NCBI RefSeq assembly: GCF_000300875.1
Contig: NZ_AMSG01000017.1
Coordinates: forward strand, 1 to 64,000
Direction of reading: 5' to 3'
Length of the DNA stretch: 64,000 bases
DNA from: Galbibacter marinus
GTDB lineage: Bacteria; Bacteroidota; Bacteroidia; Flavobacteriales; Flavobacteriaceae
A model generated the notes under the pieces. It was not told the origin of the DNA and searched no databases. It worked only from the letters and a program-made list of their open reading frames with translations. A program made the position numbers and the translations under genes. The first letter of the stretch is position 1. Every line of letters begins with the position of its first letter. Of this stretch, positions 1-64,000 are shown in pieces.

Positions 1-43
1 GGACTCTTCGTTCACGGCCGTCTACTCGATTAGTGGCTTTTAT

Positions 44-952
44 TCATTTTTTTAGTTTAATCAGCATATATTGGTAAATCTTATACTCTTTCCAAAGGAC
101 TTCACCAAAATTCAACCATCTATCAATAATTTGTTCATTGGAATTAAGCGCCTTTTGTGAAACATTATTTTCACTCAATTCATTCAAAAGAGACATTGAC
201 TCCTTTAGATTAATCATTTCCGTTGTAGGTTGACCATTTCTGAATTTTAAGAAGTCATAAATTGTTTGTCCGAGATTTTGTTCGTTATCAAGTCTAGTTG
301 GTTCGTGAAAGCAGATTTCTTTGCCAGATTCTAAATAGCTATATCTGTGTTTATGCGTTGTAACCTCTGTATGAGGTGGAATAACAATATGCTCTCGAAG
401 AATCGGAATATTTTGAAATCTGATACTCCCCGTTTGAGTTAAGATATTTTGTGTTTGTTCGAAAAAAGGGTCATGTCTATACCAATGCCAAGGTCTCCAA
501 GATAATAAGGAAGACATATGCACTGCTAACAAATATGCTGTTCTATTGAGGAATAATGGTGCTGTGTAAAAAGCCTTTCCTTTTCCTGCTTTATCCAATT
601 TATTTTTCAAATCAAAAAGTATATTGTGCTGGAAATCCTTGTGTTTAGGTTTCTTTGCTCTTAATTCAAAGTATAATGTTCTTGGAGAGCAGTTAGCCTT
701 TAAGGCTTTTCTATCTTTTATGAATTGTGCGGAGCTGTAATCAGGATATGCTAAAGACCTTTTGAATTGAATATATATTGGACTAATAGAATCAATTCCC
801 ACATCAGCTCCATAGATCCTTTCTTCACTCTTGGAAAGAGGAACCATCGCAAAAGGAGCTCTAGGAAAACGAGTAATAGTCAACATACTCTGAACCATAA
901 AACCTACAAGGTCTTCTGTGAAGTCTGGAATTATTTGGTTGGATTTACTCAT
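44..952 (-). CDS. hypothetical protein (302 aa)
   Basis: Long ORF, no family recognised. Confidence 0.7.
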   Translation of the reverse strand: MSKSNQIIPDFTEDLVGFMVQSMLTITRFPRAPFAMVPLSKSEERIYGADVGIDSISPIYIQFKRSLAYPDYSSAQFIKDRKALKANCSPRTLYFELRAKKPKHKDFQHNILFDLKNKLDKAGKGKAFYTAPLFLNRTAYLLAVHMSSLLSWRPWHWYRHDPFFEQTQNILTQTGSIRFQNIPILREHIVIPPHTEVTTHKHRYSYLESGKEICFHEPTRLDNEQNLGQTIYDFLKFRNGQPTTEMINLKESMSLLNELSENNVSQKALNSNEQIIDRWLNFGEVLWKEYKIYQYMLIKLKK

Positions 953-960
953 TTTGTTTT

Positions 961-1100
961 AATTGCCACTAACGTATTTGTATAAGAATAGTGCAGTTTT
1001 GAGTCAGAGGATTTTCCGTAGGAAAATCAGAGTGACCAAATACGCGCTAACTTTTGGTTTTGTACTAAACTACGCATTATTTTTTACGGTGTTGGCAATA
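961..1100. repeat. ~140-bp imperfect palindrome between two orphan genes (cassette-site-like)
   Basis: Outer arms ATTGCCActaACG (962-974) and CGgtgTTGGCAAT (1087-1099). Nested arms AATAGTGCAGTTTTGAG / ACTAAACTACGCATTAT. Central perfect hairpin GATTTTCC-gta-GGAAAATC. Confidence 0.6.
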
Positions 1101-1104
1101 GTTT

Positions 1105-1644
1105 TTAATTCAGATTATAAATTTCTTTAGCATATCTATTTAATGCTGATTTAATTTCGTCTTTAAATTTCGTGTTATTAGCAAGAAACAATATTGAATT
1201 TGATGAAACCATATTTAAAAACAGAAAATCATTTTTAATATTTACAATGTTATAATGTTCAGTAACATTATCTTTTGTGATTAAAATACTATTGTTGTCT
1301 ATAATTAATTCATATTCTGCGCGTTTAACAATTCCGTTTGTTGTAATTAGTAGTTCATTGTTGTTTCTAAAAGTGAAAAGGATGTTATCATTCGGCTCAT
1401 TAGTAATTATCCAGCTGCATCCTGTTAAGTAAGATTTACTAATTTTCTTTTCTATTGATTTTTTAGTTTTATTAAAAGTTGTGTTCACTAATGCTGAAGT
1501 ATTTTCAGTTGATTTATTGAAATTCCGTGTGAAATTGTTGATTTTTTCTTGAGATTTTTGCTTTCCAACTGCTATGTTCCAAATAGCAAAAATTATAGCT
1601 CCGAGTATGATTACGAGTATGATTAATATTATTATGTATTCCAT
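1105..1644 (-). CDS. hypothetical protein with N-terminal transmembrane helix (179 aa)
   Basis: ORF starting MEYIIILIILVIILGAIIFAIWNIAV. Confidence 0.65.
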   Translation of the reverse strand: MEYIIILIILVIILGAIIFAIWNIAVGKQKSQEKINNFTRNFNKSTENTSALVNTTFNKTKKSIEKKISKSYLTGCSWIITNEPNDNILFTFRNNNELLITTNGIVKRAEYELIIDNNSILITKDNVTEHYNIVNIKNDFLFLNMVSSNSILFLANNTKFKDEIKSALNRYAKEIYNLN

Positions 1645-1811
1645 TTTATTTAGATTCTGGTTAGTTTTCTCAAATTATCGCCAACGGCAGTCTGTCTCAA
1701 AACTACCGATTATATTTTAAAAATAGTTGGATTTGGTGTATAAAACAAATTAATTTGATATTGGTTTGTTCTATGGTTAAGGAAGCTTAGAAAGCTTGAT
1801 TTCAAGTTTAA

Positions 1812-2195
1812 CAAGGTAAAAAAGTAACTTTTAGAAAACAGAAACTAGAAAAAGGAACGCTAAAAGGTAATTACTTTACCAAGCGTAGAGATTGTAAGGG
1901 CTGCCCAATAAAACAGCAATGTATTGGCAAGAGTCATGAAAATCGGATCAATATTACCGCTTACCGGAAAGAATATGAACGTAATATAGCTCGGGTAAAC
2001 AGTCCACAGGGACGTTATATGAAAGCCAAGCGACAAAGCACCGTAGAGCCCGTTTTTGGAACACTTACCCAGTTTATGGGTCTTAGAAAAATCAATACCA
2101 TAGGCATCAAACAGGCGAATAAGTGTATGCAGCTCGCTGCCATAGCTTACAATTTGAAGAAGTATCTGAAATTCATTGAAAACCAAACTCTTTAA
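1812..2195 (+). pseudogene. IS1182-like (DDE) transposase, C-terminal remnant
   Basis: + strand frame reads ...LKGNYFTKRRDCKGCPIKQQCIGK...GRYMKAKRQSTVEPVFGTLTQFMGLRKINTIGIKQANKCMQLAAIAYNLKKYLKF...*, with the C..C.....C and VEPVFG motifs of the transposase C-terminus. In-frame TAA at 1809 and no N-terminal half. Confidence 0.8.
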
Positions 2196-3418
2196 TTCTT
2201 ACTGATGAAGATTATAATAATTATGAGGGTAGAAATGCTTATTTAGCTGCTAAATTGCTTACAATTTTCATCGAAAATCCAATTATTTTTATTGGATATA
2301 GTTTAGATGATAAGAATATTCAATCAATTCTTAAATCCATTATTAAGTGTTTAACTAAAGAGAAAATTGAAAAATTAAAAGATAGGTTAATATTTTGTCA
2401 ATGGACTCCAAATTCCATTGAAACAGAAATGTCTGATAGTACTTTACTAATATCGGATACAATAATACCTATCAAATTAATAACTACGAATGATTTTATT
2501 GATGTTTATACCGTTTTGGCTAATAATAAGAGAAAACTTCCCATTAAAATTTTAAGGCAGATGAAAGGTATGGTATATGATTTTGTGAAATCAAATAATT
2601 CAAAGTCTAAAATTTATGTAACAGACAATCTTGAAAATATTGAAAACATTCATAATGCAGAGTTTGTTTATGGTGTAGGACTAAAAGATAGGTTTGCAGA
2701 AGTCGGCATAAAAGGAATTGAACTTAAGGATGTTCTTTTAGATTCGATTAAATCTAGGGAATGGGATGCTATAAAAATATCAGAATTATGTTTACCTTTT
2801 TTAAATGGAAAATATATTCCTTATTTTAAGCATTTGAGAGCTGCTGGCTATTTAAATGATAATAATAATATTGATGAAGATAACGAAACAACTGAGTTTT
2901 CTCCAGAATTTATAAAAAAAGTGAATGATGTCAAAACAGAAAGTTTCTACCCATCTGCTAGCTATGTTAGAAAAAAAGAAGAAATTAATAAGAGTTATAA
3001 ATCTTTACATGACTTGATATCAACAAATAATCAAATACATATTTTAATGTACACTCCGTTTAGCAAAGCAAGTCGCCCGGGAGAATACGTGGCATTTTTC
3101 ACCATACAAATACCTACCATGGAAGGTCCTGGAATTGTATTTCTAGGTTGTGACGCCTATAGCGAGTTTGGTTTTCATACTGGTGTTGAAGAAGATGAAT
3201 CCCCTGCAAATATTTTAAAGCATATTTACTTGTTAACTGAGGATGAAAAATTTGTTATCCACAGAGATAAAGGATTTACTTTAGTTCTAGATCGCTATGA
3301 GGAATTATCAGAAAGAATAGAAGGCATCATTAAACCTGTTAATGGTCGATTATTGTTTAATAAAAAGTTTCACGACAAAATTACGAAGCCCATGCGAGAG
3401 GGATTTCTGAAACACTGA
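2196..3418 (+). pseudogene. SIR2-like domain protein, 5'-truncated at IS junction
   Basis: Frame is open upstream of the TTG at 2255: LILTDEDYNNYEGRNAYLAAKLLTIFIENPIIFIGYSLDDKNIQSIL, the C-terminal half of a SIR2-like fold. The N-terminal nucleotide-binding part is absent and the transposase stop lies directly upstream. Confidence 0.7.
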
Positions 3419-3463
3419 AACTATGAGATTCATCAGAAGGAAATAACACTTCAAACAATTAGG

Positions 3464-4909
3464 TTATATCCCTTTAAAAATAGACTGCACTTCCCGGTGG
3501 GTTTTCTGAAAATGCATGGCCAAGTCTGCATCAGAAACCTGATGTTCCTGTTTAGGCTTATCTTTTAAAATGGGCTGTAACTGAAAACATACCTTTTTAT
3601 CCTTTCCATCAGCAAAGGCGATAAATTCCCCTTGTTTTAGTTTAAAGAATATTTCGGCTCTACGTTTAGAAACCTCGCGTTCCCCTTTGGTAATACGGCT
3701 TTCAAAACTCATACCACTACTTTTGCTAATACTTCTAGTGGGCGTTTTAATCATTTCAAAAAAACGTTCATAATATTTAGCGGTATCTGGATCATTCACC
3801 TTTCCAAAAAACTGATACGACAAATTGCTTAAAATAGCCTTGCTCGCCTTATCCCCATATAGCAGATCGTTCTGCACTTTATCCTGCATCACATAGACGG
3901 TACAAATATCATAACTGCGGAGTGTTGCCGGAACACGGTGCATATTGGGCAATTTTAAAGTTGGAGCCTCTTCCATAAGTAAAAACGAGGAGGCTTTACC
4001 CCGTAGGCTCATTTGCTTGATGATAGTATGCATCACCATGGCAATGACAGGCGAATAGGTCGAATCATATTTAGGGTTGTTCACCAAGGCAATTACCGCA
4101 GGGTTTTCGGGGTTATTGATATCCAAAGACACTTCATCTTTAGACAATACGTAAAACAATTTTTTGGAACTGATTTTTTTAAAAGCATTCGCCAAGGTAC
4201 TTTTGACTCCAGCAGTTTGTTTTTCAGATTCAATCCCGTTAATAAAAGCACTCGCCATACTTCGGGAGGTCAGATCGGACTTTAAAAATGCCACTAATTT
4301 TTTGGTATTCAAGGTCTGAAACAAGGCAATAATATGGGGCAGGGTACAGAAATCAGGGTAGGCCGTTTTCATTTTCCATATCATACCACTGAGTAGGCCT
4401 TCCACAGCATCAGAGAAAAATTTATTACTACCGCTATTTTCCGATAGGTTCTGTTCCAATAAGTTTTCCATGAGGACTCGCGACAACTCATTAACACTTT
4501 CCTCGTTGGGCAAATACTGTGGCGCGATAGGATTTAGCCGAAAATGAATCTCATCAAAGGCGATGGTATAAAAAGGCATTTCAACAGCTTTGAACAATGG
4601 AAAGGCCATTTCAGTGAGTTCGAAATCCTTATAATCATGGATGACCCCACAAAAACCATTTTGACTAAAATGTTGCAAAAAATTATAGACCACGCTTTCA
4701 GTTTTACCACTACCTGCCGAACCAATGATAGATGCGCCCCTTCTTATATTATCAATTTTAAAGTTGCCGTTTTTTAGTTTGAAGCGCACCTTGTATTTCT
4801 TATGAATTTGTTCCTTTTTTTCACCATAAAAAAGTCCATACAAAACAGCCCCCACAAATAATATTGGAGAAACAATATACAGGATGATATGTTCAAGCTG
4901 CCAATTCAT
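3464..4909 (-). CDS. TraG/VirD4-like type IV coupling protein (mobilization ATPase)
   Basis: Walker A GSAGSGKTES, Walker B-like SFLLMEEAPTLKLPNM, N-terminal TM segment. 4-bp overlap with relaxase gene. Confidence 0.85.
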   Translation of the reverse strand: MNWQLEHIILYIVSPILFVGAVLYGLFYGEKKEQIHKKYKVRFKLKNGNFKIDNIRRGASIIGSAGSGKTESVVYNFLQHFSQNGFCGVIHDYKDFELTEMAFPLFKAVEMPFYTIAFDEIHFRLNPIAPQYLPNEESVNELSRVLMENLLEQNLSENSGSNKFFSDAVEGLLSGMIWKMKTAYPDFCTLPHIIALFQTLNTKKLVAFLKSDLTSRSMASAFINGIESEKQTAGVKSTLANAFKKISSKKLFYVLSKDEVSLDINNPENPAVIALVNNPKYDSTYSPVIAMVMHTIIKQMSLRGKASSFLLMEEAPTLKLPNMHRVPATLRSYDICTVYVMQDKVQNDLLYGDKASKAILSNLSYQFFGKVNDPDTAKYYERFFEMIKTPTRSISKSSGMSFESRITKGEREVSKRRAEIFFKLKQGEFIAFADGKDKKVCFQLQPILKDKPKQEHQVSDADLAMHFQKTHREVQSIFKGI

Positions 4910-5940
4910 ATGCCAATAGATCCAGATTCAATAGCCTTACCAATGCCTTTTTTCAGGGTGTTAATGGCTTTCATAGTGAGTTGGAGTTTATTGGTAGGGA
5001 TACTGAGTAATGATGTATTCACGCCTGTTTTTTGCAGCAGTTTAAAAGCCATTGCCCTTTCGTTTGTAGGTAGTTTGGTAATCATGGAAAAATACTGCTT
5101 GGGGTCTTTTAAAAAGGTTTTACGGGCGGTGTAAGATTCCACATAATTGCGTTTGTAATTGAATAGGGTATCAAAGGTTTTTTCGGCATTCTTATAAAAA
5201 GCATCCCGATCGAATCCGCGCTTTACAGTTTTGCCATTCATTTCTACTTCAGAAGCTTTGTATTTGCTTCCCGGAGACAAGCTATAACGATTTGATGCAT
5301 CTTTGCGACTGACAATAATATGAATATGGCTTTGAGGTCCGGGCTTAGGCATATCTCTAACAATACGTTTACCATGCAATTGATATGGTGCTTCACGTTC
5401 CAGACGCTCAATGGCTTTTTGCAGCTTTTTGATATCGCCTGCCGTTTCTCCACGCTGAATGCTTCGCATCTGTAGTTTTAACTCTAAGATTTTAGTGGCA
5501 TAAGATTGGTTTTCTTGAATTTCTTTATCCGAACCTTTAAAGGTGCGTTGGCGTTCCACTTTGGCGAAATATTTAATATCATCGATATTGACTGGTTTCC
5601 CATCGATGTCCCGGTTAAAAGCTTTAGCGTACTCTTTCATGGCTTCCCTTGTGTATTGTTTTAAAGCTTCAGGAGAATCCTGAATAGCTTTCAGCTCACG
5701 CTGACTTGGATTCAGGGTAATGGAATAAAATTTGGGCTCTGTTTTTTTTAGTTTAGCCGTATTGTTATCAATTTCTTTGATGACCTGTTCAGCGGAGATT
5801 TCATTATGATGTTGATCAAAAAAATGCTCTAGTTCAGGCATGGGTTTCCCTTCATTCTCCTTTTCGAGATAGTCTATAAAAGCGGCAGCACTTTGACCAA
5901 AGTTTCCACTAAGACTTTGTGCGGTGATGGTGATGTACAT
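4906..5940 (-). CDS. Bacteroidota MobB-like relaxase (DUF5712-like)
   Basis: N-terminal MYITITAQSLSGNFGQSAAAFIDYLEKEN; HxH motif SHIHIIVSRKD; located between BfmA-like and coupling protein genes. Confidence 0.8.
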   Translation of the reverse strand: MYITITAQSLSGNFGQSAAAFIDYLEKENEGKPMPELEHFFDQHHNEISAEQVIKEIDNNTAKLKKTEPKFYSITLNPSQRELKAIQDSPEALKQYTREAMKEYAKAFNRDIDGKPVNIDDIKYFAKVERQRTFKGSDKEIQENQSYATKILELKLQMRSIQRGETAGDIKKLQKAIERLEREAPYQLHGKRIVRDMPKPGPQSHIHIIVSRKDASNRYSLSPGSKYKASEVEMNGKTVKRGFDRDAFYKNAEKTFDTLFNYKRNYVESYTARKTFLKDPKQYFSMITKLPTNERAMAFKLLQKTGVNTSLLSIPTNKLQLTMKAINTLKKGIGKAIESGSIGI

Positions 5941-6487
5941 GATTCAATGATTTTTTTATGTTTTCCAATTCATCTTTATCCATATTTAGTTTATGATACC
6001 CTTTCCCAAAAGTTCCTTTCACATGATGCAATCGACTTAGTAGGATATCTATATTATTTTTATACCTGCTCAATTGCTGTTGCATCTCTTCAAATCGGTT
6101 TCGGTAATGTTCCAATTCGGTATCCCTGGTAATGGTTTCAGGAGTACCAAAATCAAAAGCATCTTCAGTCATTTCTATTTCCTCTTGTTCTTCTGATTGT
6201 GTTATTTCCTGAAAGAGCGTATCCAGCATCGCTTTGGTGGGGAGGGTCTGTTGTTTTTCTATGTTCCGAATGATAGCAATCAGGGCATTAATTCGTTTTT
6301 TAGTGTCATCCGCTTTTATTCCAAGATTATCATTAGGGTCAAGATTGTTCCATTTGAAGAAGTTCAACATAGCTTCTAGTGTTTCAGAATGTGATTTGGA
6401 AATATCTTTGGAGAAGACACGAAACCGTTCGGCAATATCTTTTTTGACATTGATCCCTGAGAAGCCGTATGTTGAAAATTTCTTCAT
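5909..6487 (-). CDS. BfmA/BtgA family mobilization protein
   Basis: MKKFSTYGFSGINVKKDIAERFRVFSKDISKSHSETLEAMLNFF, an RHH-like N-terminus typical of BfmA/BtgA; start of the mob operon. Confidence 0.8.
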   Translation of the reverse strand: MKKFSTYGFSGINVKKDIAERFRVFSKDISKSHSETLEAMLNFFKWNNLDPNDNLGIKADDTKKRINALIAIIRNIEKQQTLPTKAMLDTLFQEITQSEEQEEIEMTEDAFDFGTPETITRDTELEHYRNRFEEMQQQLSRYKNNIDILLSRLHHVKGTFGKGYHKLNMDKDELENIKKSLNHVHHHHRTKS

Positions 6488-6701
6488 TTTGCTGCAAAAA
6501 ATTGCCTGTTTATCATGGGTTTCAGAAGTTTTGCTGCAAACTCCTGAAAATCAGTATAATCATCATGGTTGTAATTGATTGAAAATCAATTAATTGAAAA
6601 CAACAAGCAAATCGAAACACCGCATCGCGTGTTACCCTCTTGCTCTTCCGCTCCCGTCCCTAAAAGGGACGAAACCAACAGACATCCACTACCAGTGGAT
6701 G
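6487..6701. other. Candidate oriT / mobilization regulatory region
   Basis: Direct repeat TTTTGCTGCAAA (6487-6498, 6529-6540). Three perfect hairpins with 3-nt loops: TAATTGATT-gaa-AATCAATTA (6572-6592), CGTCCCT-aaa-AGGGACG (6655-6671), CATCCACT-acc-AGTGGATG (6683-6701). Immediately upstream of bfmA. Confidence 0.55.
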
Positions 6702-6957
6702 CAATATTTTAAATCTGATTTTAAGGTCATCTTAGGAAGGTCAAATCAATTTTTGTAATGACCAAAGTATTACGCTATTAATTTGATTAAAGATACAAAA
6801 AACTTTGAAGGTAGAATGGAATTGTGGAATTGCAAATAAAATCCACATTAAAAGTTAAGCCATAAATAAATATTTCAAACGTCAAAAATAATCCTTGATT
6901 TTTTTTAGAAAGAACTATACGTCAAGATATCAACCCTAGGATTGCTGCATCATTTTA

Positions 6958-7788
6958 TTAATTAATATCATTATTAGAAGGTTTATTATAATTATTCATG
7001 TCCTCTAATTTTTTCGAAATCGAACAGATTATTTTTCTTAAAAAATCTGAGGGTTTAAATTCTAAATCTTTCAACAAAGACAACACTTTATCAAATGCAA
7101 TAAAAGTGATAAAAGATTGTAAAATTATATTATCATAAGCTGCTATCCCAATTAAAAAGCTTTCCTGATATTCTAATACATTAATTACTATCACAGCAAG
7201 GAAATAAAGGAAGTATATTAAAAATCTAACATTCCTTTCGGATATAAAATAATCTGTGAGTTCGCGTATTTCATAAGGTCCATACCTTGAATCATTTACT
7301 ATAGTAGTAAAAAAATAAAATAAATTTCTAATCTGATAGTTAAAGAATACAGCAAAAAACACTGGTATGGTAACTACGCCATAGAGAATGGTTAAATCCG
7401 TCGCGAATTCTAAATAACCATTATTATTTAAATAATTGAGTAGGAATAATGGGGTCACGGCTGTAATTATGAAGTATAAACATATAAATAGGAAAACCAT
7501 AAGAAAGGGAAAAATAACAACCGCAAAAGCAGAAATAACCCCGAGTGGAAATAACACTACATTTGTGATCTTTTGAATCATTTTCTTTTTGAATTGTATT
7601 TGAATAATAATAGCAATTATACAAACTATAATATATCCAAAAATATATCCTCCATATGAATGGAAAAATTCTTTCTCGAAACTAACCAACAAAATTAGCT
7701 TATAACCTATAAAAAAAATTCCAACTAGTATTAATGTAGATCTAATCTCTTTAAAATAATTCATTATAAAGCGTATAATATAATTCAA
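6958..7788 (-). CDS. hypothetical multi-pass membrane protein
   Basis: 276-aa ORF, strongly hydrophobic with several predicted TM helices by eye. Confidence 0.65.
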   Translation of the reverse strand: MNYIIRFIMNYFKEIRSTLILVGIFFIGYKLILLVSFEKEFFHSYGGYIFGYIIVCIIAIIIQIQFKKKMIQKITNVVLFPLGVISAFAVVIFPFLMVFLFICLYFIITAVTPLFLLNYLNNNGYLEFATDLTILYGVVTIPVFFAVFFNYQIRNLFYFFTTIVNDSRYGPYEIRELTDYFISERNVRFLIYFLYFLAVIVINVLEYQESFLIGIAAYDNIILQSFITFIAFDKVLSLLKDLEFKPSDFLRKIICSISKKLEDMNNYNKPSNNDIN

Positions 7789-8044
7789 TGAATATAGAAA
7801 AATTATTACAAATATTTGGGTAATTATTTATGAATCGATTCTCTTAGAAAAATTGGTTAATAACAAGTTACTTTATACATTCTCGGATCTAAGAAATTAA
7901 ATCCCTGAATCTAGTTAAACTCAAAACTAAAACTTTATTTTTGCAACAACGAAAGTACTAAAAACTAATTGGGGTGCTTTAATAGGGGCGTAATTGTTGG
8001 ATATTATGTGTAATCCACTAAAGTACAGCGATTTACAAAAGTAT

Positions 8045-8064
8045 TTCGAATCCAGTCATCCCGA
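8045..8064 (+). other. tRNA-Pro 3'-end fragment, putative attachment site (attR)
   Basis: TTCGAAT-CCAGT-CATCCCG-A parses as T-loop, 3' T-stem, 3' acceptor strand and A73. The implied 5' acceptor CGGGATG (C1-G72) is characteristic of bacterial tRNA-Pro. The 5' T-stem strand and the rest of the tRNA are absent upstream. Confidence 0.7.
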
Positions 8065-8071
8065 CAAAATG

Positions 8072-8087
8072 GGTGTCAAGCGACACC
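8072..8087. terminator. Hairpin downstream of tRNA-Pro fragment, possibly the original tRNA terminator
   Basis: GGTGTC-aagc-GACACC just after the tRNA 3' end. Confidence 0.4.
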
Positions 8088-8377
8088 AATAAAATGCTAA
8101 CTATATGATTATCAGTAGCTTTAATTTTTATTGATTTCATATGGTTAGCTTTAAAATCAAAACAAAAGTTACCTATTCGGTTACCCAGGGCAAACGCATC
8201 ATAAATTTAAAACTTTTAGCAGGTAAGCATTACTCAAGGCTGCTTTGAACCTTTTCCCTTTAACCCCAACCTTTGCTGTCTTTTCATTTTTTAATAGGTT
8301 CAATGCTATTTTATTTAAGATTGAAAAGTTTTGAGCGGAGTTCCCAGTTCTTTTTCTAGAAGCATCCTCGGAAAATG

Positions 8378-8563
8378 CTACATCCAGGGTCCGGTCCCAG
8401 AAGCGTCCCAGTGGGTCAGGGTATCCAAGTGTTCTTCGGTGATGGCAAATCCATCCCGGTTTCTCAGTACATTTTCCAGAAGAATCCGAATGGAAAAAGG
8501 CAGCCTTGCGACATCGATTCCTCTTTCCTCTAATTTTCTTAGAGAGGCGATTTTATAGCTCAT
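8378..8563 (-). pseudogene. Aconitate hydratase (AcnA type), N-terminal fragment
   Basis: MSYKIASLRKLEERGIDVARLPFSIRILLENVLRNRDGFAITEEHLDTLTHWD matches the aconitase N-terminus, then ends at a stop after ~61 aa. Confidence 0.75.
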
Positions 8564-8831
8564 ATTTTTTCTTTTGAGGCTTTAAAGTACGAAATAAAAA
8601 TGAAATTAGGAGGCGAGAGTCGTGTTGACATTCCCCCAGAAACCTCTCAGGTCCGATCCTCCTTCTTTCATACCCTTAAATATTCGATAAAGGGAATTCT
8701 CATTAATTTATTAATTCCGCGCGACATTTTTATTTCCAAATCAAAGTTTTAAAATACTTGAGGACCTTCCTAAGCTGCAAGGATATTAAAGAAAAAATAT
8801 AGAAGATAAACAAGTCCTTTATAACTTTTCC

Positions 8832-8839
8832 TATATTTG
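8832..8839 (+). promoter_or_regulatory. Bacteroidota -7 element TATATTTG upstream of Rrf2 gene
   Basis: Matches TAnnTTTG about 25 bp before the ATG at 8864. Confidence 0.45.
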
Positions 8840-8863
8840 TTATAAATTCAATTATTAGAAAGT

Positions 8864-9313
8864 ATGATCTCAAAATCCTGTAAATATGCAATAAGGGCGA
8901 CTGTTTTTATTGCTTCCAAGGCCCGTCAGGACGTGAAACTGGGGATGAAGGAGATAGCTGCGGAGATTGAGGCCCCTGCCCCATTTACCGCCAAGATTCT
9001 TCAGATGCTCAACAAGAACAGGATAATCACTTCTCTAAAAGGTCCATATGGCGGCTTTTATTGTGAACAGGATCAGTTGGACCTCTCGGTACTGGAGATA
9101 GTGAATGCTGTGGATGGTCTTGCGGTTTTCCGAGAATGCATAATGGGGCTACACATCTGCTCTGACGAACATCCCTGCCCTTTGCACCACAAATACGCTG
9201 CGAACCGGGACAATTTGCTTAAGACATTTGAGGAGACAAGCATCAGGAGCCTTGCGGAAGATCTTTCCAAAGGCTTTGCTTTCATTAATAATCCTGGATA
9301 CGAGGGTATATAA
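8864..9313 (+). CDS. Rrf2 family transcriptional regulator (cysteine-containing)
   Basis: Rrf2 N-terminus MISKSCKYAIRATVFIAS; ECIMGLHICSDEHPCPLHH (C-x6-C-x5-C), as in Fe-S Rrf2 sensors. Confidence 0.9.
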   Translation: MISKSCKYAIRATVFIASKARQDVKLGMKEIAAEIEAPAPFTAKILQMLNKNRIITSLKGPYGGFYCEQDQLDLSVLEIVNAVDGLAVFRECIMGLHICSDEHPCPLHHKYAANRDNLLKTFEETSIRSLAEDLSKGFAFINNPGYEGI

Positions 9314-9382
9314 TACTCCTAACCACCTCTTTCCATTCATCCTTCTGCTTTATTCTCCAACTAATTTTTATAAAGGATATTC

Positions 9383-9413
9383 TTGTCTTTTATAGGAAAG
9401 CTCCTTATCTTTG
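9383..9413 (+). promoter_or_regulatory. Bacteroidota-type promoter TTG-N20-TATCTTTG
   Basis: TTG at 9383-9385, TATCTTTG at 9406-9413, upstream of the ATG at 9438. Confidence 0.6.
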
Positions 9414-9437
9414 TATAGAATTTAAAATCCTAAAGTC

Positions 9438-10067
9438 ATGGAAACCAAAAACAAACAAAAACGTAATTTATCAAAGATCATCGGCTTTTTTGGGCTACTC
9501 ATTGCGATGTTATTGCTTCCGCAAAATAGCTTTGCCCATTGCGATTCTTATGATGGCCCTGTTATTCAGGATGCCTTCAAGGCTTTGGAATCTGATAATG
9601 TGGAGCTGGTCTATAAATGGATCAGCGAAGACCAAGAGGCGGAGATCACCTCTCTTTTCAATAAAACCTTAAAGTACAAGAACAGGGATAAGGAGGTATA
9701 CCAACTTCTAGAGAAACATTTTCTGGAAACTCTGGTTCGTCTGCACCGAGAAGGAGAAGGGGCACCCTACACAGGTCTGAAACCGGCAGGCTCTACCAAG
9801 CAGATCATAGGTCTGACTGACACCGCAATCCTTGAAAAAGATCTTCCAACCCTTCTGAATAAGTTGAACAAGCATATCGGGAAGGTGATTAAGGAGAAGT
9901 ATGAAAAAGTGGCTGCTCTCTATGATGTGAGGGATGAATCTCCTGAAAAGGGTCGCGCTTATGTTGCTGCCTACGTAGATTACACCCATACCATCGAAGC
10001 GATCCATGCCCCACTGGAACACAACGAAGCTTCACATCCTGCCCAACGAACAGTACATAAGCATTAA
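9438..10067 (+). CDS. DUF6448-like exported protein
   Basis: Signal peptide followed by FAHCDSYDGPVIQDAFKALESDNVELVYKWI. Confidence 0.7.
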   Translation: METKNKQKRNLSKIIGFFGLLIAMLLLPQNSFAHCDSYDGPVIQDAFKALESDNVELVYKWISEDQEAEITSLFNKTLKYKNRDKEVYQLLEKHFLETLVRLHREGEGAPYTGLKPAGSTKQIIGLTDTAILEKDLPTLLNKLNKHIGKVIKEKYEKVAALYDVRDESPEKGRAYVAAYVDYTHTIEAIHAPLEHNEASHPAQRTVHKH

Positions 10068-10187
10068 AATTGCAGCCTCATTACCCGCTGGTTTCCCCAC
10101 CTCGATGAAAGAATCTAGAGAATGTAGTAAGTGTTGATCAGGCCAGATACCCCCTGAAGAGAAGAACTAATAAAAAAGTACAGAAAT

Positions 10188-10649
10188 ATGAAACAACGAA
10201 TAAACTACTCTAAATCAGCTCCGGAAGCCCTGGGAGGGATTATGGAAATGGAAAAATACGCTGCTTCCATCCTGGAGATGTCTTTAATAGAACTTGTAAA
10301 ATTAAGGGCATCACAAATTAATGGCTGTGCCTTCTGTATTGATATGCATACCAAGGATGCCAGGACAGCCGGGGAAACCGAACAACGGCTTTATACCCTG
10401 AGCGTTTGGAGGGAAACCCCGTTCTATAGCGAAAAAGAAAAGGCTGCCCTGGAATGGACTGAGGCACTCACCCTGATCTCAGAAAATGATGTTCCTGATA
10501 CGGTATATACAGCAGTAAGGGAGCACTTTGAGGAAGAGGAGCTCATCGCCCTGACCATTTGTATCAATGCGATCAACAGCTGGAACAGGCTGGCCATCAG
10601 TTTTCGTACCCCTGTGGGAACTTATCAGCCTGCAAAAGGCAAAATTTAA
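10188..10649 (+). CDS. carboxymuconolactone decarboxylase / AhpD-like protein
   Basis: NGCAFCIDMHTKDAR CxxC motif. Confidence 0.9.
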   Translation: MKQRINYSKSAPEALGGIMEMEKYAASILEMSLIELVKLRASQINGCAFCIDMHTKDARTAGETEQRLYTLSVWRETPFYSEKEKAALEWTEALTLISENDVPDTVYTAVREHFEEEELIALTICINAINSWNRLAISFRTPVGTYQPAKGKI

Positions 10650-10660
10650 GTATACGTACT

Positions 10661-11968
10661 ATGAACAATAAACCCAAAAAAACAGTCATCATAGGCGGGG
10701 GGTTCGCAGGAATCACCGCAGCCAATAACCTGAAGAACTCCAATACCGAGGTCACCATTATAGACAAGGCCAATCACCATCTTTTCCAACCCTTGTTATA
10801 CCAGGTGGCTACAGGAGCCCTTTCCCCCGGGGATATCGCGGCCCCTATTCGAGCCATCCTGGGTAAGAATTCCAAGATTCGGGTGGTACTAGGCGAGGTG
10901 AAAAAGATCCATCCCAGGAAAAAACACCTCAGTCTGGTCAATGGGAGAAAAATACCCTTTGACCAACTGGTGCTGGCACCAGGAGCCCAGTACAATTATT
11001 TTGGAAATGAAGAATGGCAGGAACATGCCCCAGGACTGAAGACCATCAGCGATGCCTTAAAAGTACGGGAACGTATTCTCCAATCCCTCGAGGAAGCTGA
11101 ACAACTCCAGGATCCCCAGCAACGGCAGATGCATCTGACCTACGTCATCATCGGGGGCGGTCCAACTGGTGTTGAAATGGCAGGAGCCATTGCGGAGATA
11201 GCCAAACGAACTATGCGTAACGGCTTTAAAAATGTCAAGGAAGAGGAGATACGGATCTTTCTTGTCGAGGCTGCTCCAAACATTCTAAATGGATTCCCAG
11301 AACCCCTGGGAGATAAAGGTAAAGATATGCTGGAAGAGCTGGGAGTAAAAGTGCTTAGAGGAACCCCGGTGGTAAAAATAGAACGAGATACAGTACACCT
11401 GAAGGTAGGAAGCATCCACAGTAGCAATATCATATGGGCTGCGGGAATAAAAGCTTCTCCCCTGCTGGATTCCCTCCAGGTGGAACAGGATCGACTTGGC
11501 CGGGTTTTCGTCAATGGCGACCTCAGCATTCCCGGATATCCAGATATTTTCGTACTAGGGGATGCAGCCCATTTCAAGGACCCCTCCGGAAAACCCCTAC
11601 CCGCCCTGGCATCAGTGGCCCGACAACAGGGAATTTATCTGGGAAAACAACTCGCCCGGAAAGAGAAAGGTAATTACCTACCTCCCCACTTCCGTTATAT
11701 CGATAAGGGAACCATGGCTACCATTGGAACAGCAAAAGCAGTAGCCAACATCAGGGGACTCAAGTTCAGTGGCTTCTTCGCCTGGGTACTTTGGTCAACC
11801 ATTCATATCCTCCTGCTGATCGGTTTCAGGAACAGAATAAATGTTTTTGTGGAATGGGTATGGAATTACATCACCAGGAAGAGAGGTGTTCAACTTATAA
11901 CCGACAGATCCAGATGCAGACATTGTAGTAATAATGAAGTTCAAGTGGGAAGAAAGAAGAGCATTTAA
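10661..11968 (+). CDS. ndh: NAD(P)/FAD-dependent oxidoreductase, type II NADH dehydrogenase-like
   Basis: KTVIIGGGFAGITAANNL, VIIGGGPTGVEMAGAI, FVLGDAAH. Start moved to the ATG at 10661, after the CMD stop. Confidence 0.9.
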   Translation: MNNKPKKTVIIGGGFAGITAANNLKNSNTEVTIIDKANHHLFQPLLYQVATGALSPGDIAAPIRAILGKNSKIRVVLGEVKKIHPRKKHLSLVNGRKIPFDQLVLAPGAQYNYFGNEEWQEHAPGLKTISDALKVRERILQSLEEAEQLQDPQQRQMHLTYVIIGGGPTGVEMAGAIAEIAKRTMRNGFKNVKEEEIRIFLVEAAPNILNGFPEPLGDKGKDMLEELGVKVLRGTPVVKIERDTVHLKVGSIHSSNIIWAAGIKASPLLDSLQVEQDRLGRVFVNGDLSIPGYPDIFVLGDAAHFKDPSGKPLPALASVARQQGIYLGKQLARKEKGNYLPPHFRYIDKGTMATIGTAKAVANIRGLKFSGFFAWVLWSTIHILLLIGFRNRINVFVEWVWNYITRKRGVQLITDRSRCRHCSNNEVQVGRKKSI

Positions 11969-12150
11969 AGAGAAATTTTAAATACAGAATATTCCGGAAC
12001 CTGAGATGGTTAAGATTTCCCATTACTGATCGTAATCTCTCGCCAGCTCTTAGGGCAAATAAAGAAGCTAGAATGAGTTTCGGCTGTGAAGCCTGGTTAT
12101 TTATTCCCATTTTTCGTTACGAGCCTGACCCGATATGGAATGATTAGCTA

Positions 12151-12424
12151 ATCGGGGGCGCTTTCTGTTCAATTAATATAGGATTAATGCTTATGTCATT
12201 GCTGAGATTATTGCCTATGTGAATTCTCCAGGCAGTTGCCAGTATAAACGAAGGAATGTGGGATGCAAGATTAACTGAATTTGCGCAGCAACCGGGAATG
12301 GATACCATTAAATGGTTACGTGTAACCGGGGATACCACTTTTGCTATAGGATTTTTTGCCTTAATATGGTTTGTTTTCTCACTTAAAAGTGGCAGAGAAG
12401 CAGAGAAAGAATTAAAAATTAAAA
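12151..12424 (+). pseudogene. norB: Nitric oxide reductase large subunit (NorB), C-terminal remnant with in-frame TGA
   Basis: SINIGLMLMSLLRLLPM*ILQAVASINEGMWDARLTEFAQQPGMDTIKWLRVTGDTTFAIGFFALIWFV; TGA at 12220-12222. No N-terminal two-thirds. Confidence 0.65.
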
Positions 12425-12427
12425 GCT

Positions 12428-12706
12428 ATGGATATTTACACAAAAATAATGGAGTTCCTCAAAAAACCCAAAGAAGAAACAAGGGACAGTGCACCCGAAG
12501 GTTTATGTGCAGTATGTTGGGGATATCAGGAATATGATAAGAAGATCCGAACCATCTTTGAAGACAAGCAAATCGATGTCAACAACCATTCCTATAAATA
12601 CATGCGGATCCAGAAAATCCTGAAAGAGCATATTGAAGGCATCAAATTGAAAGAAGGGGAAATACACGATTGTCCCACCTGCAGCGGGAAGGGAGCGAAT
12701 GAATAA
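12428..12706 (+). CDS. hypothetical protein with two CxxC motifs
   Basis: 92 aa; CAVCWGYQEYD and DCPTCSGKG. Confidence 0.6.
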   Translation: MDIYTKIMEFLKKPKEETRDSAPEGLCAVCWGYQEYDKKIRTIFEDKQIDVNNHSYKYMRIQKILKEHIEGIKLKEGEIHDCPTCSGKGANE

Positions 12707-12908
12707 ATTTATTCAGGACCAGGGGGGTATTTTAATAGTAGAAAATAGAAATCTTCGTAAAATAAATTAATGGTGAAACTAAAAATGCAAAATCCCATTT
12801 TAGGGGACTTGATTTATAAAAATAGCGAATCGTTCTAAATTTTCAGGAATAGTATAAGTAGTGAAGCTTTTTTATGCCGTATGTCTATAGGCTAAATATA
12901 TTCAAGTA

Positions 12909-13465
12909 TCATGAACCTGAGTACAAACGACTAAGGGTCTCTCTACTGACCCCCGAATACTCGGCAATATATTTTTTGGGCACTTTTTGTATTAGATTGG
13001 GATAATTGTTTGCAAATTCTTCATATCGCTGTTGTGGATTGCTAGACAGAAGAGAGATTATCCTTTGTTGCAGAGATAAACAGCCATTGGTGAGTTTAAC
13101 TCTAAAGAAATGCTCCATTTTAGGCAAAGTCAAAGCTAGCTTCTCTCTTCCTTCCAATGTAAGGCATAACACTTCCCCTGCTTCCATACATAGAACATTC
13201 ATAGTAGCTTGTTTTTGGTTGAAGTAGGCTATATAATCTGACATCCACCAATTTTTTATAGCAAATTGAACTATATGCTCTTTTCCATTTTCATCAAGGT
13301 AAAAAACCCTAAAGATTCCATGCAGAATTAGAAATTCATATTTTGCTTCTTCCCCTTGCTGGATTAGGTATTGGTTTTTTAAAATTTTTCTTGTCGTAAA
13401 AAAAGCTTAATTTGTTCAAATTCTTCATCTTTGATAGATGTAATATTTTCTATAAATCGTATGTT
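12909..13465 (-). pseudogene. Crp/Fnr family regulator, frameshifted
   Basis: C-terminal ORF ends in an HTH (VPKKYIAEYSGVSRETLSRLYSG). Upstream sequence continues the cNMP-binding fold (TTRKILKNQYLIQQGEEAKYEFLILHGIFRVFYLDENGKEHIVQF...) and jumps frame at A7 (13398-13404) to NIRFIENITSIKDEEFEQIKLF. Confidence 0.7.
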
Positions 13466-13653
13466 TTATACTACATCTACTTTTGAGCAATAGCAAAAAA
13501 ATAAGGTAATCTTCAAAAATACATATTTTAGAATACTGGTAATCTTAATGACCTTCTAAAGTTGGTTTAATGAGAGTTAATCATTACTCTAAAAACAATC
13601 TGATAATTCTGTTCAATTTATTGGTTCACTTACCTTAATTTTGTTGTTTTTAT

Positions 13654-14898
13654 TTGAATCAATTTTCAGGCCCTATGAACGTCCAAAAAAAGACAAATCA
13701 GGCTACCGCCTATAGCATATTAATCGGCATTAGTTTTGCACACTTGCTCAACGATTCTATACAATCTTTAATACCTGCCATTTATCCCCTTTTAAAGGAC
13801 GAATTCACCCTCTCGTTTGCTCAGATAGGTCTGATTCAGTTAACTTTTCAATTCACCGCAAGCATACTGCAACCCTTTGTTGGTGCCTATACTGATAAGC
13901 ACCCGCAACCCTACTCCATCGCTTTTGGAATGTTTTTATCCCTTGCAGGTTTAGTCTATATAGCATTTGCATCAGATTATACAGGAATATTACTTTCCGC
14001 AGCCCTAATAGGGGCGGGATCATCGGTATTCCACCCAGAATCTTCAAAATTGGCCAACATGGCCTCTGGTGGAAAACGTGGCCTAGCTCAGTCCATATTC
14101 CAAGTTGGTGGAAACACTGGCAGCGCAATAGGACCAGTTATCGCAGCAGCAATTGTTGTTGCGTATGGAAGAAATTATGCAGCCTATTTTGCCATATTCG
14201 CATTAGTAGCAATTGTGGTTCTAATTTACACAGGACGCTGGACTAAGAGAAAGCTAGAAGAATTTAAAACATTAAAGAAAAACACCCTCACAGAAGACTT
14301 CAATACCCATTTATCCAAAAAGATGGTATACAGGTCGGTAGGTATTCTTTTTGTGCTTATTTTTTCAAAGTACATTTATATGGCCAGTATAAGTAGTTAT
14401 TTCACCTTTTACCTCATTGAGAAATTTGATGTATCAGTCGCAGACTCCCAATTGTTTTTATTTGGTTTCCTTGCCGCGGCAGCTGTAGGAACCTTTTTCG
14501 GTGGCCCATTGGGCGATCGATACGGTAGAAAGTATGTCATATGGTTTTCAATACTTGGTGCAGCTCCATTCGCATTATTAATGCCTTATTTAGATAGTTT
14601 ATTCTTAACCTCTGCCTTTAGCATTATTATTGGTTTTATACTTTCATCGGCATTTCCAGCCATCATAGTGTATGCTCAAGAACTAATGCCTGGAAAAATT
14701 GGAATGATTTCTGGATTGTTCTATGGGCTTTCCTTTGGTATTGGAGGAATCATGGCTGCTCTACTAGGTGTTCTAGCGGATTATAAGGATATCTACTTTG
14801 TGTATTACCTGTGTTCGTTTATGCTACTTTTAGGTCTTGTTGCTTATTTCTTGCCTAACTTAAAATCCTTGGCAGAAAGCGACGCGGAATCAGCTTAA
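13654..14898 (+). CDS. fsr: MFS transporter, fosmidomycin-resistance (Fsr)-like
   Basis: SFAHLLNDSIQSLIPAIYPLLKDEF, GAGSSVFHPESSKLA, QVGGNTGSAIGP. Confidence 0.85.
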   Translation: MNQFSGPMNVQKKTNQATAYSILIGISFAHLLNDSIQSLIPAIYPLLKDEFTLSFAQIGLIQLTFQFTASILQPFVGAYTDKHPQPYSIAFGMFLSLAGLVYIAFASDYTGILLSAALIGAGSSVFHPESSKLANMASGGKRGLAQSIFQVGGNTGSAIGPVIAAAIVVAYGRNYAAYFAIFALVAIVVLIYTGRWTKRKLEEFKTLKKNTLTEDFNTHLSKKMVYRSVGILFVLIFSKYIYMASISSYFTFYLIEKFDVSVADSQLFLFGFLAAAAVGTFFGGPLGDRYGRKYVIWFSILGAAPFALLMPYLDSLFLTSAFSIIIGFILSSAFPAIIVYAQELMPGKIGMISGLFYGLSFGIGGIMAALLGVLADYKDIYFVYYLCSFMLLLGLVAYFLPNLKSLAESDAESA

Positions 14899-15047
14899 TT
14901 TAGGAGAAGCTTAATAGCATTGATAAATAAACACTTCTTAGAAATATCGATTTAAGAAGAATCCAGATTAAATTTCACTTTGTAGCTAAAAGTGCTTTTC
15001 ATCCCTAGAAAAGAAGCTGTATATTTGGTCGTTTTAAATCATACATT

Positions 15048-18000
15048 ATGCTAAGAAAGTTTCTTTGGATGCTGATAATTTGCACAGCTCCTATGTATCT
15101 TATTGCTCAAGAAAAAAAACAAAAAGACGAGCAATGGAATGTTTCAGATCCCTATACAGATCAATGGAATATCAAAGAAGTTCCCCTTAAAACCAATGAG
15201 GGTACTTGGATGAATCTCGATGTAAGTCCTGATGGGAAATTCATCGTATTTGACCTATTAGGCGACATCTATAAAATGCCTATTTCCGGTGGTAAGGCCA
15301 AAGCACTTCGCTCGGGAATGCCTTTTGAAATACAGCCAAGGTTCAGTCCTGATGGAAAGAAAATAGCATTCACTAGCGATGCTGGTGGAGGCGATAATAT
15401 ATGGATCATGGATGCCGATGGCAGACAGGCCAAACAACTGACAAAAGAAACCTTTAGATTATTAAATAATGCTGTTTGGACTGCTGATGGTAATTCAATC
15501 ATCGCCCGTAAACACTTTACCTCATCAAGATCATTAGGAGCTGGTGAGATGTGGCAGTACCATATCGCAGCAGAAGGTGGCTATCAATTAACAGAAAGGA
15601 AAAACGACCAACAGGATGTCAATGAACCTAGCACCTCCTCTGATGGACGCTATTTGTATTACAGTGAAGACATGTATCCAGGTGGATATTTCCAATACAA
15701 TAAAGACCCTAACTCACAGATATATGTAATCAAACGTTATGACCTCAAAACAGGCAAAACCATTACAGTTACAGGAGGACCGGGTGGAGCAGCAAGACCT
15801 CAGGTATCCCCTGACGGAAATCTTCTAGCTTTTGTTAAGCGCGTTAGAACTAAATCCGTATTGTTTATCCACGATTTAAACACTGGAGAAGAGTGGCCAG
15901 TTTATGATCAACTAAGTAAAGATCAACAAGAAGCTTGGGCTATATTTGGAGTATATCCAGGATTCGATTGGATGCCTAACAACAAAGAACTTGTTTTCTG
16001 GAGTGAAGGAAAAATTAAAAGAATCAATATTGAGGATTTAACCGTAAATGATATTCCATTTGAGGTAGATAATGTGATAAACATTGCTGAGACTCATTTA
16101 GTCCAGCACCCAGTATTTCAAGACACTTTCAAGGCTAAAGTTATCAGAAATGCGACCACTTCACCAGACGGAAAAACCTTGGTATTTAACGCTGTTGGAT
16201 ACCTTTGGAAGAAAAGCCTACCTAAGGGTAAACCTGTTAGATTAACACAAAGCCAAGAATTTGAATTCGAACCTTCATTTTCTCCTGACGGAAAACAGAT
16301 TGTTTATGTGACTTGGAGCGATAAGGATTTGTCCTCTGTTCGTAAATTATCCCTAGCAGATGGGTCTGTAACAGAATTAACCACTGAAAAAGGAATCTAC
16401 AGAAACCCCTCATTTTCAAATGATGGTAAAAAGATTGTCTTTGTAAAAAAGAGTGGAAACAACGATTTAGGACATACCTATGGTAAGGAATCAGGAATTT
16501 ATTTAATGTCATCCGAAGGTGAAAACATCAGAAAAATATACCATCAAGGTGACTTTCCAGTATTTAATCTCGATGATAGCCGCGTATTTATTCAAACTGG
16601 CGGTGCTATGATGGGTGGTATTACCAAAACCTTAAAAAGTATAGACCTTCATGGTGAGGATGAGCGAGTATTAGTGAGTTCTAAATACGCCAATAGATTG
16701 GTTCCTAGCCCCGATAACAAATGGATTGCTTTTACCAATTTACATAAAGCATACATTGCTCCACTTGTTTTAACTGGTCAAACTATTGAATTAGATCCTA
16801 AAACAAAGTCCGTTCCTGTTACTCAAATCACCAAAGATGCAGGACTGAATTTACATTGGTCAAATAATAGCCAAAACATTCACTGGACACTTGGAGACCA
16901 ATACTATACTAATGAAGTCTCACAACGGTTTACCTTTTTAGAGGACTCTCCAAAAAAGGTAGGGCCAATTACGGAAATAGGAATCACTATTGATCTAGAA
17001 GTAACAACAGATGTTCCTAGTGGCTCCATTGCATTTACAAATGCACATATTATCACCATGGAGGGTGATAAAGTAATTGAAAACGGGACGATCTTAATAC
17101 GCGAGAACAAAATTGAAAAAATAGGTTCTTCCGATGAGATAACCTTACCAGCTGATGCTAAAGTTTACGATCTACAAGGCAAAACCATCATGCCTGGTAT
17201 AGTAGATGCACATGCGCATATAGGCGCGTTTCGTTATGGATTAACGCCAGAGCAACATTGGCCATCATTTGCAAACCTAGCTTATGGTGTTACAACGGTA
17301 CACGATCCTTCAGCTTTGAGTGAAACCATTTTCAGTATGGCTGAATTGGTAAAAAGTGGAGATATGGTAGGCCCACGAATATTCTCAACAGGTATTATTC
17401 TCTATGGAGCAGATGGTGATTTCAAAGCCGAGATTAACGGTTTAGAGGATGCAAAATCCGCTATTCGTAGAACTAAAGCCTTTGGTGCTACATCTGTTAA
17501 GAGTTATAATCAACCTAGAAGAGAACAACGCCAGCAGATCATGCTGGCTGCCAAAGAATATGACATTAATGTGGTACCAGAGGGAGGAAGTACCTTTTAT
17601 CACAATATGACTATGATTATGGACGGTCATACAGGTGTTGAGCACAACATACCGATAGCCCCTATATACAAAGATGTTCTTACATTATGGGGTGAAAGTA
17701 ATACGGGTTATACCCCGACTCTCATTGTGAATTACGGTGGTATCAATGGTGAATATTATTGGTACGACAAAACCAACGTTTGGGAGAATGAAAAACTCTT
17801 AAATTTTACTCCAAGAGCATTAATTGATTCCAGGTCAAGACACCGAACTAAGATTCCAGACCAGGAGTATGAAAATGGACCAATCTTAGTTTCTCAAACT
17901 GTTAAAAAACTATCAGACGCAGGGGTTAAAGTAAATCTTGGTGCTCATGGGCAGCTTCACGGTTTAGGAGCACATTGGGAACTATGGCTGTTGCAAATGG

Positions 18001-18332
18001 GCGGTATGAGTAATTTTGAAGCCTTACAAGCAGCAACTATCAACGGTGCTCAGTACATTGGAATGGGAGAAGAAATCGGTTCCTTAGAAGAAGGTAAACT
18101 CGCGGATCTTATTGTATTAGAAAAAGACCCTTTAGAGGATATTTCGAACTCAAACACCATCATTTACACCATGGTCAATGGTAGGTTGTATGAGGCAGAA
18201 AACATGAATGAAATTGGAAATCACCCCAAAGAAAGAGGTGAGTTTTACTGGGAAAATTCAAAGAGTAATGCTGCTTTTCCATGGCATCAAAGTACGCATA
18301 GTTTTACAGCACCAGGCTGTAGTTGTCAGTAG
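15048..18332 (+). CDS. amidohydrolase fused to N-terminal TolB/PD40 beta-propeller, exported
   Basis: Repeated SPDGK blades, then PGIVDAHAHIGAFRYG, VPEGGSTFYHNMT, NLGAHGQLHGLGAHWEL, SLEEGKLADLIVL. Confidence 0.9.
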   Translation: MLRKFLWMLIICTAPMYLIAQEKKQKDEQWNVSDPYTDQWNIKEVPLKTNEGTWMNLDVSPDGKFIVFDLLGDIYKMPISGGKAKALRSGMPFEIQPRFSPDGKKIAFTSDAGGGDNIWIMDADGRQAKQLTKETFRLLNNAVWTADGNSIIARKHFTSSRSLGAGEMWQYHIAAEGGYQLTERKNDQQDVNEPSTSSDGRYLYYSEDMYPGGYFQYNKDPNSQIYVIKRYDLKTGKTITVTGGPGGAARPQVSPDGNLLAFVKRVRTKSVLFIHDLNTGEEWPVYDQLSKDQQEAWAIFGVYPGFDWMPNNKELVFWSEGKIKRINIEDLTVNDIPFEVDNVINIAETHLVQHPVFQDTFKAKVIRNATTSPDGKTLVFNAVGYLWKKSLPKGKPVRLTQSQEFEFEPSFSPDGKQIVYVTWSDKDLSSVRKLSLADGSVTELTTEKGIYRNPSFSNDGKKIVFVKKSGNNDLGHTYGKESGIYLMSSEGENIRKIYHQGDFPVFNLDDSRVFIQTGGAMMGGITKTLKSIDLHGEDERVLVSSKYANRLVPSPDNKWIAFTNLHKAYIAPLVLTGQTIELDPKTKSVPVTQITKDAGLNLHWSNNSQNIHWTLGDQYYTNEVSQRFTFLEDSPKKVGPITEIGITIDLEVTTDVPSGSIAFTNAHIITMEGDKVIENGTILIRENKIEKIGSSDEITLPADAKVYDLQGKTIMPGIVDAHAHIGAFRYGLTPEQHWPSFANLAYGVTTVHDPSALSETIFSMAELVKSGDMVGPRIFSTGIILYGADGDFKAEINGLEDAKSAIRRTKAFGATSVKSYNQPRREQRQQIMLAAKEYDINVVPEGGSTFYHNMTMIMDGHTGVEHNIPIAPIYKDVLTLWGESNTGYTPTLIVNYGGINGEYYWYDKTNVWENEKLLNFTPRALIDSRSRHRTKIPDQEYENGPILVSQTVKKLSDAGVKVNLGAHGQLHGLGAHWELWLLQMGGMSNFEALQAATINGAQYIGMGEEIGSLEEGKLADLIVLEKDPLEDISNSNTIIYTMVNGRLYEAENMNEIGNHPKERGEFYWENSKSNAAFPWHQSTHSFTAPGCSCQ

Positions 18333-18351
18333 CCTCTTTATAGTATAATAT

Positions 18352-18392
18352 AATTCACCCTCTAGGAATTTATGATTCTTAGAGGGTGAATT
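18352..18392. terminator. Bidirectional hairpin terminator
   Basis: AATTCACCCTCTA ... TAGAGGGTGAATT between convergent genes. Confidence 0.75.
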
Positions 18393-18414
18393 TATTTTAG
18401 TTAAACTATAAATT

Positions 18415-19110
18415 TTATGATTTCGAATTTTTAAAATCTTTTACCCCAACTGTAATGGCGTAATCCAATGTATTTTCTTTTGGCACTATGGGACATGAAT
18501 ACTTTTCATCATATGCACAATAAGGATTATACGCCTTATTAAAATTGATTACAATGAAATCACCCTTAGGAATAGTTAGGTCTAAATAACGTCCTCCACC
18601 ATAGGTTTCCTCCTCATTAGTTAGATCAGAAAAAGGCAAAAACAAATAATCCTTAAACTCTTCAGTTTCTCTTAGTTGAAGATTTTGATAAACATTAAGC
18701 TTAAATGCTTTACCGTGGATTTCAAAGCTAACAACACCAAATAGAACTTCTTGGCTCATTCTTTCGGTGGTAGTTGGCATAAAAAATGGTTGTTCATTTG
18801 GAGTGCGCTGAAATTTTGCGACTACACTGAAAGTTGTATCAATTGGAAAAAAGGACAGACCATTAAAACTCTCTAGATCCTTCTTCTTTAAAGGGGAACT
18901 TTTTGGATTGGAAAATTCCTCATTTATTTTTTTTTGAAACAACACCGCTTGGTCATATGGGTTATCAGCACCCAATGCTTCGGTATCTGTTTTTTCTTGA
19001 GTATCGGTTTTTTGATCATGATATTTTTTACCATCCTTACACCCGTAACTCACCATTAAAATCGAAACTAAAACTATCCAAACTCTCATAATACTGAAAT
19101 TTAGCCCCAA
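18415..19110 (-). CDS. DUF1684 domain lipoprotein
   Basis: Lipobox VSYGC; GGGRYLDLTIP...INFNKAYNPYCAYDEKYSCPIVPKEN. Confidence 0.85.
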   Translation of the reverse strand: MGLNFSIMRVWIVLVSILMVSYGCKDGKKYHDQKTDTQEKTDTEALGADNPYDQAVLFQKKINEEFSNPKSSPLKKKDLESFNGLSFFPIDTTFSVVAKFQRTPNEQPFFMPTTTERMSQEVLFGVVSFEIHGKAFKLNVYQNLQLRETEEFKDYLFLPFSDLTNEEETYGGGRYLDLTIPKGDFIVINFNKAYNPYCAYDEKYSCPIVPKENTLDYAITVGVKDFKNSKS

Positions 19111-19143
19111 AGTTACAACTAAACTTCTGATTTAGGGTACATT

Positions 19144-20511
19144 TCAATAGCGTACTTGTAGCCCGTATGACTCTAAAAGTTCATTGTATTCTGGTTGTAT
19201 CCTTAGTAAGGCAATCTCATGTTGCTTGTCTAATAATTCGGTGGCTGTGAAACCATTTTTAAGCATTTTATCCAAGTAATACAATGCCATTCCATATTCG
19301 CTCTTTTTAACGGTGATTCTCAGTATTCCAATATACGCATCGTAATTCTTTTCATCCACCAAGGTCTGCAAAATGGCGATATACAATAAATTATCAAGTT
19401 GCTCATCAGAAGTATAAGAATTTGCAAGTTCGCCAGAGGCGACTTCTAAGAAACTAAGCAATCTTGATCCTAAATTTCTTCGCTCCCTTATAGGCGAATT
19501 AAGAAAGTTATTTTTAATGCTATTCACTTGTTGTTCCCAATAGGCCAAAGATTCCAATTCACCACTTGAAATGTCTTGCGGAAGAAAGCTAATATAATCC
19601 ATGTACTTATAAGACTCGATTCTTCGAACCTCATTCCAATTGTTTCGTTGTTTTCTAAAATTTTTATGCTTACGAATGGCTTTTTCTAAAGCTCTTAAAT
19701 TATCTTTTTCGATGGAGAATCTGTAATTGGTTTGGTTGAGCTTCATATCATTATATGCTCTATAAACTAGGTTCTCTTCTAATAGATCTTGGTTAAATCT
19801 TAGCTCCATCCTAAAATATTCATCCAATTTTTCTGCCCCTTCTGGGCGCATATTTTTATTGATAGCTTTAACACTTACTAAACGAACGGCTTTATCGATA
19901 TATTCCTTTGGTGGCCACTTGTGTCCTCCAGAGAATACTAATAAATTAGCATCAAATTTCTTTTGTTCAAGGTAGTCTAATGCCTGCAGCATTTCATTGT
20001 AGTTGAAATCCTGATCTCCGACCATCCCAATGTAAAAAAACTTATTTTCTGTAGGCACATATCCTGGTACATTTGAAAACGATGCACCACATGCAATAAC
20101 ACCTTTAATTTGAGAAGACATAACTGCAATACTCATCGCCAAACGTGCACCTCCAGAAAATCCAGCCAAATAAATCGCATTTTTATCAATGGAATAGCCC
20201 CTTATAACTTCACTATAGAAAGTTCTTGATTTTAGTAGATTCTCTTGGTAATTCCCATTTTTTACCTCATCAGGCGATGCAATCACATAGCCATAACGAT
20301 CCGCTGATTCTTGAAAACGCTTCACAGCCTCTACCGCATCACCAACTGGAGAGAAAACCATAATGACAGGCCACTTTTTATCCTCGCTATATTGCTCGGG
20401 AAGATAAACGGCATAGGTGTCTGATGAATTTGAGATTTTAACCGCATCCAAAAGTTGAGCGTTAGATAAGTAAGCTCCTAACAAGCACAGGATTATAATA
20501 ATTCTTTTCAT
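19144..20511 (-). CDS. exported alpha/beta hydrolase / esterase-like protein
   Basis: Signal peptide; YLAGFSGGARLAMSIA nucleophile elbow; FSGGHKWPP. Confidence 0.75.
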   Translation of the reverse strand: MKRIIIILCLLGAYLSNAQLLDAVKISNSSDTYAVYLPEQYSEDKKWPVIMVFSPVGDAVEAVKRFQESADRYGYVIASPDEVKNGNYQENLLKSRTFYSEVIRGYSIDKNAIYLAGFSGGARLAMSIAVMSSQIKGVIACGASFSNVPGYVPTENKFFYIGMVGDQDFNYNEMLQALDYLEQKKFDANLLVFSGGHKWPPKEYIDKAVRLVSVKAINKNMRPEGAEKLDEYFRMELRFNQDLLEENLVYRAYNDMKLNQTNYRFSIEKDNLRALEKAIRKHKNFRKQRNNWNEVRRIESYKYMDYISFLPQDISSGELESLAYWEQQVNSIKNNFLNSPIRERRNLGSRLLSFLEVASGELANSYTSDEQLDNLLYIAILQTLVDEKNYDAYIGILRITVKKSEYGMALYYLDKMLKNGFTATELLDKQHEIALLRIQPEYNELLESYGLQVRY

Positions 20512-20584
20512 TTTAAATTTCTATCGGAATTGGCGCAGTTAAAAATTAATAAATAACTGCGTTTTAACTGATGTTAAAATACAA

Positions 20585-20592
20585 TACCTTTG
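20585..20592 (+). promoter_or_regulatory. Bacteroidota -7 element TACCTTTG
   Basis: TAnnTTTG match 18 bp before the ATG at 20611. Confidence 0.4.
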
Positions 20593-20610
20593 TGTTTTGG
20601 CAAAACTATT

Positions 20611-21171
20611 ATGAGAAAGGATTTAAAATTATTTATGGTAATGTTGGGGTGTAAACCCGAAGGTAGGTTCACGGAACAGCATGATATCTTCTTTGGTATT
20701 GGATCCTCTCTCAAGGATTTATTGCCTCAGATGATTGAATTTTGGCCCGAGGCCAAGGGTAAAATTCATATTGATGCCTACAGAGAAGTAAATCATGTCG
20801 ACCGTTACAATGTTATGGTGAAAGAACGGGAAAAAGACTCCAGCCCTCTTCAATTATTTTTCCTTAATCTTGGTGGTTATAAAGAGAATGAATTCGAGGA
20901 ATACCATTACAAAATCCTGACCATCACTCAATCTAAAGCAGAGGCCGTCAAAAACGCAAAAGAATCTGCTTTCTATAAACATTGTGGATTTGAGGGAGCG
21001 CCATCGCATATCGATGATAAGTATGGAGTGGATGTGGACGATATTTATACCATCGAGGAGATCTTATCTGATTCCATAAAGCAAAAATACCAACTGTACT
21101 ACACCAAATCTTCGGAACAATTGGAAGATGAACTGCATATTGGCTACCTTAAAATCGATAAGCTCAGATAA
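20611..21171 (+). CDS. DUF1543 domain protein
   Basis: LKLFMVMLGCKPEGRFTEQHDIFFGIG. Start moved to the internal ATG at 20611. Confidence 0.8.
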   Translation: MRKDLKLFMVMLGCKPEGRFTEQHDIFFGIGSSLKDLLPQMIEFWPEAKGKIHIDAYREVNHVDRYNVMVKEREKDSSPLQLFFLNLGGYKENEFEEYHYKILTITQSKAEAVKNAKESAFYKHCGFEGAPSHIDDKYGVDVDDIYTIEEILSDSIKQKYQLYYTKSSEQLEDELHIGYLKIDKLR

Positions 21172-21187
21172 CATAATAAAATTAATC

Positions 21188-21661
21188 TTATCGGACCTTC
21201 CCTAAAAAACTAGAAGTTCTACGGTTGTGTTCAATAGGATTGTGTTCCACGACCTTTGAAAGTACAATGGAGGTGCGAACCTCCCCATAGGTTAATAAAC
21301 GATCGATAAATTCCTCCAAATGAAATTGGTCGGCTAAAACCACCTCCATCAGTAAATTCTCATTACCTGTGATGCGATAACAATTTCGAACCTCCTTATA
21401 GGTTTTTACTTGTTCCATAAATGGCTTTAGCTTGCCCATAAAAGCTTTCAAGGTTACAAAAGCTTTTAACTGGTACCCTGATTGAATATGGTTTATTGCT
21501 ACTTTATAACCGGTAATAATCCCGAAGTCTTCCATCTTTTTTATACGTTCTGCAACCGCTGGTGAAGACAGCCCAACTTTCCTACCTATTTCAGCATTGG
21601 TATAGCGAGCATTTTCTTGTAATAGTCTTAAAATAGACCAGTTTAAATTGTCGTTTTTCAT
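21188..21661 (-). CDS. Lrp/AsnC family regulator
   Basis: LLQENARYTNAEIGRKVGLSSPAVAERIKKMEDFGIITGYK. Confidence 0.9.
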   Translation of the reverse strand: MKNDNLNWSILRLLQENARYTNAEIGRKVGLSSPAVAERIKKMEDFGIITGYKVAINHIQSGYQLKAFVTLKAFMGKLKPFMEQVKTYKEVRNCYRITGNENLLMEVVLADQFHLEEFIDRLLTYGEVRTSIVLSKVVEHNPIEHNRRTSSFLGKVR

Positions 21662-21776
21662 TTTAAATGAAATTTGGAATTTTACCTTAATAGTTAATGC
21701 AAATTAACTATTTCTCCTTAAAATCAAAATTAATTATTCGTAAATCTGTAGTATTTTTGGAGTACAAAGCAAACTG

Positions 21777-22196
21777 ATGAAAAAACATTATTCATACTAT
21801 AAAAAACGACATGTCACTAAGTTACCTGTTTACCGCAAGGCATTACATATCTTTAAGCTTAGCCGTCAAATAGTGGATTTTCTTCGTGGTGATAAATCTG
21901 TCCTAGATTTACACAGGTCTTCATGTACATCAGATCAGTTTTCTGAGAAACTCATCATGGCTTCTCTTGGTTTAGCGCCAAAGATTGCCATAGCAGAAAG
22001 CTCTCCAGATCCTACGGTCAAACATGCGTCCATTTCTTCAATTGAACGTACCACTGCTGCGATTCTCCATTATTGTGAAAAACTAGAGAGCTCTCATAAA
22101 CAAAGTAGCGAATTTTTAAATCTACTTCGCACCGAGGTTAGAAAATTTGGCCACCTTCATGATAAGTGGGCAATTGGTCTACACAACAAGAACTAA
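21777..22196 (+). CDS. hypothetical protein
   Basis: 139-aa ORF in clean intergenic context; no family recognised. Confidence 0.6.
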   Translation: MKKHYSYYKKRHVTKLPVYRKALHIFKLSRQIVDFLRGDKSVLDLHRSSCTSDQFSEKLIMASLGLAPKIAIAESSPDPTVKHASISSIERTTAAILHYCEKLESSHKQSSEFLNLLRTEVRKFGHLHDKWAIGLHNKN

Positions 22197-23752
22197 AGAG
22201 TCCTTATTGGTCCATTTTCAATAACTTTTCCTTTTTCTAAGACTAATACATTTTGAACACTGCTTGGGATTTCATCTTTGTGATGTGATACATAGACCAT
22301 TGTAATATGTTTAGAACTACAAATATGATCCAATAATCCTTTAAAGTATTCAATTTGATCCGCATCCATACCCTGACAAGGCTCGTCTAAAATTAATAAC
22401 GCAGGTGCTTTAATTAGTGCTCTAAGAAGTAAAATAACACGTTGTTCCCCAAGAGATGCATCTAAAAAGAGAGTGTTTTGTAATTTGGTAAGCTTTACCA
22501 TTTCCAGCCAAGAAAGTGCCGTAGCCCTTTGATGGGGTGTCGGTGGAGATACTGTACCGATTTCATCGAGATATCCCGAAATGATCACATCTAAGCAACT
22601 CAAGGTACTATAAGGTTTTGCATCAGAGGTAATCCCTGGCACACTACTAAGGACTCCTTTACCTCTCATAAAATACAAATGGAGCTCTGGAGATAAGTAA
22701 CCAATACGGCTTTTTATATCCCATATACTTTCTCCACTACCTCTTTGCCTGTCAAAAAGTTTTAAATCATTGGTATATCCTTGAGGATTATCAGCTGTAA
22801 CCATACTGAGAAGTGTAGATTTTCCAGCTCCATTGTGCCCCAGTAAAGCCCAGCACTCCCCCTGTTTTACTTGCCAGTTAATATCTATAAGGATTGGGCT
22901 ACCCTTCATTTGTACATTCACATGGTTCATCGATATAATGGTATCGAAACGATCTGTTTGTTGACCAAGTAACTCATCTACCTCAATAGTGGTATTTATC
23001 GCAGTCTCATCTGGGCTTTTTACCTTGACCTGCTGTGGATTTCCCTCTAAGGCTATCTGGCCTTCTTTCAAAAGAAACACCTTATCTATAAAGTCAGGAA
23101 CTTCTTTTTTTCCACAGATTATAACAAGGCTCAATCCCTGCTTGATAAGCTGCTTGAGTAAGTCAGACAATTGAGCCCGGGCTCCGACATCTAATCCTGT
23201 AAAAGGCTGGTCCACAATCAGTAATTCTGGCTGCTCCAAGATCGCTACTATTAACTGCAATCGCTTACGTTCTCCATTACTGAGTTGCATAAGGTTTCTA
23301 TCCAATAGGTAACGAACCTTAAAGGTATCCAATAGTTCCAAGTCCTCCAAAGACTGCTGCTCTATTGCGAGTCTCTTAAGAAGTTGCTGCAAAAATTCAG
23401 GTACAGTCATTGGGTTCTCATAATCGTGAAACTCATAGCGCTTACTATAATAAGTACTACCAAGTCCTGCGATTTCACTAAAGTGATCTTGTTGGGGAAC
23501 AAATACTGTACGAAAATTATTTTCAACAATCCCTGAGGTTGGATGTACCGATTTAGATATGAGTTTGGCTAGGGAAGTCTTTCCACTTCCAGAAGCCCCA
23601 ATAATAGCTAGAGACTCTCCAGGGTTTAACTCAAATGTAATATCTTTTAAAACTTGTGTGCTTTTATATAAAAGTGAGGCCTTTTCAAGTCTCAAGCTAG
23701 GATAATTTGAAACCATATTTTTTATATTCAAATAAGGTCCGAAAGTAATCAA
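22193..23752 (-). CDS. ABC ATPase with two nucleotide-binding domains (ModF/PhrA-like)
   Basis: Two Walker A motifs (GASGSGKTSL, GHNGAGKSTL), LSNGERKRLQL signature. Confidence 0.85.
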   Translation of the reverse strand: MITFGPYLNIKNMVSNYPSLRLEKASLLYKSTQVLKDITFELNPGESLAIIGASGSGKTSLAKLISKSVHPTSGIVENNFRTVFVPQQDHFSEIAGLGSTYYSKRYEFHDYENPMTVPEFLQQLLKRLAIEQQSLEDLELLDTFKVRYLLDRNLMQLSNGERKRLQLIVAILEQPELLIVDQPFTGLDVGARAQLSDLLKQLIKQGLSLVIICGKKEVPDFIDKVFLLKEGQIALEGNPQQVKVKSPDETAINTTIEVDELLGQQTDRFDTIISMNHVNVQMKGSPILIDINWQVKQGECWALLGHNGAGKSTLLSMVTADNPQGYTNDLKLFDRQRGSGESIWDIKSRIGYLSPELHLYFMRGKGVLSSVPGITSDAKPYSTLSCLDVIISGYLDEIGTVSPPTPHQRATALSWLEMVKLTKLQNTLFLDASLGEQRVILLLRALIKAPALLILDEPCQGMDADQIEYFKGLLDHICSSKHITMVYVSHHKDEIPSSVQNVLVLEKGKVIENGPIRTL

Positions 23753-23791
23753 ATTTCAGCACACAATCCTCATATACCACATCGATAAAAA

Positions 23792-26700
23792 CTACATATT
23801 TCTTCTGTATTGTCCACCTACCTCAAATAGTGCAGTTGTAATTTGTCCAAGCGAACAATATTTGGTTGCCTCCATGAGGGTTTCGAATATATTCTTGTTC
23901 TCAATAGCAGCTTGTTTAACCTCCTGTAAAGCTTTTTGGGCTTCCTTCTGATAAGTATTATGCAAAGTGGATAAGGTTGTTAATTGTAGCTGTTTTTCCG
24001 CCTCAGTTGCCCGGATGACTTCTTTTGGAATTACTGTTAAGGAACCTTTACTACTTAAAAAAGTATTTACCCCTATAATTGGATACTCTCCTTTGTGTTT
24101 AAGGGTCTCATAATACAAACTTTCTTCTTGAATTTTTGATCGCTGATACATGGTTTCCATCGCTCCAAGGACTCCCCCACGCTCAGTTATTCTATCAAAT
24201 TCTAAAAGCACTGCTTGTTCTACCAAATCTGTCAGCTCTTCAATGATGAAACTTCCTTGAATAGGATTCTCATTCTTAGTAAGACCTAATTCTTTATTGA
24301 TAATGAGCTGAATAGCCATCGCTCTACGGACAGACTCCTCTGTTGGAGTTGTAATGGCCTCATCATAAGCGTTGGTATGCAAAGAATTGCAGTTATCATA
24401 AATGGCATATAGCGCTTGTAGGGTAGTTCGAATATCATTAAAATCGATTTCTTGAGCATGTAAAGATCTACCAGAAGTTTGAATATGATATTTCAACATT
24501 TGAGAACGTGGGTTGGCTCCATACTTATCGCGCATGGCCTTTGCCCATATTTTTCTTGCCACACGACCAATTACCGCATATTCAGCATCTACACCATTGG
24601 AGAAGAAGAAAGATAAATTAGGACCAAATTTATTGATATCCATACCCCTACTCAAATAGTACTCCACATAGGTAAATCCATTGGCAAGTGTAAAGGCTAG
24701 TTGAGTAATAGGGTTGGCTCCTGCTTCTGCAATATGATATCCAGAAATCGAAACAGAATAAAAATTTCTAACTTCATTAGAAATAAAATAACTCTGAACA
24801 TCACCCATTAATTTTAAAGCAAATTCTGTTGAAAATATACAGGTGTTTTGTGCTTGATCTTCCTTTAATATATCAGCCTGAACGGTCCCCCGTACTTGGG
24901 TCATAGTTCGTGCCTTAATACTGTTGTAGACCTCTGGGTCCAAAACCATATCTCCCGTGACACCTAACAACATAAGTCCTAGGCCATCATTTCCCTCTGG
25001 TAACTGTCCATTTTCTTTATTACTTCCATCGACTGAAAAGCCGTGATACGTAGGTCGCTTCTCTCCTCTTTCTTTATAAATAGCATCAATTTTATCTGAA
25101 ACTTGTTGCTCTAAACCATTTTCTTTAATATACAGTTCACATTGCTGATCAATGGCTGCATTCATAAAAAAACCAAGCAACATGGGTGCGGGTCCATTAA
25201 TGGTCATACTAACTGATGTCATTGGGTTTGCAAGATCAAAACCACTATAGAGTTTTTTTGCATCGTCCAAACAACAAATTGAAACCCCTGCATTACCGAT
25301 TTTCCCATAAATATCAGGTCGTAAATCCGGGTCGTTCCCATATAAGGTTACCGAATCAAAGGCCGTTGACAAACGTTTTGCTTCCATTCCTAAACTAACG
25401 TAATGAAACCTTCTATTTGTACGCTCAGGTCCACCTTCACCAGCAAACATCCTTGTTGGATCTTCGCCCGTTCGCTTAAATGGATATAAGCCTGAAGTAA
25501 AAGGAAATTCTCCAGGAACATTCTCTTGTAATACCCAGTTTAATAAATCTCCCCAAGCCTTGTATTTTGGTAAAGCAACCTTTGGGATTGCACTTCCTGA
25601 CAATGTGCTGGTATGCGTTGGAATTCGAATCTGCTTATCTCGGACTTTGAACTCATAAACTGGATTTTTATAACGTGCCTTTTTGTCCTCCCACTGAATT
25701 AAAATATCCCAATGGTGAGGATCCAAATCTTTTTTCACGCGATTAAATTGATCCAATAGTAATTGAACTAGTTTAGCCTGATTTGTATCAGAAACCGAAT
25801 CTAGAAGCAAAGTTTCATTAAGTCCAACTTGAGTTAAATAGTTGGTTTCTTTCTTTGATTTATCAGCTTTGGTTAAGCTATATATTGACCTAAAAATCCC
25901 ATAAAGATTCTGGGCAACTTCTACTTGTTGATTAACCTTTGTATCATAATTTCGATTGCTTTCAGAGATCTCAGAAAGGTATCGCGTTCTATTGGGTGGA
26001 ATGACATAAGTTTTTTCGCTTTTTTCCATAGTGATATGGAATTGTGAATCAAGCAAAGCGTTGGTCTTTTCTTTTAAGATTTGCATTATGGCCATATAAA
26101 GGCGATTCATACCAGGATCGTTAAACTGTGATGCAATGGTACCATATACTGGCATATCATCTGGTTGTGCATCCCACATAAGATGATTTCGCTGATATTG
26201 CTTCTTAACATCCCGAAGGGCATCCAAAGCACCTCTTTTATCAAACTTATTTATGGCCACTAGGTCCGCAAAATCCAACATATCGATTTTTTCTAATTGG
26301 GTAGCGGCACCAAATTCAGGAGTCATCACATATAGCGACACATCAGAATGATCCAATATCTCTGTGTCACTTTGACCAATACCGGAAGTCTCAAGTATGA
26401 TTAAATCGAATTTTGCTGCTTTAAGAACCTCAATGGCCTCGGCAACATTTTTGGATAGTGCTAAGTTAGATTGTCGTGTTGCAAGACTTCTCATATATAC
26501 CCTAGGATCATTAATAGCGTTCATCCGAATGCGATCTCCCAACAAGGCTCCACCGGTTTTTCTCTTAGAGGGATCCACGGAGATAATTCCAATGGTTTTA
26601 TCTTCAAAATCATTTAAAAATCGTCTTACAACCTCATCGACTAAGCTACTTTTACCAGAGCCACCTGTTCCTGTAATACCAAGAACTGGAACCTGGAGAG

Positions 26701-27280
26701 AACTAGGATTTAATTCTGAGAAAATCTCTTGAAACAAATCATGTTGATTCTCAGTTAAGCTAATCAGCCTAGCGATTACCCCACTGTTTTTCTCTCTAAG
26801 GCCAGATTTAATATCAGCGCGGTCTATAGAATCTATAGGGAAATCAGACAATTCCACAAGATGATTAATCATTCCTTGAAGCCCTAGAGCCCTTCCATCG
26901 TCAGGAGAATAAATTTTAGTTATCCCATAATCCATGAGTTCCTTAATTTCTTCAGGTAGGATAACTCCACCTCCACCGCCAAAAATCTTAATATGCGTTG
27001 CCCCTCTCTTTTGCAAGAGGTCATACATATATTTAAAATATTCGTTATGTCCTCCCTGATAAGAAGTCATTGCAATGGCGTTGACATCCTCCTCGATAGC
27101 AGTGTTCACAACCTCCTCCACGCTTCGATCATGACCTAAATGTATAACTTCTACACCTGAGGACTGGATGATTCTACGCATGATATTAATCGCTGCATCG
27201 TGACCATCGAAAAGAGAGGCCGCAGTAACGATTCTTATTTTATTCTTAGGAATATATGGTTTTGTTTGATTCATTTTCAA
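23792..27280 (-). CDS. icmF: fused isobutyryl-CoA/methylmalonyl-CoA mutase (IcmF-like)
   Basis: N-terminal B12-binding [18 protein letters not shown]; central GTPase [17 protein letters not shown]-terminal mutase barrel ([24 protein letters not shown]). Confidence 0.92.
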
Positions 27281-27434
27281 AAATATGAGGTTTTAATAGC
27301 TGCAATTTAAAGAATTTGCAACGAATTAGGAATTTTGTTTTAAAATACCCTTGTTAAAAATTAATAATTACAACAAAGTAAAATTTTTTGATCCCCAAAA
27401 TACCGTAATTTTATCATTGTAAACAACAAATCAT

Positions 27435-28289
27435 ATGACCAAAATCACTATTCTTATTCACTGTAAGGATACTTCAGGGATCATCGCATCTGTAACAAGC
27501 TTCATCCATCAAAACCAAGGAAACATTATTTATATCGATCAACATGTCGATCGGCAAAATGGAATCTTTTTCATGAGGTCCGAAAGTGAATTTGTACATG
27601 ACAATTTTGATTTAGAAAGTTTTAGATCTGAATTTAAGTATCGTATCGCTGAGCCCTATCAAATGAAATGGCAGTTGCATTCCGATGATTACCGTCCTAA
27701 AATGGCCATTTTTGTTTCAAAATACGATCACTGTTTATACGACCTATTAGGAAGATATAATTCAGGTGAATTAAAGGTAGACATTCCTTTTATCTTAAGT
27801 AATCATCCAGACCTAAAACCTATAGCAGAGGCATTTAAAATTCCATTTTTCCATGTTCCTTATACGAAAGAGATAAGTCAAGAGGCACAAATAAAGCAAT
27901 TACAATTACTTGAGCAGCATCAAGTAGATTTCATTGTGCTAGCCCGGTATATGCAAATTATATCAACAGCATTAATCGAGCGCTATGAAAATAAAATCAT
28001 CAATATTCATCATTCTTTCTTACCTGCCTTTGTGGGAGCCAAGCCTTATCATTCCGCCTACAAAAGAGGGGTGAAAATTATTGGCGCTACAAGTCACTAT
28101 GTCACTAAGGAGTTAGATGCTGGACCTATAATTGAACAGGATGTTACAAGGGTAACCCATGCTCATTCCATAGAAGACATGGTTACAAAGGGAAGAGATC
28201 TTGAAAAGATTGTACTGGCAAGAGGTATCAAACTTCATGTAGACAGAAAAACAATGGTGTATAATAATAAGACCATTATTTTCAGTTAA
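27435..28289 (+). CDS. purU: formyltetrahydrofolate deformylase
   Basis: ACT-like N-terminus; NIHHSFLPAFVGAKPYHSAYKRGVKIIGATSHYVT. Confidence 0.95.
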   Translation: MTKITILIHCKDTSGIIASVTSFIHQNQGNIIYIDQHVDRQNGIFFMRSESEFVHDNFDLESFRSEFKYRIAEPYQMKWQLHSDDYRPKMAIFVSKYDHCLYDLLGRYNSGELKVDIPFILSNHPDLKPIAEAFKIPFFHVPYTKEISQEAQIKQLQLLEQHQVDFIVLARYMQIISTALIERYENKIINIHHSFLPAFVGAKPYHSAYKRGVKIIGATSHYVTKELDAGPIIEQDVTRVTHAHSIEDMVTKGRDLEKIVLARGIKLHVDRKTMVYNNKTIIFS

Positions 28290-28516
28290 GCAATTACAGC
28301 AGAATTCTAGGATTTGGTAATATTAAAAGCTGACATTTGACTTCTCTAAAATCTCGTGAAGTTATTATTGAGATATAAAAAACATATCTAACCCACAAAT
28401 ATTTTAGATTACCCAACCTTTACAATATTCTTGGATATAATTCTTATTTTTATTCTTCTTGTTGAATGTAATTCCAGTAGTTTTGGAATTCAGCAATTTT
28501 AACCCAACCACCCACT

Positions 28517-31258
28517 ATGCGTTATAAAACTATAATTTTTACAGTCATATTTATCTTAGCATCCCTTATTATTAGTTGCCAGAATGATACAAAAACCGAA
28601 AACAACAATACCGCAAGAAATAAAATATCCATAAATGAAGGATGGAAATTTTTTAAATACACTTCAAAGGGCAAAACTGATGATCTATTTTATGATATTC
28701 GGCCGGCGATTGAAAATGCAAATGATAATAAAGCTGCTGATACACCAGCAACGGAAGCTGAAAAATTAGAAACCTCTCAAAAGGCCTTAAAACCATATAT
28801 CCTACCAACGGCAAATACTTTTATAAAAGACTCAACTCAGCATCATACTAGACCTGAAGGTCAACCCGGGAGCGATTTTCCTTTTGTGCAAACTCGCTTT
28901 GATGACAGCAATTGGGAAACCATAGATTTACCTCATGACTGGGCTATTAAAGGTCCCTTCCAAAAAGGTGATAGTGCTGAGGTAGGAGGTGGAATGGGCC
29001 GTTTACCAAGTAATGGCGTAGCCTGGTATAGAAGAAAAATTGACATCTCTGAAAAAGATAAAAACAAATCTATTTTTTTAGATATTGATGGTGCCATGTC
29101 TTATGCTATTGTATGGCTTAACGGGAACTTAGTTGGCGGTTGGCCATATGGCTACAATTCGTTTCGATTGGATTTAACACCTTATCTAAACTTTTATGGA
29201 GATAACCAAATAGCAATTCGATTGGATAACCCAAATCACTCTGCCCGCTGGTACCCAGGTGGTGGCCTGTATAGAAATGTGTGGTTAACCAAAACCAACA
29301 AAGTACATGTTTCACATTGGGGAACTACAATAACCACTTCAAATGTCTCCAAGACATCGGCAGAGATTCATGTTGATGTAAAGGTCGAAAACAATACAGA
29401 AACTGATTCAAATATTGACCTGATCACGAAGATATACGAATTTAACAATAATGAGGTCGCAACGCCAGTTGCCACAATCACAAAGTCTAATGTTAAAATT
29501 CCAGCGGGCAAAAGTCAATCCATTAAAGGGTCAGTAACCACAGACAACCCAAAACTTTGGGGGCCTCCTCCATCACAAACTCCTCACCTATATAAAGCTG
29601 TTACTTCTGTAATGGACGAAAATGATTTAATAGACAACTACGAAACCATATTTGGTATTAAGGATATTGAACTCGATCCTAATCAAGGCATTTTGGTCAA
29701 TGGCGAATTAATTAAAATTCAAGGGGTAAATGAGCATCATGATTTAGGAGCTATTGGTACTGCATTTCATTTACGCGCAGCGGAGCGTAAATTAGAAATT
29801 TTAAGAGAGATGGGGGTCAATGCCATCAGAATGGCCCATAATCCACCAGCTCCAGAATTTTTGGATCTGACAGATAAAATGGGATTTTTGGTAGTGGATG
29901 AAGTATTCGATTCTTGGAAACGAAAAAAAACACCTCATGATTTTCATTTAATATTTTCAGATTGGTATGAAGCTGATGCTAGGGCTATGGTGCGCAGAGA
30001 TAAAAACCATCCATCGATCATTATGTGGAGTTATGGGAATGAAGTTGGTGAACAGTACACAGGTGAACAGGGAGCAGCCATTGGACAAAAGTTATCAGAT
30101 ATCATAAAAGAGGAAGACCCAACTAGACCAACAACAAGTGCAATGAACTGGGCAAAATCAGATATGCCATTTCCTAAAGTTATGGATATCATCAGTTTTA
30201 ACTATCAAGGAGAAGGCATCCGCCAAGATCCCATTTTTGACAATGTAACTGATAGAATTAAGACAAAGCCACAATATGAACCGTTTCATAATAAATTTCC
30301 AAACAAAGTTATTCTAAGTAGTGAAACCGCATCGGCAGCCAGTAGTCGTGGCATATATTTATTTCCTGTAACGGATTTAATCAGCTCACCAATCCGGGAT
30401 GGAATGGGTGGTGACTCTAAAATAAAACACGTCAGCGCATACGAACTTTATGCCGTTGATTTTGGATCTAGTCCTGATAAGGTTTTTGCTTCATTGGATA
30501 AACACCCTTACTCAGCAGGAGAATTTGTTTGGACTGGATTTGATTATTTAGGTGAACCAACGCCTTACTATGATTCAAGAAGTTCGTATAACGGCATTAT
30601 CGACTTAGCCGGATTCCCAAAAGATCGTTATTATTTATATCAAGCAAGATGGCGACCAGACTTACCAATGGTCCACGTATTGCCACATTGGAACTGGCCT
30701 GAGAGAATCGGGCAAATAACACCAGTACATGTATTTACCTCTGGTGACCAAGCGGAAGTTTTTCTAAATGGAAAATCACTTGGTAAAAAGAAAAAAGGAG
30801 AATTTGAATACCGTTTGCGTTGGGATGAGGTACAATACTATCCCGGAGAATTGAAGGTTGTTGCCTATAAAAACGGCAAAAAATGGGCAGAGAAAACGGT
30901 TTTTACAACCGGAGAACCTTTTAAACTGATCGCAAAGGCGGATAGATCTACAATTGATGCCGATGGTAAGGACTTATCTTATATCACAGTTCAAATAGCT
31001 GATAAAGACGGTTTAGTTGTTCCGACAGCCAATAACGAACTTGAGTTTAACATTCAGGGCCCAGGAGAAATTATTTCCACCGATAATGGAGACCCTTCTG
31101 ATTTAACATCCTTTGTTTCTAAAAAACGAAATGCCTTTAATGGTCTCGCACTAGTTGTTGTTCGCTCCAAAAAAGGAGAAACTGGAGCCATGGAGTTAAC
31201 TGTTAAATCAAATGGATTGAAGAAGACCGTTGTTCATTTAGTAAGTCACAAAAAATAG
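28517..31258 (+). CDS. GH2 family glycosidase (beta-galactosidase-like) lipoprotein
   Basis: Lipobox LIISC; GVNAIRMAHNPP; MWSYGNEVGE; C-terminal Ig-like domains. Confidence 0.9.
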   Translation: MRYKTIIFTVIFILASLIISCQNDTKTENNNTARNKISINEGWKFFKYTSKGKTDDLFYDIRPAIENANDNKAADTPATEAEKLETSQKALKPYILPTANTFIKDSTQHHTRPEGQPGSDFPFVQTRFDDSNWETIDLPHDWAIKGPFQKGDSAEVGGGMGRLPSNGVAWYRRKIDISEKDKNKSIFLDIDGAMSYAIVWLNGNLVGGWPYGYNSFRLDLTPYLNFYGDNQIAIRLDNPNHSARWYPGGGLYRNVWLTKTNKVHVSHWGTTITTSNVSKTSAEIHVDVKVENNTETDSNIDLITKIYEFNNNEVATPVATITKSNVKIPAGKSQSIKGSVTTDNPKLWGPPPSQTPHLYKAVTSVMDENDLIDNYETIFGIKDIELDPNQGILVNGELIKIQGVNEHHDLGAIGTAFHLRAAERKLEILREMGVNAIRMAHNPPAPEFLDLTDKMGFLVVDEVFDSWKRKKTPHDFHLIFSDWYEADARAMVRRDKNHPSIIMWSYGNEVGEQYTGEQGAAIGQKLSDIIKEEDPTRPTTSAMNWAKSDMPFPKVMDIISFNYQGEGIRQDPIFDNVTDRIKTKPQYEPFHNKFPNKVILSSETASAASSRGIYLFPVTDLISSPIRDGMGGDSKIKHVSAYELYAVDFGSSPDKVFASLDKHPYSAGEFVWTGFDYLGEPTPYYDSRSSYNGIIDLAGFPKDRYYLYQARWRPDLPMVHVLPHWNWPERIGQITPVHVFTSGDQAEVFLNGKSLGKKKKGEFEYRLRWDEVQYYPGELKVVAYKNGKKWAEKTVFTTGEPFKLIAKADRSTIDADGKDLSYITVQIADKDGLVVPTANNELEFNIQGPGEIISTDNGDPSDLTSFVSKKRNAFNGLALVVVRSKKGETGAMELTVKSNGLKKTVVHLVSHKK

Positions 31259-31410
31259 TAATCAATTATCCACACAAATCATCGATTTAATAGTTTGGTA
31301 ATTTACTCTTAACACTAACTAGAATCTATATGCTGACATTTGCATCATCAGTAACGCACCAAATAAATTTTGAGTTAGCAAAACAGATTAGTTAGTTTAG
31401 TTTAGTTTTA

Positions 31411-31436
31411 AAGCCGATATCAGTCGGCTTTTTTCG
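31411..31436. terminator. Hairpin terminator overlapping stop of minus-strand gene
   Basis: AAGCCGA-tatcag-TCGGCTTTTTT. Confidence 0.8.
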
Positions 31437-32229
31437 TTTTCAATTGTAACTTAAGTTCTTTAAAATATTCTAAAGCTAAAGAGACCCGAGAGCCATACCA
31501 GGAGAAGAATTCTCCATCTACTAATACGATTTCAGTGCCCGGAAATACTCCCGCTAGTTCCTCTTTATGCTTTTCTTTAAAAGGATAGGGTTCTGAAGAT
31601 AAAAACAGCAAATCGATCTTAGAAGTATGTAAATCTGATAATTCAATCTCAGGGTATCTGGAGTGATTCTTAAAAGCGTTTTTATAACCTGCCACCTCGA
31701 GCATGTGATTAATAAAGGTATCTCCCCCTGCAAGCATCCACGGTTTTTTCCAAATCATATAGGCGACTTTTTGACGTGGCTCACCAGATAAAAATGAATT
31801 ATACTCCTTTGCCTTTTTTTTAATCTGTTGGATGAGAAACTCAGCTTTGCGAGCTACTTTAAAAATCTCACCATATTGCTGAATTAATTCATAACAGTCA
31901 TCTAAATTATAGATATCAGCAAGATGCACCTGAGTGAAGTCTTCTAACTGCTCAACAATTTGCTGGGTATTCTCTTCCTTATTACAAAGTACTATGTCTG
32001 GATTTAGGGATTTGAGTGTTTCCCAGTGTACGTTTTTGGTTCCTCCAACTACAGTAATGTTACTTCTCAGATGATTCGGATGAACGCAAAACTTGGTAAT
32101 ACCAACTAATAAATGTTCTAAACCCAAATCATATAAAAGTTCTGTTTGAGATGGAACAAGGCAAACTACCCTTTTAAAAGCACGTGAAGTATCAATATGT
32201 CTACCTAGTTGATCAACCAAAGGAATCAA
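31420..32229 (-). CDS. periplasmic metal/cobalamin-binding (BtuF-like) protein
   Basis: [45 protein letters not shown]. Confidence 0.8.
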
Positions 32230-33035
32230 AGAAAACTGGCCATTTGCAATTGTAGATCCTTCGCCTTCTCTGCCGCTTTTTCAGCAAAGTCTTTCCCTTT
32301 TGAAGCATATAAGATACCTCTAGAAGAATTCACTAAAAGCCCCACATTATCATTCAACCCGTATTTGCAGACCTCCTTAAGACTCCCTCCCTGAGCTCCT
32401 ACCCCGGGAACTAGTAAAAATGATTCTGGAACTATCGCACGAATATCCTTTAGATATTCTGCTTTGGTTGCACCAATGACATACATTAGGTTTTCAGAAT
32501 TCACATAATTCTTTGAGGTTTCCAGCACATTTTGATAAAGAGGTTTTGCGGCATATTCCTTGGTCTGAAAATCAAATGCACCAGGATTTGAGGTAAGAGA
32601 CAATAATATGGTATGCCGATCCTTAAAAGCTAAGAACGGCTCTACAGAATCTCTTCCCATATAAGGAGCTACGGTCACAGAATCAAAGTTGAGATCCTCA
32701 AAGAAGGCTTTAGCATACATGGTCGAAGTATTCCCGATATCGCCTCTTTTAGCATCCGCTATGGTAAACAACTCTGGATAATGCTCATTAATGTAATCAA
32801 TTGTTTTCTTTAAACTCTCCCAGCCTTTGATTCCCAGAGCCTCATAGAAAGCAATATTTGGCTTTAACGCTACGGCTAAATGGTGCGTGGCATCAATAAT
32901 TGCTTTATTAAATTCAAAAACAGGGTCCTTGGTTTCTAACAAATGGGTTGGTAACTTCTTTAAATCGACATCCAAACCTATGCATAAAAATGATTTTTTC
33001 CTTCTTATCTGCTCTACCAGCTGGGTTAATTCCAT
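32226..33035 (-). CDS. pyrF: orotidine 5'-phosphate decarboxylase
   Basis: [26 protein letters not shown]. Confidence 0.95.
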
Positions 33036-33125
33036 AGTAATGATTGCATTTACTTAAAGCCTCTTAAGGATATATTTCACTTTAAAATACTTTATAAAAT
33101 ATTTTTAAATGAAGAGAATTTTGGT

Positions 33126-34202
33126 TTATAAAATTTCGCTAGCCTCCTTAAGCTTCTCTGTATTTTCTGCCAATTTCAATTCTTCTATTATTTTATCCAA
33201 ATCACCGTTTACAATATTAGAAAGGTCGTAAAGTGTAAGACCTATACGATGGTCGGTAACTCTTCCTTGAGGGTAATTATAGGTTCTAATTTTTGCACTA
33301 CGATCTCCACTAGAAACCATACTTTTACGTCTTGCGGAATCCGCTTCTTGTTTTTTCGCCAATTCCCTTTCATACAATCGAGATCGTAGAACCTTGATTG
33401 CTTTTTCTAAATTTTTGTGCTGTGATTTCTCATCCTGACAGCGTACCTCTATTCCAGTAGGGATGTGTTGTAACTGGATCGCAGAATAAGTCGTATTTAC
33501 AGATTGTCCTCCAGGACCAGTTGAGGTGGTTCTAATAATCTTCACATCCCCCATATCCAACTCAACGTCGAATTCCTCAGCTTCTGGCAATACCATCACA
33601 GTGGCTGCAGAGGTATGTACCCGGCCTTGCGTTTCAGTTTGTGGAACACGTTGAACTCGATGCACACCCGCTTCGAATTTTAAGGTTCCGTAAACATCAC
33701 TTCCGTTGACTTCAAAAATAATTTCTTTATATCCTCCAGAGGTTCCTTCATTGAAGTCCACCACGCCAACCTTCCATCCTCTACCTTCACAATATTTGGT
33801 GTACATGCGTTGTAAATCACCTGCAAAAATACTTGCCTCATCTCCTCCTGTTCCTGCTCTGATCTCAACCACGACATTTTTAGCATCCTCTGGATCCTTA
33901 GGAATAAGCATGAATTTGATCTGTTCTTCCAAACCAGGGAGTTTCTCCTTGGCCTCATCCAACTGCATCTTTGCCATTTCTACCATTTCAGCATCACTTG
34001 CATCAGCAATGATTTCCTCAGCCTCAGCAATGTTATCCAAAACCTCTTTATACTCCTCCCTTTTATCTACAAGATCTTTAAGATCTTTGTACTCCTTATT
34101 GAGTTGCACATAACGCTTTTGATCAGCGATGACATCCGGCTGGATGATCAAATCTGAAATCTCATCAAAGCGTTGCTTTACAACATTTAATTTATCTAAC
34201 AT
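33126..34202 (-). CDS. prfA: peptide chain release factor 1
   Basis: [35 protein letters not shown]. Confidence 0.97.
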
Positions 34203-34420
34203 AACTTCTTTAAAATTGGCAGCACAAATTTACGATTATTTTGATGGAATTTGATATGTGCCAGCCTTAGTATAACAATCCCATATTCATTTTAGTATCC
34301 CTTTTATTTGGCAAAACACCCATATGCGCAGCTCACATAGGGCAGTTAAAGAGCTTATAACCTAACTATTAAACTCTCTAATTTACTACCAAAAAAGGTT
34401 ATTAATTATAAAAGAAGACG

Positions 34421-35602
34421 TTAATAATATTCAAAAGTTCCCTTATCCGAAATAATGCTCAGCTTTTTGGTAGATGAAGCCTCTACCCTTCCTACTATTT
34501 GAGCGTCCACATCAAAAGACTTAGAAATTGCAATGATCTCCTGGGCTATACTTGGATCAACATACAACTCCATACGATGCCCACAGTTAAATACCTGGTA
34601 CATCTCCTTCCACGACGTTTTAGACTGCTCTTGGATGAGTTTAAATAGCGGTGGCACTTCAAACATACTATCTTTAATGATATGCAAATTGTCAATAAAA
34701 TGCAATATTTTAGTTTGTGCTCCTCCACTACAGTGAATCATACCATCAATCTTTGCTGATCCGATTTTTTGAAGTATCGCTTGAATGATCGGCGCATAGG
34801 TTCTTGTTGGAGATAATACTAATTTTCCAGCATCCAGTGGAGATCCTTCAACAGAATCTGTTAGATTTGTATCTCCAGAGTACACCAATTCCTCTGGTAC
34901 ACTGTGATCAAAACTTTCTGGATATTTTTCTGCCAAATATTTACCAAACACATCATGTCTCGCCGATGTTAACCCATTACTTCCCATACCTCCATTGTAT
35001 TGCTTTTCATAGGAAGCTTTACCATAAGAAGCCAATCCAACAATCACATTACCTGCTTTAATATTCGCGTTATCTATAACATCGGAACGTTTTATTCTGG
35101 CAGTAACAGTAGAATCCACGATAATGGTTCTCACCAAATCCCCTACATCAGCTGTTTCTCCTCCAGTGGAATAAATATTTACCCCATACTGTTTCATTTC
35201 AGCAATAAGTTCCTCGGTACCATTAATAATCGCAGCAATTACCTCTGAAGTTATCACATTCTTATTTCTCCCAATGGTCGAAGAGAGCAAAATATCGCTC
35301 GTAGCTCCTACGCAAAGTAAATCATCGATATTCATTATCAAGGCATCTTGAGCGATCCCTTTCCAAACTGAGACATCCCCTGTTTCCTTCCAATACATAT
35401 AGGCCAAAGAAGACTTGGTCCCTGCCCCATCAGCGTGCATGATCAAACAATGATCCTCGCTACCCGTTAAATGATCGGGAATAATTTTACAAAACGCTTT
35501 TGGAAATAATCCCTTATCAACATCTTTAATGGCGGCATGCACATCTTCCTTTGAAGCAGAAACACCTCTTTGTGAATATCGTTTACTTATCTGAGAACTC
35601 AT
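34421..35602 (-). CDS. purM: phosphoribosylformylglycinamidine cyclo-ligase / AIR synthase family
   Basis: HADGAGTKSSLAY; STGGETADVGDLVRT. Start taken as MSSQISKRYSQRGVS. Confidence 0.88.
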   Translation of the reverse strand: MSSQISKRYSQRGVSASKEDVHAAIKDVDKGLFPKAFCKIIPDHLTGSEDHCLIMHADGAGTKSSLAYMYWKETGDVSVWKGIAQDALIMNIDDLLCVGATSDILLSSTIGRNKNVITSEVIAAIINGTEELIAEMKQYGVNIYSTGGETADVGDLVRTIIVDSTVTARIKRSDVIDNANIKAGNVIVGLASYGKASYEKQYNGGMGSNGLTSARHDVFGKYLAEKYPESFDHSVPEELVYSGDTNLTDSVEGSPLDAGKLVLSPTRTYAPIIQAILQKIGSAKIDGMIHCSGGAQTKILHFIDNLHIIKDSMFEVPPLFKLIQEQSKTSWKEMYQVFNCGHRMELYVDPSIAQEIIAISKSFDVDAQIVGRVEASSTKKLSIISDKGTFEYY

Positions 35603-35629
35603 TGAATGAAATTTTAGACAAAAATAGCC

Positions 35630-35666
35630 ATAAAAAAAAAGCACACAAACTTTTGTTTGTGTGCTT
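35630..35666 (-). terminator. Rho-independent terminator downstream of glnN (minus strand)
   Basis: Perfect 12-bp stem AAGCACACAAAC-tttt-GTTTGTGTGCTT followed on the minus strand by a T tract. Confidence 0.85.
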
Positions 35667-35901
35667 ATACTTTAGAAGGTTGGTTAAGGCCTTCTATCTT
35701 CTGTAATTCAAAAATTTTATGTCCCAAAATTTAAGAACTACATCATTAAATTGATTAATAGCGTCCCAAATATAGGAAAACATTTAGTTGTAAAATCAGG
35801 AAAAATCCCCTAATTTATAGATACTTAGCTTTTTTCGACCTAGCCACGTAAAAATCGGTTTAAGAACAAAGCATATTATATGCTTTATAACCGATCAAAC
35901 A

Positions 35902-38088
35902 TTATTTTGTAAACAACAGTTCTCTATATTTAGTAAGTGGCCATAAATTATCCTCTACCATTAATTCTAATTTATCACAATGGTAACGGATGTCTTCAAA
36001 AAATGGCAACACACGTTCGCAATAAGCCTCTGCTTTAAGCTGCGCTTTATCCAGTTTATTCGCGTATTTTCTAGCATCTATCATCATATTAACCTTTGAG
36101 TTGATCTCAGAAATATGTTCAGAAATTTCTTCAATCAAATCCAGTTGCTCTGGAGCCAATTTCTTAAAATCACTTCCAAAGACATCTTTGATTCCTTTAA
36201 CATTAGTGATTAATATATTTTGATAGCGAATTGCAGTTGGAATAACATGATTTCTAGCAATATCACCTAGTACTCTACTCTCTATTTGAACTTTGTGTAC
36301 ATATTCCTCTAATTCTATTTCGTGACGGGCTTTAATTTCGATCTCACTCATAACATCAAGTTGTTCAAACAAATCGATGGTGGATTTCTTAAGATATACC
36401 TTAAGAGCCTCTGGAGTCGTTTTATTATTACTCAGGCCTCTTTTGACCGCTTCCTTTTCCCATGCAGCGCTGTATCCATCTCCTTCAAACCTAATTTTCT
36501 TAGAAGCTTTAATATACTCTCTAAGCACATTAAATATGGCCTCATCTTTTTTCAGGCCTTTTTTGTCAATCAAAGCATCCACTTCTACTTTGAATGCTTT
36601 AAGTTGCTTGGCTACAATGGCATTTAAAATCATCATCGGTTTTGCACAATTCGCCTTAGATCCCACAGCTCTAAATTCAAATTTATTACCTGTAAAGGCA
36701 AAGCTAGAAGTACGGTTTCTATCCGTGTTGTCTAATAAAATCTCTGGAATCTTACCAACTACATTTAATTTTAGATCTGTTTTCTCCTCAGGTGACAACT
36801 TTCCTTTAGACACATCCTCTAATTCCTCTAAAACCTTGTTGAGTTGACTTCCAATAAAAACAGAAACAATTGCTGGAGGTGCTTCATTAGCGCCCAATCG
36901 GTGGTCATTTGTTGCGGAAGCCACTGAAGCTCTTAAGAGTTCTTCATTATCGTGAACAGCCTTAATGGTATTTATAAAGAAGGTCAAGAACTGTAGATTC
37001 TTCGTCGGTGTGGTACCAGGGCTTAATAAGTTGACACCTTTATTTGTGGCCAAGGACCAATTGTTATGTTTACCCGACCCGTTAATTCCGGCAAATGGTT
37101 TTTCGTGGAACAGTACTTTAAAATTATGCTTGTCTGCCATTTTATCCATAAGGTCCATCAATAATGAATTATGATCCACCGCAAGATTCGCCTCTTCATA
37201 AATAGGCGCCAATTCAAATTGATTTGGAGCCACTTCATTATGTCTGGTTTTCACAGGAATCCCCAAGCGAACACATTCATTTTCCAATTCTATCATATAG
37301 TTCAGCACACGATCGGGAATAGATCCAAAGTAATGGTCGTCTAATTGCTGACCTTTTGCTGGTGAATGACCAAGCAATGTCCTACCTGCTAATAGTAGGT
37401 CAGGCCTTGAAAGGGTAAGCGCTTTATCAATTAAAAAATACTCTTGTTCCCAGCCCAAGGTAGCGTTTACCTTGGTGACACTTTTATCAAAATATCGTGC
37501 CACCTCTGTGGCAGCTTGATCAATAGCTAATAGAGATCGAAGCAAAGGCGCTTTATTATCTAAGGCCTCTCCTGTATAGGAAACAAAAACTGTAGGGATG
37601 CATAGAGTCGTCCCGTGAATAAATGCTGGAGATGTTGGATCCCAAGCAGTATACCCCCTAGCTTCAAAAGTATTTCGGATACCTCCGTTTGGAAAGCTGG
37701 AAGCATCAGGCTCTTGTTGTACCAGCTGTGCACCGCCAAACCTATCAACCGCATCAGTGGTACTAATGGGCTCGAAAAAGGCATCGTGTTTCTCGGCTGT
37801 TGTTCCAGTTAATGGTTGAAACCAGTGCGTGTAATGTGTGGCCCCTTTAGATATTGCCCATATCTTCATATAAGTGGCAATCTCATCAGCTAATTTTCTG
37901 TTTATCTTTCCCCCACCTTCTATAGCATCCATTACACTACTATAAGCTTCTTTAGACATCACCTGCCTCATGACAACTGCATTAAAGACATTGGCACCGA
38001 ATTGATCTGAACGATGGTCAGGTGTTTCAACATGAACAGGAGTGCGTTCAAACGTTTGCTTTATTGCTTCAAATCTAATTGTAGACAT
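35902..38088 (-). CDS. glnN: glutamine synthetase type III
   Basis: 728 aa; WDPTSPAF; HNEVAPNQFELAPIYEEAN; FAGINGSGKHNNWS. Confidence 0.95.
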   Translation of the reverse strand: MSTIRFEAIKQTFERTPVHVETPDHRSDQFGANVFNAVVMRQVMSKEAYSSVMDAIEGGGKINRKLADEIATYMKIWAISKGATHYTHWFQPLTGTTAEKHDAFFEPISTTDAVDRFGGAQLVQQEPDASSFPNGGIRNTFEARGYTAWDPTSPAFIHGTTLCIPTVFVSYTGEALDNKAPLLRSLLAIDQAATEVARYFDKSVTKVNATLGWEQEYFLIDKALTLSRPDLLLAGRTLLGHSPAKGQQLDDHYFGSIPDRVLNYMIELENECVRLGIPVKTRHNEVAPNQFELAPIYEEANLAVDHNSLLMDLMDKMADKHNFKVLFHEKPFAGINGSGKHNNWSLATNKGVNLLSPGTTPTKNLQFLTFFINTIKAVHDNEELLRASVASATNDHRLGANEAPPAIVSVFIGSQLNKVLEELEDVSKGKLSPEEKTDLKLNVVGKIPEILLDNTDRNRTSSFAFTGNKFEFRAVGSKANCAKPMMILNAIVAKQLKAFKVEVDALIDKKGLKKDEAIFNVLREYIKASKKIRFEGDGYSAAWEKEAVKRGLSNNKTTPEALKVYLKKSTIDLFEQLDVMSEIEIKARHEIELEEYVHKVQIESRVLGDIARNHVIPTAIRYQNILITNVKGIKDVFGSDFKKLAPEQLDLIEEISEHISEINSKVNMMIDARKYANKLDKAQLKAEAYCERVLPFFEDIRYHCDKLELMVEDNLWPLTKYRELLFTK

Positions 38089-38334
38089 ATAAATAATTGG
38101 TATATAAAGTATTAATACTTCGTTTATTGTTACGAATTAACAAATTACCTAAATATTTCACATTGTAGGAAATATTGAGACATTATTTTTTAATTATTTG
38201 TCAACAAAATTCGCTCAAATTATGCATATAAAAAAATACCCCCTAAAAAAATAGGGCATTAATAAAAATTAAAGACGTATTTAAAAAAACACCCCTTGAT
38301 TTATCGAGATATTTTCAAAAAAACTACTTTTGCG

Positions 38335-38342
38335 AATGTAAA
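38335..38342 (+). promoter_or_regulatory. Bacteroidota -7 element TACTTTTG
   Basis: TAnnTTTG match upstream of the GSII gene at 38365. Confidence 0.4.
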
Positions 38343-38364
38343 GTTCAATTAAAACTATAAAATT

Positions 38365-39390
38365 ATGAGCAAGGCAAAACTTGAATACATTTGGTTGGAT
38401 GGATATTTTCCCACCCAAAACATGAGAAGCAAAACTAAAGTTGAAGACAATTTTAGTGGAAAATTAGAAGACTGCCCTATATGGTCTTTTGATGGTTCCT
38501 CAACCAAGCAAGCATTAGGAGGTTCTTCAGACTGCTTACTAAAACCAGTGGCAATTTATCCAGACCCTGCAAGGAATAATGGATATTTAGTCATGGCAGA
38601 GGTACTTAATGCGGATGGCACACCACACCAGACGAATTCAAGAGCCACTATTGATAATGAGAATGATGAAGATTTTTGGTTTGGTTTCGAACAAGAGTAC
38701 TTTATTATGGACTCCAAAACAGAATTACCACTTGGTTTTCCTGTAGGAGGATACCCAGGTCCACAGGGATTGTATTACTGCTCAGTGGGAGGTAAAAACA
38801 CCCATGGAAGAGCAATCGTAGAACGTCACGCCGACCTATGTATTGAAGCTGGCATTAATTTCGAAGGCATTAACCAAGAAGTAGCCTGTGGTCAATGGGA
38901 ATTCCAAATCTTTGCCAAAGGAGGCAAAAAGGCTGGGGACGAAATTTGGATTGCCCGTTATTTACTAGACAGATTATGTGAGGAGTACAATTACTATATA
39001 GAGTACCACCCAAAACCTATCAAAGGAGACTGGAATGGCTCTGGAATGCATGCTAATTTCTCTAATACCCTGCTTAGAACCTGTGGTTCAAAAGAAGTTT
39101 ATGATAAAGTTTGTGAAGCGTTCAGACCCGTTACAAAAGAGCATATCGATGTATATGGAGAATTCAACGATGAACGTTTAACTGGAAAGCATGAAACGGC
39201 TTCAATAAATGACTTCTCATATGGAGTCTCCGATAGAGGTGCCTCTATCCGTATTCCAATTATCACCGTTGAGAAAGGATATAAAGGATGGTTAGAGGAT
39301 AGAAGACCAGCTTCGAATGCTGATCCTTATAAAGTTGCTGCTAGAATCATAAAAACAGTAAACACTGTAAATGTAGCAGTGGAAGCATAA
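38365..39390 (+). CDS. glutamine synthetase type II (beta-grasp, eukaryotic-like)
   Basis: WSFDGSSTKQA; FWFGFEQEYFIMD; GDWNGSGMHANFSN; 341 aa. Confidence 0.93.
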   Translation: MSKAKLEYIWLDGYFPTQNMRSKTKVEDNFSGKLEDCPIWSFDGSSTKQALGGSSDCLLKPVAIYPDPARNNGYLVMAEVLNADGTPHQTNSRATIDNENDEDFWFGFEQEYFIMDSKTELPLGFPVGGYPGPQGLYYCSVGGKNTHGRAIVERHADLCIEAGINFEGINQEVACGQWEFQIFAKGGKKAGDEIWIARYLLDRLCEEYNYYIEYHPKPIKGDWNGSGMHANFSNTLLRTCGSKEVYDKVCEAFRPVTKEHIDVYGEFNDERLTGKHETASINDFSYGVSDRGASIRIPIITVEKGYKGWLEDRRPASNADPYKVAARIIKTVNTVNVAVEA

Positions 39391-39417
39391 AATATAATTC
39401 TACATCACCATTACTAT

Positions 39418-39447
39418 AGAGGCTGCATTTAGTGGCCTCTTTTTTTG
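39418..39447 (+). terminator. Rho-independent terminator
   Basis: AGAGGC-tgcatttagtg-GCCTCT followed by T7. Confidence 0.8.
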
Positions 39448-39483
39448 ATTTAAACACAAGAATTCCTGCAAAATTAGTTATAA

Positions 39484-39519
39484 AACTATAAAAGTAGTTG
39501 CTTAACTATAAAAATAGTT
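39484..39519. promoter_or_regulatory. Two tandem BlaI/MecI-type operators
   Basis: AACTATAAAAGTAGTT (39484-39499) and AACTATAAAAATAGTT (39504-39519), exactly 20 bp apart. Confidence 0.7.
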
Positions 39520-39562
39520 TTATATTTGGTTTCTATTGATTCATAAAGCAAAGATTACGCGT

Positions 39563-39922
39563 ATGCAAAAGTTAACCAACAAAGAAGAAGACATCATGAA
39601 GATTCTGTGGCGCCTTGAAAAAGCTTTTGTCAAAGAAGTGATGGCCGAGATCAAAGAGGAAAAACCACATTATAATACCTTATCTACTATTATCCGAAAC
39701 CTAGAAGAGAAAGGCTTTGTCAGTCATAACGCTTTCGGAAACACCCACCAGTACTACCCTATTGTGAAAAAAGAAAGCTATCGTTCCAGATTTGTCACCA
39801 AAGCAATGGAAGACTACTTCAACAACTCTTACAAAAATCTTGTAAGTCACTTTGCCAAGGAAGAAAAAATATCCGTGGAAGAATTAAAAGAAATCATTCA
39901 TCAAATAGAAAACAGTAAGTAA
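39563..39922 (+). CDS. BlaI/MecI/CopY family repressor
   Basis: MQKLTNKEEDIMKILWRLEKAFVKEVMAEI; ATG at 39563 used as start. Confidence 0.9.
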   Translation: MQKLTNKEEDIMKILWRLEKAFVKEVMAEIKEEKPHYNTLSTIIRNLEEKGFVSHNAFGNTHQYYPIVKKESYRSRFVTKAMEDYFNNSYKNLVSHFAKEEKISVEELKEIIHQIENSK

Positions 39923-41259
39923 TGGAAATTTATCTAATCTATGTACTTAAATCTGCGATCCTTCTGAGCATATTCTGGATTATATACACTGTTTTTCTAA
40001 AAAAAGAAACGTTCTTTAATCTCAATCGCTACTTTTTAATTCTTGGTATAGTAACGGCATTATTGCTACCTGTTGTTAAGTTTCAACGAATGGTTCACAT
40101 ACATTTCCCTAGCGTGATCCCATTTGAGAACCCCGTAGGTGTAATCGCTGGGGTCAATGTAGAATCGCCTAATTATTGGACCTATCTATTCGGGCTTTAT
40201 ATCCTAGGGGCTTCGGTTGTAGCGGCGCGATTTATAATGGAACTATTATCTTTAAAAAGGATCCTCAGAAAGGGAAGGCTTGTAAAGAAAGTAGGAAAGG
40301 TATCATTTATCGAAGTTGAGCAAGAGGTAAGTCCATTTTCATTTTTAAGCACCATTGTCTACAACCCTGACTTACACTTGGAATCTGAATTAGATACCAT
40401 ATTAAAGCATGAAAACATTCATATCTCACAAAAGCATTCGGTAGACATGCTACTAGCTAGCCTTATCAAAATCATCCTGTGGTTTAATCCTATCAGCTGG
40501 AATTACAAAAAGCAGCTCGCTCAAAACCTTGAATATATCGCAGATGATCAGAGTTGTACTTTGGCTGATAGTAGCAAAAAGGACTACCAATATTTATTGT
40601 TAAAACAACTATCCGGAAACTCGTTTTCCGTCATCAATCCATTTTTTAATACATTAATCAAAAAACGAATCGTTATGTTACAAAAACAAAGATCAAACAA
40701 AAGAAGTAGTTGGAAATATTTCTTAGTACTTCCATTTTTAGCAGGGTTTATGTTACTTTTTAGCTTTAAAACCCAGGTGAATTATCTGCCAATTGAAGCC
40801 TCTTCTCCACTTGGCATTAATGTAAGCCAACAAGCCCAAGATTCTTTACCTCCCCTTTATGTAATCAATGGAGAAAAACAACCTTCTGATTTTAAAGTAA
40901 GTACTATCGCAGTGGATGACATAGAAAGTATTTCAGTGCTAAAGAATGAATCAGCCACAGAACTCTATGGAGAGCAGGGAAAAAACGGGGTCATTCATAT
41001 TACTTTAAAACCCAACAATTCCACTACTGACACCTCTAAGAAAACAGTTCTACAGGTCCCCACTAAAAGCATTTCGGGTAAACCACTCATAATTGTAAAT
41101 GACAGACAAATGCCTGATGACTTTGACATAAATTCTATAGACAAATACACTATAAAATCCGTAGATGTAATTAAAGAGAAAAAGGCTACAGAAAAATATG
41201 GTAACAATGCCAAAGATGGAGTCATTAAAATCTACACAAAAGATCATCAAAAGAAGTAG
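39922..41259 (+). CDS. BlaR1/M56 family sensor peptidase with two C-terminal TonB-plug-like modules
   Basis: TM segments, HENIH (HExxH), then duplicated PLYVINGEKQP..NGVIHITLK and PLIIVNDRQMP..DGVIKIYTK. Confidence 0.88.
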   Translation: MEIYLIYVLKSAILLSIFWIIYTVFLKKETFFNLNRYFLILGIVTALLLPVVKFQRMVHIHFPSVIPFENPVGVIAGVNVESPNYWTYLFGLYILGASVVAARFIMELLSLKRILRKGRLVKKVGKVSFIEVEQEVSPFSFLSTIVYNPDLHLESELDTILKHENIHISQKHSVDMLLASLIKIILWFNPISWNYKKQLAQNLEYIADDQSCTLADSSKKDYQYLLLKQLSGNSFSVINPFFNTLIKKRIVMLQKQRSNKRSSWKYFLVLPFLAGFMLLFSFKTQVNYLPIEASSPLGINVSQQAQDSLPPLYVINGEKQPSDFKVSTIAVDDIESISVLKNESATELYGEQGKNGVIHITLKPNNSTTDTSKKTVLQVPTKSISGKPLIIVNDRQMPDDFDINSIDKYTIKSVDVIKEKKATEKYGNNAKDGVIKIYTKDHQKK

Positions 41260-41287
41260 AAGAATTGTAAAAGCTTTTTAAGGTTAG

Positions 41288-41317
41288 CAGCTATGGGTAA
41301 ATATCCATAGCTGTTTT
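41288..41317 (+). terminator. Rho-independent terminator
   Basis: CAGCTATGG-gtaaatat-CCATAGCTG-TTTT. Confidence 0.8.
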
Positions 41318-41600
41318 ATTTTCATAATTAATTTACAGTTGATAGATAAATATCAAAATAAATTTACTTTGGAAAACAGACCCTCTAAAAAACGATGGAT
41401 CAGGACATTTAGTAACTGAAAAAAAATTGGTGCTGCTTGGGCAAATATTGGTTTGCTTAGAAGAATATTAGTATATTTACTTTGTAACCAGCCCAGTAAA
41501 TCCCTAATTTAAATTTAGGGTACAAAAATTAATTGTCAATAAAAAAGGGACGGCTGTTACTCCTTGTGAAAGCACAATGATTTTTTAAACTGCATGATTC

Positions 41601-41753
41601 ATGAAAAAACAACTCTTTAAAATATTAGCTAAAATCAATCGAGCCATCCTCCCTTCATATACCAAAAAAGGCTTAGACCTTGCCACGGCTACTAAAGTGC
41701 AATTAGCGATTATAGGCTGGAAGGCATTTGTAACAAAAAACACATTAGATTAA
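41601..41753 (+). CDS. small 50-aa protein
   Basis: MKKQLFKILAKINRAILPSYTKKGLDLATATKVQLAIIGWKAFVTKNTLD*; below the ORF-track cutoff; fills the gap before apt. Confidence 0.6.
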   Translation: MKKQLFKILAKINRAILPSYTKKGLDLATATKVQLAIIGWKAFVTKNTLD

Positions 41754-42265
41754 TAAGTGACTACTGCCTTTGTATTGAAACCTTTTAGTTTATCTCTACC
41801 ATTTAAAAAAGCGAGCTCCATTAAAAAATTACACTGCACAACCTCTCCACCTAGTGCTTCCACTAAATTGCATACAGCTTTTGCTGTTCCTCCGGTTGCC
41901 AGAACATCATCGTGAATTAAGACCTTGTCTCCTTTTTTAATACCATCGGTATGGATTTGTAAACTGTCTTGCCCGTATTCCAAATCATATACTTGAGTCA
42001 AAGTCTGGAAAGGTAATTTCCCAGGTTTACGTACTGGGACAAAACTACATTTTAAAGCTGCTGCTAATAAAGTTCCAAAAAAGAATCCACGACTCTCTAC
42101 TCCCACTACAACATCTATTTGCCGATCTGGCATCAATGAAATAAGTGATTGTAAGGCCTGTTCTCTCATGCTATGATTTACTAATAAAGGTGTGATATCT
42201 TTAAAAACAACACCTGGCTTTGGAAAATCCTTCACTTCTCGAATAAACTCTTGTAATTCTTGCAT
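41750..42265 (-). CDS. apt: adenine phosphoribosyltransferase
   Basis: FPKPGVVFKDITPLL; VVGVESRGFFFGTLLA; VLIHDDVLATGGTAKA. Confidence 0.96.
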   Translation of the reverse strand: MQELQEFIREVKDFPKPGVVFKDITPLLVNHSMREQALQSLISLMPDRQIDVVVGVESRGFFFGTLLAAALKCSFVPVRKPGKLPFQTLTQVYDLEYGQDSLQIHTDGIKKGDKVLIHDDVLATGGTAKAVCNLVEALGGEVVQCNFLMELAFLNGRDKLKGFNTKAVVTY

Positions 42266-42395
42266 CCCTATAAGTAATTTTTAAACAAAGATATCATATA
42301 CTCACGGGTTGAAATAATACTTAAAGATGAAATAAACTTTCTGACTATTAAGGATAAAGAATCTACTGTATCTTTACAACCAAAATAAAGGTTTT

Positions 42396-42722
42396 ATGAA
42401 TTGGATCATATTAATTATAGCAGGACTCTTTGAAGTAGGCTTTGCCACTTGCCTAGGTAAGGCTAAATCATCTTCTGGAAATGAAGCTATTTACTGGTAT
42501 GCTGGGTTTTTAATTTGTTTAACTATAAGCATGGTACTACTCATTAAGGCAACCCAGACTCTACCACTTGGCACTGCCTACGCTGTGTGGACTGGCATAG
42601 GGGCCGTTGGAACAGTACTAATGGGTATCCTTGTATTTAACGAGCCGACAACCTTCTGGAGGGTCTTCTTTATCACAACATTAATTATGTCTGTTGTAGG
42701 ACTAAAATTCGTTTCGAATTAA
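42396..42722 (+). CDS. SMR family efflux protein (SugE/QacE-like)
   Basis: WIILIIAGLFEVGFATCLGKAK; LPLGTAYAVWTGIGAVG. Confidence 0.93.
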   Translation: MNWIILIIAGLFEVGFATCLGKAKSSSGNEAIYWYAGFLICLTISMVLLIKATQTLPLGTAYAVWTGIGAVGTVLMGILVFNEPTTFWRVFFITTLIMSVVGLKFVSN

Positions 42723-42760
42723 AGTAGAAATGACTATATTCGTTTTTAAAATCAACAACT

Positions 42761-43144
42761 ATGAAATTTTATCGACCAATTGTTATACTTGTAACAGTAG
42801 CTATGTTTATGCTGACCTCATGTGAGTCATCAACCAATTCGCCAGAAAAGGGTATTATCACCCACACGGTATTTTTTAAATTAAAGCACCCGAAAGGTAG
42901 TGAAGCTGAAAAAGAATTCTTAGCTCAAGCCGTAGCTTTAAAGTCCATTAATACAGTAATGAATATGACACAAGTTACTGAGATAGGGCAAAAAAATGAT
43001 TTTGATTTAGGGCTAACAATGCAGTTTAAAAATCAAGCGGATTACGACACTTACTCCAACCATCCAGATCACGTTGAATTTGTTAAAAATGTTTGGGATA
43101 AAGAAGTTGTAGATTTTATGGAAATCGATTATATCGTCGAGTAA
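42761..43144 (+). CDS. Dabb-domain (stress-responsive A/B barrel) lipoprotein
   Basis: Lipobox MLTSC; ITHTVFFKLKHP...YSNHPDHVEFVKNVW. Confidence 0.85.
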   Translation: MKFYRPIVILVTVAMFMLTSCESSTNSPEKGIITHTVFFKLKHPKGSEAEKEFLAQAVALKSINTVMNMTQVTEIGQKNDFDLGLTMQFKNQADYDTYSNHPDHVEFVKNVWDKEVVDFMEIDYIVE

Positions 43145-43169
43145 AATCAACCTTCCTTTTAAAGAAGTA

Positions 43170-43206
43170 AAATGCCATCTAAAACTATTTTAATTAGATG
43201 GCATTT
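43170..43206. terminator. Bidirectional hairpin terminator
   Basis: AAATGCCATCT ... AGATGGCATTT between convergent genes. Confidence 0.75.
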
Positions 43207-43245
43207 CTATTTTTAGTCCTCTTTTGGACTATCATATTTTATTAG

Positions 43246-44550
43246 CTAAGCTACTGGCTCTCCATAGAGATCAAAATCTGCAGCCTCTAAAATCTTAATC
43301 ATAGCGAATTCACCAGTTTTTAAATAATGCTTACTAGCATCTATAAGAACTTCATTATCCACATCTGGAGAATCAAACTCCGTTCTTCCTACAAAGTAAT
43401 TTCCTTCTTTTCGATCGATTACACATCGGAAAGTCTGCCCTACTTTTTGTTGGTTTAACTCCCAAGAAATCTGAGATTGTATATCCATAATTTCTGAGGC
43501 GCGTTGTTGTTTAACCTCCTCTGGAACATCATCTTCCAATTGGTAAGCATGGGTGTTTTCTTCATGACTGTATGTGAAACAACCCAAGCGTTCAAATCGC
43601 ATTTCTTTCACCCACTCCTTTAGAAGGTTAAAGTCTTGCTCAGTTTCTCCAGGATATCCCACAATAAGGGTGGTTCGAATAGCCATTTGAGGGACAGCTA
43701 CTCTAAAGTCTTTTAAAAGCTGAGTGGTTTTATTATAGGTGGTTCCTCTTCTCATCGATTTTAAAATCGAATCAGAAATGTGCTGAAGTGGAATATCAAT
43801 GTAATTACATACCTTTGGCTCTTGTTTTATTACCTCTAAAACATCCATTGGAAAACCAGTAGGGAAGGCATAATGCAGTCGGATCCACTCCACTCCTTCA
43901 ACTTTAACAAGCGCTTTTAGAAGTTCAGCTAAAGCTCTTTTTTTATAAATATCAAGACCGTAATAGGTAAGATCTTGAGCAATTAAGATTAATTCTTTTA
44001 CTCCACTAGCTGCCAATTTTTCTGCCTCTATAACCAGCGCTTCAATTGGAGTACTTTTGTGTTTACCCCGCATAAGAGGTATCGCACAAAAACTACAAGG
44101 ACGATCACAACCTTCTGCGATCTTTAGATATGCATAATTCTTAGGAGTGGTAGTGAGTCGCTCACCGATGAGTTCATGCCGGTAATCTGCACCCAATGCT
44201 TTTAAAAGACTAGGTAATTCGGTAGTCCCAAAATATTGGTCCACATCCGGAATCTCTTTTTGAAGGTCTGGCTTGTATCGTTCACTCAAGCAACCCGTAA
44301 CAAACACTTTATCAACTTCACCTTCTTCTTTCTTTTGCAAATACTCCAAGATGGTGTTCACACTTTCTTCTTTTGCGTTATTGATAAAACCACAGGTATT
44401 AATTACCACCACGTTACCTTCCTTTTCATGAACAACTTCTTTCCCACTGGCTTTGAGCTGTCCCATGAGTACTTCACTATCGTAAACATTCTTCGAGCAC
44501 CCTAGGGTAACTACATTAATTTTATTCTTTTTTAACGTCTTGGTTCTCAT
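43246..44550 (-). CDS. rimO: ribosomal protein S12 methylthiotransferase
   Basis: INVVTLGCSKNVYDSEVLMGQL; radical SAM CDRPCSFCAIP. Confidence 0.95.
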   Translation of the reverse strand: MRTKTLKKNKINVVTLGCSKNVYDSEVLMGQLKASGKEVVHEKEGNVVVINTCGFINNAKEESVNTILEYLQKKEEGEVDKVFVTGCLSERYKPDLQKEIPDVDQYFGTTELPSLLKALGADYRHELIGERLTTTPKNYAYLKIAEGCDRPCSFCAIPLMRGKHKSTPIEALVIEAEKLAASGVKELILIAQDLTYYGLDIYKKRALAELLKALVKVEGVEWIRLHYAFPTGFPMDVLEVIKQEPKVCNYIDIPLQHISDSILKSMRRGTTYNKTTQLLKDFRVAVPQMAIRTTLIVGYPGETEQDFNLLKEWVKEMRFERLGCFTYSHEENTHAYQLEDDVPEEVKQQRASEIMDIQSQISWELNQQKVGQTFRCVIDRKEGNYFVGRTEFDSPDVDNEVLIDASKHYLKTGEFAMIKILEAADFDLYGEPVA

Positions 44551-44869
44551 ACCTTACATATAAATATTAACCTTCAAAGTTACCAATTCTAAGGCCTAAG
44601 AAAGTAGTATAATTAACTCTAGCAAACTACCCTACCTACGACAGAGCCGATGGGTTGGGCTTCAAGGATTGTAGACTCACCTAACGATAATGCCTTACCT
44701 TGTTTTGGTTTTATATCCGACTGCATCCAACAACCAGATACTGTTTATACTTTGTTTTATCCATCAGTAACCCAGAACGGATTCTACTACTTGGGAAAAA
44801 CCTATAAACAATCGGCAAAATTACGCTTTTGATAGCGTATAAAACGAGTATCTCGAAGGAATTTAACCC

Positions 44870-45151
44870 TTATGACATTAAATTGTGCAAATAAACTATC
44901 AATTGCTCTTCGTAAAAGCGAATAACAGAAAACAAAATCACACAGATAATAGCATAGATCCATTTATAGCCCCCTGTTTTAATAACTTTAAAAAGCAAAT
45001 AAGCGACTATAGCACCTACAATTCCAAGAATGAAATTAGGCCAAAACCACTGCCCTCCAAAAATTGCTATACCTTTTAAAATAGCATAAAACAAACTAAA
45101 ATAAGCCAATACCCGAGTTAGGGTCACTAGAAATTTTGAGCTATTCATCAC
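44870..45151 (-). CDS. small membrane protein, hypothetical
   Basis: 93 aa, three hydrophobic segments, overlaps ftsY start region. Confidence 0.65.
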   Translation of the reverse strand: MMNSSKFLVTLTRVLAYFSLFYAILKGIAIFGGQWFWPNFILGIVGAIVAYLLFKVIKTGGYKWIYAIICVILFSVIRFYEEQLIVYLHNLMS

Positions 45152-46101
45152 TTGAAGAAGGAATCGACAAATTCATATTTATTAAATACTTGAAGATCTT
45201 CAATTGCCTCTCCTACTCCAATATATTTAACAGGTATTTTAAACTGGTCTGAAATTCCTATAACCACCCCACCTTTAGCTGTACCATCTAATTTGGTAAC
45301 GGCTAAGGAACTCACCTCAGTGGCCTTTGTGAATTGTTTTGCCTGTTCGAAAGCATTTTGACCCGTAGAACCATCCAAAACAAGCAATACTTCATCCGGC
45401 GCATCAGGAACTACTTTTTGCATAACACGCTTTACTTTAGTAAGTTCATTCATAAGGTTTATCTTATTGTGTAATCTACCAGCGGTATCGATGATTACCA
45501 CATCAGCGTCTTGGTTAACAGCAGATTTCAAGGTATCAAATGCCACAGAAGCAGGATCACTACCCATTTGCTGTTTTACAATGGGAACATCAACGCGATC
45601 CGCCCAAACTTGTAGCTGATCAATGGCAGCCGCGCGAAAAGTATCTGCAGCACCTAAAACCACCTTTTTACCTTGCTTTTTAAATTGGTATGCAAGCTTT
45701 CCAATAGTGGTAGTTTTACCCACACCATTAACTCCTACTACCATTAGAACATAAGGTTTTTTATCAGTAGGAAGCATAAAGTCTTCCTGCTCCCCAGTAT
45801 TGGTCTCTGACAACAAACTAGCGATTTCTTCTCTTAAGATCCCATTGAGCTCATCGGTTCCTAGGTACTTATCCTTTGCAACCCTTGCCTCAATACGCTC
45901 AATAATTTTCAAGGTGGTATCTACCCCCACATCGCTACTAACTAACACCTCTTCAAGATCATCAAGTACCTCATCATCCACCTTAGATTTACCTGCTACG
46001 GCTTTACTTAACTTACCAAAGAAGCTAGTCTTTGATTTTTCAAGTCCTTTATCTAAAGTCTGTTTCTTTTCTGAAGAAAATATTTTTTTAAAAAAACTCA
46101 T
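45148..46101 (-). CDS. ftsY: signal recognition particle receptor FtsY
   Basis: GVNGVGKTTTIGKLAYQF; DTFRAAAIDQLQ; DTAGRLHNKINLMNEL. Confidence 0.97.
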   Translation of the reverse strand: MSFFKKIFSSEKKQTLDKGLEKSKTSFFGKLSKAVAGKSKVDDEVLDDLEEVLVSSDVGVDTTLKIIERIEARVAKDKYLGTDELNGILREEIASLLSETNTGEQEDFMLPTDKKPYVLMVVGVNGVGKTTTIGKLAYQFKKQGKKVVLGAADTFRAAAIDQLQVWADRVDVPIVKQQMGSDPASVAFDTLKSAVNQDADVVIIDTAGRLHNKINLMNELTKVKRVMQKVVPDAPDEVLLVLDGSTGQNAFEQAKQFTKATEVSSLAVTKLDGTAKGGVVIGISDQFKIPVKYIGVGEAIEDLQVFNKYEFVDSFFK

Positions 46102-46375
46102 TTATTGCGATTAATTCTTTGGTGTTCTTATCATCCTAAGGCGACAAGAATGGTTATTATCCTTGATTAAACTCTTACAGTAAAAATTTTGTTCTCTATA
46201 AATGACGGTCATTCTAAAAAATAATCCGTCTATACAAACATACAACTAAATTAACAGTTGTGATACTATTTTGACGCTTAGGTAATTTTAAACTTACATC
46301 AGTCAAAGTACATTAAATCAAAAAAGCCACTTCCCGGATAGAAAGCAGCTCTTAGCGATAAAAAGTTGTGAACTT

Positions 46376-46528
46376 TTATTTTTTATTCACCCAGTCATTA
46401 ACTAGTTCTGGAGCCATAACGGCTTCAACAAAAGTATAAGCACCTGATTTAGGAGATCTAACCATTTTAATTGCTTTGGTTAATCTCTTTGAATTTGTCT
46501 GTAACGTTGCTACTGATTTCTTTGCCAT
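46376..46528 (-). CDS. DUF4295 family small protein
   Basis: MAKKSVATLQTNSKRLTKAIKMVRSPKSGAYTFVEAVMAPELVNDWVNKK, just downstream of rpmG; missed by the ORF track (50 aa). Confidence 0.88.
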   Translation of the reverse strand: MAKKSVATLQTNSKRLTKAIKMVRSPKSGAYTFVEAVMAPELVNDWVNKK

Positions 46529-46535
46529 GGCCTAA

Positions 46536-46718
46536 TTATTTTATTTCTTTATGAACAGTCATTTTCTTAAGGATAGGATTGAACTTTTTCAATTCCATAC
46601 GATCCGGAGTGTTCTTTTTATTTTTAGTAGTGATGTAACGAGAAGTTCCTGGCTGCCCAGATTCTTTATGCTCGGTACATTCTAATATCACCTGTATTCT
46701 ATTACCTTTCTTTGCCAT
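46536..46718 (-). CDS. rpmG: 50S ribosomal protein L33
   Basis: [42 protein letters not shown]. Confidence 0.97.
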
Positions 46719-46745
46719 TTTATTCCTTATTTAGCGGATTACCAA

Positions 46746-46982
46746 TTACTTAATAAACCCTTTTTCTTTTGCCTCTTTTAATACTGCAGTAATCCCTTTT
46801 TTATTAATAGTTTTTAATGCAGCAGTAGAAATTTTAAGCGTAACCCAACGGTCCTCTTCTGGAAGAAAGAAACGCTTTTTAATTAGGTTAGCGTCAAATT
46901 TACGCTTTGTTCTATTCATAGCGTGAGAAACGTTATTTCCCACCATTGCCTTCTTTCCTGTAAGTTCACAAACTCTTGACAT
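46746..46982 (-). CDS. rpmB: 50S ribosomal protein L28
   Basis: [33 protein letters not shown]. Confidence 0.97.
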
Positions 46983-47057
46983 GCTTCTATACTTTAGTAT
47001 TATTTAAAAACAGGGTGCAAATTAACGAATTCTAAGTCTTAATAGCAAGTGAAAGAA

Positions 47058-48305
47058 TCATTTTTTTGAAAATTCTTTAAAAAGCATTTCCAAAGCTTTA
47101 TTTACCGCCTTATTAATCACTTTTTCCCGATGATTTCCTAGGTTAAGTTCCTTAGAAAAAACACCTTTCGGAGTCGCCAAACCGATAAAAACGGTTCCTA
47201 TTTCGGCATCTGAGTCTCCTTTTACCGGTCCAGCATTCCCCGTAGTAGACAGGGCAAAATCTGTTTTAAACATCTTTTGAGCAGACAAAGCCATAGCCTC
47301 AGCCACTGGCGCACTGACTACGCTGTGCTGATCTATTACGGATTTATCAATATGCAAAACATCGATTTTCGACTCAGTAGCATAGGTGACAACACCACCT
47401 GTAAAAAAACTAGAAGCCCCAGGGATAGCAGCGAAGGTATGAGCCAACTTACCTCCAGTACAACTTTCTGCTACCGAAATGTGCTGCTTACGATCACTTA
47501 GTAACTTAGCTAATGTATGCTCCAAAGCATTCTCCTCCTCTAATCCAAAATATAAATCCTGAATCAATGGCATAAGGCCGTCCATTTGTTTTTGAACCTC
47601 CTTCTCCAACAATATTTTATCATCTCCTTTAGCCGTTAATCTCAGCCTTACTTTACCTAAATTTGGTAGGTAAGCTAATTTAATGGTTCTCGGAAGTTGA
47701 TTTTCCCAAAACTCGAGACGTTCCGCTAATGCACTTTCTCCGAGTCCGTAGGTAAGAATGGTCTTGTGGAGAATATAAGGGTGCTTAAACTGCTTTTTCA
47801 GCTTGGGAAGCACAGAATCAACGATGAGTGCCTCCATCTCAAATGGGACCCCAGGAAGAGAGATAAACACCTTTCCTTGTTTTTCAAGCCACATTCCTGG
47901 TGCTGTACCATAATGATTCATCAACACCTGCGCGCGTGAAGGCACAAGTGCCTGCCCTTTATTTAAATTAGAAATTGGACTATTGGAATACTTTTTAAAC
48001 AGGCGTTCTACATTTTCTAACACCGCCTTGCTTTCAACAAGCTCATCTGAAAAGTAAGTACAAATCGTATGCTTTGTGATATCATCCTTAGTCGGCCCAA
48101 GCCCCCCTGTGATAATAACAATATCCACTCTGGATTCTGCCTCTTCCATCGCTTTCAAAATGTGGCTTTGTTCATCTTGAACAGAGCTCACCTGAAAAAC
48201 TGAAATACCGATTGAATTGAGTTTCTTAGCAATGAACGCAGAATTCGTATCTACGATTTGACCTATGAGTATTTCATCGCCAATAGTAATAATTTCTGCT
48301 AACAT
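47058..48305 (-). CDS. cinA: competence/damage-inducible protein CinA
   Basis: EIITIGDEILIGQIVDTNSAFIA; VAESCTGGKLAHT. Confidence 0.95.
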   Translation of the reverse strand: MLAEIITIGDEILIGQIVDTNSAFIAKKLNSIGISVFQVSSVQDEQSHILKAMEEAESRVDIVIITGGLGPTKDDITKHTICTYFSDELVESKAVLENVERLFKKYSNSPISNLNKGQALVPSRAQVLMNHYGTAPGMWLEKQGKVFISLPGVPFEMEALIVDSVLPKLKKQFKHPYILHKTILTYGLGESALAERLEFWENQLPRTIKLAYLPNLGKVRLRLTAKGDDKILLEKEVQKQMDGLMPLIQDLYFGLEEENALEHTLAKLLSDRKQHISVAESCTGGKLAHTFAAIPGASSFFTGGVVTYATESKIDVLHIDKSVIDQHSVVSAPVAEAMALSAQKMFKTDFALSTTGNAGPVKGDSDAEIGTVFIGLATPKGVFSKELNLGNHREKVINKAVNKALEMLFKEFSKK

Positions 48306-48310
48306 TTTAG

Positions 48311-48646
48311 CTACTTTATATAATTGTTTAATTCCTGATACGCCGCTTGGAATTCAATGGAAGCACTAGTGGACAAACCTTTGATGCTCTCAATGTCCAT
48401 ATCTCCCCTAGCATGGGATTCTATGGTCAACATCTGATCCTTTAACTTGTCTATTCCAAGTAAATCTGCGTTGGGTTTTATTTTATGTGCATATTGATAA
48501 ATAGCACTAAAATCTTGAGTATCAATTGCTTTTTCAAGACCCTTAAAATCTTCAGGAGTCTCTTGTAAAAAGGTGGTTATTATGGTTTGATTAAACTCCT
48601 TATCTCCTCCAGATAATTCGTTGAGCTTATCTAAATTGTACTTCAT
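48311..48646 (-). CDS. Hpt domain protein
   Basis: QYAHKIKPNADLLGIDKL histidine phosphotransfer motif. Confidence 0.8.
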   Translation of the reverse strand: MKYNLDKLNELSGGDKEFNQTIITTFLQETPEDFKGLEKAIDTQDFSAIYQYAHKIKPNADLLGIDKLKDQMLTIESHARGDMDIESIKGLSTSASIEFQAAYQELNNYIK

Positions 48647-48657
48647 AATGTTAGGTA

Positions 48658-49269
48658 TTATTTAATTGATAGGTTAAATATTTCTTGTTCGTTTATGTGT
48701 CCTTGTAAATGGTCACCACTGTGAACCTGTGAAACGCCAGCAGGGGTACCCGTAAAAATTAAATCGCCTGTTTTGAGTGTAAAATACTTCGAAACATACG
48801 AAATTAATTCATCTATTTTCCATAACATTTTTGCGCTGTGACCACATTGAACCTGTTCATTGTTCTTAGAAAGGCTAAAATGAACATCGTTTAAATCTCC
48901 TAAAGATTCCTTTGCCAACCACCTACCTACAAAAGCAGAATTATCAAAGGCTTTGGCCTGTTCCCATGGCAAACCTTTAGCCTTTAAGGAACTTTGTATA
49001 TCTCTAGCTGTAAAATCTATACCTAAACTCACCTGAGTGTAATAGTTAGGCGCGAACTTCTGAGCGATATGCTTTCCTACTTTACATATTTTAACGACAA
49101 GTTCTACCTCATGATGAATCTCAGAGGAAAACCCTGGTAGGTAAAAATCCAATCCATTTTTTAAGAGAGCCGTATCAGGCTTCATAAAAATAACAGGAGC
49201 ATCAGGTTTTTCATTCTGAAGCTCAGCAATGTGTTCAGTATAATTTCTGCCAACACAGATAATCTTCAT
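48658..49269 (-). CDS. fumarylacetoacetate hydrolase family protein
   Basis: HHEVELVVKI; GVDFTARD-like GIDFTARDIQ; GDLIFTGTPAGVS. Confidence 0.92.
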   Translation of the reverse strand: MKIICVGRNYTEHIAELQNEKPDAPVIFMKPDTALLKNGLDFYLPGFSSEIHHEVELVVKICKVGKHIAQKFAPNYYTQVSLGIDFTARDIQSSLKAKGLPWEQAKAFDNSAFVGRWLAKESLGDLNDVHFSLSKNNEQVQCGHSAKMLWKIDELISYVSKYFTLKTGDLIFTGTPAGVSQVHSGDHLQGHINEQEIFNLSIK

Positions 49270-49294
49270 GTCAGTTTTAATTTAAAATCGCAAA

Positions 49295-50251
49295 TTAGTA
49301 AACAACTTTCACTTTAAAGGCTGGTGCAACGATTTTTCCATTTTTAAATGTATTTCCATCCCCAGTGAGCTTAAGGTTATCCATGGACTTCCAACCCACA
49401 TTGGATCTATAATAAGCATGCACATCCTCAGGTTTTTCCTGCACCCCTCTAAAGATAGGACCATATCGTATAGTCTTAACATCCTGATACACTGTATCCC
49501 CTAATCGTACATCAAACTGTTCTTCAAATTGGTTTTCTTGGATAAACAAATGTTCAACAGCTATATAAAACCCTTTTTCTGGCACCTCAATACCGAATTC
49601 AGACAAGGACACCTTGGCTTTTCTTTGGTTCTTTTTAGAATGAACAATCAAGTTGCTAAGTAGCAGATCCTCTGCTGGACTCAGATCATTGTTCACACCA
49701 AGAACTCTTAATTTAAATTTAGACTCCACATGATAAGGTGGATTGAAATAAATAGTTACCTGATCCAAATAGAGTTTTTTAACGTCTTTAAAGTCATTGG
49801 GGTAATATCGAGCTAACACTGAAGGGTATGCACCCCCGCTAAAGTTCCCCAAGCCAACCCATTGTTTACCACTAAAGGGATTAAGGGTACGGCTATTCTT
49901 TTTATTTTCGCGATCATAAACAACCACTTCATTTAAAGCCTCAATCTTAGGAGAAAGGAAAATGGTTTTATTGGAAAGTTTATAAGAAGGCATCACCTTA
50001 CTTTGATAACCTAAACTGGAGATACGAACATCCTCCCTTAATAGCGTGCTATCTACTTGCAAAAAAAACCTGCCTTGTTCATTGGAAGTAGTTCCGTATT
50101 TTGTCTTAGTAAAAATGATATGAGCATAAGCTAAAGGCTCATCTGTTTGATCATCCTTTAACTCACCAACAAGAATTGATTTTTGAGCCTGACAGTAGCC
50201 GAAGGCAATAAACAGACCGATATAAATAAAAACTTGACCGAGCTTAAACAT
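49295..50251 (-). CDS. CarboxypepD_reg-like domain exported protein
   Basis: Signal peptide; VGELKDDQTDEPLAYAHIIFTKTKYGTTSNEQGRFFLQV. Confidence 0.85.
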   Translation of the reverse strand: MFKLGQVFIYIGLFIAFGYCQAQKSILVGELKDDQTDEPLAYAHIIFTKTKYGTTSNEQGRFFLQVDSTLLREDVRISSLGYQSKVMPSYKLSNKTIFLSPKIEALNEVVVYDRENKKNSRTLNPFSGKQWVGLGNFSGGAYPSVLARYYPNDFKDVKKLYLDQVTIYFNPPYHVESKFKLRVLGVNNDLSPAEDLLLSNLIVHSKKNQRKAKVSLSEFGIEVPEKGFYIAVEHLFIQENQFEEQFDVRLGDTVYQDVKTIRYGPIFRGVQEKPEDVHAYYRSNVGWKSMDNLKLTGDGNTFKNGKIVAPAFKVKVVY

Positions 50252-51027
50252 TAGCTTAGCTTCGTATTCAATTTTCTAAGTTTAATAGCGGTCAATACCT
50301 TTTTGGTATATCTCGGAAAATCGGCGTTTAAGATCCACCCAAAATAACCAGGTTCTTGTTCTAAAACCTCTTCTACCTTTCTCCCTTTATGTTTACCAAA
50401 AGCAAACACCTCGACACCATCCTCATCAAAGCCTATAAAACCTGCAAAGTCTGCTGTAACTCTACGGGTGGTGAAATTCGAGAGAAATTTCATATCATTT
50501 TCAAGCTCAGCATAACGATCAAGCTGTGATTTTAGCACCTCATAGGTAGCATTGGTATCCACCTCAGCACTATGCGCATCATCCAAACTTTTGCCACAGT
50601 AAAACTTATAAGCAGCGGAGAGGGTGCGTTGTTCCATTTTATGGAAGATGGTTTGTACATCTACACTTACTCTACTGCCCATATCAAAGTCGATATCAGA
50701 GCGAAGCATTTCCTCAGCAAGCACTGGGATGTCAAAACGATCTGAATTAAACCCAGCCAAATCACTGTCTTTTATCATTGCATATATGGTTTTGGAGAGC
50801 GCTTTAAAGGTTGGCTCATCCTTCACCTTTTCATCTGTGATCCCGTGAATTGCTGAAGATTCAGGAGGAATAGGCATCTCAGGGTTCACTAACCATGTCC
50901 TACTTTCCTTGTTTCCATTTGGAAATATTTTCAATATTGAGATTTCCACAACCCGATCTCTAGCAACATCGATCCCAGTTGTTTCAAGGTCAAAAAAGCA
51001 AATGGGTCTTGATAATTTTAGTTCCAT
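50251..51027 (-). CDS. 3'-5' exonuclease (DnaQ-like)
   Basis: ICFFDLETTGIDVARDRVVEI; AGFNSDRFDIPVLAEE. Start at MELKLSRP. Confidence 0.92.
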   Translation of the reverse strand: MELKLSRPICFFDLETTGIDVARDRVVEISILKIFPNGNKESRTWLVNPEMPIPPESSAIHGITDEKVKDEPTFKALSKTIYAMIKDSDLAGFNSDRFDIPVLAEEMLRSDIDFDMGSRVSVDVQTIFHKMEQRTLSAAYKFYCGKSLDDAHSAEVDTNATYEVLKSQLDRYAELENDMKFLSNFTTRRVTADFAGFIGFDEDGVEVFAFGKHKGRKVEEVLEQEPGYFGWILNADFPRYTKKVLTAIKLRKLNTKLS

Positions 51028-51454
51028 GTATGTATGATTCAAACGGTGAACTACCAAACAACAAAAATGTTTTTGGCTACCAATGGATCAGAATATTCAA
51101 CTGCTCCATTGGCGTACTCGCAAGTCCTTTTACGAGGTTTTTAACTCTAATTACTATTATACAAGTGTACGAAAAATGCCATCAAAAAACAAGGTCATTT
51201 AGATCCAAGCTACCATTAAGAGTGGGTTGGATGCAAGCTCCCTTTCCTTAAACAGTCTTCAGTACATGACAAAAGTTAAAAAGAGAGGAAAAACTAGTTC
51301 AAAAATCACAAACTAAGGACTTCTATATAAAACTAATATTCTCTATACTAAGATGAATAACTACCGCCTAATGATTTACAAAAAGGAACACTTGTCCAAT
51401 TAAAAAATACGTGAATATAAATCAATAGTTATATTAGCCACCTTACAAAGAACG

Positions 51455-52126
51455 TTAACTAATAAACTGAGTTTCTGGAAAATATCCCAATTTTAATAAT
51501 TCACTTTTATTATTGATTTTTTTTAAATACCCATTTTGTAAATAAACTATGCTATCAGCTAAACTCATTACCCTTTCATAGTCGTGATCTGTTACAATAA
51601 AACCTTTAGAGGATTTCATTTTCTTAATACAATCTATGATATAATCACCTACAATTGGGCTAACACCATTAAAGGGTTCGTCAAGCAAGATAAATTCCGC
51701 ATTGGAATTGATAAGCAGCAAAACTTCAATTATTCTTCTTTCGCCTGCTGATAATGCTTGATTTTTTTTATTTAGTAAAGGTCTTATATAATCATCCTCA
51801 AGGACACTTTTCCTGTTTTCTTTATGAAGGAATAAATTTATTAAATCCTTTATTGAAATGTTATTTGGCAAGAAGCTATCTTGGGGCATATAATTGATAA
51901 GATTTCTTCCATAAGTTATATTTTTTATTACCTTATCACCAATTCTAACAAATTTAGAGTCAGCCCTAACTGTTCCAAAAATAATTTTAAGAAGGGTTGA
52001 CTTTCCAGAGCCATTTCGACCAATTAAACCCTTAATCTCACCTTTTTGACAAGAAAGAAATACATCACTTAAAATAACTTTACCATTAAAGGATTTTACT
52101 ACGTTATCAACATGAAGACTATTCAT
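51455..52126 (-). CDS. ABC transporter ATP-binding protein
   Basis: GLIGRNGSGKSTLLKIIFG; LSAGERRIIEVLLL; FILLDEPFNG. Confidence 0.9.
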   Translation of the reverse strand: MNSLHVDNVVKSFNGKVILSDVFLSCQKGEIKGLIGRNGSGKSTLLKIIFGTVRADSKFVRIGDKVIKNITYGRNLINYMPQDSFLPNNISIKDLINLFLHKENRKSVLEDDYIRPLLNKKNQALSAGERRIIEVLLLINSNAEFILLDEPFNGVSPIVGDYIIDCIKKMKSSKGFIVTDHDYERVMSLADSIVYLQNGYLKKINNKSELLKLGYFPETQFIS

Positions 52127-52398
52127 ATTAGCGATAAAATTATTAGATTAACTACAGCAATAACAAAAGTTGAAATCCAAAGCGTATGGTTATTCAGTCC
52201 TAAGTTATAGTAATAATAGTACTGATATTTATTTCTTATTTCATAAAAGAAATATTGTAACAAAGGTGAAATAAATAAAAAGATCAATCCTATCATTTTC
52301 GGTTCGCCTCCGGATAATATTCCTATTAGTATTGCAACTGCATAAGATGTAAAGAATATCTTTTTTTGAAATAAAAGTATGTTCTTAATTATTCTCAA
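52123..52398 (-). CDS. small membrane protein (ABC partner?)
   Basis: 91 aa, hydrophobic; 4-bp overlap with the downstream ATPase gene. Confidence 0.6.
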   Translation of the reverse strand: MRIIKNILLFQKKIFFTSYAVAILIGILSGGEPKMIGLIFLFISPLLQYFFYEIRNKYQYYYYYNLGLNNHTLWISTFVIAVVNLIILSLI

Positions 52399-52819
52399 AA
52401 CACCAGTTTTAGATTATAACAAATATCACTATTTACTTGAGTAATCACCCTAGTATTAATCTCAAATATATTGATTTGTTTTTTAAATTCTCTAAACAAT
52501 CCCCATTACATTTATGACCATAGAAGTTAATGTTTTTTTTAGAGTTCACCCTAACATGTGATGAATATGCAATCTGGATCTTTTATCGGTTGATCATAAT
52601 TTAGAAATATATTCACGATAAATCAGGCACAAAAATATTATAACTTAAAAATTATGGAATTACACGCATTGGTTAACTTACACGTCTTTTTAATACGATT
52701 AACGAGCCATAAATGCATGCAAACATACCCAAGGACACTCGTTTAGAGCGCCACCCACAGAATTTAATAAAGTCAATATAATGTATTATGATTTTTTTGC
52801 TCCATTGTGAAAACAAGTC

Positions 52820-54169
52820 TTAAATTTTTTTGTTAGGATCCCAAGCCTCAAGATACTGAGCTATTCTTTGAATGAACTGTCCTCCGAGAGCTCCATTAAC
52901 CACACGGTGGTCATAACTGTGAGACAGGAACATCTTATGACGAATTCCAATAAAATCGCCCTCTGGAGTCTCTATCACCGCAGGTACTTTCCGTATGGCA
53001 CCCAAAGCCAGTATTGCCACTTGTGGTTGGTTGATAATTGGAGTTCCCATTACACTTCCAAATGCTCCTACATTGGTAACCGTATAAGTGCCTTGGGTAA
53101 TTTCATCGGGCTTTAGTTTATTAGCTCTAGCTCTAGCGGCTAGATCATTAACTCGCTTCGCCATACCAACCAAGTTTAATTGATCTGCGTTTTTAATTAC
53201 AGGAACAATTAAATTTCCGTCTTCTAAGGCTGCAGCCATTCCTAAATTTATATCTTTTTTCTTGATCACTTTATCACCTTGAACGGAAATATTGATCATC
53301 GGAAAGTCTTTAATAGTCTTGGCAACCGCTTGCATAAAAATGGGCGTAAAGGTCAATTTTTCACCTTCTCGTTTTAAAAACTGATCCTTCACCTTGTTTC
53401 TCCAGTTCCATATATTGGTCACATCAACCTCTATAAAACTCTGAACATGGGCAGAGGTTTTAACGCTATCAGTCATATGCTGGGCAATTAATTTACCCAT
53501 ACGGCTCATTTCTATAATTTCATCCTGACCATTTACAGATACAGGTGCACTTTGTGGAGCAACAGGAACTGATTTTAATTCCGGCTTTTGAACCTTATTA
53601 GATGGCTCAACACTCACCCCTTTTGAAGAATCTCCGTCTCCTTCAAGGTAAGCAAGGATGTCATTTTTAGTTACACGTCCATCTTTTCCAGTTCCTTGAA
53701 TTCGTTCTAATTCATCTAAAGATATATTCTCTTGCTTTGCAATGTTTTTCACCAATGGAGAATAAAAACGCTCAGAAGAAGCATAGTCTGGGGTAGTTTC
53801 TAGACCTTGCTTTAGATCATCCATCTGCATTTCCAACTCCTGAGCACCAGAAATCCCCCTAGACTCTTCAATCTCAGTTTCAACTTCAGTTTCTTCATTA
53901 GTCTCAACAACGCCTTGAGGATCATCACCATCAGTTTCTATTATAGCCAATACATCCCCTACTTTGGCCACATCATCAACATTAAAAAATTTCTCAACCA
54001 AAACTCCATCCACTTCACTTGGGACCTCGGAATCAACTTTATCAGTTGCAATTTCCAAAACAGCCTCATCAGCTTCAATGGTATCTCCAACTTCTTTTAA
54101 CCAAGAAGTGATTGTCGCCTCTGCAACACTTTCCCCCATTTGAGGAAGTTTTAATTCTATTTTTGCCAT
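52820..54169 (-). CDS. 2-oxo acid dehydrogenase E2 (dihydrolipoamide acyltransferase)
   Basis: EIATDKVDSEVPSEVDGVL lipoyl domain; SHSYDHRVVNGALGGQFI catalytic domain. Confidence 0.95.
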   Translation of the reverse strand: MAKIELKLPQMGESVAEATITSWLKEVGDTIEADEAVLEIATDKVDSEVPSEVDGVLVEKFFNVDDVAKVGDVLAIIETDGDDPQGVVETNEETEVETEIEESRGISGAQELEMQMDDLKQGLETTPDYASSERFYSPLVKNIAKQENISLDELERIQGTGKDGRVTKNDILAYLEGDGDSSKGVSVEPSNKVQKPELKSVPVAPQSAPVSVNGQDEIIEMSRMGKLIAQHMTDSVKTSAHVQSFIEVDVTNIWNWRNKVKDQFLKREGEKLTFTPIFMQAVAKTIKDFPMINISVQGDKVIKKKDINLGMAAALEDGNLIVPVIKNADQLNLVGMAKRVNDLAARARANKLKPDEITQGTYTVTNVGAFGSVMGTPIINQPQVAILALGAIRKVPAVIETPEGDFIGIRHKMFLSHSYDHRVVNGALGGQFIQRIAQYLEAWDPNKKI

Positions 54170-54266
54170 ATCGATAAATTAGCGCTTTTAAATGATGTTA
54201 TAATTGCGAAAATAATAAAAAATATGCTTTTTTGTTAATTATAATTTACAAAACATTCTTTCTAGC

Positions 54267-54887
54267 TTAGGAGCCTTTTAGGGAATTTTCAAATGGAATG
54301 CGGTTTAAAATACTTCTTCCCAAGGTAACTTCATCGGCATACTCTAATTCATCTCCCACCGCAATACCTCTTGCAATAGTCGATGTTTTTATGGAATGAC
54401 CTTCCAACTGTTTAAAGATATAAAAATTGGTTGTATCTCCTTCCATTGTTGAACTTAAAGCAAAGATAATTTCTTTAATCTCCCCCAATTTTACTTTTTC
54501 TACCAAACTTACAATGTTCAAATCGGAGGGCCCGACTCCATCCATCGGGGAGATTTTACCACCTAGAACATGATAAACCCCTTTGAACTGCCCAGTGTTT
54601 TCGATAGCCATAACATCTCTAATATCTTCGACGACACAGACAAGGGTTCGATCTCTTTTGGTACTTGAACAAATCTCACATAACTCTCGATCAGAAATGT
54701 TGTTACAGTTTTTGCAGTATCTCACCTGAGTTCGCAACATCTGTAAAGACTCGGCTAATTCCAAGGTTTGTTGTTCTGGCTGCCTGAGTAAATGCAACAC
54801 CAATCGCAAGGCGGTACGTTTACCGATCCCTGGTAATTGTGAAACCTCATTCACCGCGTTTTCCAATAGTTTTGATGAAAATTCCAT
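54267..54887 (-). CDS. recR: recombination protein RecR
   Basis: [53 protein letters not shown]. Confidence 0.97.
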
Positions 54888-54965
54888 TGGTGCGAAATTA
54901 CGATTTTAAGACACAAATCTGAATAATATCCAATAGATTTGCAGATCAATACTGAAAAATTGGTA

Positions 54966-56450
54966 ATGAAACCTAGCTTTATACTATTAATTCTTGCTTT
55001 ATATTTTGTGGTTTTACTGGTTATCTCTTTAGTAACCAGTGACAAGGAGGAAGACAACGAAAATTTCTTTAAAGCAAAAAGACAATCACCGTGGTTTGTG
55101 GTTGCCTTTGGAATGATCGGCGCTTCGCTAAGCGGGGTGACCTTTATCTCAGTCCCTGGATGGGTAGAAGCTTCGCAATTTAGTTATATGCAGGTGGTCC
55201 TAGGCTACCTTTTAGGGTATTTAATCATAGGGACTGTTCTACTTCCTTTGTATTACCGAATGAACCTCACCTCTATTTACGCCTATTTAGAACAACGTTT
55301 CGGCAATTACAGCTATAAAACAGGAGCGTCATTTTTCATACTCTCTAGAGTGGTTGGCTCAAGTTTTAGACTGTTTCTGGTAGCAAATGTACTGCAGACC
55401 CTTGCATTTGACGCCATGGGTATTCCCTATTGGCTTACTGTAACCATCACCATTACCCTAATTTGGCTCTACACCTTTAAAAGTGGTATAAAAACGATCG
55501 TTTGGACAGACACCCTTCAAACTCTTTTCATGTTAATTGCCCTTGGGATAACCACAGTGGTCCTATATAATGAAATGAATATAACCCAAGGAATTATTTC
55601 CTATATTTCTGATAATTCACTATCAAAGATTTTCTTTTTTGAGGATGTAAACAGTGGGGATTATTTCTGGAAACAATTTTTATCGGGCGCCTTTATCGCT
55701 ATTGTAATGACTGGTCTAGACCAAGATATGATGCAAAAAAACTTAAGTTGTCGCACCTTGAGGGATTCTCAGAAAAACATGTTTTGGTTTACGATAATTC
55801 TAACGGTAGTGAACCTGGTATTTATGAGCTTAGGCGTGCTTTTAACAGTCTATGCACAGCAAAACGGAATTGATGCTCACAAAGATGAACTCTTCCCCGT
55901 TTTAGCCAAAGATTATTTAGGGCCCGTAGTGTTTATCTCTTTTATCATAGGACTTATAGCGGCCGCATACAGTAGTGCCGATAGCGCCTTAACCTCATTA
56001 ACTACAAGTTTCAGTGTCGATATCCTAGAGATTGACAAAAAGCACTCTCTTAAAAAACAGGTAAGGATTCGTAAACGTGTTCACCTTTTACTTTCTCTTG
56101 TTTTTATAATTGTTGTTATAAGTTTTAAATACATTATAAAAGACGAAAGTGTAATCGCTAAGTTATTTATTTTTACCGGTTACACCTATGGCCCTTTACT
56201 TGGTATGTATAGTTTTGGCCTCTTTACAAAACTTAAAACCAAAGACAAACTCATCCCTTATGTTGCGTTGTGCTCCCCTGTTCTGGCCTATTTTATCAGC
56301 CTTTACAGCAATCGTTACCTTGGATTTGATTTCGGATTTTTTGTTCTCATTCTAAATGGTGCCCTAACCTTTATCGGGCTATTGATATTTAGCGATTTTA
56401 AATCTAATAGACTAAACAAATCAATACTGCCCAGTGGAGAGCAACACTAA
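54966..56450 (+). CDS. sodium:solute symporter (SSS family)
   Basis: GMIGASLSGVTFISVPGWVEA; ADSALTSLTTSFSVDIL. Start at MKPSFILL. Confidence 0.92.
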   Translation: MKPSFILLILALYFVVLLVISLVTSDKEEDNENFFKAKRQSPWFVVAFGMIGASLSGVTFISVPGWVEASQFSYMQVVLGYLLGYLIIGTVLLPLYYRMNLTSIYAYLEQRFGNYSYKTGASFFILSRVVGSSFRLFLVANVLQTLAFDAMGIPYWLTVTITITLIWLYTFKSGIKTIVWTDTLQTLFMLIALGITTVVLYNEMNITQGIISYISDNSLSKIFFFEDVNSGDYFWKQFLSGAFIAIVMTGLDQDMMQKNLSCRTLRDSQKNMFWFTIILTVVNLVFMSLGVLLTVYAQQNGIDAHKDELFPVLAKDYLGPVVFISFIIGLIAAAYSSADSALTSLTTSFSVDILEIDKKHSLKKQVRIRKRVHLLLSLVFIIVVISFKYIIKDESVIAKLFIFTGYTYGPLLGMYSFGLFTKLKTKDKLIPYVALCSPVLAYFISLYSNRYLGFDFGFFVLILNGALTFIGLLIFSDFKSNRLNKSILPSGEQH

Positions 56451-56780
56451 AGTACAAGCCTGTTCAACTATAATACCATGAGATTTTAATATGGCATAAA
56501 ATTCGGGGTTTTCAGTTCCTGGATTAAAAAGGACACGTCTGGGTTTTAAATCAACGATATATTGGTAATACTCTTGTTGATTAGTAGGATTCAAATAAAG
56601 ACTTACGGTATGGATATTTTCAAAATCTACTGGCTGCATTGAAATATCAACTCCTGCTACATTTCCTTCTTTTAGGCCAACGGCAACTGTTTCTATATTG
56701 TTGGCAGAAAGACGCTGCAAAGCCAAATAACTATAGCGACTTGGATTAAGTGAGGCTCCTATAACTAAAGTTTTTTTCAT
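56421..56780 (-). CDS. CoA-binding (YccU-like) protein
   Basis: MKKTLVIGASLNPSRYSYLALQRL; VLFNPGTENPEF. Confidence 0.88.
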   Translation of the reverse strand: MKKTLVIGASLNPSRYSYLALQRLSANNIETVAVGLKEGNVAGVDISMQPVDFENIHTVSLYLNPTNQQEYYQYIVDLKPRRVLFNPGTENPEFYAILKSHGIIVEQACTLVLLSTGQY

Positions 56781-56866
56781 GTTAAAAAGTGTTAAATGCT
56801 GTAACAGTATCACAAATCAAACGTCAACTAAGTAATATCAATCAACAATCAAAAAACGATCAATCA

Positions 56867-59338
56867 ATGAAACATGCATTTTTATTTTGCGCATTATTAT
56901 TTTCTTATTTTTCACATTCACAAAACAGTATCCAATCTGAAGCACTACCAAAAATAGGAACTATTAATGGAACGGTAATCGATCAGTCCCTAAAACAGCC
57001 AATTCCTTACGCCACAGTGGCAATCAAATCAGATGACAGCGTTATCCAAGGCGGCATAACAGAGGAAGATGGTGGTTTTAAACTCACTAACATTAGTGCA
57101 GGAAAACACATTTTAGAAGTACAATTTATAGGATATCAAACCTATCAGAAAAACATTACAATTTCTACAGAGAACTATAAGGTTAATTTAGGCACCATAG
57201 CTTTAGTTGAAAATGTTACCGAACTAGAGGGAGTAAGTGTAGTGGCAGAGCGATCCACCATCGAACAAAAAATTGACCGAAAAGTAATCAATGTCGGTAA
57301 GGATCTCACCACTCAAGGTGCCTCCGCCTCTGATATTATGAACAACCTGCCTTCCATTAATGTAGACCAACAAACAGGTGCATTGAGCATGCGTGGAAAT
57401 TCAAATGTGCGAGTAATGGTCGATGGAAAGCTATCAAATGTTCCTGTAGAGCAGTTACTTAAACAAATCCCTTCCACCTCAATTAAACAGATTGAGCTCA
57501 TCACTAACCCTTCAGCAAAGTACAACCCTGAAGGAATGAGTGGTATTATTAACATCATTCTTCACAAGAACGCTAATATTGGTTTTAATGGTAATTTAAG
57601 TGTTGGTTTAGCTTATGAGGATCAAGCGAAATTCAATAGTGCACTAGACCTCAATTACCGAAATGGCAAATTAAACCTCTACGGAAGTTATGGGAATAAT
57701 ATTAGTAAATACACAAATGATGGTAGGATCGAAAGATTCGATGACCCAGCTTCAACAGGTTTCAATGAAAATCAAGTACAATTATTGGACTTTTTAAACA
57801 ATAGAAAGTCGCACCTTTATAAATTAGGCGTTGATTATTTCATCAATGAAAAGAACACTTTTTCAGTATTTACCAATCAAAATTTATACGATGGTAAGTT
57901 CAATGGTCAAACCGATATCATAAACATGGACCCAAGTGTGTCGGACACCAGACAAGTCTTTACGCAAAACAATAACAACCACAATGAACAATACAATGTC
58001 GTCTACAAACGGGATTTTGAGAAAGACGGCCATAATATAGAACTTGAGGTCGACTATAGTAATTTCGAAAATGAGGAAGATGCAGATTTCAGATTCATGG
58101 GCACTTCAGTTCAACCTGATTACCTAGACTTTGTGGATACACGTAGACAACAAACCATTGCAAATTTAGATTATGTCAATCCACTCTCAGAGAATTCAAA
58201 GTTAGAACTTGGATTGGAATACCGCACTTTTGAAACTAACGTAGACTACTCCTCCACTGGTCTTAGCTATAATGAACAAGGAAATTTAATTCCAACACCA
58301 GATACCGATTTTGTATATGGAATGGACATTTATTCCGCGTATGCCACCTTTGGTCAAAATTTTGATAAATGGAGTTATCAACTTGGGGCACGTATGGAGG
58401 ACGTAGGTGTTGCCGCTGACACGAACAACGTGCGTAGTTTCACCGATGATTATCTGGAAATTTATCCATCAGCATTTGTCACCTATTCTCCTAGCGAAAA
58501 GAACCAATTCCAAATGAGCTTTAGCCGTAGGGTGGATCGACCAGGCCTTGGCCAAGTCAACCCGATAAGGGAATGGAGTACGCCAAAAATCTCCTCTTAT
58601 GGAAATGAAGAGCTTTTGCCACAATTCACTAATTCCTATGAGATCAATTACACTAGAAGGTTAAACAACGGTAGCCTTACATTTGGAATGTACTATAGAA
58701 CCATTGAAGATGAAATCAACCAGGTCCTCAATGTAGACCGATTAGATCTTACAAAGCAAATACTCACTTATGGAAATTTTGATAACACCAACGCCTATGG
58801 TTTTGAAGTATCATCGAACTACAAACCCCTTAGTTGGTGGAATATTAATGCCAGCGTTGATATGTATACACAAACCCAACGTGGTTTAACTGAGCTATTA
58901 AATCCTAGTGATAATGACCCGAGTGTTGATGACATTATAACTGAGGAGGTGGAAGTGGATAATGTAGCTTTTAACGCAAGATTGAATAATAATTTCACCA
59001 TCACTAAAAAACTTAGTCTATCCTTATTTGGATTCTATAGAGGTGAAAATGAAAGCCTACAACTGACCACAAAACCAATGTATTTCGTAAATACTGGTGC
59101 TCGATATAGCTTCGCAGATGGAAAAGGAAGCTTTAGCCTAAATTTCAATGACGTATTTAACACCATGAAATTTGGTCTTGAAGGAGAACGTCCTTATAGA
59201 CAAAACGGAACTTTCAATTGGGAAAGTAGAACCATTTATGCAGGTATTACCTATAGATTTGGTGATGGGAAAAATAGAAAAGTAAACCGCAAAAACAGAG
59301 ACGATAATACCAAAGAATCTAGTGGTGGCTTTCTATAA
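56867..59338 (+). CDS. TonB-dependent receptor, outer membrane beta-barrel family
   Basis: Signal peptide; CarboxypepD_reg-like GTVIDQSLKQPIPYATV; plug MRGNSNVRVMVDGKLSNVP; C-terminal barrel. Confidence 0.92.
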   Translation: MKHAFLFCALLFSYFSHSQNSIQSEALPKIGTINGTVIDQSLKQPIPYATVAIKSDDSVIQGGITEEDGGFKLTNISAGKHILEVQFIGYQTYQKNITISTENYKVNLGTIALVENVTELEGVSVVAERSTIEQKIDRKVINVGKDLTTQGASASDIMNNLPSINVDQQTGALSMRGNSNVRVMVDGKLSNVPVEQLLKQIPSTSIKQIELITNPSAKYNPEGMSGIINIILHKNANIGFNGNLSVGLAYEDQAKFNSALDLNYRNGKLNLYGSYGNNISKYTNDGRIERFDDPASTGFNENQVQLLDFLNNRKSHLYKLGVDYFINEKNTFSVFTNQNLYDGKFNGQTDIINMDPSVSDTRQVFTQNNNNHNEQYNVVYKRDFEKDGHNIELEVDYSNFENEEDADFRFMGTSVQPDYLDFVDTRRQQTIANLDYVNPLSENSKLELGLEYRTFETNVDYSSTGLSYNEQGNLIPTPDTDFVYGMDIYSAYATFGQNFDKWSYQLGARMEDVGVAADTNNVRSFTDDYLEIYPSAFVTYSPSEKNQFQMSFSRRVDRPGLGQVNPIREWSTPKISSYGNEELLPQFTNSYEINYTRRLNNGSLTFGMYYRTIEDEINQVLNVDRLDLTKQILTYGNFDNTNAYGFEVSSNYKPLSWWNINASVDMYTQTQRGLTELLNPSDNDPSVDDIITEEVEVDNVAFNARLNNNFTITKKLSLSLFGFYRGENESLQLTTKPMYFVNTGARYSFADGKGSFSLNFNDVFNTMKFGLEGERPYRQNGTFNWESRTIYAGITYRFGDGKNRKVNRKNRDDNTKESSGGFL

Positions 59339-59403
59339 AAAATTAATTGCTGTAATTTTCTCATTATAGTTGATGGTTAGTGTTATTTACAGCGATTATG
59401 CAA

Positions 59404-59426
59404 AAACCCGGGGTTTTCCCGGGTTT
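59404..59426. terminator. Hairpin terminator
   Basis: AAACCCGGG-gtttt-CCCGGGTTT between convergent genes. Confidence 0.75.
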
Positions 59427-59453
59427 GATATTTTAATGAGATTGTTACTTACC

Positions 59454-61388
59454 TTAATAATCGAAGCGCTTAAAGGCTTCAATGGCGGCATAATCCGCTA
59501 AACCAAGGTCCCTGTAATGTTTAGCGGTTTCTTTGTTTCTCTCCTCAGCCCGGACCCAAAACTCTCTGAGATCTTCTCCTTGGAATAACACACCATCTTT
59601 TTGACTTTGATGGAAGAAAATGGCTTTTCGTTTTCTGAGCACTTGGTCTGGACTCATTGGAACTGCCATATCTATTTCATGAATTTCCCACTCATGCCAT
59701 GCGCCTCTGTAGAGCCACAACCAACATTGATCCATATACGATTGAGATTTGAGCTCTGCCATAGCTTTAAACACGGCATCTAAACACACTTTATGGGTTC
59801 CATGAGGATCTGCAAGATCACCAGCGGCATATACCTGATGTGGTTGGATATCACTTATTAATTTTTTAACAATTGCGATATCATCTTGGGATAAAGGATT
59901 CTTTTTAATTGTTCCTGTTTCGTAAAATGGAAGGTTTAAAAAATGAACTTGTTCATCGGGCACATTTAAATAACGCGTAGCGGCGATGGATTCTCTCTTT
60001 CTTATCAAACCTTTTAATTCTCGAACCTCAAGTGGATCAATTTCATTTTCTCTTTGATCTTCAATAGCCTTGGTAGCCTTTTGCAACTTATCAACACCCT
60101 TACAATTGGGCAAGAAATCCATGGCAACCTCAGCAAATTTAAGTGCATCAGCATTAGAGACGGCAATGTTTCCAGAGGTTTGATAAGCGATATGTACCTC
60201 ATGTCCTTGTTCCACTAGACGATCAAAAGTCCCTCCCATTGAAATGACATCATCATCAGGATGTGGACTAAATATTATAACTCGTTTTTTCTCTGGAGAT
60301 TTTCGCTCGGGACGGTTGCTATCATCGGCGTTGGGTTTTCCACCAGGCCAACCCGTTATGGTATGCTGTAGCTTATTAAACATATCAATGTTCAATTGAT
60401 AAGTCGATCCTTTTTCTGTAATCAAAGAAGCCAGACCGTGTTCGTTGTAGTCCTTATCAGTTAGGCGAAGAATTGACTTATCTACCTTACGACACAACCA
60501 CACTACTGCTCTTTTCATCAAAGCTTCGCTCCACTGTACCTCACCCACAAGCCATGGAGATTCAAAACGAGTTAACATCGAAGCTGCTTCTGTGTTAAGC
60601 ACCATAGTCGTGTTGAGATGCTCCTGCAGATAAGTCGCAGGAATTTGAGGAAGTATTTCTCCTTCAATAGTTTGTTTTACTACTTCAGCCTTTTTATGAC
60701 CCCAAGCTAAAAGAACAATGCGTTTGGCGGAAAACACCGTACCCACACCCATGGTTATGGCTTTTTTAGGAACGTTTTCAATACCGTGAAAACCTGATGA
60801 AGCATCCTCTCTCGTTAACTGGTCTAAGGTTATACTTCGGGTTATGGAATTGTAGTGAGAACCAGGCTCGTTAAACCCAATATGCCCTGTTCGACCAATA
60901 CCTAATAACTGAAAATCTATTCCACCAAATGATTTTATCTTTTGCTCATACCCCTGACAATAGGCAGGAATATCCTGTTGAGCTATAGTACCATCTGGAA
61001 TGAAAATATTTTCTTTAGGAATATCGATATGGTTGAACAAATGTTCATTCATAAAATGGTGATAACTGTGAATGCTCTCTGGATTCATTGGAAAGTATTC
61101 ATCCAAGTTGAAACTAACCACATTTTTAAAACTCAACCCATTTTCCCTATGCATTTTTACAAGTTCATCATACACACGGATCGGAGAAGAACCAGTAGCT
61201 AGACCAAGTACACAAGTCTCCCCTCTGTTATTTTTATCAACAATCAGATCAGCAATTTCTCTAGCTACCAAAAGGGAAGCCTCTGAGGAACTTTCAAAAA
61301 CGACGTTATGTATTTTTTCATAGCGATTGTCTTCGTGTGAACCCGCTTTCTCGTAGGATATTGATTTTTTCTTTATTAAGTGTTCCAT
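59454..61388 (-). CDS. nagB: glucosamine-6-phosphate deaminase fused to LmbE/PIG-L-like deacetylase
   Basis: NagB: VLGLATGSSPIRVYDEL, SFNLDEYFPM, LGIGRTGHIGFNEPGS. LmbE: IIFSPHPDDDVISMGG and AGDLADPHGTHKVC. Confidence 0.93.
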   Translation of the reverse strand: MEHLIKKKSISYEKAGSHEDNRYEKIHNVVFESSSEASLLVAREIADLIVDKNNRGETCVLGLATGSSPIRVYDELVKMHRENGLSFKNVVSFNLDEYFPMNPESIHSYHHFMNEHLFNHIDIPKENIFIPDGTIAQQDIPAYCQGYEQKIKSFGGIDFQLLGIGRTGHIGFNEPGSHYNSITRSITLDQLTREDASSGFHGIENVPKKAITMGVGTVFSAKRIVLLAWGHKKAEVVKQTIEGEILPQIPATYLQEHLNTTMVLNTEAASMLTRFESPWLVGEVQWSEALMKRAVVWLCRKVDKSILRLTDKDYNEHGLASLITEKGSTYQLNIDMFNKLQHTITGWPGGKPNADDSNRPERKSPEKKRVIIFSPHPDDDVISMGGTFDRLVEQGHEVHIAYQTSGNIAVSNADALKFAEVAMDFLPNCKGVDKLQKATKAIEDQRENEIDPLEVRELKGLIRKRESIAATRYLNVPDEQVHFLNLPFYETGTIKKNPLSQDDIAIVKKLISDIQPHQVYAAGDLADPHGTHKVCLDAVFKAMAELKSQSYMDQCWLWLYRGAWHEWEIHEIDMAVPMSPDQVLRKRKAIFFHQSQKDGVLFQGEDLREFWVRAEERNKETAKHYRDLGLADYAAIEAFKRFDY

Positions 61389-61480
61389 ATACAGTGTATG
61401 TTAAAGCAATTGTACTAAAGTTATAACATTCTTGAACAACTAACAACCATATGGTAAAAGTTAGTCGTATGCTACTGTTC

Positions 61481-62230
61481 TTATAATATCTCCAAATCCT
61501 TAGATCGGTAATTGCGTAATTTGTGATCTTTTGGATCCAGTTCTGTAATAAGAGTATCGATTTCACCCAAGGTACAAACTCCATAATTTTGGCGAACATT
61601 CAACTTATTCGAATCTGCCAAGGCTATGGTTTTATCAGAGGCTGCAATCATTGCTTTTTTTACCAAAGAAACTTCATATCCCTCATCGGTAATCCCATTA
61701 GTAATATTAATACTACTAACACCTATAAAACATATATCAGCTGCAATACCAGAGAGCAATTGAACCACATCAATACCAACTGTTACCATTGATTTTTTAT
61801 TGATTTTCCCACCAATGAAAATCACTTCAATAGAAGGGTGCTCAGAAAGCTGCATTGCTATGGGCAAGCTATAGGTATAGACCGTCGCGTTTAAATCTTT
61901 TGGAAATTGTTTGGCAAGCATTAAATTGGTTGTTCCCCCACTAATAATAATCACCATACCATCTTTCATAAGGTTGGATGCTTTTTTTGATATAGCGTTT
62001 TTAGCATCCCTGTTGAAGATCATATCTTCATTGTAATGATAAAGCTTTTGTATGGTAGATACTGCTCCTCCATGAACTTTCAAAATCAGTCCTTTTTTAT
62101 CCAGCTCATTGAGATCTCTGCGTATGGTATCTTCAGAAACTTTTAATTTTCGGGCTAAAAAATTTGAAGATACATTACGGTTAATCCGTACCTCTTCCAC
62201 AATAACATCCTGTCTGTCTCTCTTTTGCAT
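61481..62230 (-). CDS. DeoR/GlpR family transcriptional regulator
   Basis: VSSNFLARKLKVSEDTIRRDLNELDKKGLILKVHGGAV. Confidence 0.93.
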   Translation of the reverse strand: MQKRDRQDVIVEEVRINRNVSSNFLARKLKVSEDTIRRDLNELDKKGLILKVHGGAVSTIQKLYHYNEDMIFNRDAKNAISKKASNLMKDGMVIIISGGTTNLMLAKQFPKDLNATVYTYSLPIAMQLSEHPSIEVIFIGGKINKKSMVTVGIDVVQLLSGIAADICFIGVSSINITNGITDEGYEVSLVKKAMIAASDKTIALADSNKLNVRQNYGVCTLGEIDTLITELDPKDHKLRNYRSKDLEIL

Positions 62231-62460
62231 ACTTTTCGGTATTTTTACTTAGAATACAACGATCAATTCCGTTAACACGTAAAATTAAAGCATTTTTTTA
62301 TTAATTGCTGCATAAATATTGCATTTTTAATCATTTTACATGTCAGATTACCGAAATAAATGTATCTTACCATCGTCTTATTTGGTTAAAATAATTCCTA
62401 TCCACTAGGTTTATAACCCTATTAAGCTACCGTTGAAAACAATTATAAAACGACCTTTTC

Positions 62461-63936
62461 ATGAATACCACCTTGTTCCTAGCCGTATTTATAGCTTACT
62501 TTTTACTCCTCGCTGGAATTTCTCGTATTGTATCGAGAACCTCTGGAAGCGATGCTTTTTACACTGGAGATCGTGAATCTCCTTGGCCTCTAGTTGCCTA
62601 TGGAATGATTGGGGCAGCCATGTCAGGGGTTACTTTTGTCTCCATTCCAGGGATGGTTTCTAATAACTTCCTTTACTATTTCCAATTTGTTTTAGGGAAC
62701 ATGATAGGCTATAGTTTCATCGTCTTTGTCTTAATCCCCATATACTATAAACTAAAATTAGTATCCATCTACACCTATCTTTCTAATAGATTTGGGTTCT
62801 ACTCCTATAAGACTGGGTCGCTGTTTTTTATCATCTCGCAGTCCTTTGGTGCCGCATTAAGACTACTTCTGGGGGTCAAAGTATTAGATTATGCGCTTTT
62901 TGATCCACTAGGGATTCCATTTCATATAGCGGTTGTTATCATCTTGGTTATTATTTGGTTATATACTAACAAATCAGGAATAAAGACTATCGTATGGACT
63001 GATGCTTGTCAAACTACGTTTTTAATTGCCGCAGCCCTTGTATCAATATTTGCCATTCAAGATGCAATGGATTTAAGCCTAGCGCAGACCATCGACACCA
63101 TGACTTCTCATAAATATTTTCAAATATTTGACTGGGATCCTAAATCTGGAAACAATTTCTTTAAACAGATTATAGCCGGTATACTTATCGCCATTGCTAT
63201 GATGGGATTGGATCAAAATATGATGCAGAAAACCCTCACTTGTAAATCACCTTATGATGCTCAAAAGAATGCTTTGGTATTTAGCTTTATCCTAGCAATC
63301 ACACAGTTTTTATTCTTATGTTTGGGAGTGTTACTTTATATATATGCAGAAAATCATGGAATATCCTTGGCTGTGGATAACAACGGAACCTTCCTAAACA
63401 CAGACGATCTTTTTCCAATGCTTGCTTTAAATAATTTTGGGTTGGCAGCTGCCATTACTTTTATTATGGGGATTACAGCAGCAGCTTTTTCAAGTGTTGA
63501 TTCCGCCTTGACAGCTCTGACAACTTCTTTTTCATACGATTTCTTAGATATGGAAAAAAAATCTCCTCAAGAGAAAAGGAAAACTAAAAACATGGTTTTG
63601 TTAGGATTTAATTTAGTTGTGTTTGCAATAATGTCCGCCTTTGCAAATAGCACTGGTGATATTATTACAAGCATTTTCAAAGTGGCAGGGTACACTTATG
63701 GGCCTCTTCTAGGTCTATTTCTATTAGGGATTTTCACCAAGGTTAGAATAAAGGATAAATTCACCCCTATTATTTGTGTTATTGCACCTGTATTAACTTA
63801 TATCACCAATGAGTTACTGATTCACTATTTTAATTTTGATCTTGGCTTTATGAACGTGTTTATAAACGCCCTGATCACTGTTATATTCTTAGTTCTAATA
63901 CGCACCACAGATGACAAGAAACTTGTGGGAGAGTAG
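62461..63936 (+). CDS. sodium:solute symporter (SSS family)
   Basis: YGMIGAAMSGVTFVSIPGMVS; VDSALTALTTSFSYDFL. Confidence 0.92.
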   Translation: MNTTLFLAVFIAYFLLLAGISRIVSRTSGSDAFYTGDRESPWPLVAYGMIGAAMSGVTFVSIPGMVSNNFLYYFQFVLGNMIGYSFIVFVLIPIYYKLKLVSIYTYLSNRFGFYSYKTGSLFFIISQSFGAALRLLLGVKVLDYALFDPLGIPFHIAVVIILVIIWLYTNKSGIKTIVWTDACQTTFLIAAALVSIFAIQDAMDLSLAQTIDTMTSHKYFQIFDWDPKSGNNFFKQIIAGILIAIAMMGLDQNMMQKTLTCKSPYDAQKNALVFSFILAITQFLFLCLGVLLYIYAENHGISLAVDNNGTFLNTDDLFPMLALNNFGLAAAITFIMGITAAAFSSVDSALTALTTSFSYDFLDMEKKSPQEKRKTKNMVLLGFNLVVFAIMSAFANSTGDIITSIFKVAGYTYGPLLGLFLLGIFTKVRIKDKFTPIICVIAPVLTYITNELLIHYFNFDLGFMNVFINALITVIFLVLIRTTDDKKLVGE

Positions 63937-64000
63937 GGTTCTGGACCAATAGAAATTGTACCAAAAAAATAGCAATGGTTCTTAGTTTACTAAAAGACCA

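Follow-up and report, generated by a model that had tools for sequence, protein, structure and literature searches.

Near the start of contig 17 of the Galbibacter marinus genome, which is assembled in 80 contigs, a long imperfect palindrome lies between two genes that lack confident family assignments. The question raised by this locus is whether such a palindrome is a passive repeat or a site at which genes are exchanged. An initial annotation of the window (the first 64 kb of the contig, 64,000 nt, which is the whole stretch of DNA considered here) likened it to the attC sites of integron cassettes, with a different sequence, and this comparison is supported by the arrays, unit boundaries and recombinase described below. 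To judge from the sequence evidence assembled here, the palindrome is very probably the site at which the gene cassettes of an integron-type system in Bacteroidota recombine.

The palindrome and its relatives

The palindrome occupies positions 961-1102 and contains, as had been claimed, a perfect 8-bp central hairpin, GATTTTCC-gta-GGAAAATC. Folded as single-stranded DNA it reaches -19.7 kcal/mol against a shuffle mean of -11.2 (z -2.9), and it is more stable than 197 of 200 dinucleotide shuffles. An Rfam search returned nothing above threshold. Copies 75-88% identical to it were recovered by a DNA search of 60 relatives; they are many, clustered and co-oriented.

A covariance model built from 19 copies, termed R1, gave 208 matches in the window and 20 further stretches. 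The window site itself scores 127.7 bits (E 6e-23), and the copies in relatives fall in the 64-100 bit class. As the initial annotation had proposed for a cassette site, the matches form arrays in which they alternate with unrelated single genes that share an orientation. Strand use is uniform, and all 198 sites on the 16 contigs analysed are co-oriented within their contig. The complete genome G020 carries an array (a) of about 50 sites at ~2,211,805-2,262,820, a second (b) of about 57 sites spanning 69 kb at ~2,723,611-2,792,578, and a small third. A more distant second tyrosine recombinase gene is located within array b (G020:C1:2765954-2766826).

Of 151 family genomes, 121 contain sites (R1, E<=1e-4), often with 10-21 matches where no more than 21 candidates were scored per genome. 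Across the phylum, 54 of 297 genomes contain them (R1, E<=1e-3), some of these from other orders and classes. The named genomes with this kind of locus are mostly Flavobacteriaceae. Integron surveys target IntI and canonical attC, and Bacteroidetes have been reported to be nearly devoid of complete integrons (PMC9024848). Earlier reports from this group held only In0, and IntegronFinder 2.0 reports one complete integron, in Salinibacter ruber (PMC9024848). No description of such arrays was found in the open literature searchable through PMC, integron surveys included.

Site anatomy and pairing across the cassette

The sites have a common layout that consists of R'' (with AAC), a 3-nt spacer, a 6-bp L'', a loop, a 6-bp L', a 6-nt spacer and GTT (R'). 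L'' and L' are perfectly complementary in 83% of sites, with five common alternatives, ATACAC, TTATAC, ATATAC, ATAGCC and TTACAC, and the two boxes covary (5.21 of 6 matches observed, against a shuffled maximum of 4.18). The canonical R boxes RYYYAAC and GTTRRRY were found in only 6% and 8% of 204 sites, respectively.

In the window, the attC-like site (962..1102, from R'' to R') is assigned to the minus strand, based on the R1 match and the strand polarity obtained from cassette analysis, and forms the 3' end of a cassette encoding a 179-aa protein. The functional strand is corrected here to minus, in the order gene, palindrome, next gene. Sequence and consensus define R'' at 1091..1101, with AAC at 1093-1091 following a variable box at 1100-1094 and a fixed C opposite G1101. 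After the 3-nt spacer comes L'' (1082..1087, GTAAAA on the minus strand), which pairs at 5 of 6 positions with L' (980..985, TTATAC on the minus strand), itself 6 nt ahead of GTT; both are assigned from sequence and layout. R' (963..974), again from sequence and consensus, comprises C-GTT (974-971), AGTGGCA (970-964) and an invariant A at 963.

One cassette, ~0.8 kb long and usually holding a single gene, lies between consecutive sites, and the order of the unit in minus-strand orientation is GTT, gene, AAC, site, GTT. In 117 of 174 neighbouring site pairs, the 7-nt box that follows GTT at the cassette start and the one that precedes AAC at its end are exact reverse complements, and 41 more pairs match at 6 of 7 positions, so that 158 of 174 reach at least 6/7, compared with ~4% at random. 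Mean pairing across a cassette is 6.37, versus 2.56 for random boxes and 2.85 across a single palindrome. This complementarity extends from +3 to +13 after GTT, with fixed mismatches at +10 and -1. By this measure the variable end boxes pair across the cassette and not within the palindrome, which is the R''/R' topology of attC. Since the terminal boxes are complementary to each other, the full hairpin exists only when both ends of a cassette meet, as they do in the circular form. End pairing also holds in other orders and classes (G263, G221 and partly G333). It is not clean in two stretches, G311 and G005a, where some sites in between were probably missed by R1.

Folding of the circular-cassette form favors one strand. 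Among 173 distinct sites, predicted energies, on which this comparison is based, make the bottom strand more stable in 98.8% of cases (-28.3 versus -23.8 kcal/mol for the top strand, p 6e-30). On the top strand the fixed mismatches are A.C, whereas the bottom strand has T.G wobbles at these positions. In canonical integrons, the bottom strand is recombined ~1000x better than the top (PMC8946536). For the window site, the bottom strand and predicted folding strand is the plus strand.

Cassette boundaries

In 204 validated cassettes, the median body is 680 bp with an ORF coverage of 93%, and ORF polarity is 171:5 (p 3e-44). The median distance between GTT and the ATG is 29 bp, and that between the stop codon and AAC is 15 bp. 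Repeated cassettes reveal where the units begin and end. A 1,560-bp cassette is 100% identical in both G020 arrays, ~0.5 Mb apart. On its 5' side, identity ends at CGTT, where differing preceding sites begin; on its 3' side, the cassette's own site is included and identity ends right after GTT. The other repeated cassettes compared have the same GTT boundaries, including a 92% identical pair from two genera, with resolution limited to the invariant CGTT. These divergence points, precise and at a fixed position as the initial annotation expected of a cassette system, put the exchange point at GTT, as in attC sites, and show that the site goes with the 3' side of its gene. A cassette is one gene plus the site at its 3' end, running from the GTT of the preceding site through its own site.

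The two cassettes of the window

Because repeated cassettes elsewhere diverge precisely at GTT, we infer that the GTT of the window R' box is an exchange point and the start of a second cassette, whose 302-aa gene (44..952, minus strand) belongs to no known family. A homologue occurs in 1 of 150 other genomes of the family (35% identity; L119), where it too lies between two sites. The far end of this cassette is an R'' end at 29..38 (minus strand), identified by eye, in which AAC is mutated to AAT. Its box is complementary to the start box at 6 of 7 positions (AGTGGCA at 970-964 on the minus strand versus AGTGGCT at 32-38), and it accounts for what had been noted as a weakly similar end at the start of the window. 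The site of the 302-aa cassette is lost at the contig start.

The gene of the 179-aa cassette (1105..1644, minus strand) likewise has no confident family. Homologues were found in 5 of 150 other family genomes, and a 60% homologue from another genus (L121) directly precedes an attC-like site, so the closest homologues of both window genes are in a site setting. The second outer arm that had been attributed to a cut-off palindrome copy near 1677-1687 proves to be the start of this cassette, an R' remnant (1675..1686, minus strand, CGTT GGCGATA A) of a site cut by an insertion sequence. Compared by eye, its boxes also pair at 6 of 7 positions (GGCGATA at 1682-1676 on the minus strand versus GGCAATA at 1094-1100).

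An IS remnant, the 3' part of a transposase gene by sequence (1687..2190, plus strand), ends at the cassette boundary, and a similar 3' transposase piece is present in L097. With the upstream site cut by this remnant and the downstream site cut by the contig start, the pair is probably stranded and inactive, and the local system a remnant. The stretch beside the cassettes (2255-6487) contains an ORF with weak SIR2-like similarity, a TraG-like coupling protein gene, and a gene for a DUF5712 protein with weak relaxase similarity, which points to a mobilisation module. The locus had also been described as an element integrated at tRNA-Pro, but ARAGORN finds no tRNA in the window.

The rest of the host genome contains three more isolated sites (C11:13715, C2:389808 and C19:57244), the first of them after a ParE-like toxin gene. 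Contig 13 ends with the host's own recombinase of the array group. The stretch upstream of this ORF contains a stop, and the available sequence shows no array.

The array recombinase

The initial annotation had asked for a specific tyrosine recombinase, and one does co-occur with the sites and sits at the array end. Its best integrase matches include TIGR02249, which was discarded as a sole identifier, as it has matches in all 14 control genomes; a profile of the array enzymes separates them instead. In the array enzymes, the distance from the KG to the HxLRH motif is 71-72 residues, compared with 113-114 in IntIA and IntI1, and the IntI-specific insert of ~42 residues is absent, the corresponding part being skipped when an array enzyme is aligned to the solved integron integrase 2A3V. 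This insert is the usual criterion for IntI and has been described as essential for integron function (PMC2426708, PMC8352920, PMC8138268). In a 24-sequence tree, IntI forms a clade (100/99), and a branch with modest support (81/77) separates the array enzymes from the four host background enzymes. The best solved-structure match is the Xer-like archaeal XerA, and no IntI scored above the 265-bit cut-off in 13 genomes. Without the insert, outside the IntI clade and below the cut-off, the array recombinase is, on these sequence grounds, not IntI.

An additional domain of ~75 residues is present at the N-terminus of most array enzymes; short forms without it exist in G007, G000 and others. Its predicted structure is confident (pLDDT 87), and Pfam yielded no convincing family for it. 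SMARCAL1 HARP ranks first both in a sequence-profile search (E 0.16, weak) and in a fold search (E 0.05, probability 0.85, also weak), with XPB chains close behind in the latter (probability 0.80-0.89). Each search is weak, and their agreement is suggestive of a HARP-like domain.

Position of the recombinase and an attI-like site

The recombinases most similar to integron integrases are found at the proximal array end in G020, G012 (twice), G018, G007, G004, G005 (twice), G030 and G023. Those of G012 C7 and G007 are divergent from the array, and the remaining ones point into it. Array a of G020 and the first G030 array have no adjacent recombinase, and in G001 the contig ends just past the recombinase gene. 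An independent test used loci chosen by the recombinase alone: of the 51 site matches, 46 were downstream of the enzyme and pointed the same way, and they are spread over 13 of the 15 loci having any match. Loci with such downstream sites include those of Algibacter onchidii, Winogradskyella ursingii, Seonamhaeicola aphaedonensis, Zunongwangia mangrovi and Arundinibacter roseus.

The start of the first cassette was sought in 16 loci by its pairing with the first detected site. A 7/7 match was found 27-155 bp after the recombinase stop codon in 11 of them. In a twelfth (Seonamhaeicola) the distance is 943 bp, and a first cassette probably went undetected in between; pairing is weaker in the other four. 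A motif resembling ATATAACnA often precedes the first cassette start, and two paralogous G005 loci that share 96% identity across 2.26 kb part exactly at the first-cassette GTT. A conserved attI-like site is present next to the recombinase at the proximal array end, as in an integron.

The array-recombinase profile splits the enzymes of the family into two score groups. With presence set at E<1e-65, and genomes classified by the author from the site and enzyme result tables, 96 of the 151 family genomes have both site and enzyme, 25 the site only, 8 the enzyme only and 22 neither (odds ratio 10.6, p 1e-7). Many array-recombinase genes lie 100-350 bp from a contig end, as would be expected if repeats break assemblies.

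Cargo, plasmids and insertion elements

A set of 120 cassette proteins has matches in 62 Pfam families, mostly one protein each. The cargo includes immunity proteins (Imm33-like, WapI, NTF2), ParE/RelE toxins, a restriction enzyme, HerA and PtuA defence proteins, and oxidoreductases. On the Chryseobacterium sp. SNU WT5 plasmid NZ_CP041688.1 (L130), positions 3974-6511 hold a recombinase, a Crp/Fnr-RidA cassette (5294-6381) and a site; going by such loci, the system is also plasmid-borne. Array-group recombinases adjoin erm(F) on the Flagellimonas marinaquae plasmid NZ_CP092416.1 (L131) and tet(X3) on the Acinetobacter indicus plasmid NZ_CP041297.1 (L132). On the former plasmid, a dihydrofolate-reductase-family gene is followed by a site (39.7 bits). 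R1 found no significant site near tet(X3) on the latter, where the nearest site-like match scores 16.6 bits (E 0.21), and tet(X3) was set aside as a cassette.

Insertion elements occur repeatedly between R'' and L'' of sites, at 3126 and 9466 of L097 (in reverse orientation) and in L048/L049 (G007 C13). The L097 insertion encodes an IS1182-like transposase, and 7-8 G007 sites carry ends reading ...TTGTGCAACAGGCACA. They resemble insertion sequences whose target is the attC-like site.

Alternative explanations

Palindromes that are intergenic and downstream of genes could be passive repeats (terminators, REP/BIME-like elements or MITEs), shuffled by homologous recombination, of which repeats are capable. 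Homologous exchange would, however, spread breakpoints through the repeat, and neither the exact GTT boundaries nor box pairing across the cassette, nor an attI-like site with a recombinase at the array end, would be expected. This explanation is scarcely credible, and the exact unit ends and cross-cassette pairing argue in particular against a terminator or REP element. The shared anatomy of attI, cassettes, R''-L''-L'-R' layout and bottom-strand folding, together with the TIGR02249 matches, might instead reflect canonical integrons whose IntI was merely missed. That is very unlikely in view of the 13 genomes with no IntI above the cut-off, the array enzymes that lack the insert and fall outside the IntI clade, and the canonical R boxes in only 6-8% of sites.

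It could also be argued that host XerC/XerD move the cassettes at double-stranded sites, in the manner of pdif modules, and that the adjacent recombinase is incidental. The array enzyme is indeed Xer-like, with archaeal XerA as its best solved match, and several arrays have no adjacent enzyme. But the array enzymes cluster apart from most host Xer-type sequences, their presence tracks that of the sites, their position and direction are fixed, and folding has a consistent strand polarity, which leaves little probability for this account. The integron-type system that we prefer has its own points against it. Some arrays lack an adjacent recombinase, 25 of 121 site-bearing genomes have no array-type enzyme above threshold, the enzyme is divergent in two genomes, the host's own enzyme has an upstream stop and no array in the available sequence, and the HARP match is weak.

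Proposed mechanism and significance

In the integron-type system proposed here, the bottom strand would fold into a hairpin, to which the dedicated tyrosine recombinase encoded at the proximal array end would bind, possibly helped in recognising or binding folded DNA by its putative HARP-like N-terminal domain, a weakly supported proposal. Exchange at GTT with the attI-like site, 27-155 bp past the recombinase gene, or with another cassette site would then insert, excise and reorder genes. The system would work like an integron, but canonical R boxes are rare in it and the IntI insert is absent; we therefore place it among integron-type systems, apart from the IntI integrons. By swapping single genes, it would give an abundant phylum a major route of gene exchange that has gone unnoticed, and would help to account for many orphan genes and assembly breaks. 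It also makes the need for the IntI insert in folded-site recombination testable.

We lean slightly toward a broader view, that Bacteroidota have their own phylum-wide integron lineage apart from IntI, with an insert-less recombinase, HARP-like recognition of folded single-stranded sites and arrays of superintegron size. If so, single-strand cassette recombination either arose twice or predates IntI, and some mobile resistance genes in Bacteroidota may move by this system.

Comparison with known systems

Several known systems resemble the Bacteroidota arrays in part. The domains most similar to the recombinase N-terminus, SMARCAL1 HARP and the XPB damage-recognition domain, are top matches with weak statistics, and the proteins that carry them are helicases working on forked or damaged DNA and not recombinases. 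The pdif modules are moved by XerC/XerD at short, double-stranded dif-like sites. They share modular genes and a Xer-type tyrosine recombinase with the arrays described here, whereas the Bacteroidota sites are long, co-oriented hairpins that have a dedicated recombinase. Clusters of attC lacking integrases (CALIN) are similar to the window pair and to those arrays with no adjacent recombinase, but many Bacteroidota arrays do have one, and the site model is not that of canonical attC. In the reverse integron of Treponema denticola, the integrase gene runs with the cassettes. Its gene direction is the same as in the Bacteroidota arrays, though its enzyme is an IntI and theirs is not.

A close parallel is with integrons that have sedentary chromosomal arrays, the superintegrons of Vibrio and others. 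Both have co-oriented single-gene cassettes with a site at the 3' end and the R''-L''-L'-R' layout, R''/R' pairing within one cassette, exchange at GTT, an attI beside the recombinase, better folding of the bottom strand, and a cargo of toxin-antitoxin and orphan genes. The Bacteroidota arrays differ in that their enzyme lacks the IntI insert, falls outside the IntI clade, mostly points into the array and usually has a putative HARP-like N-terminal domain; their R boxes are not GTTRRRY/RYYYAAC, and they reside in another host phylum.
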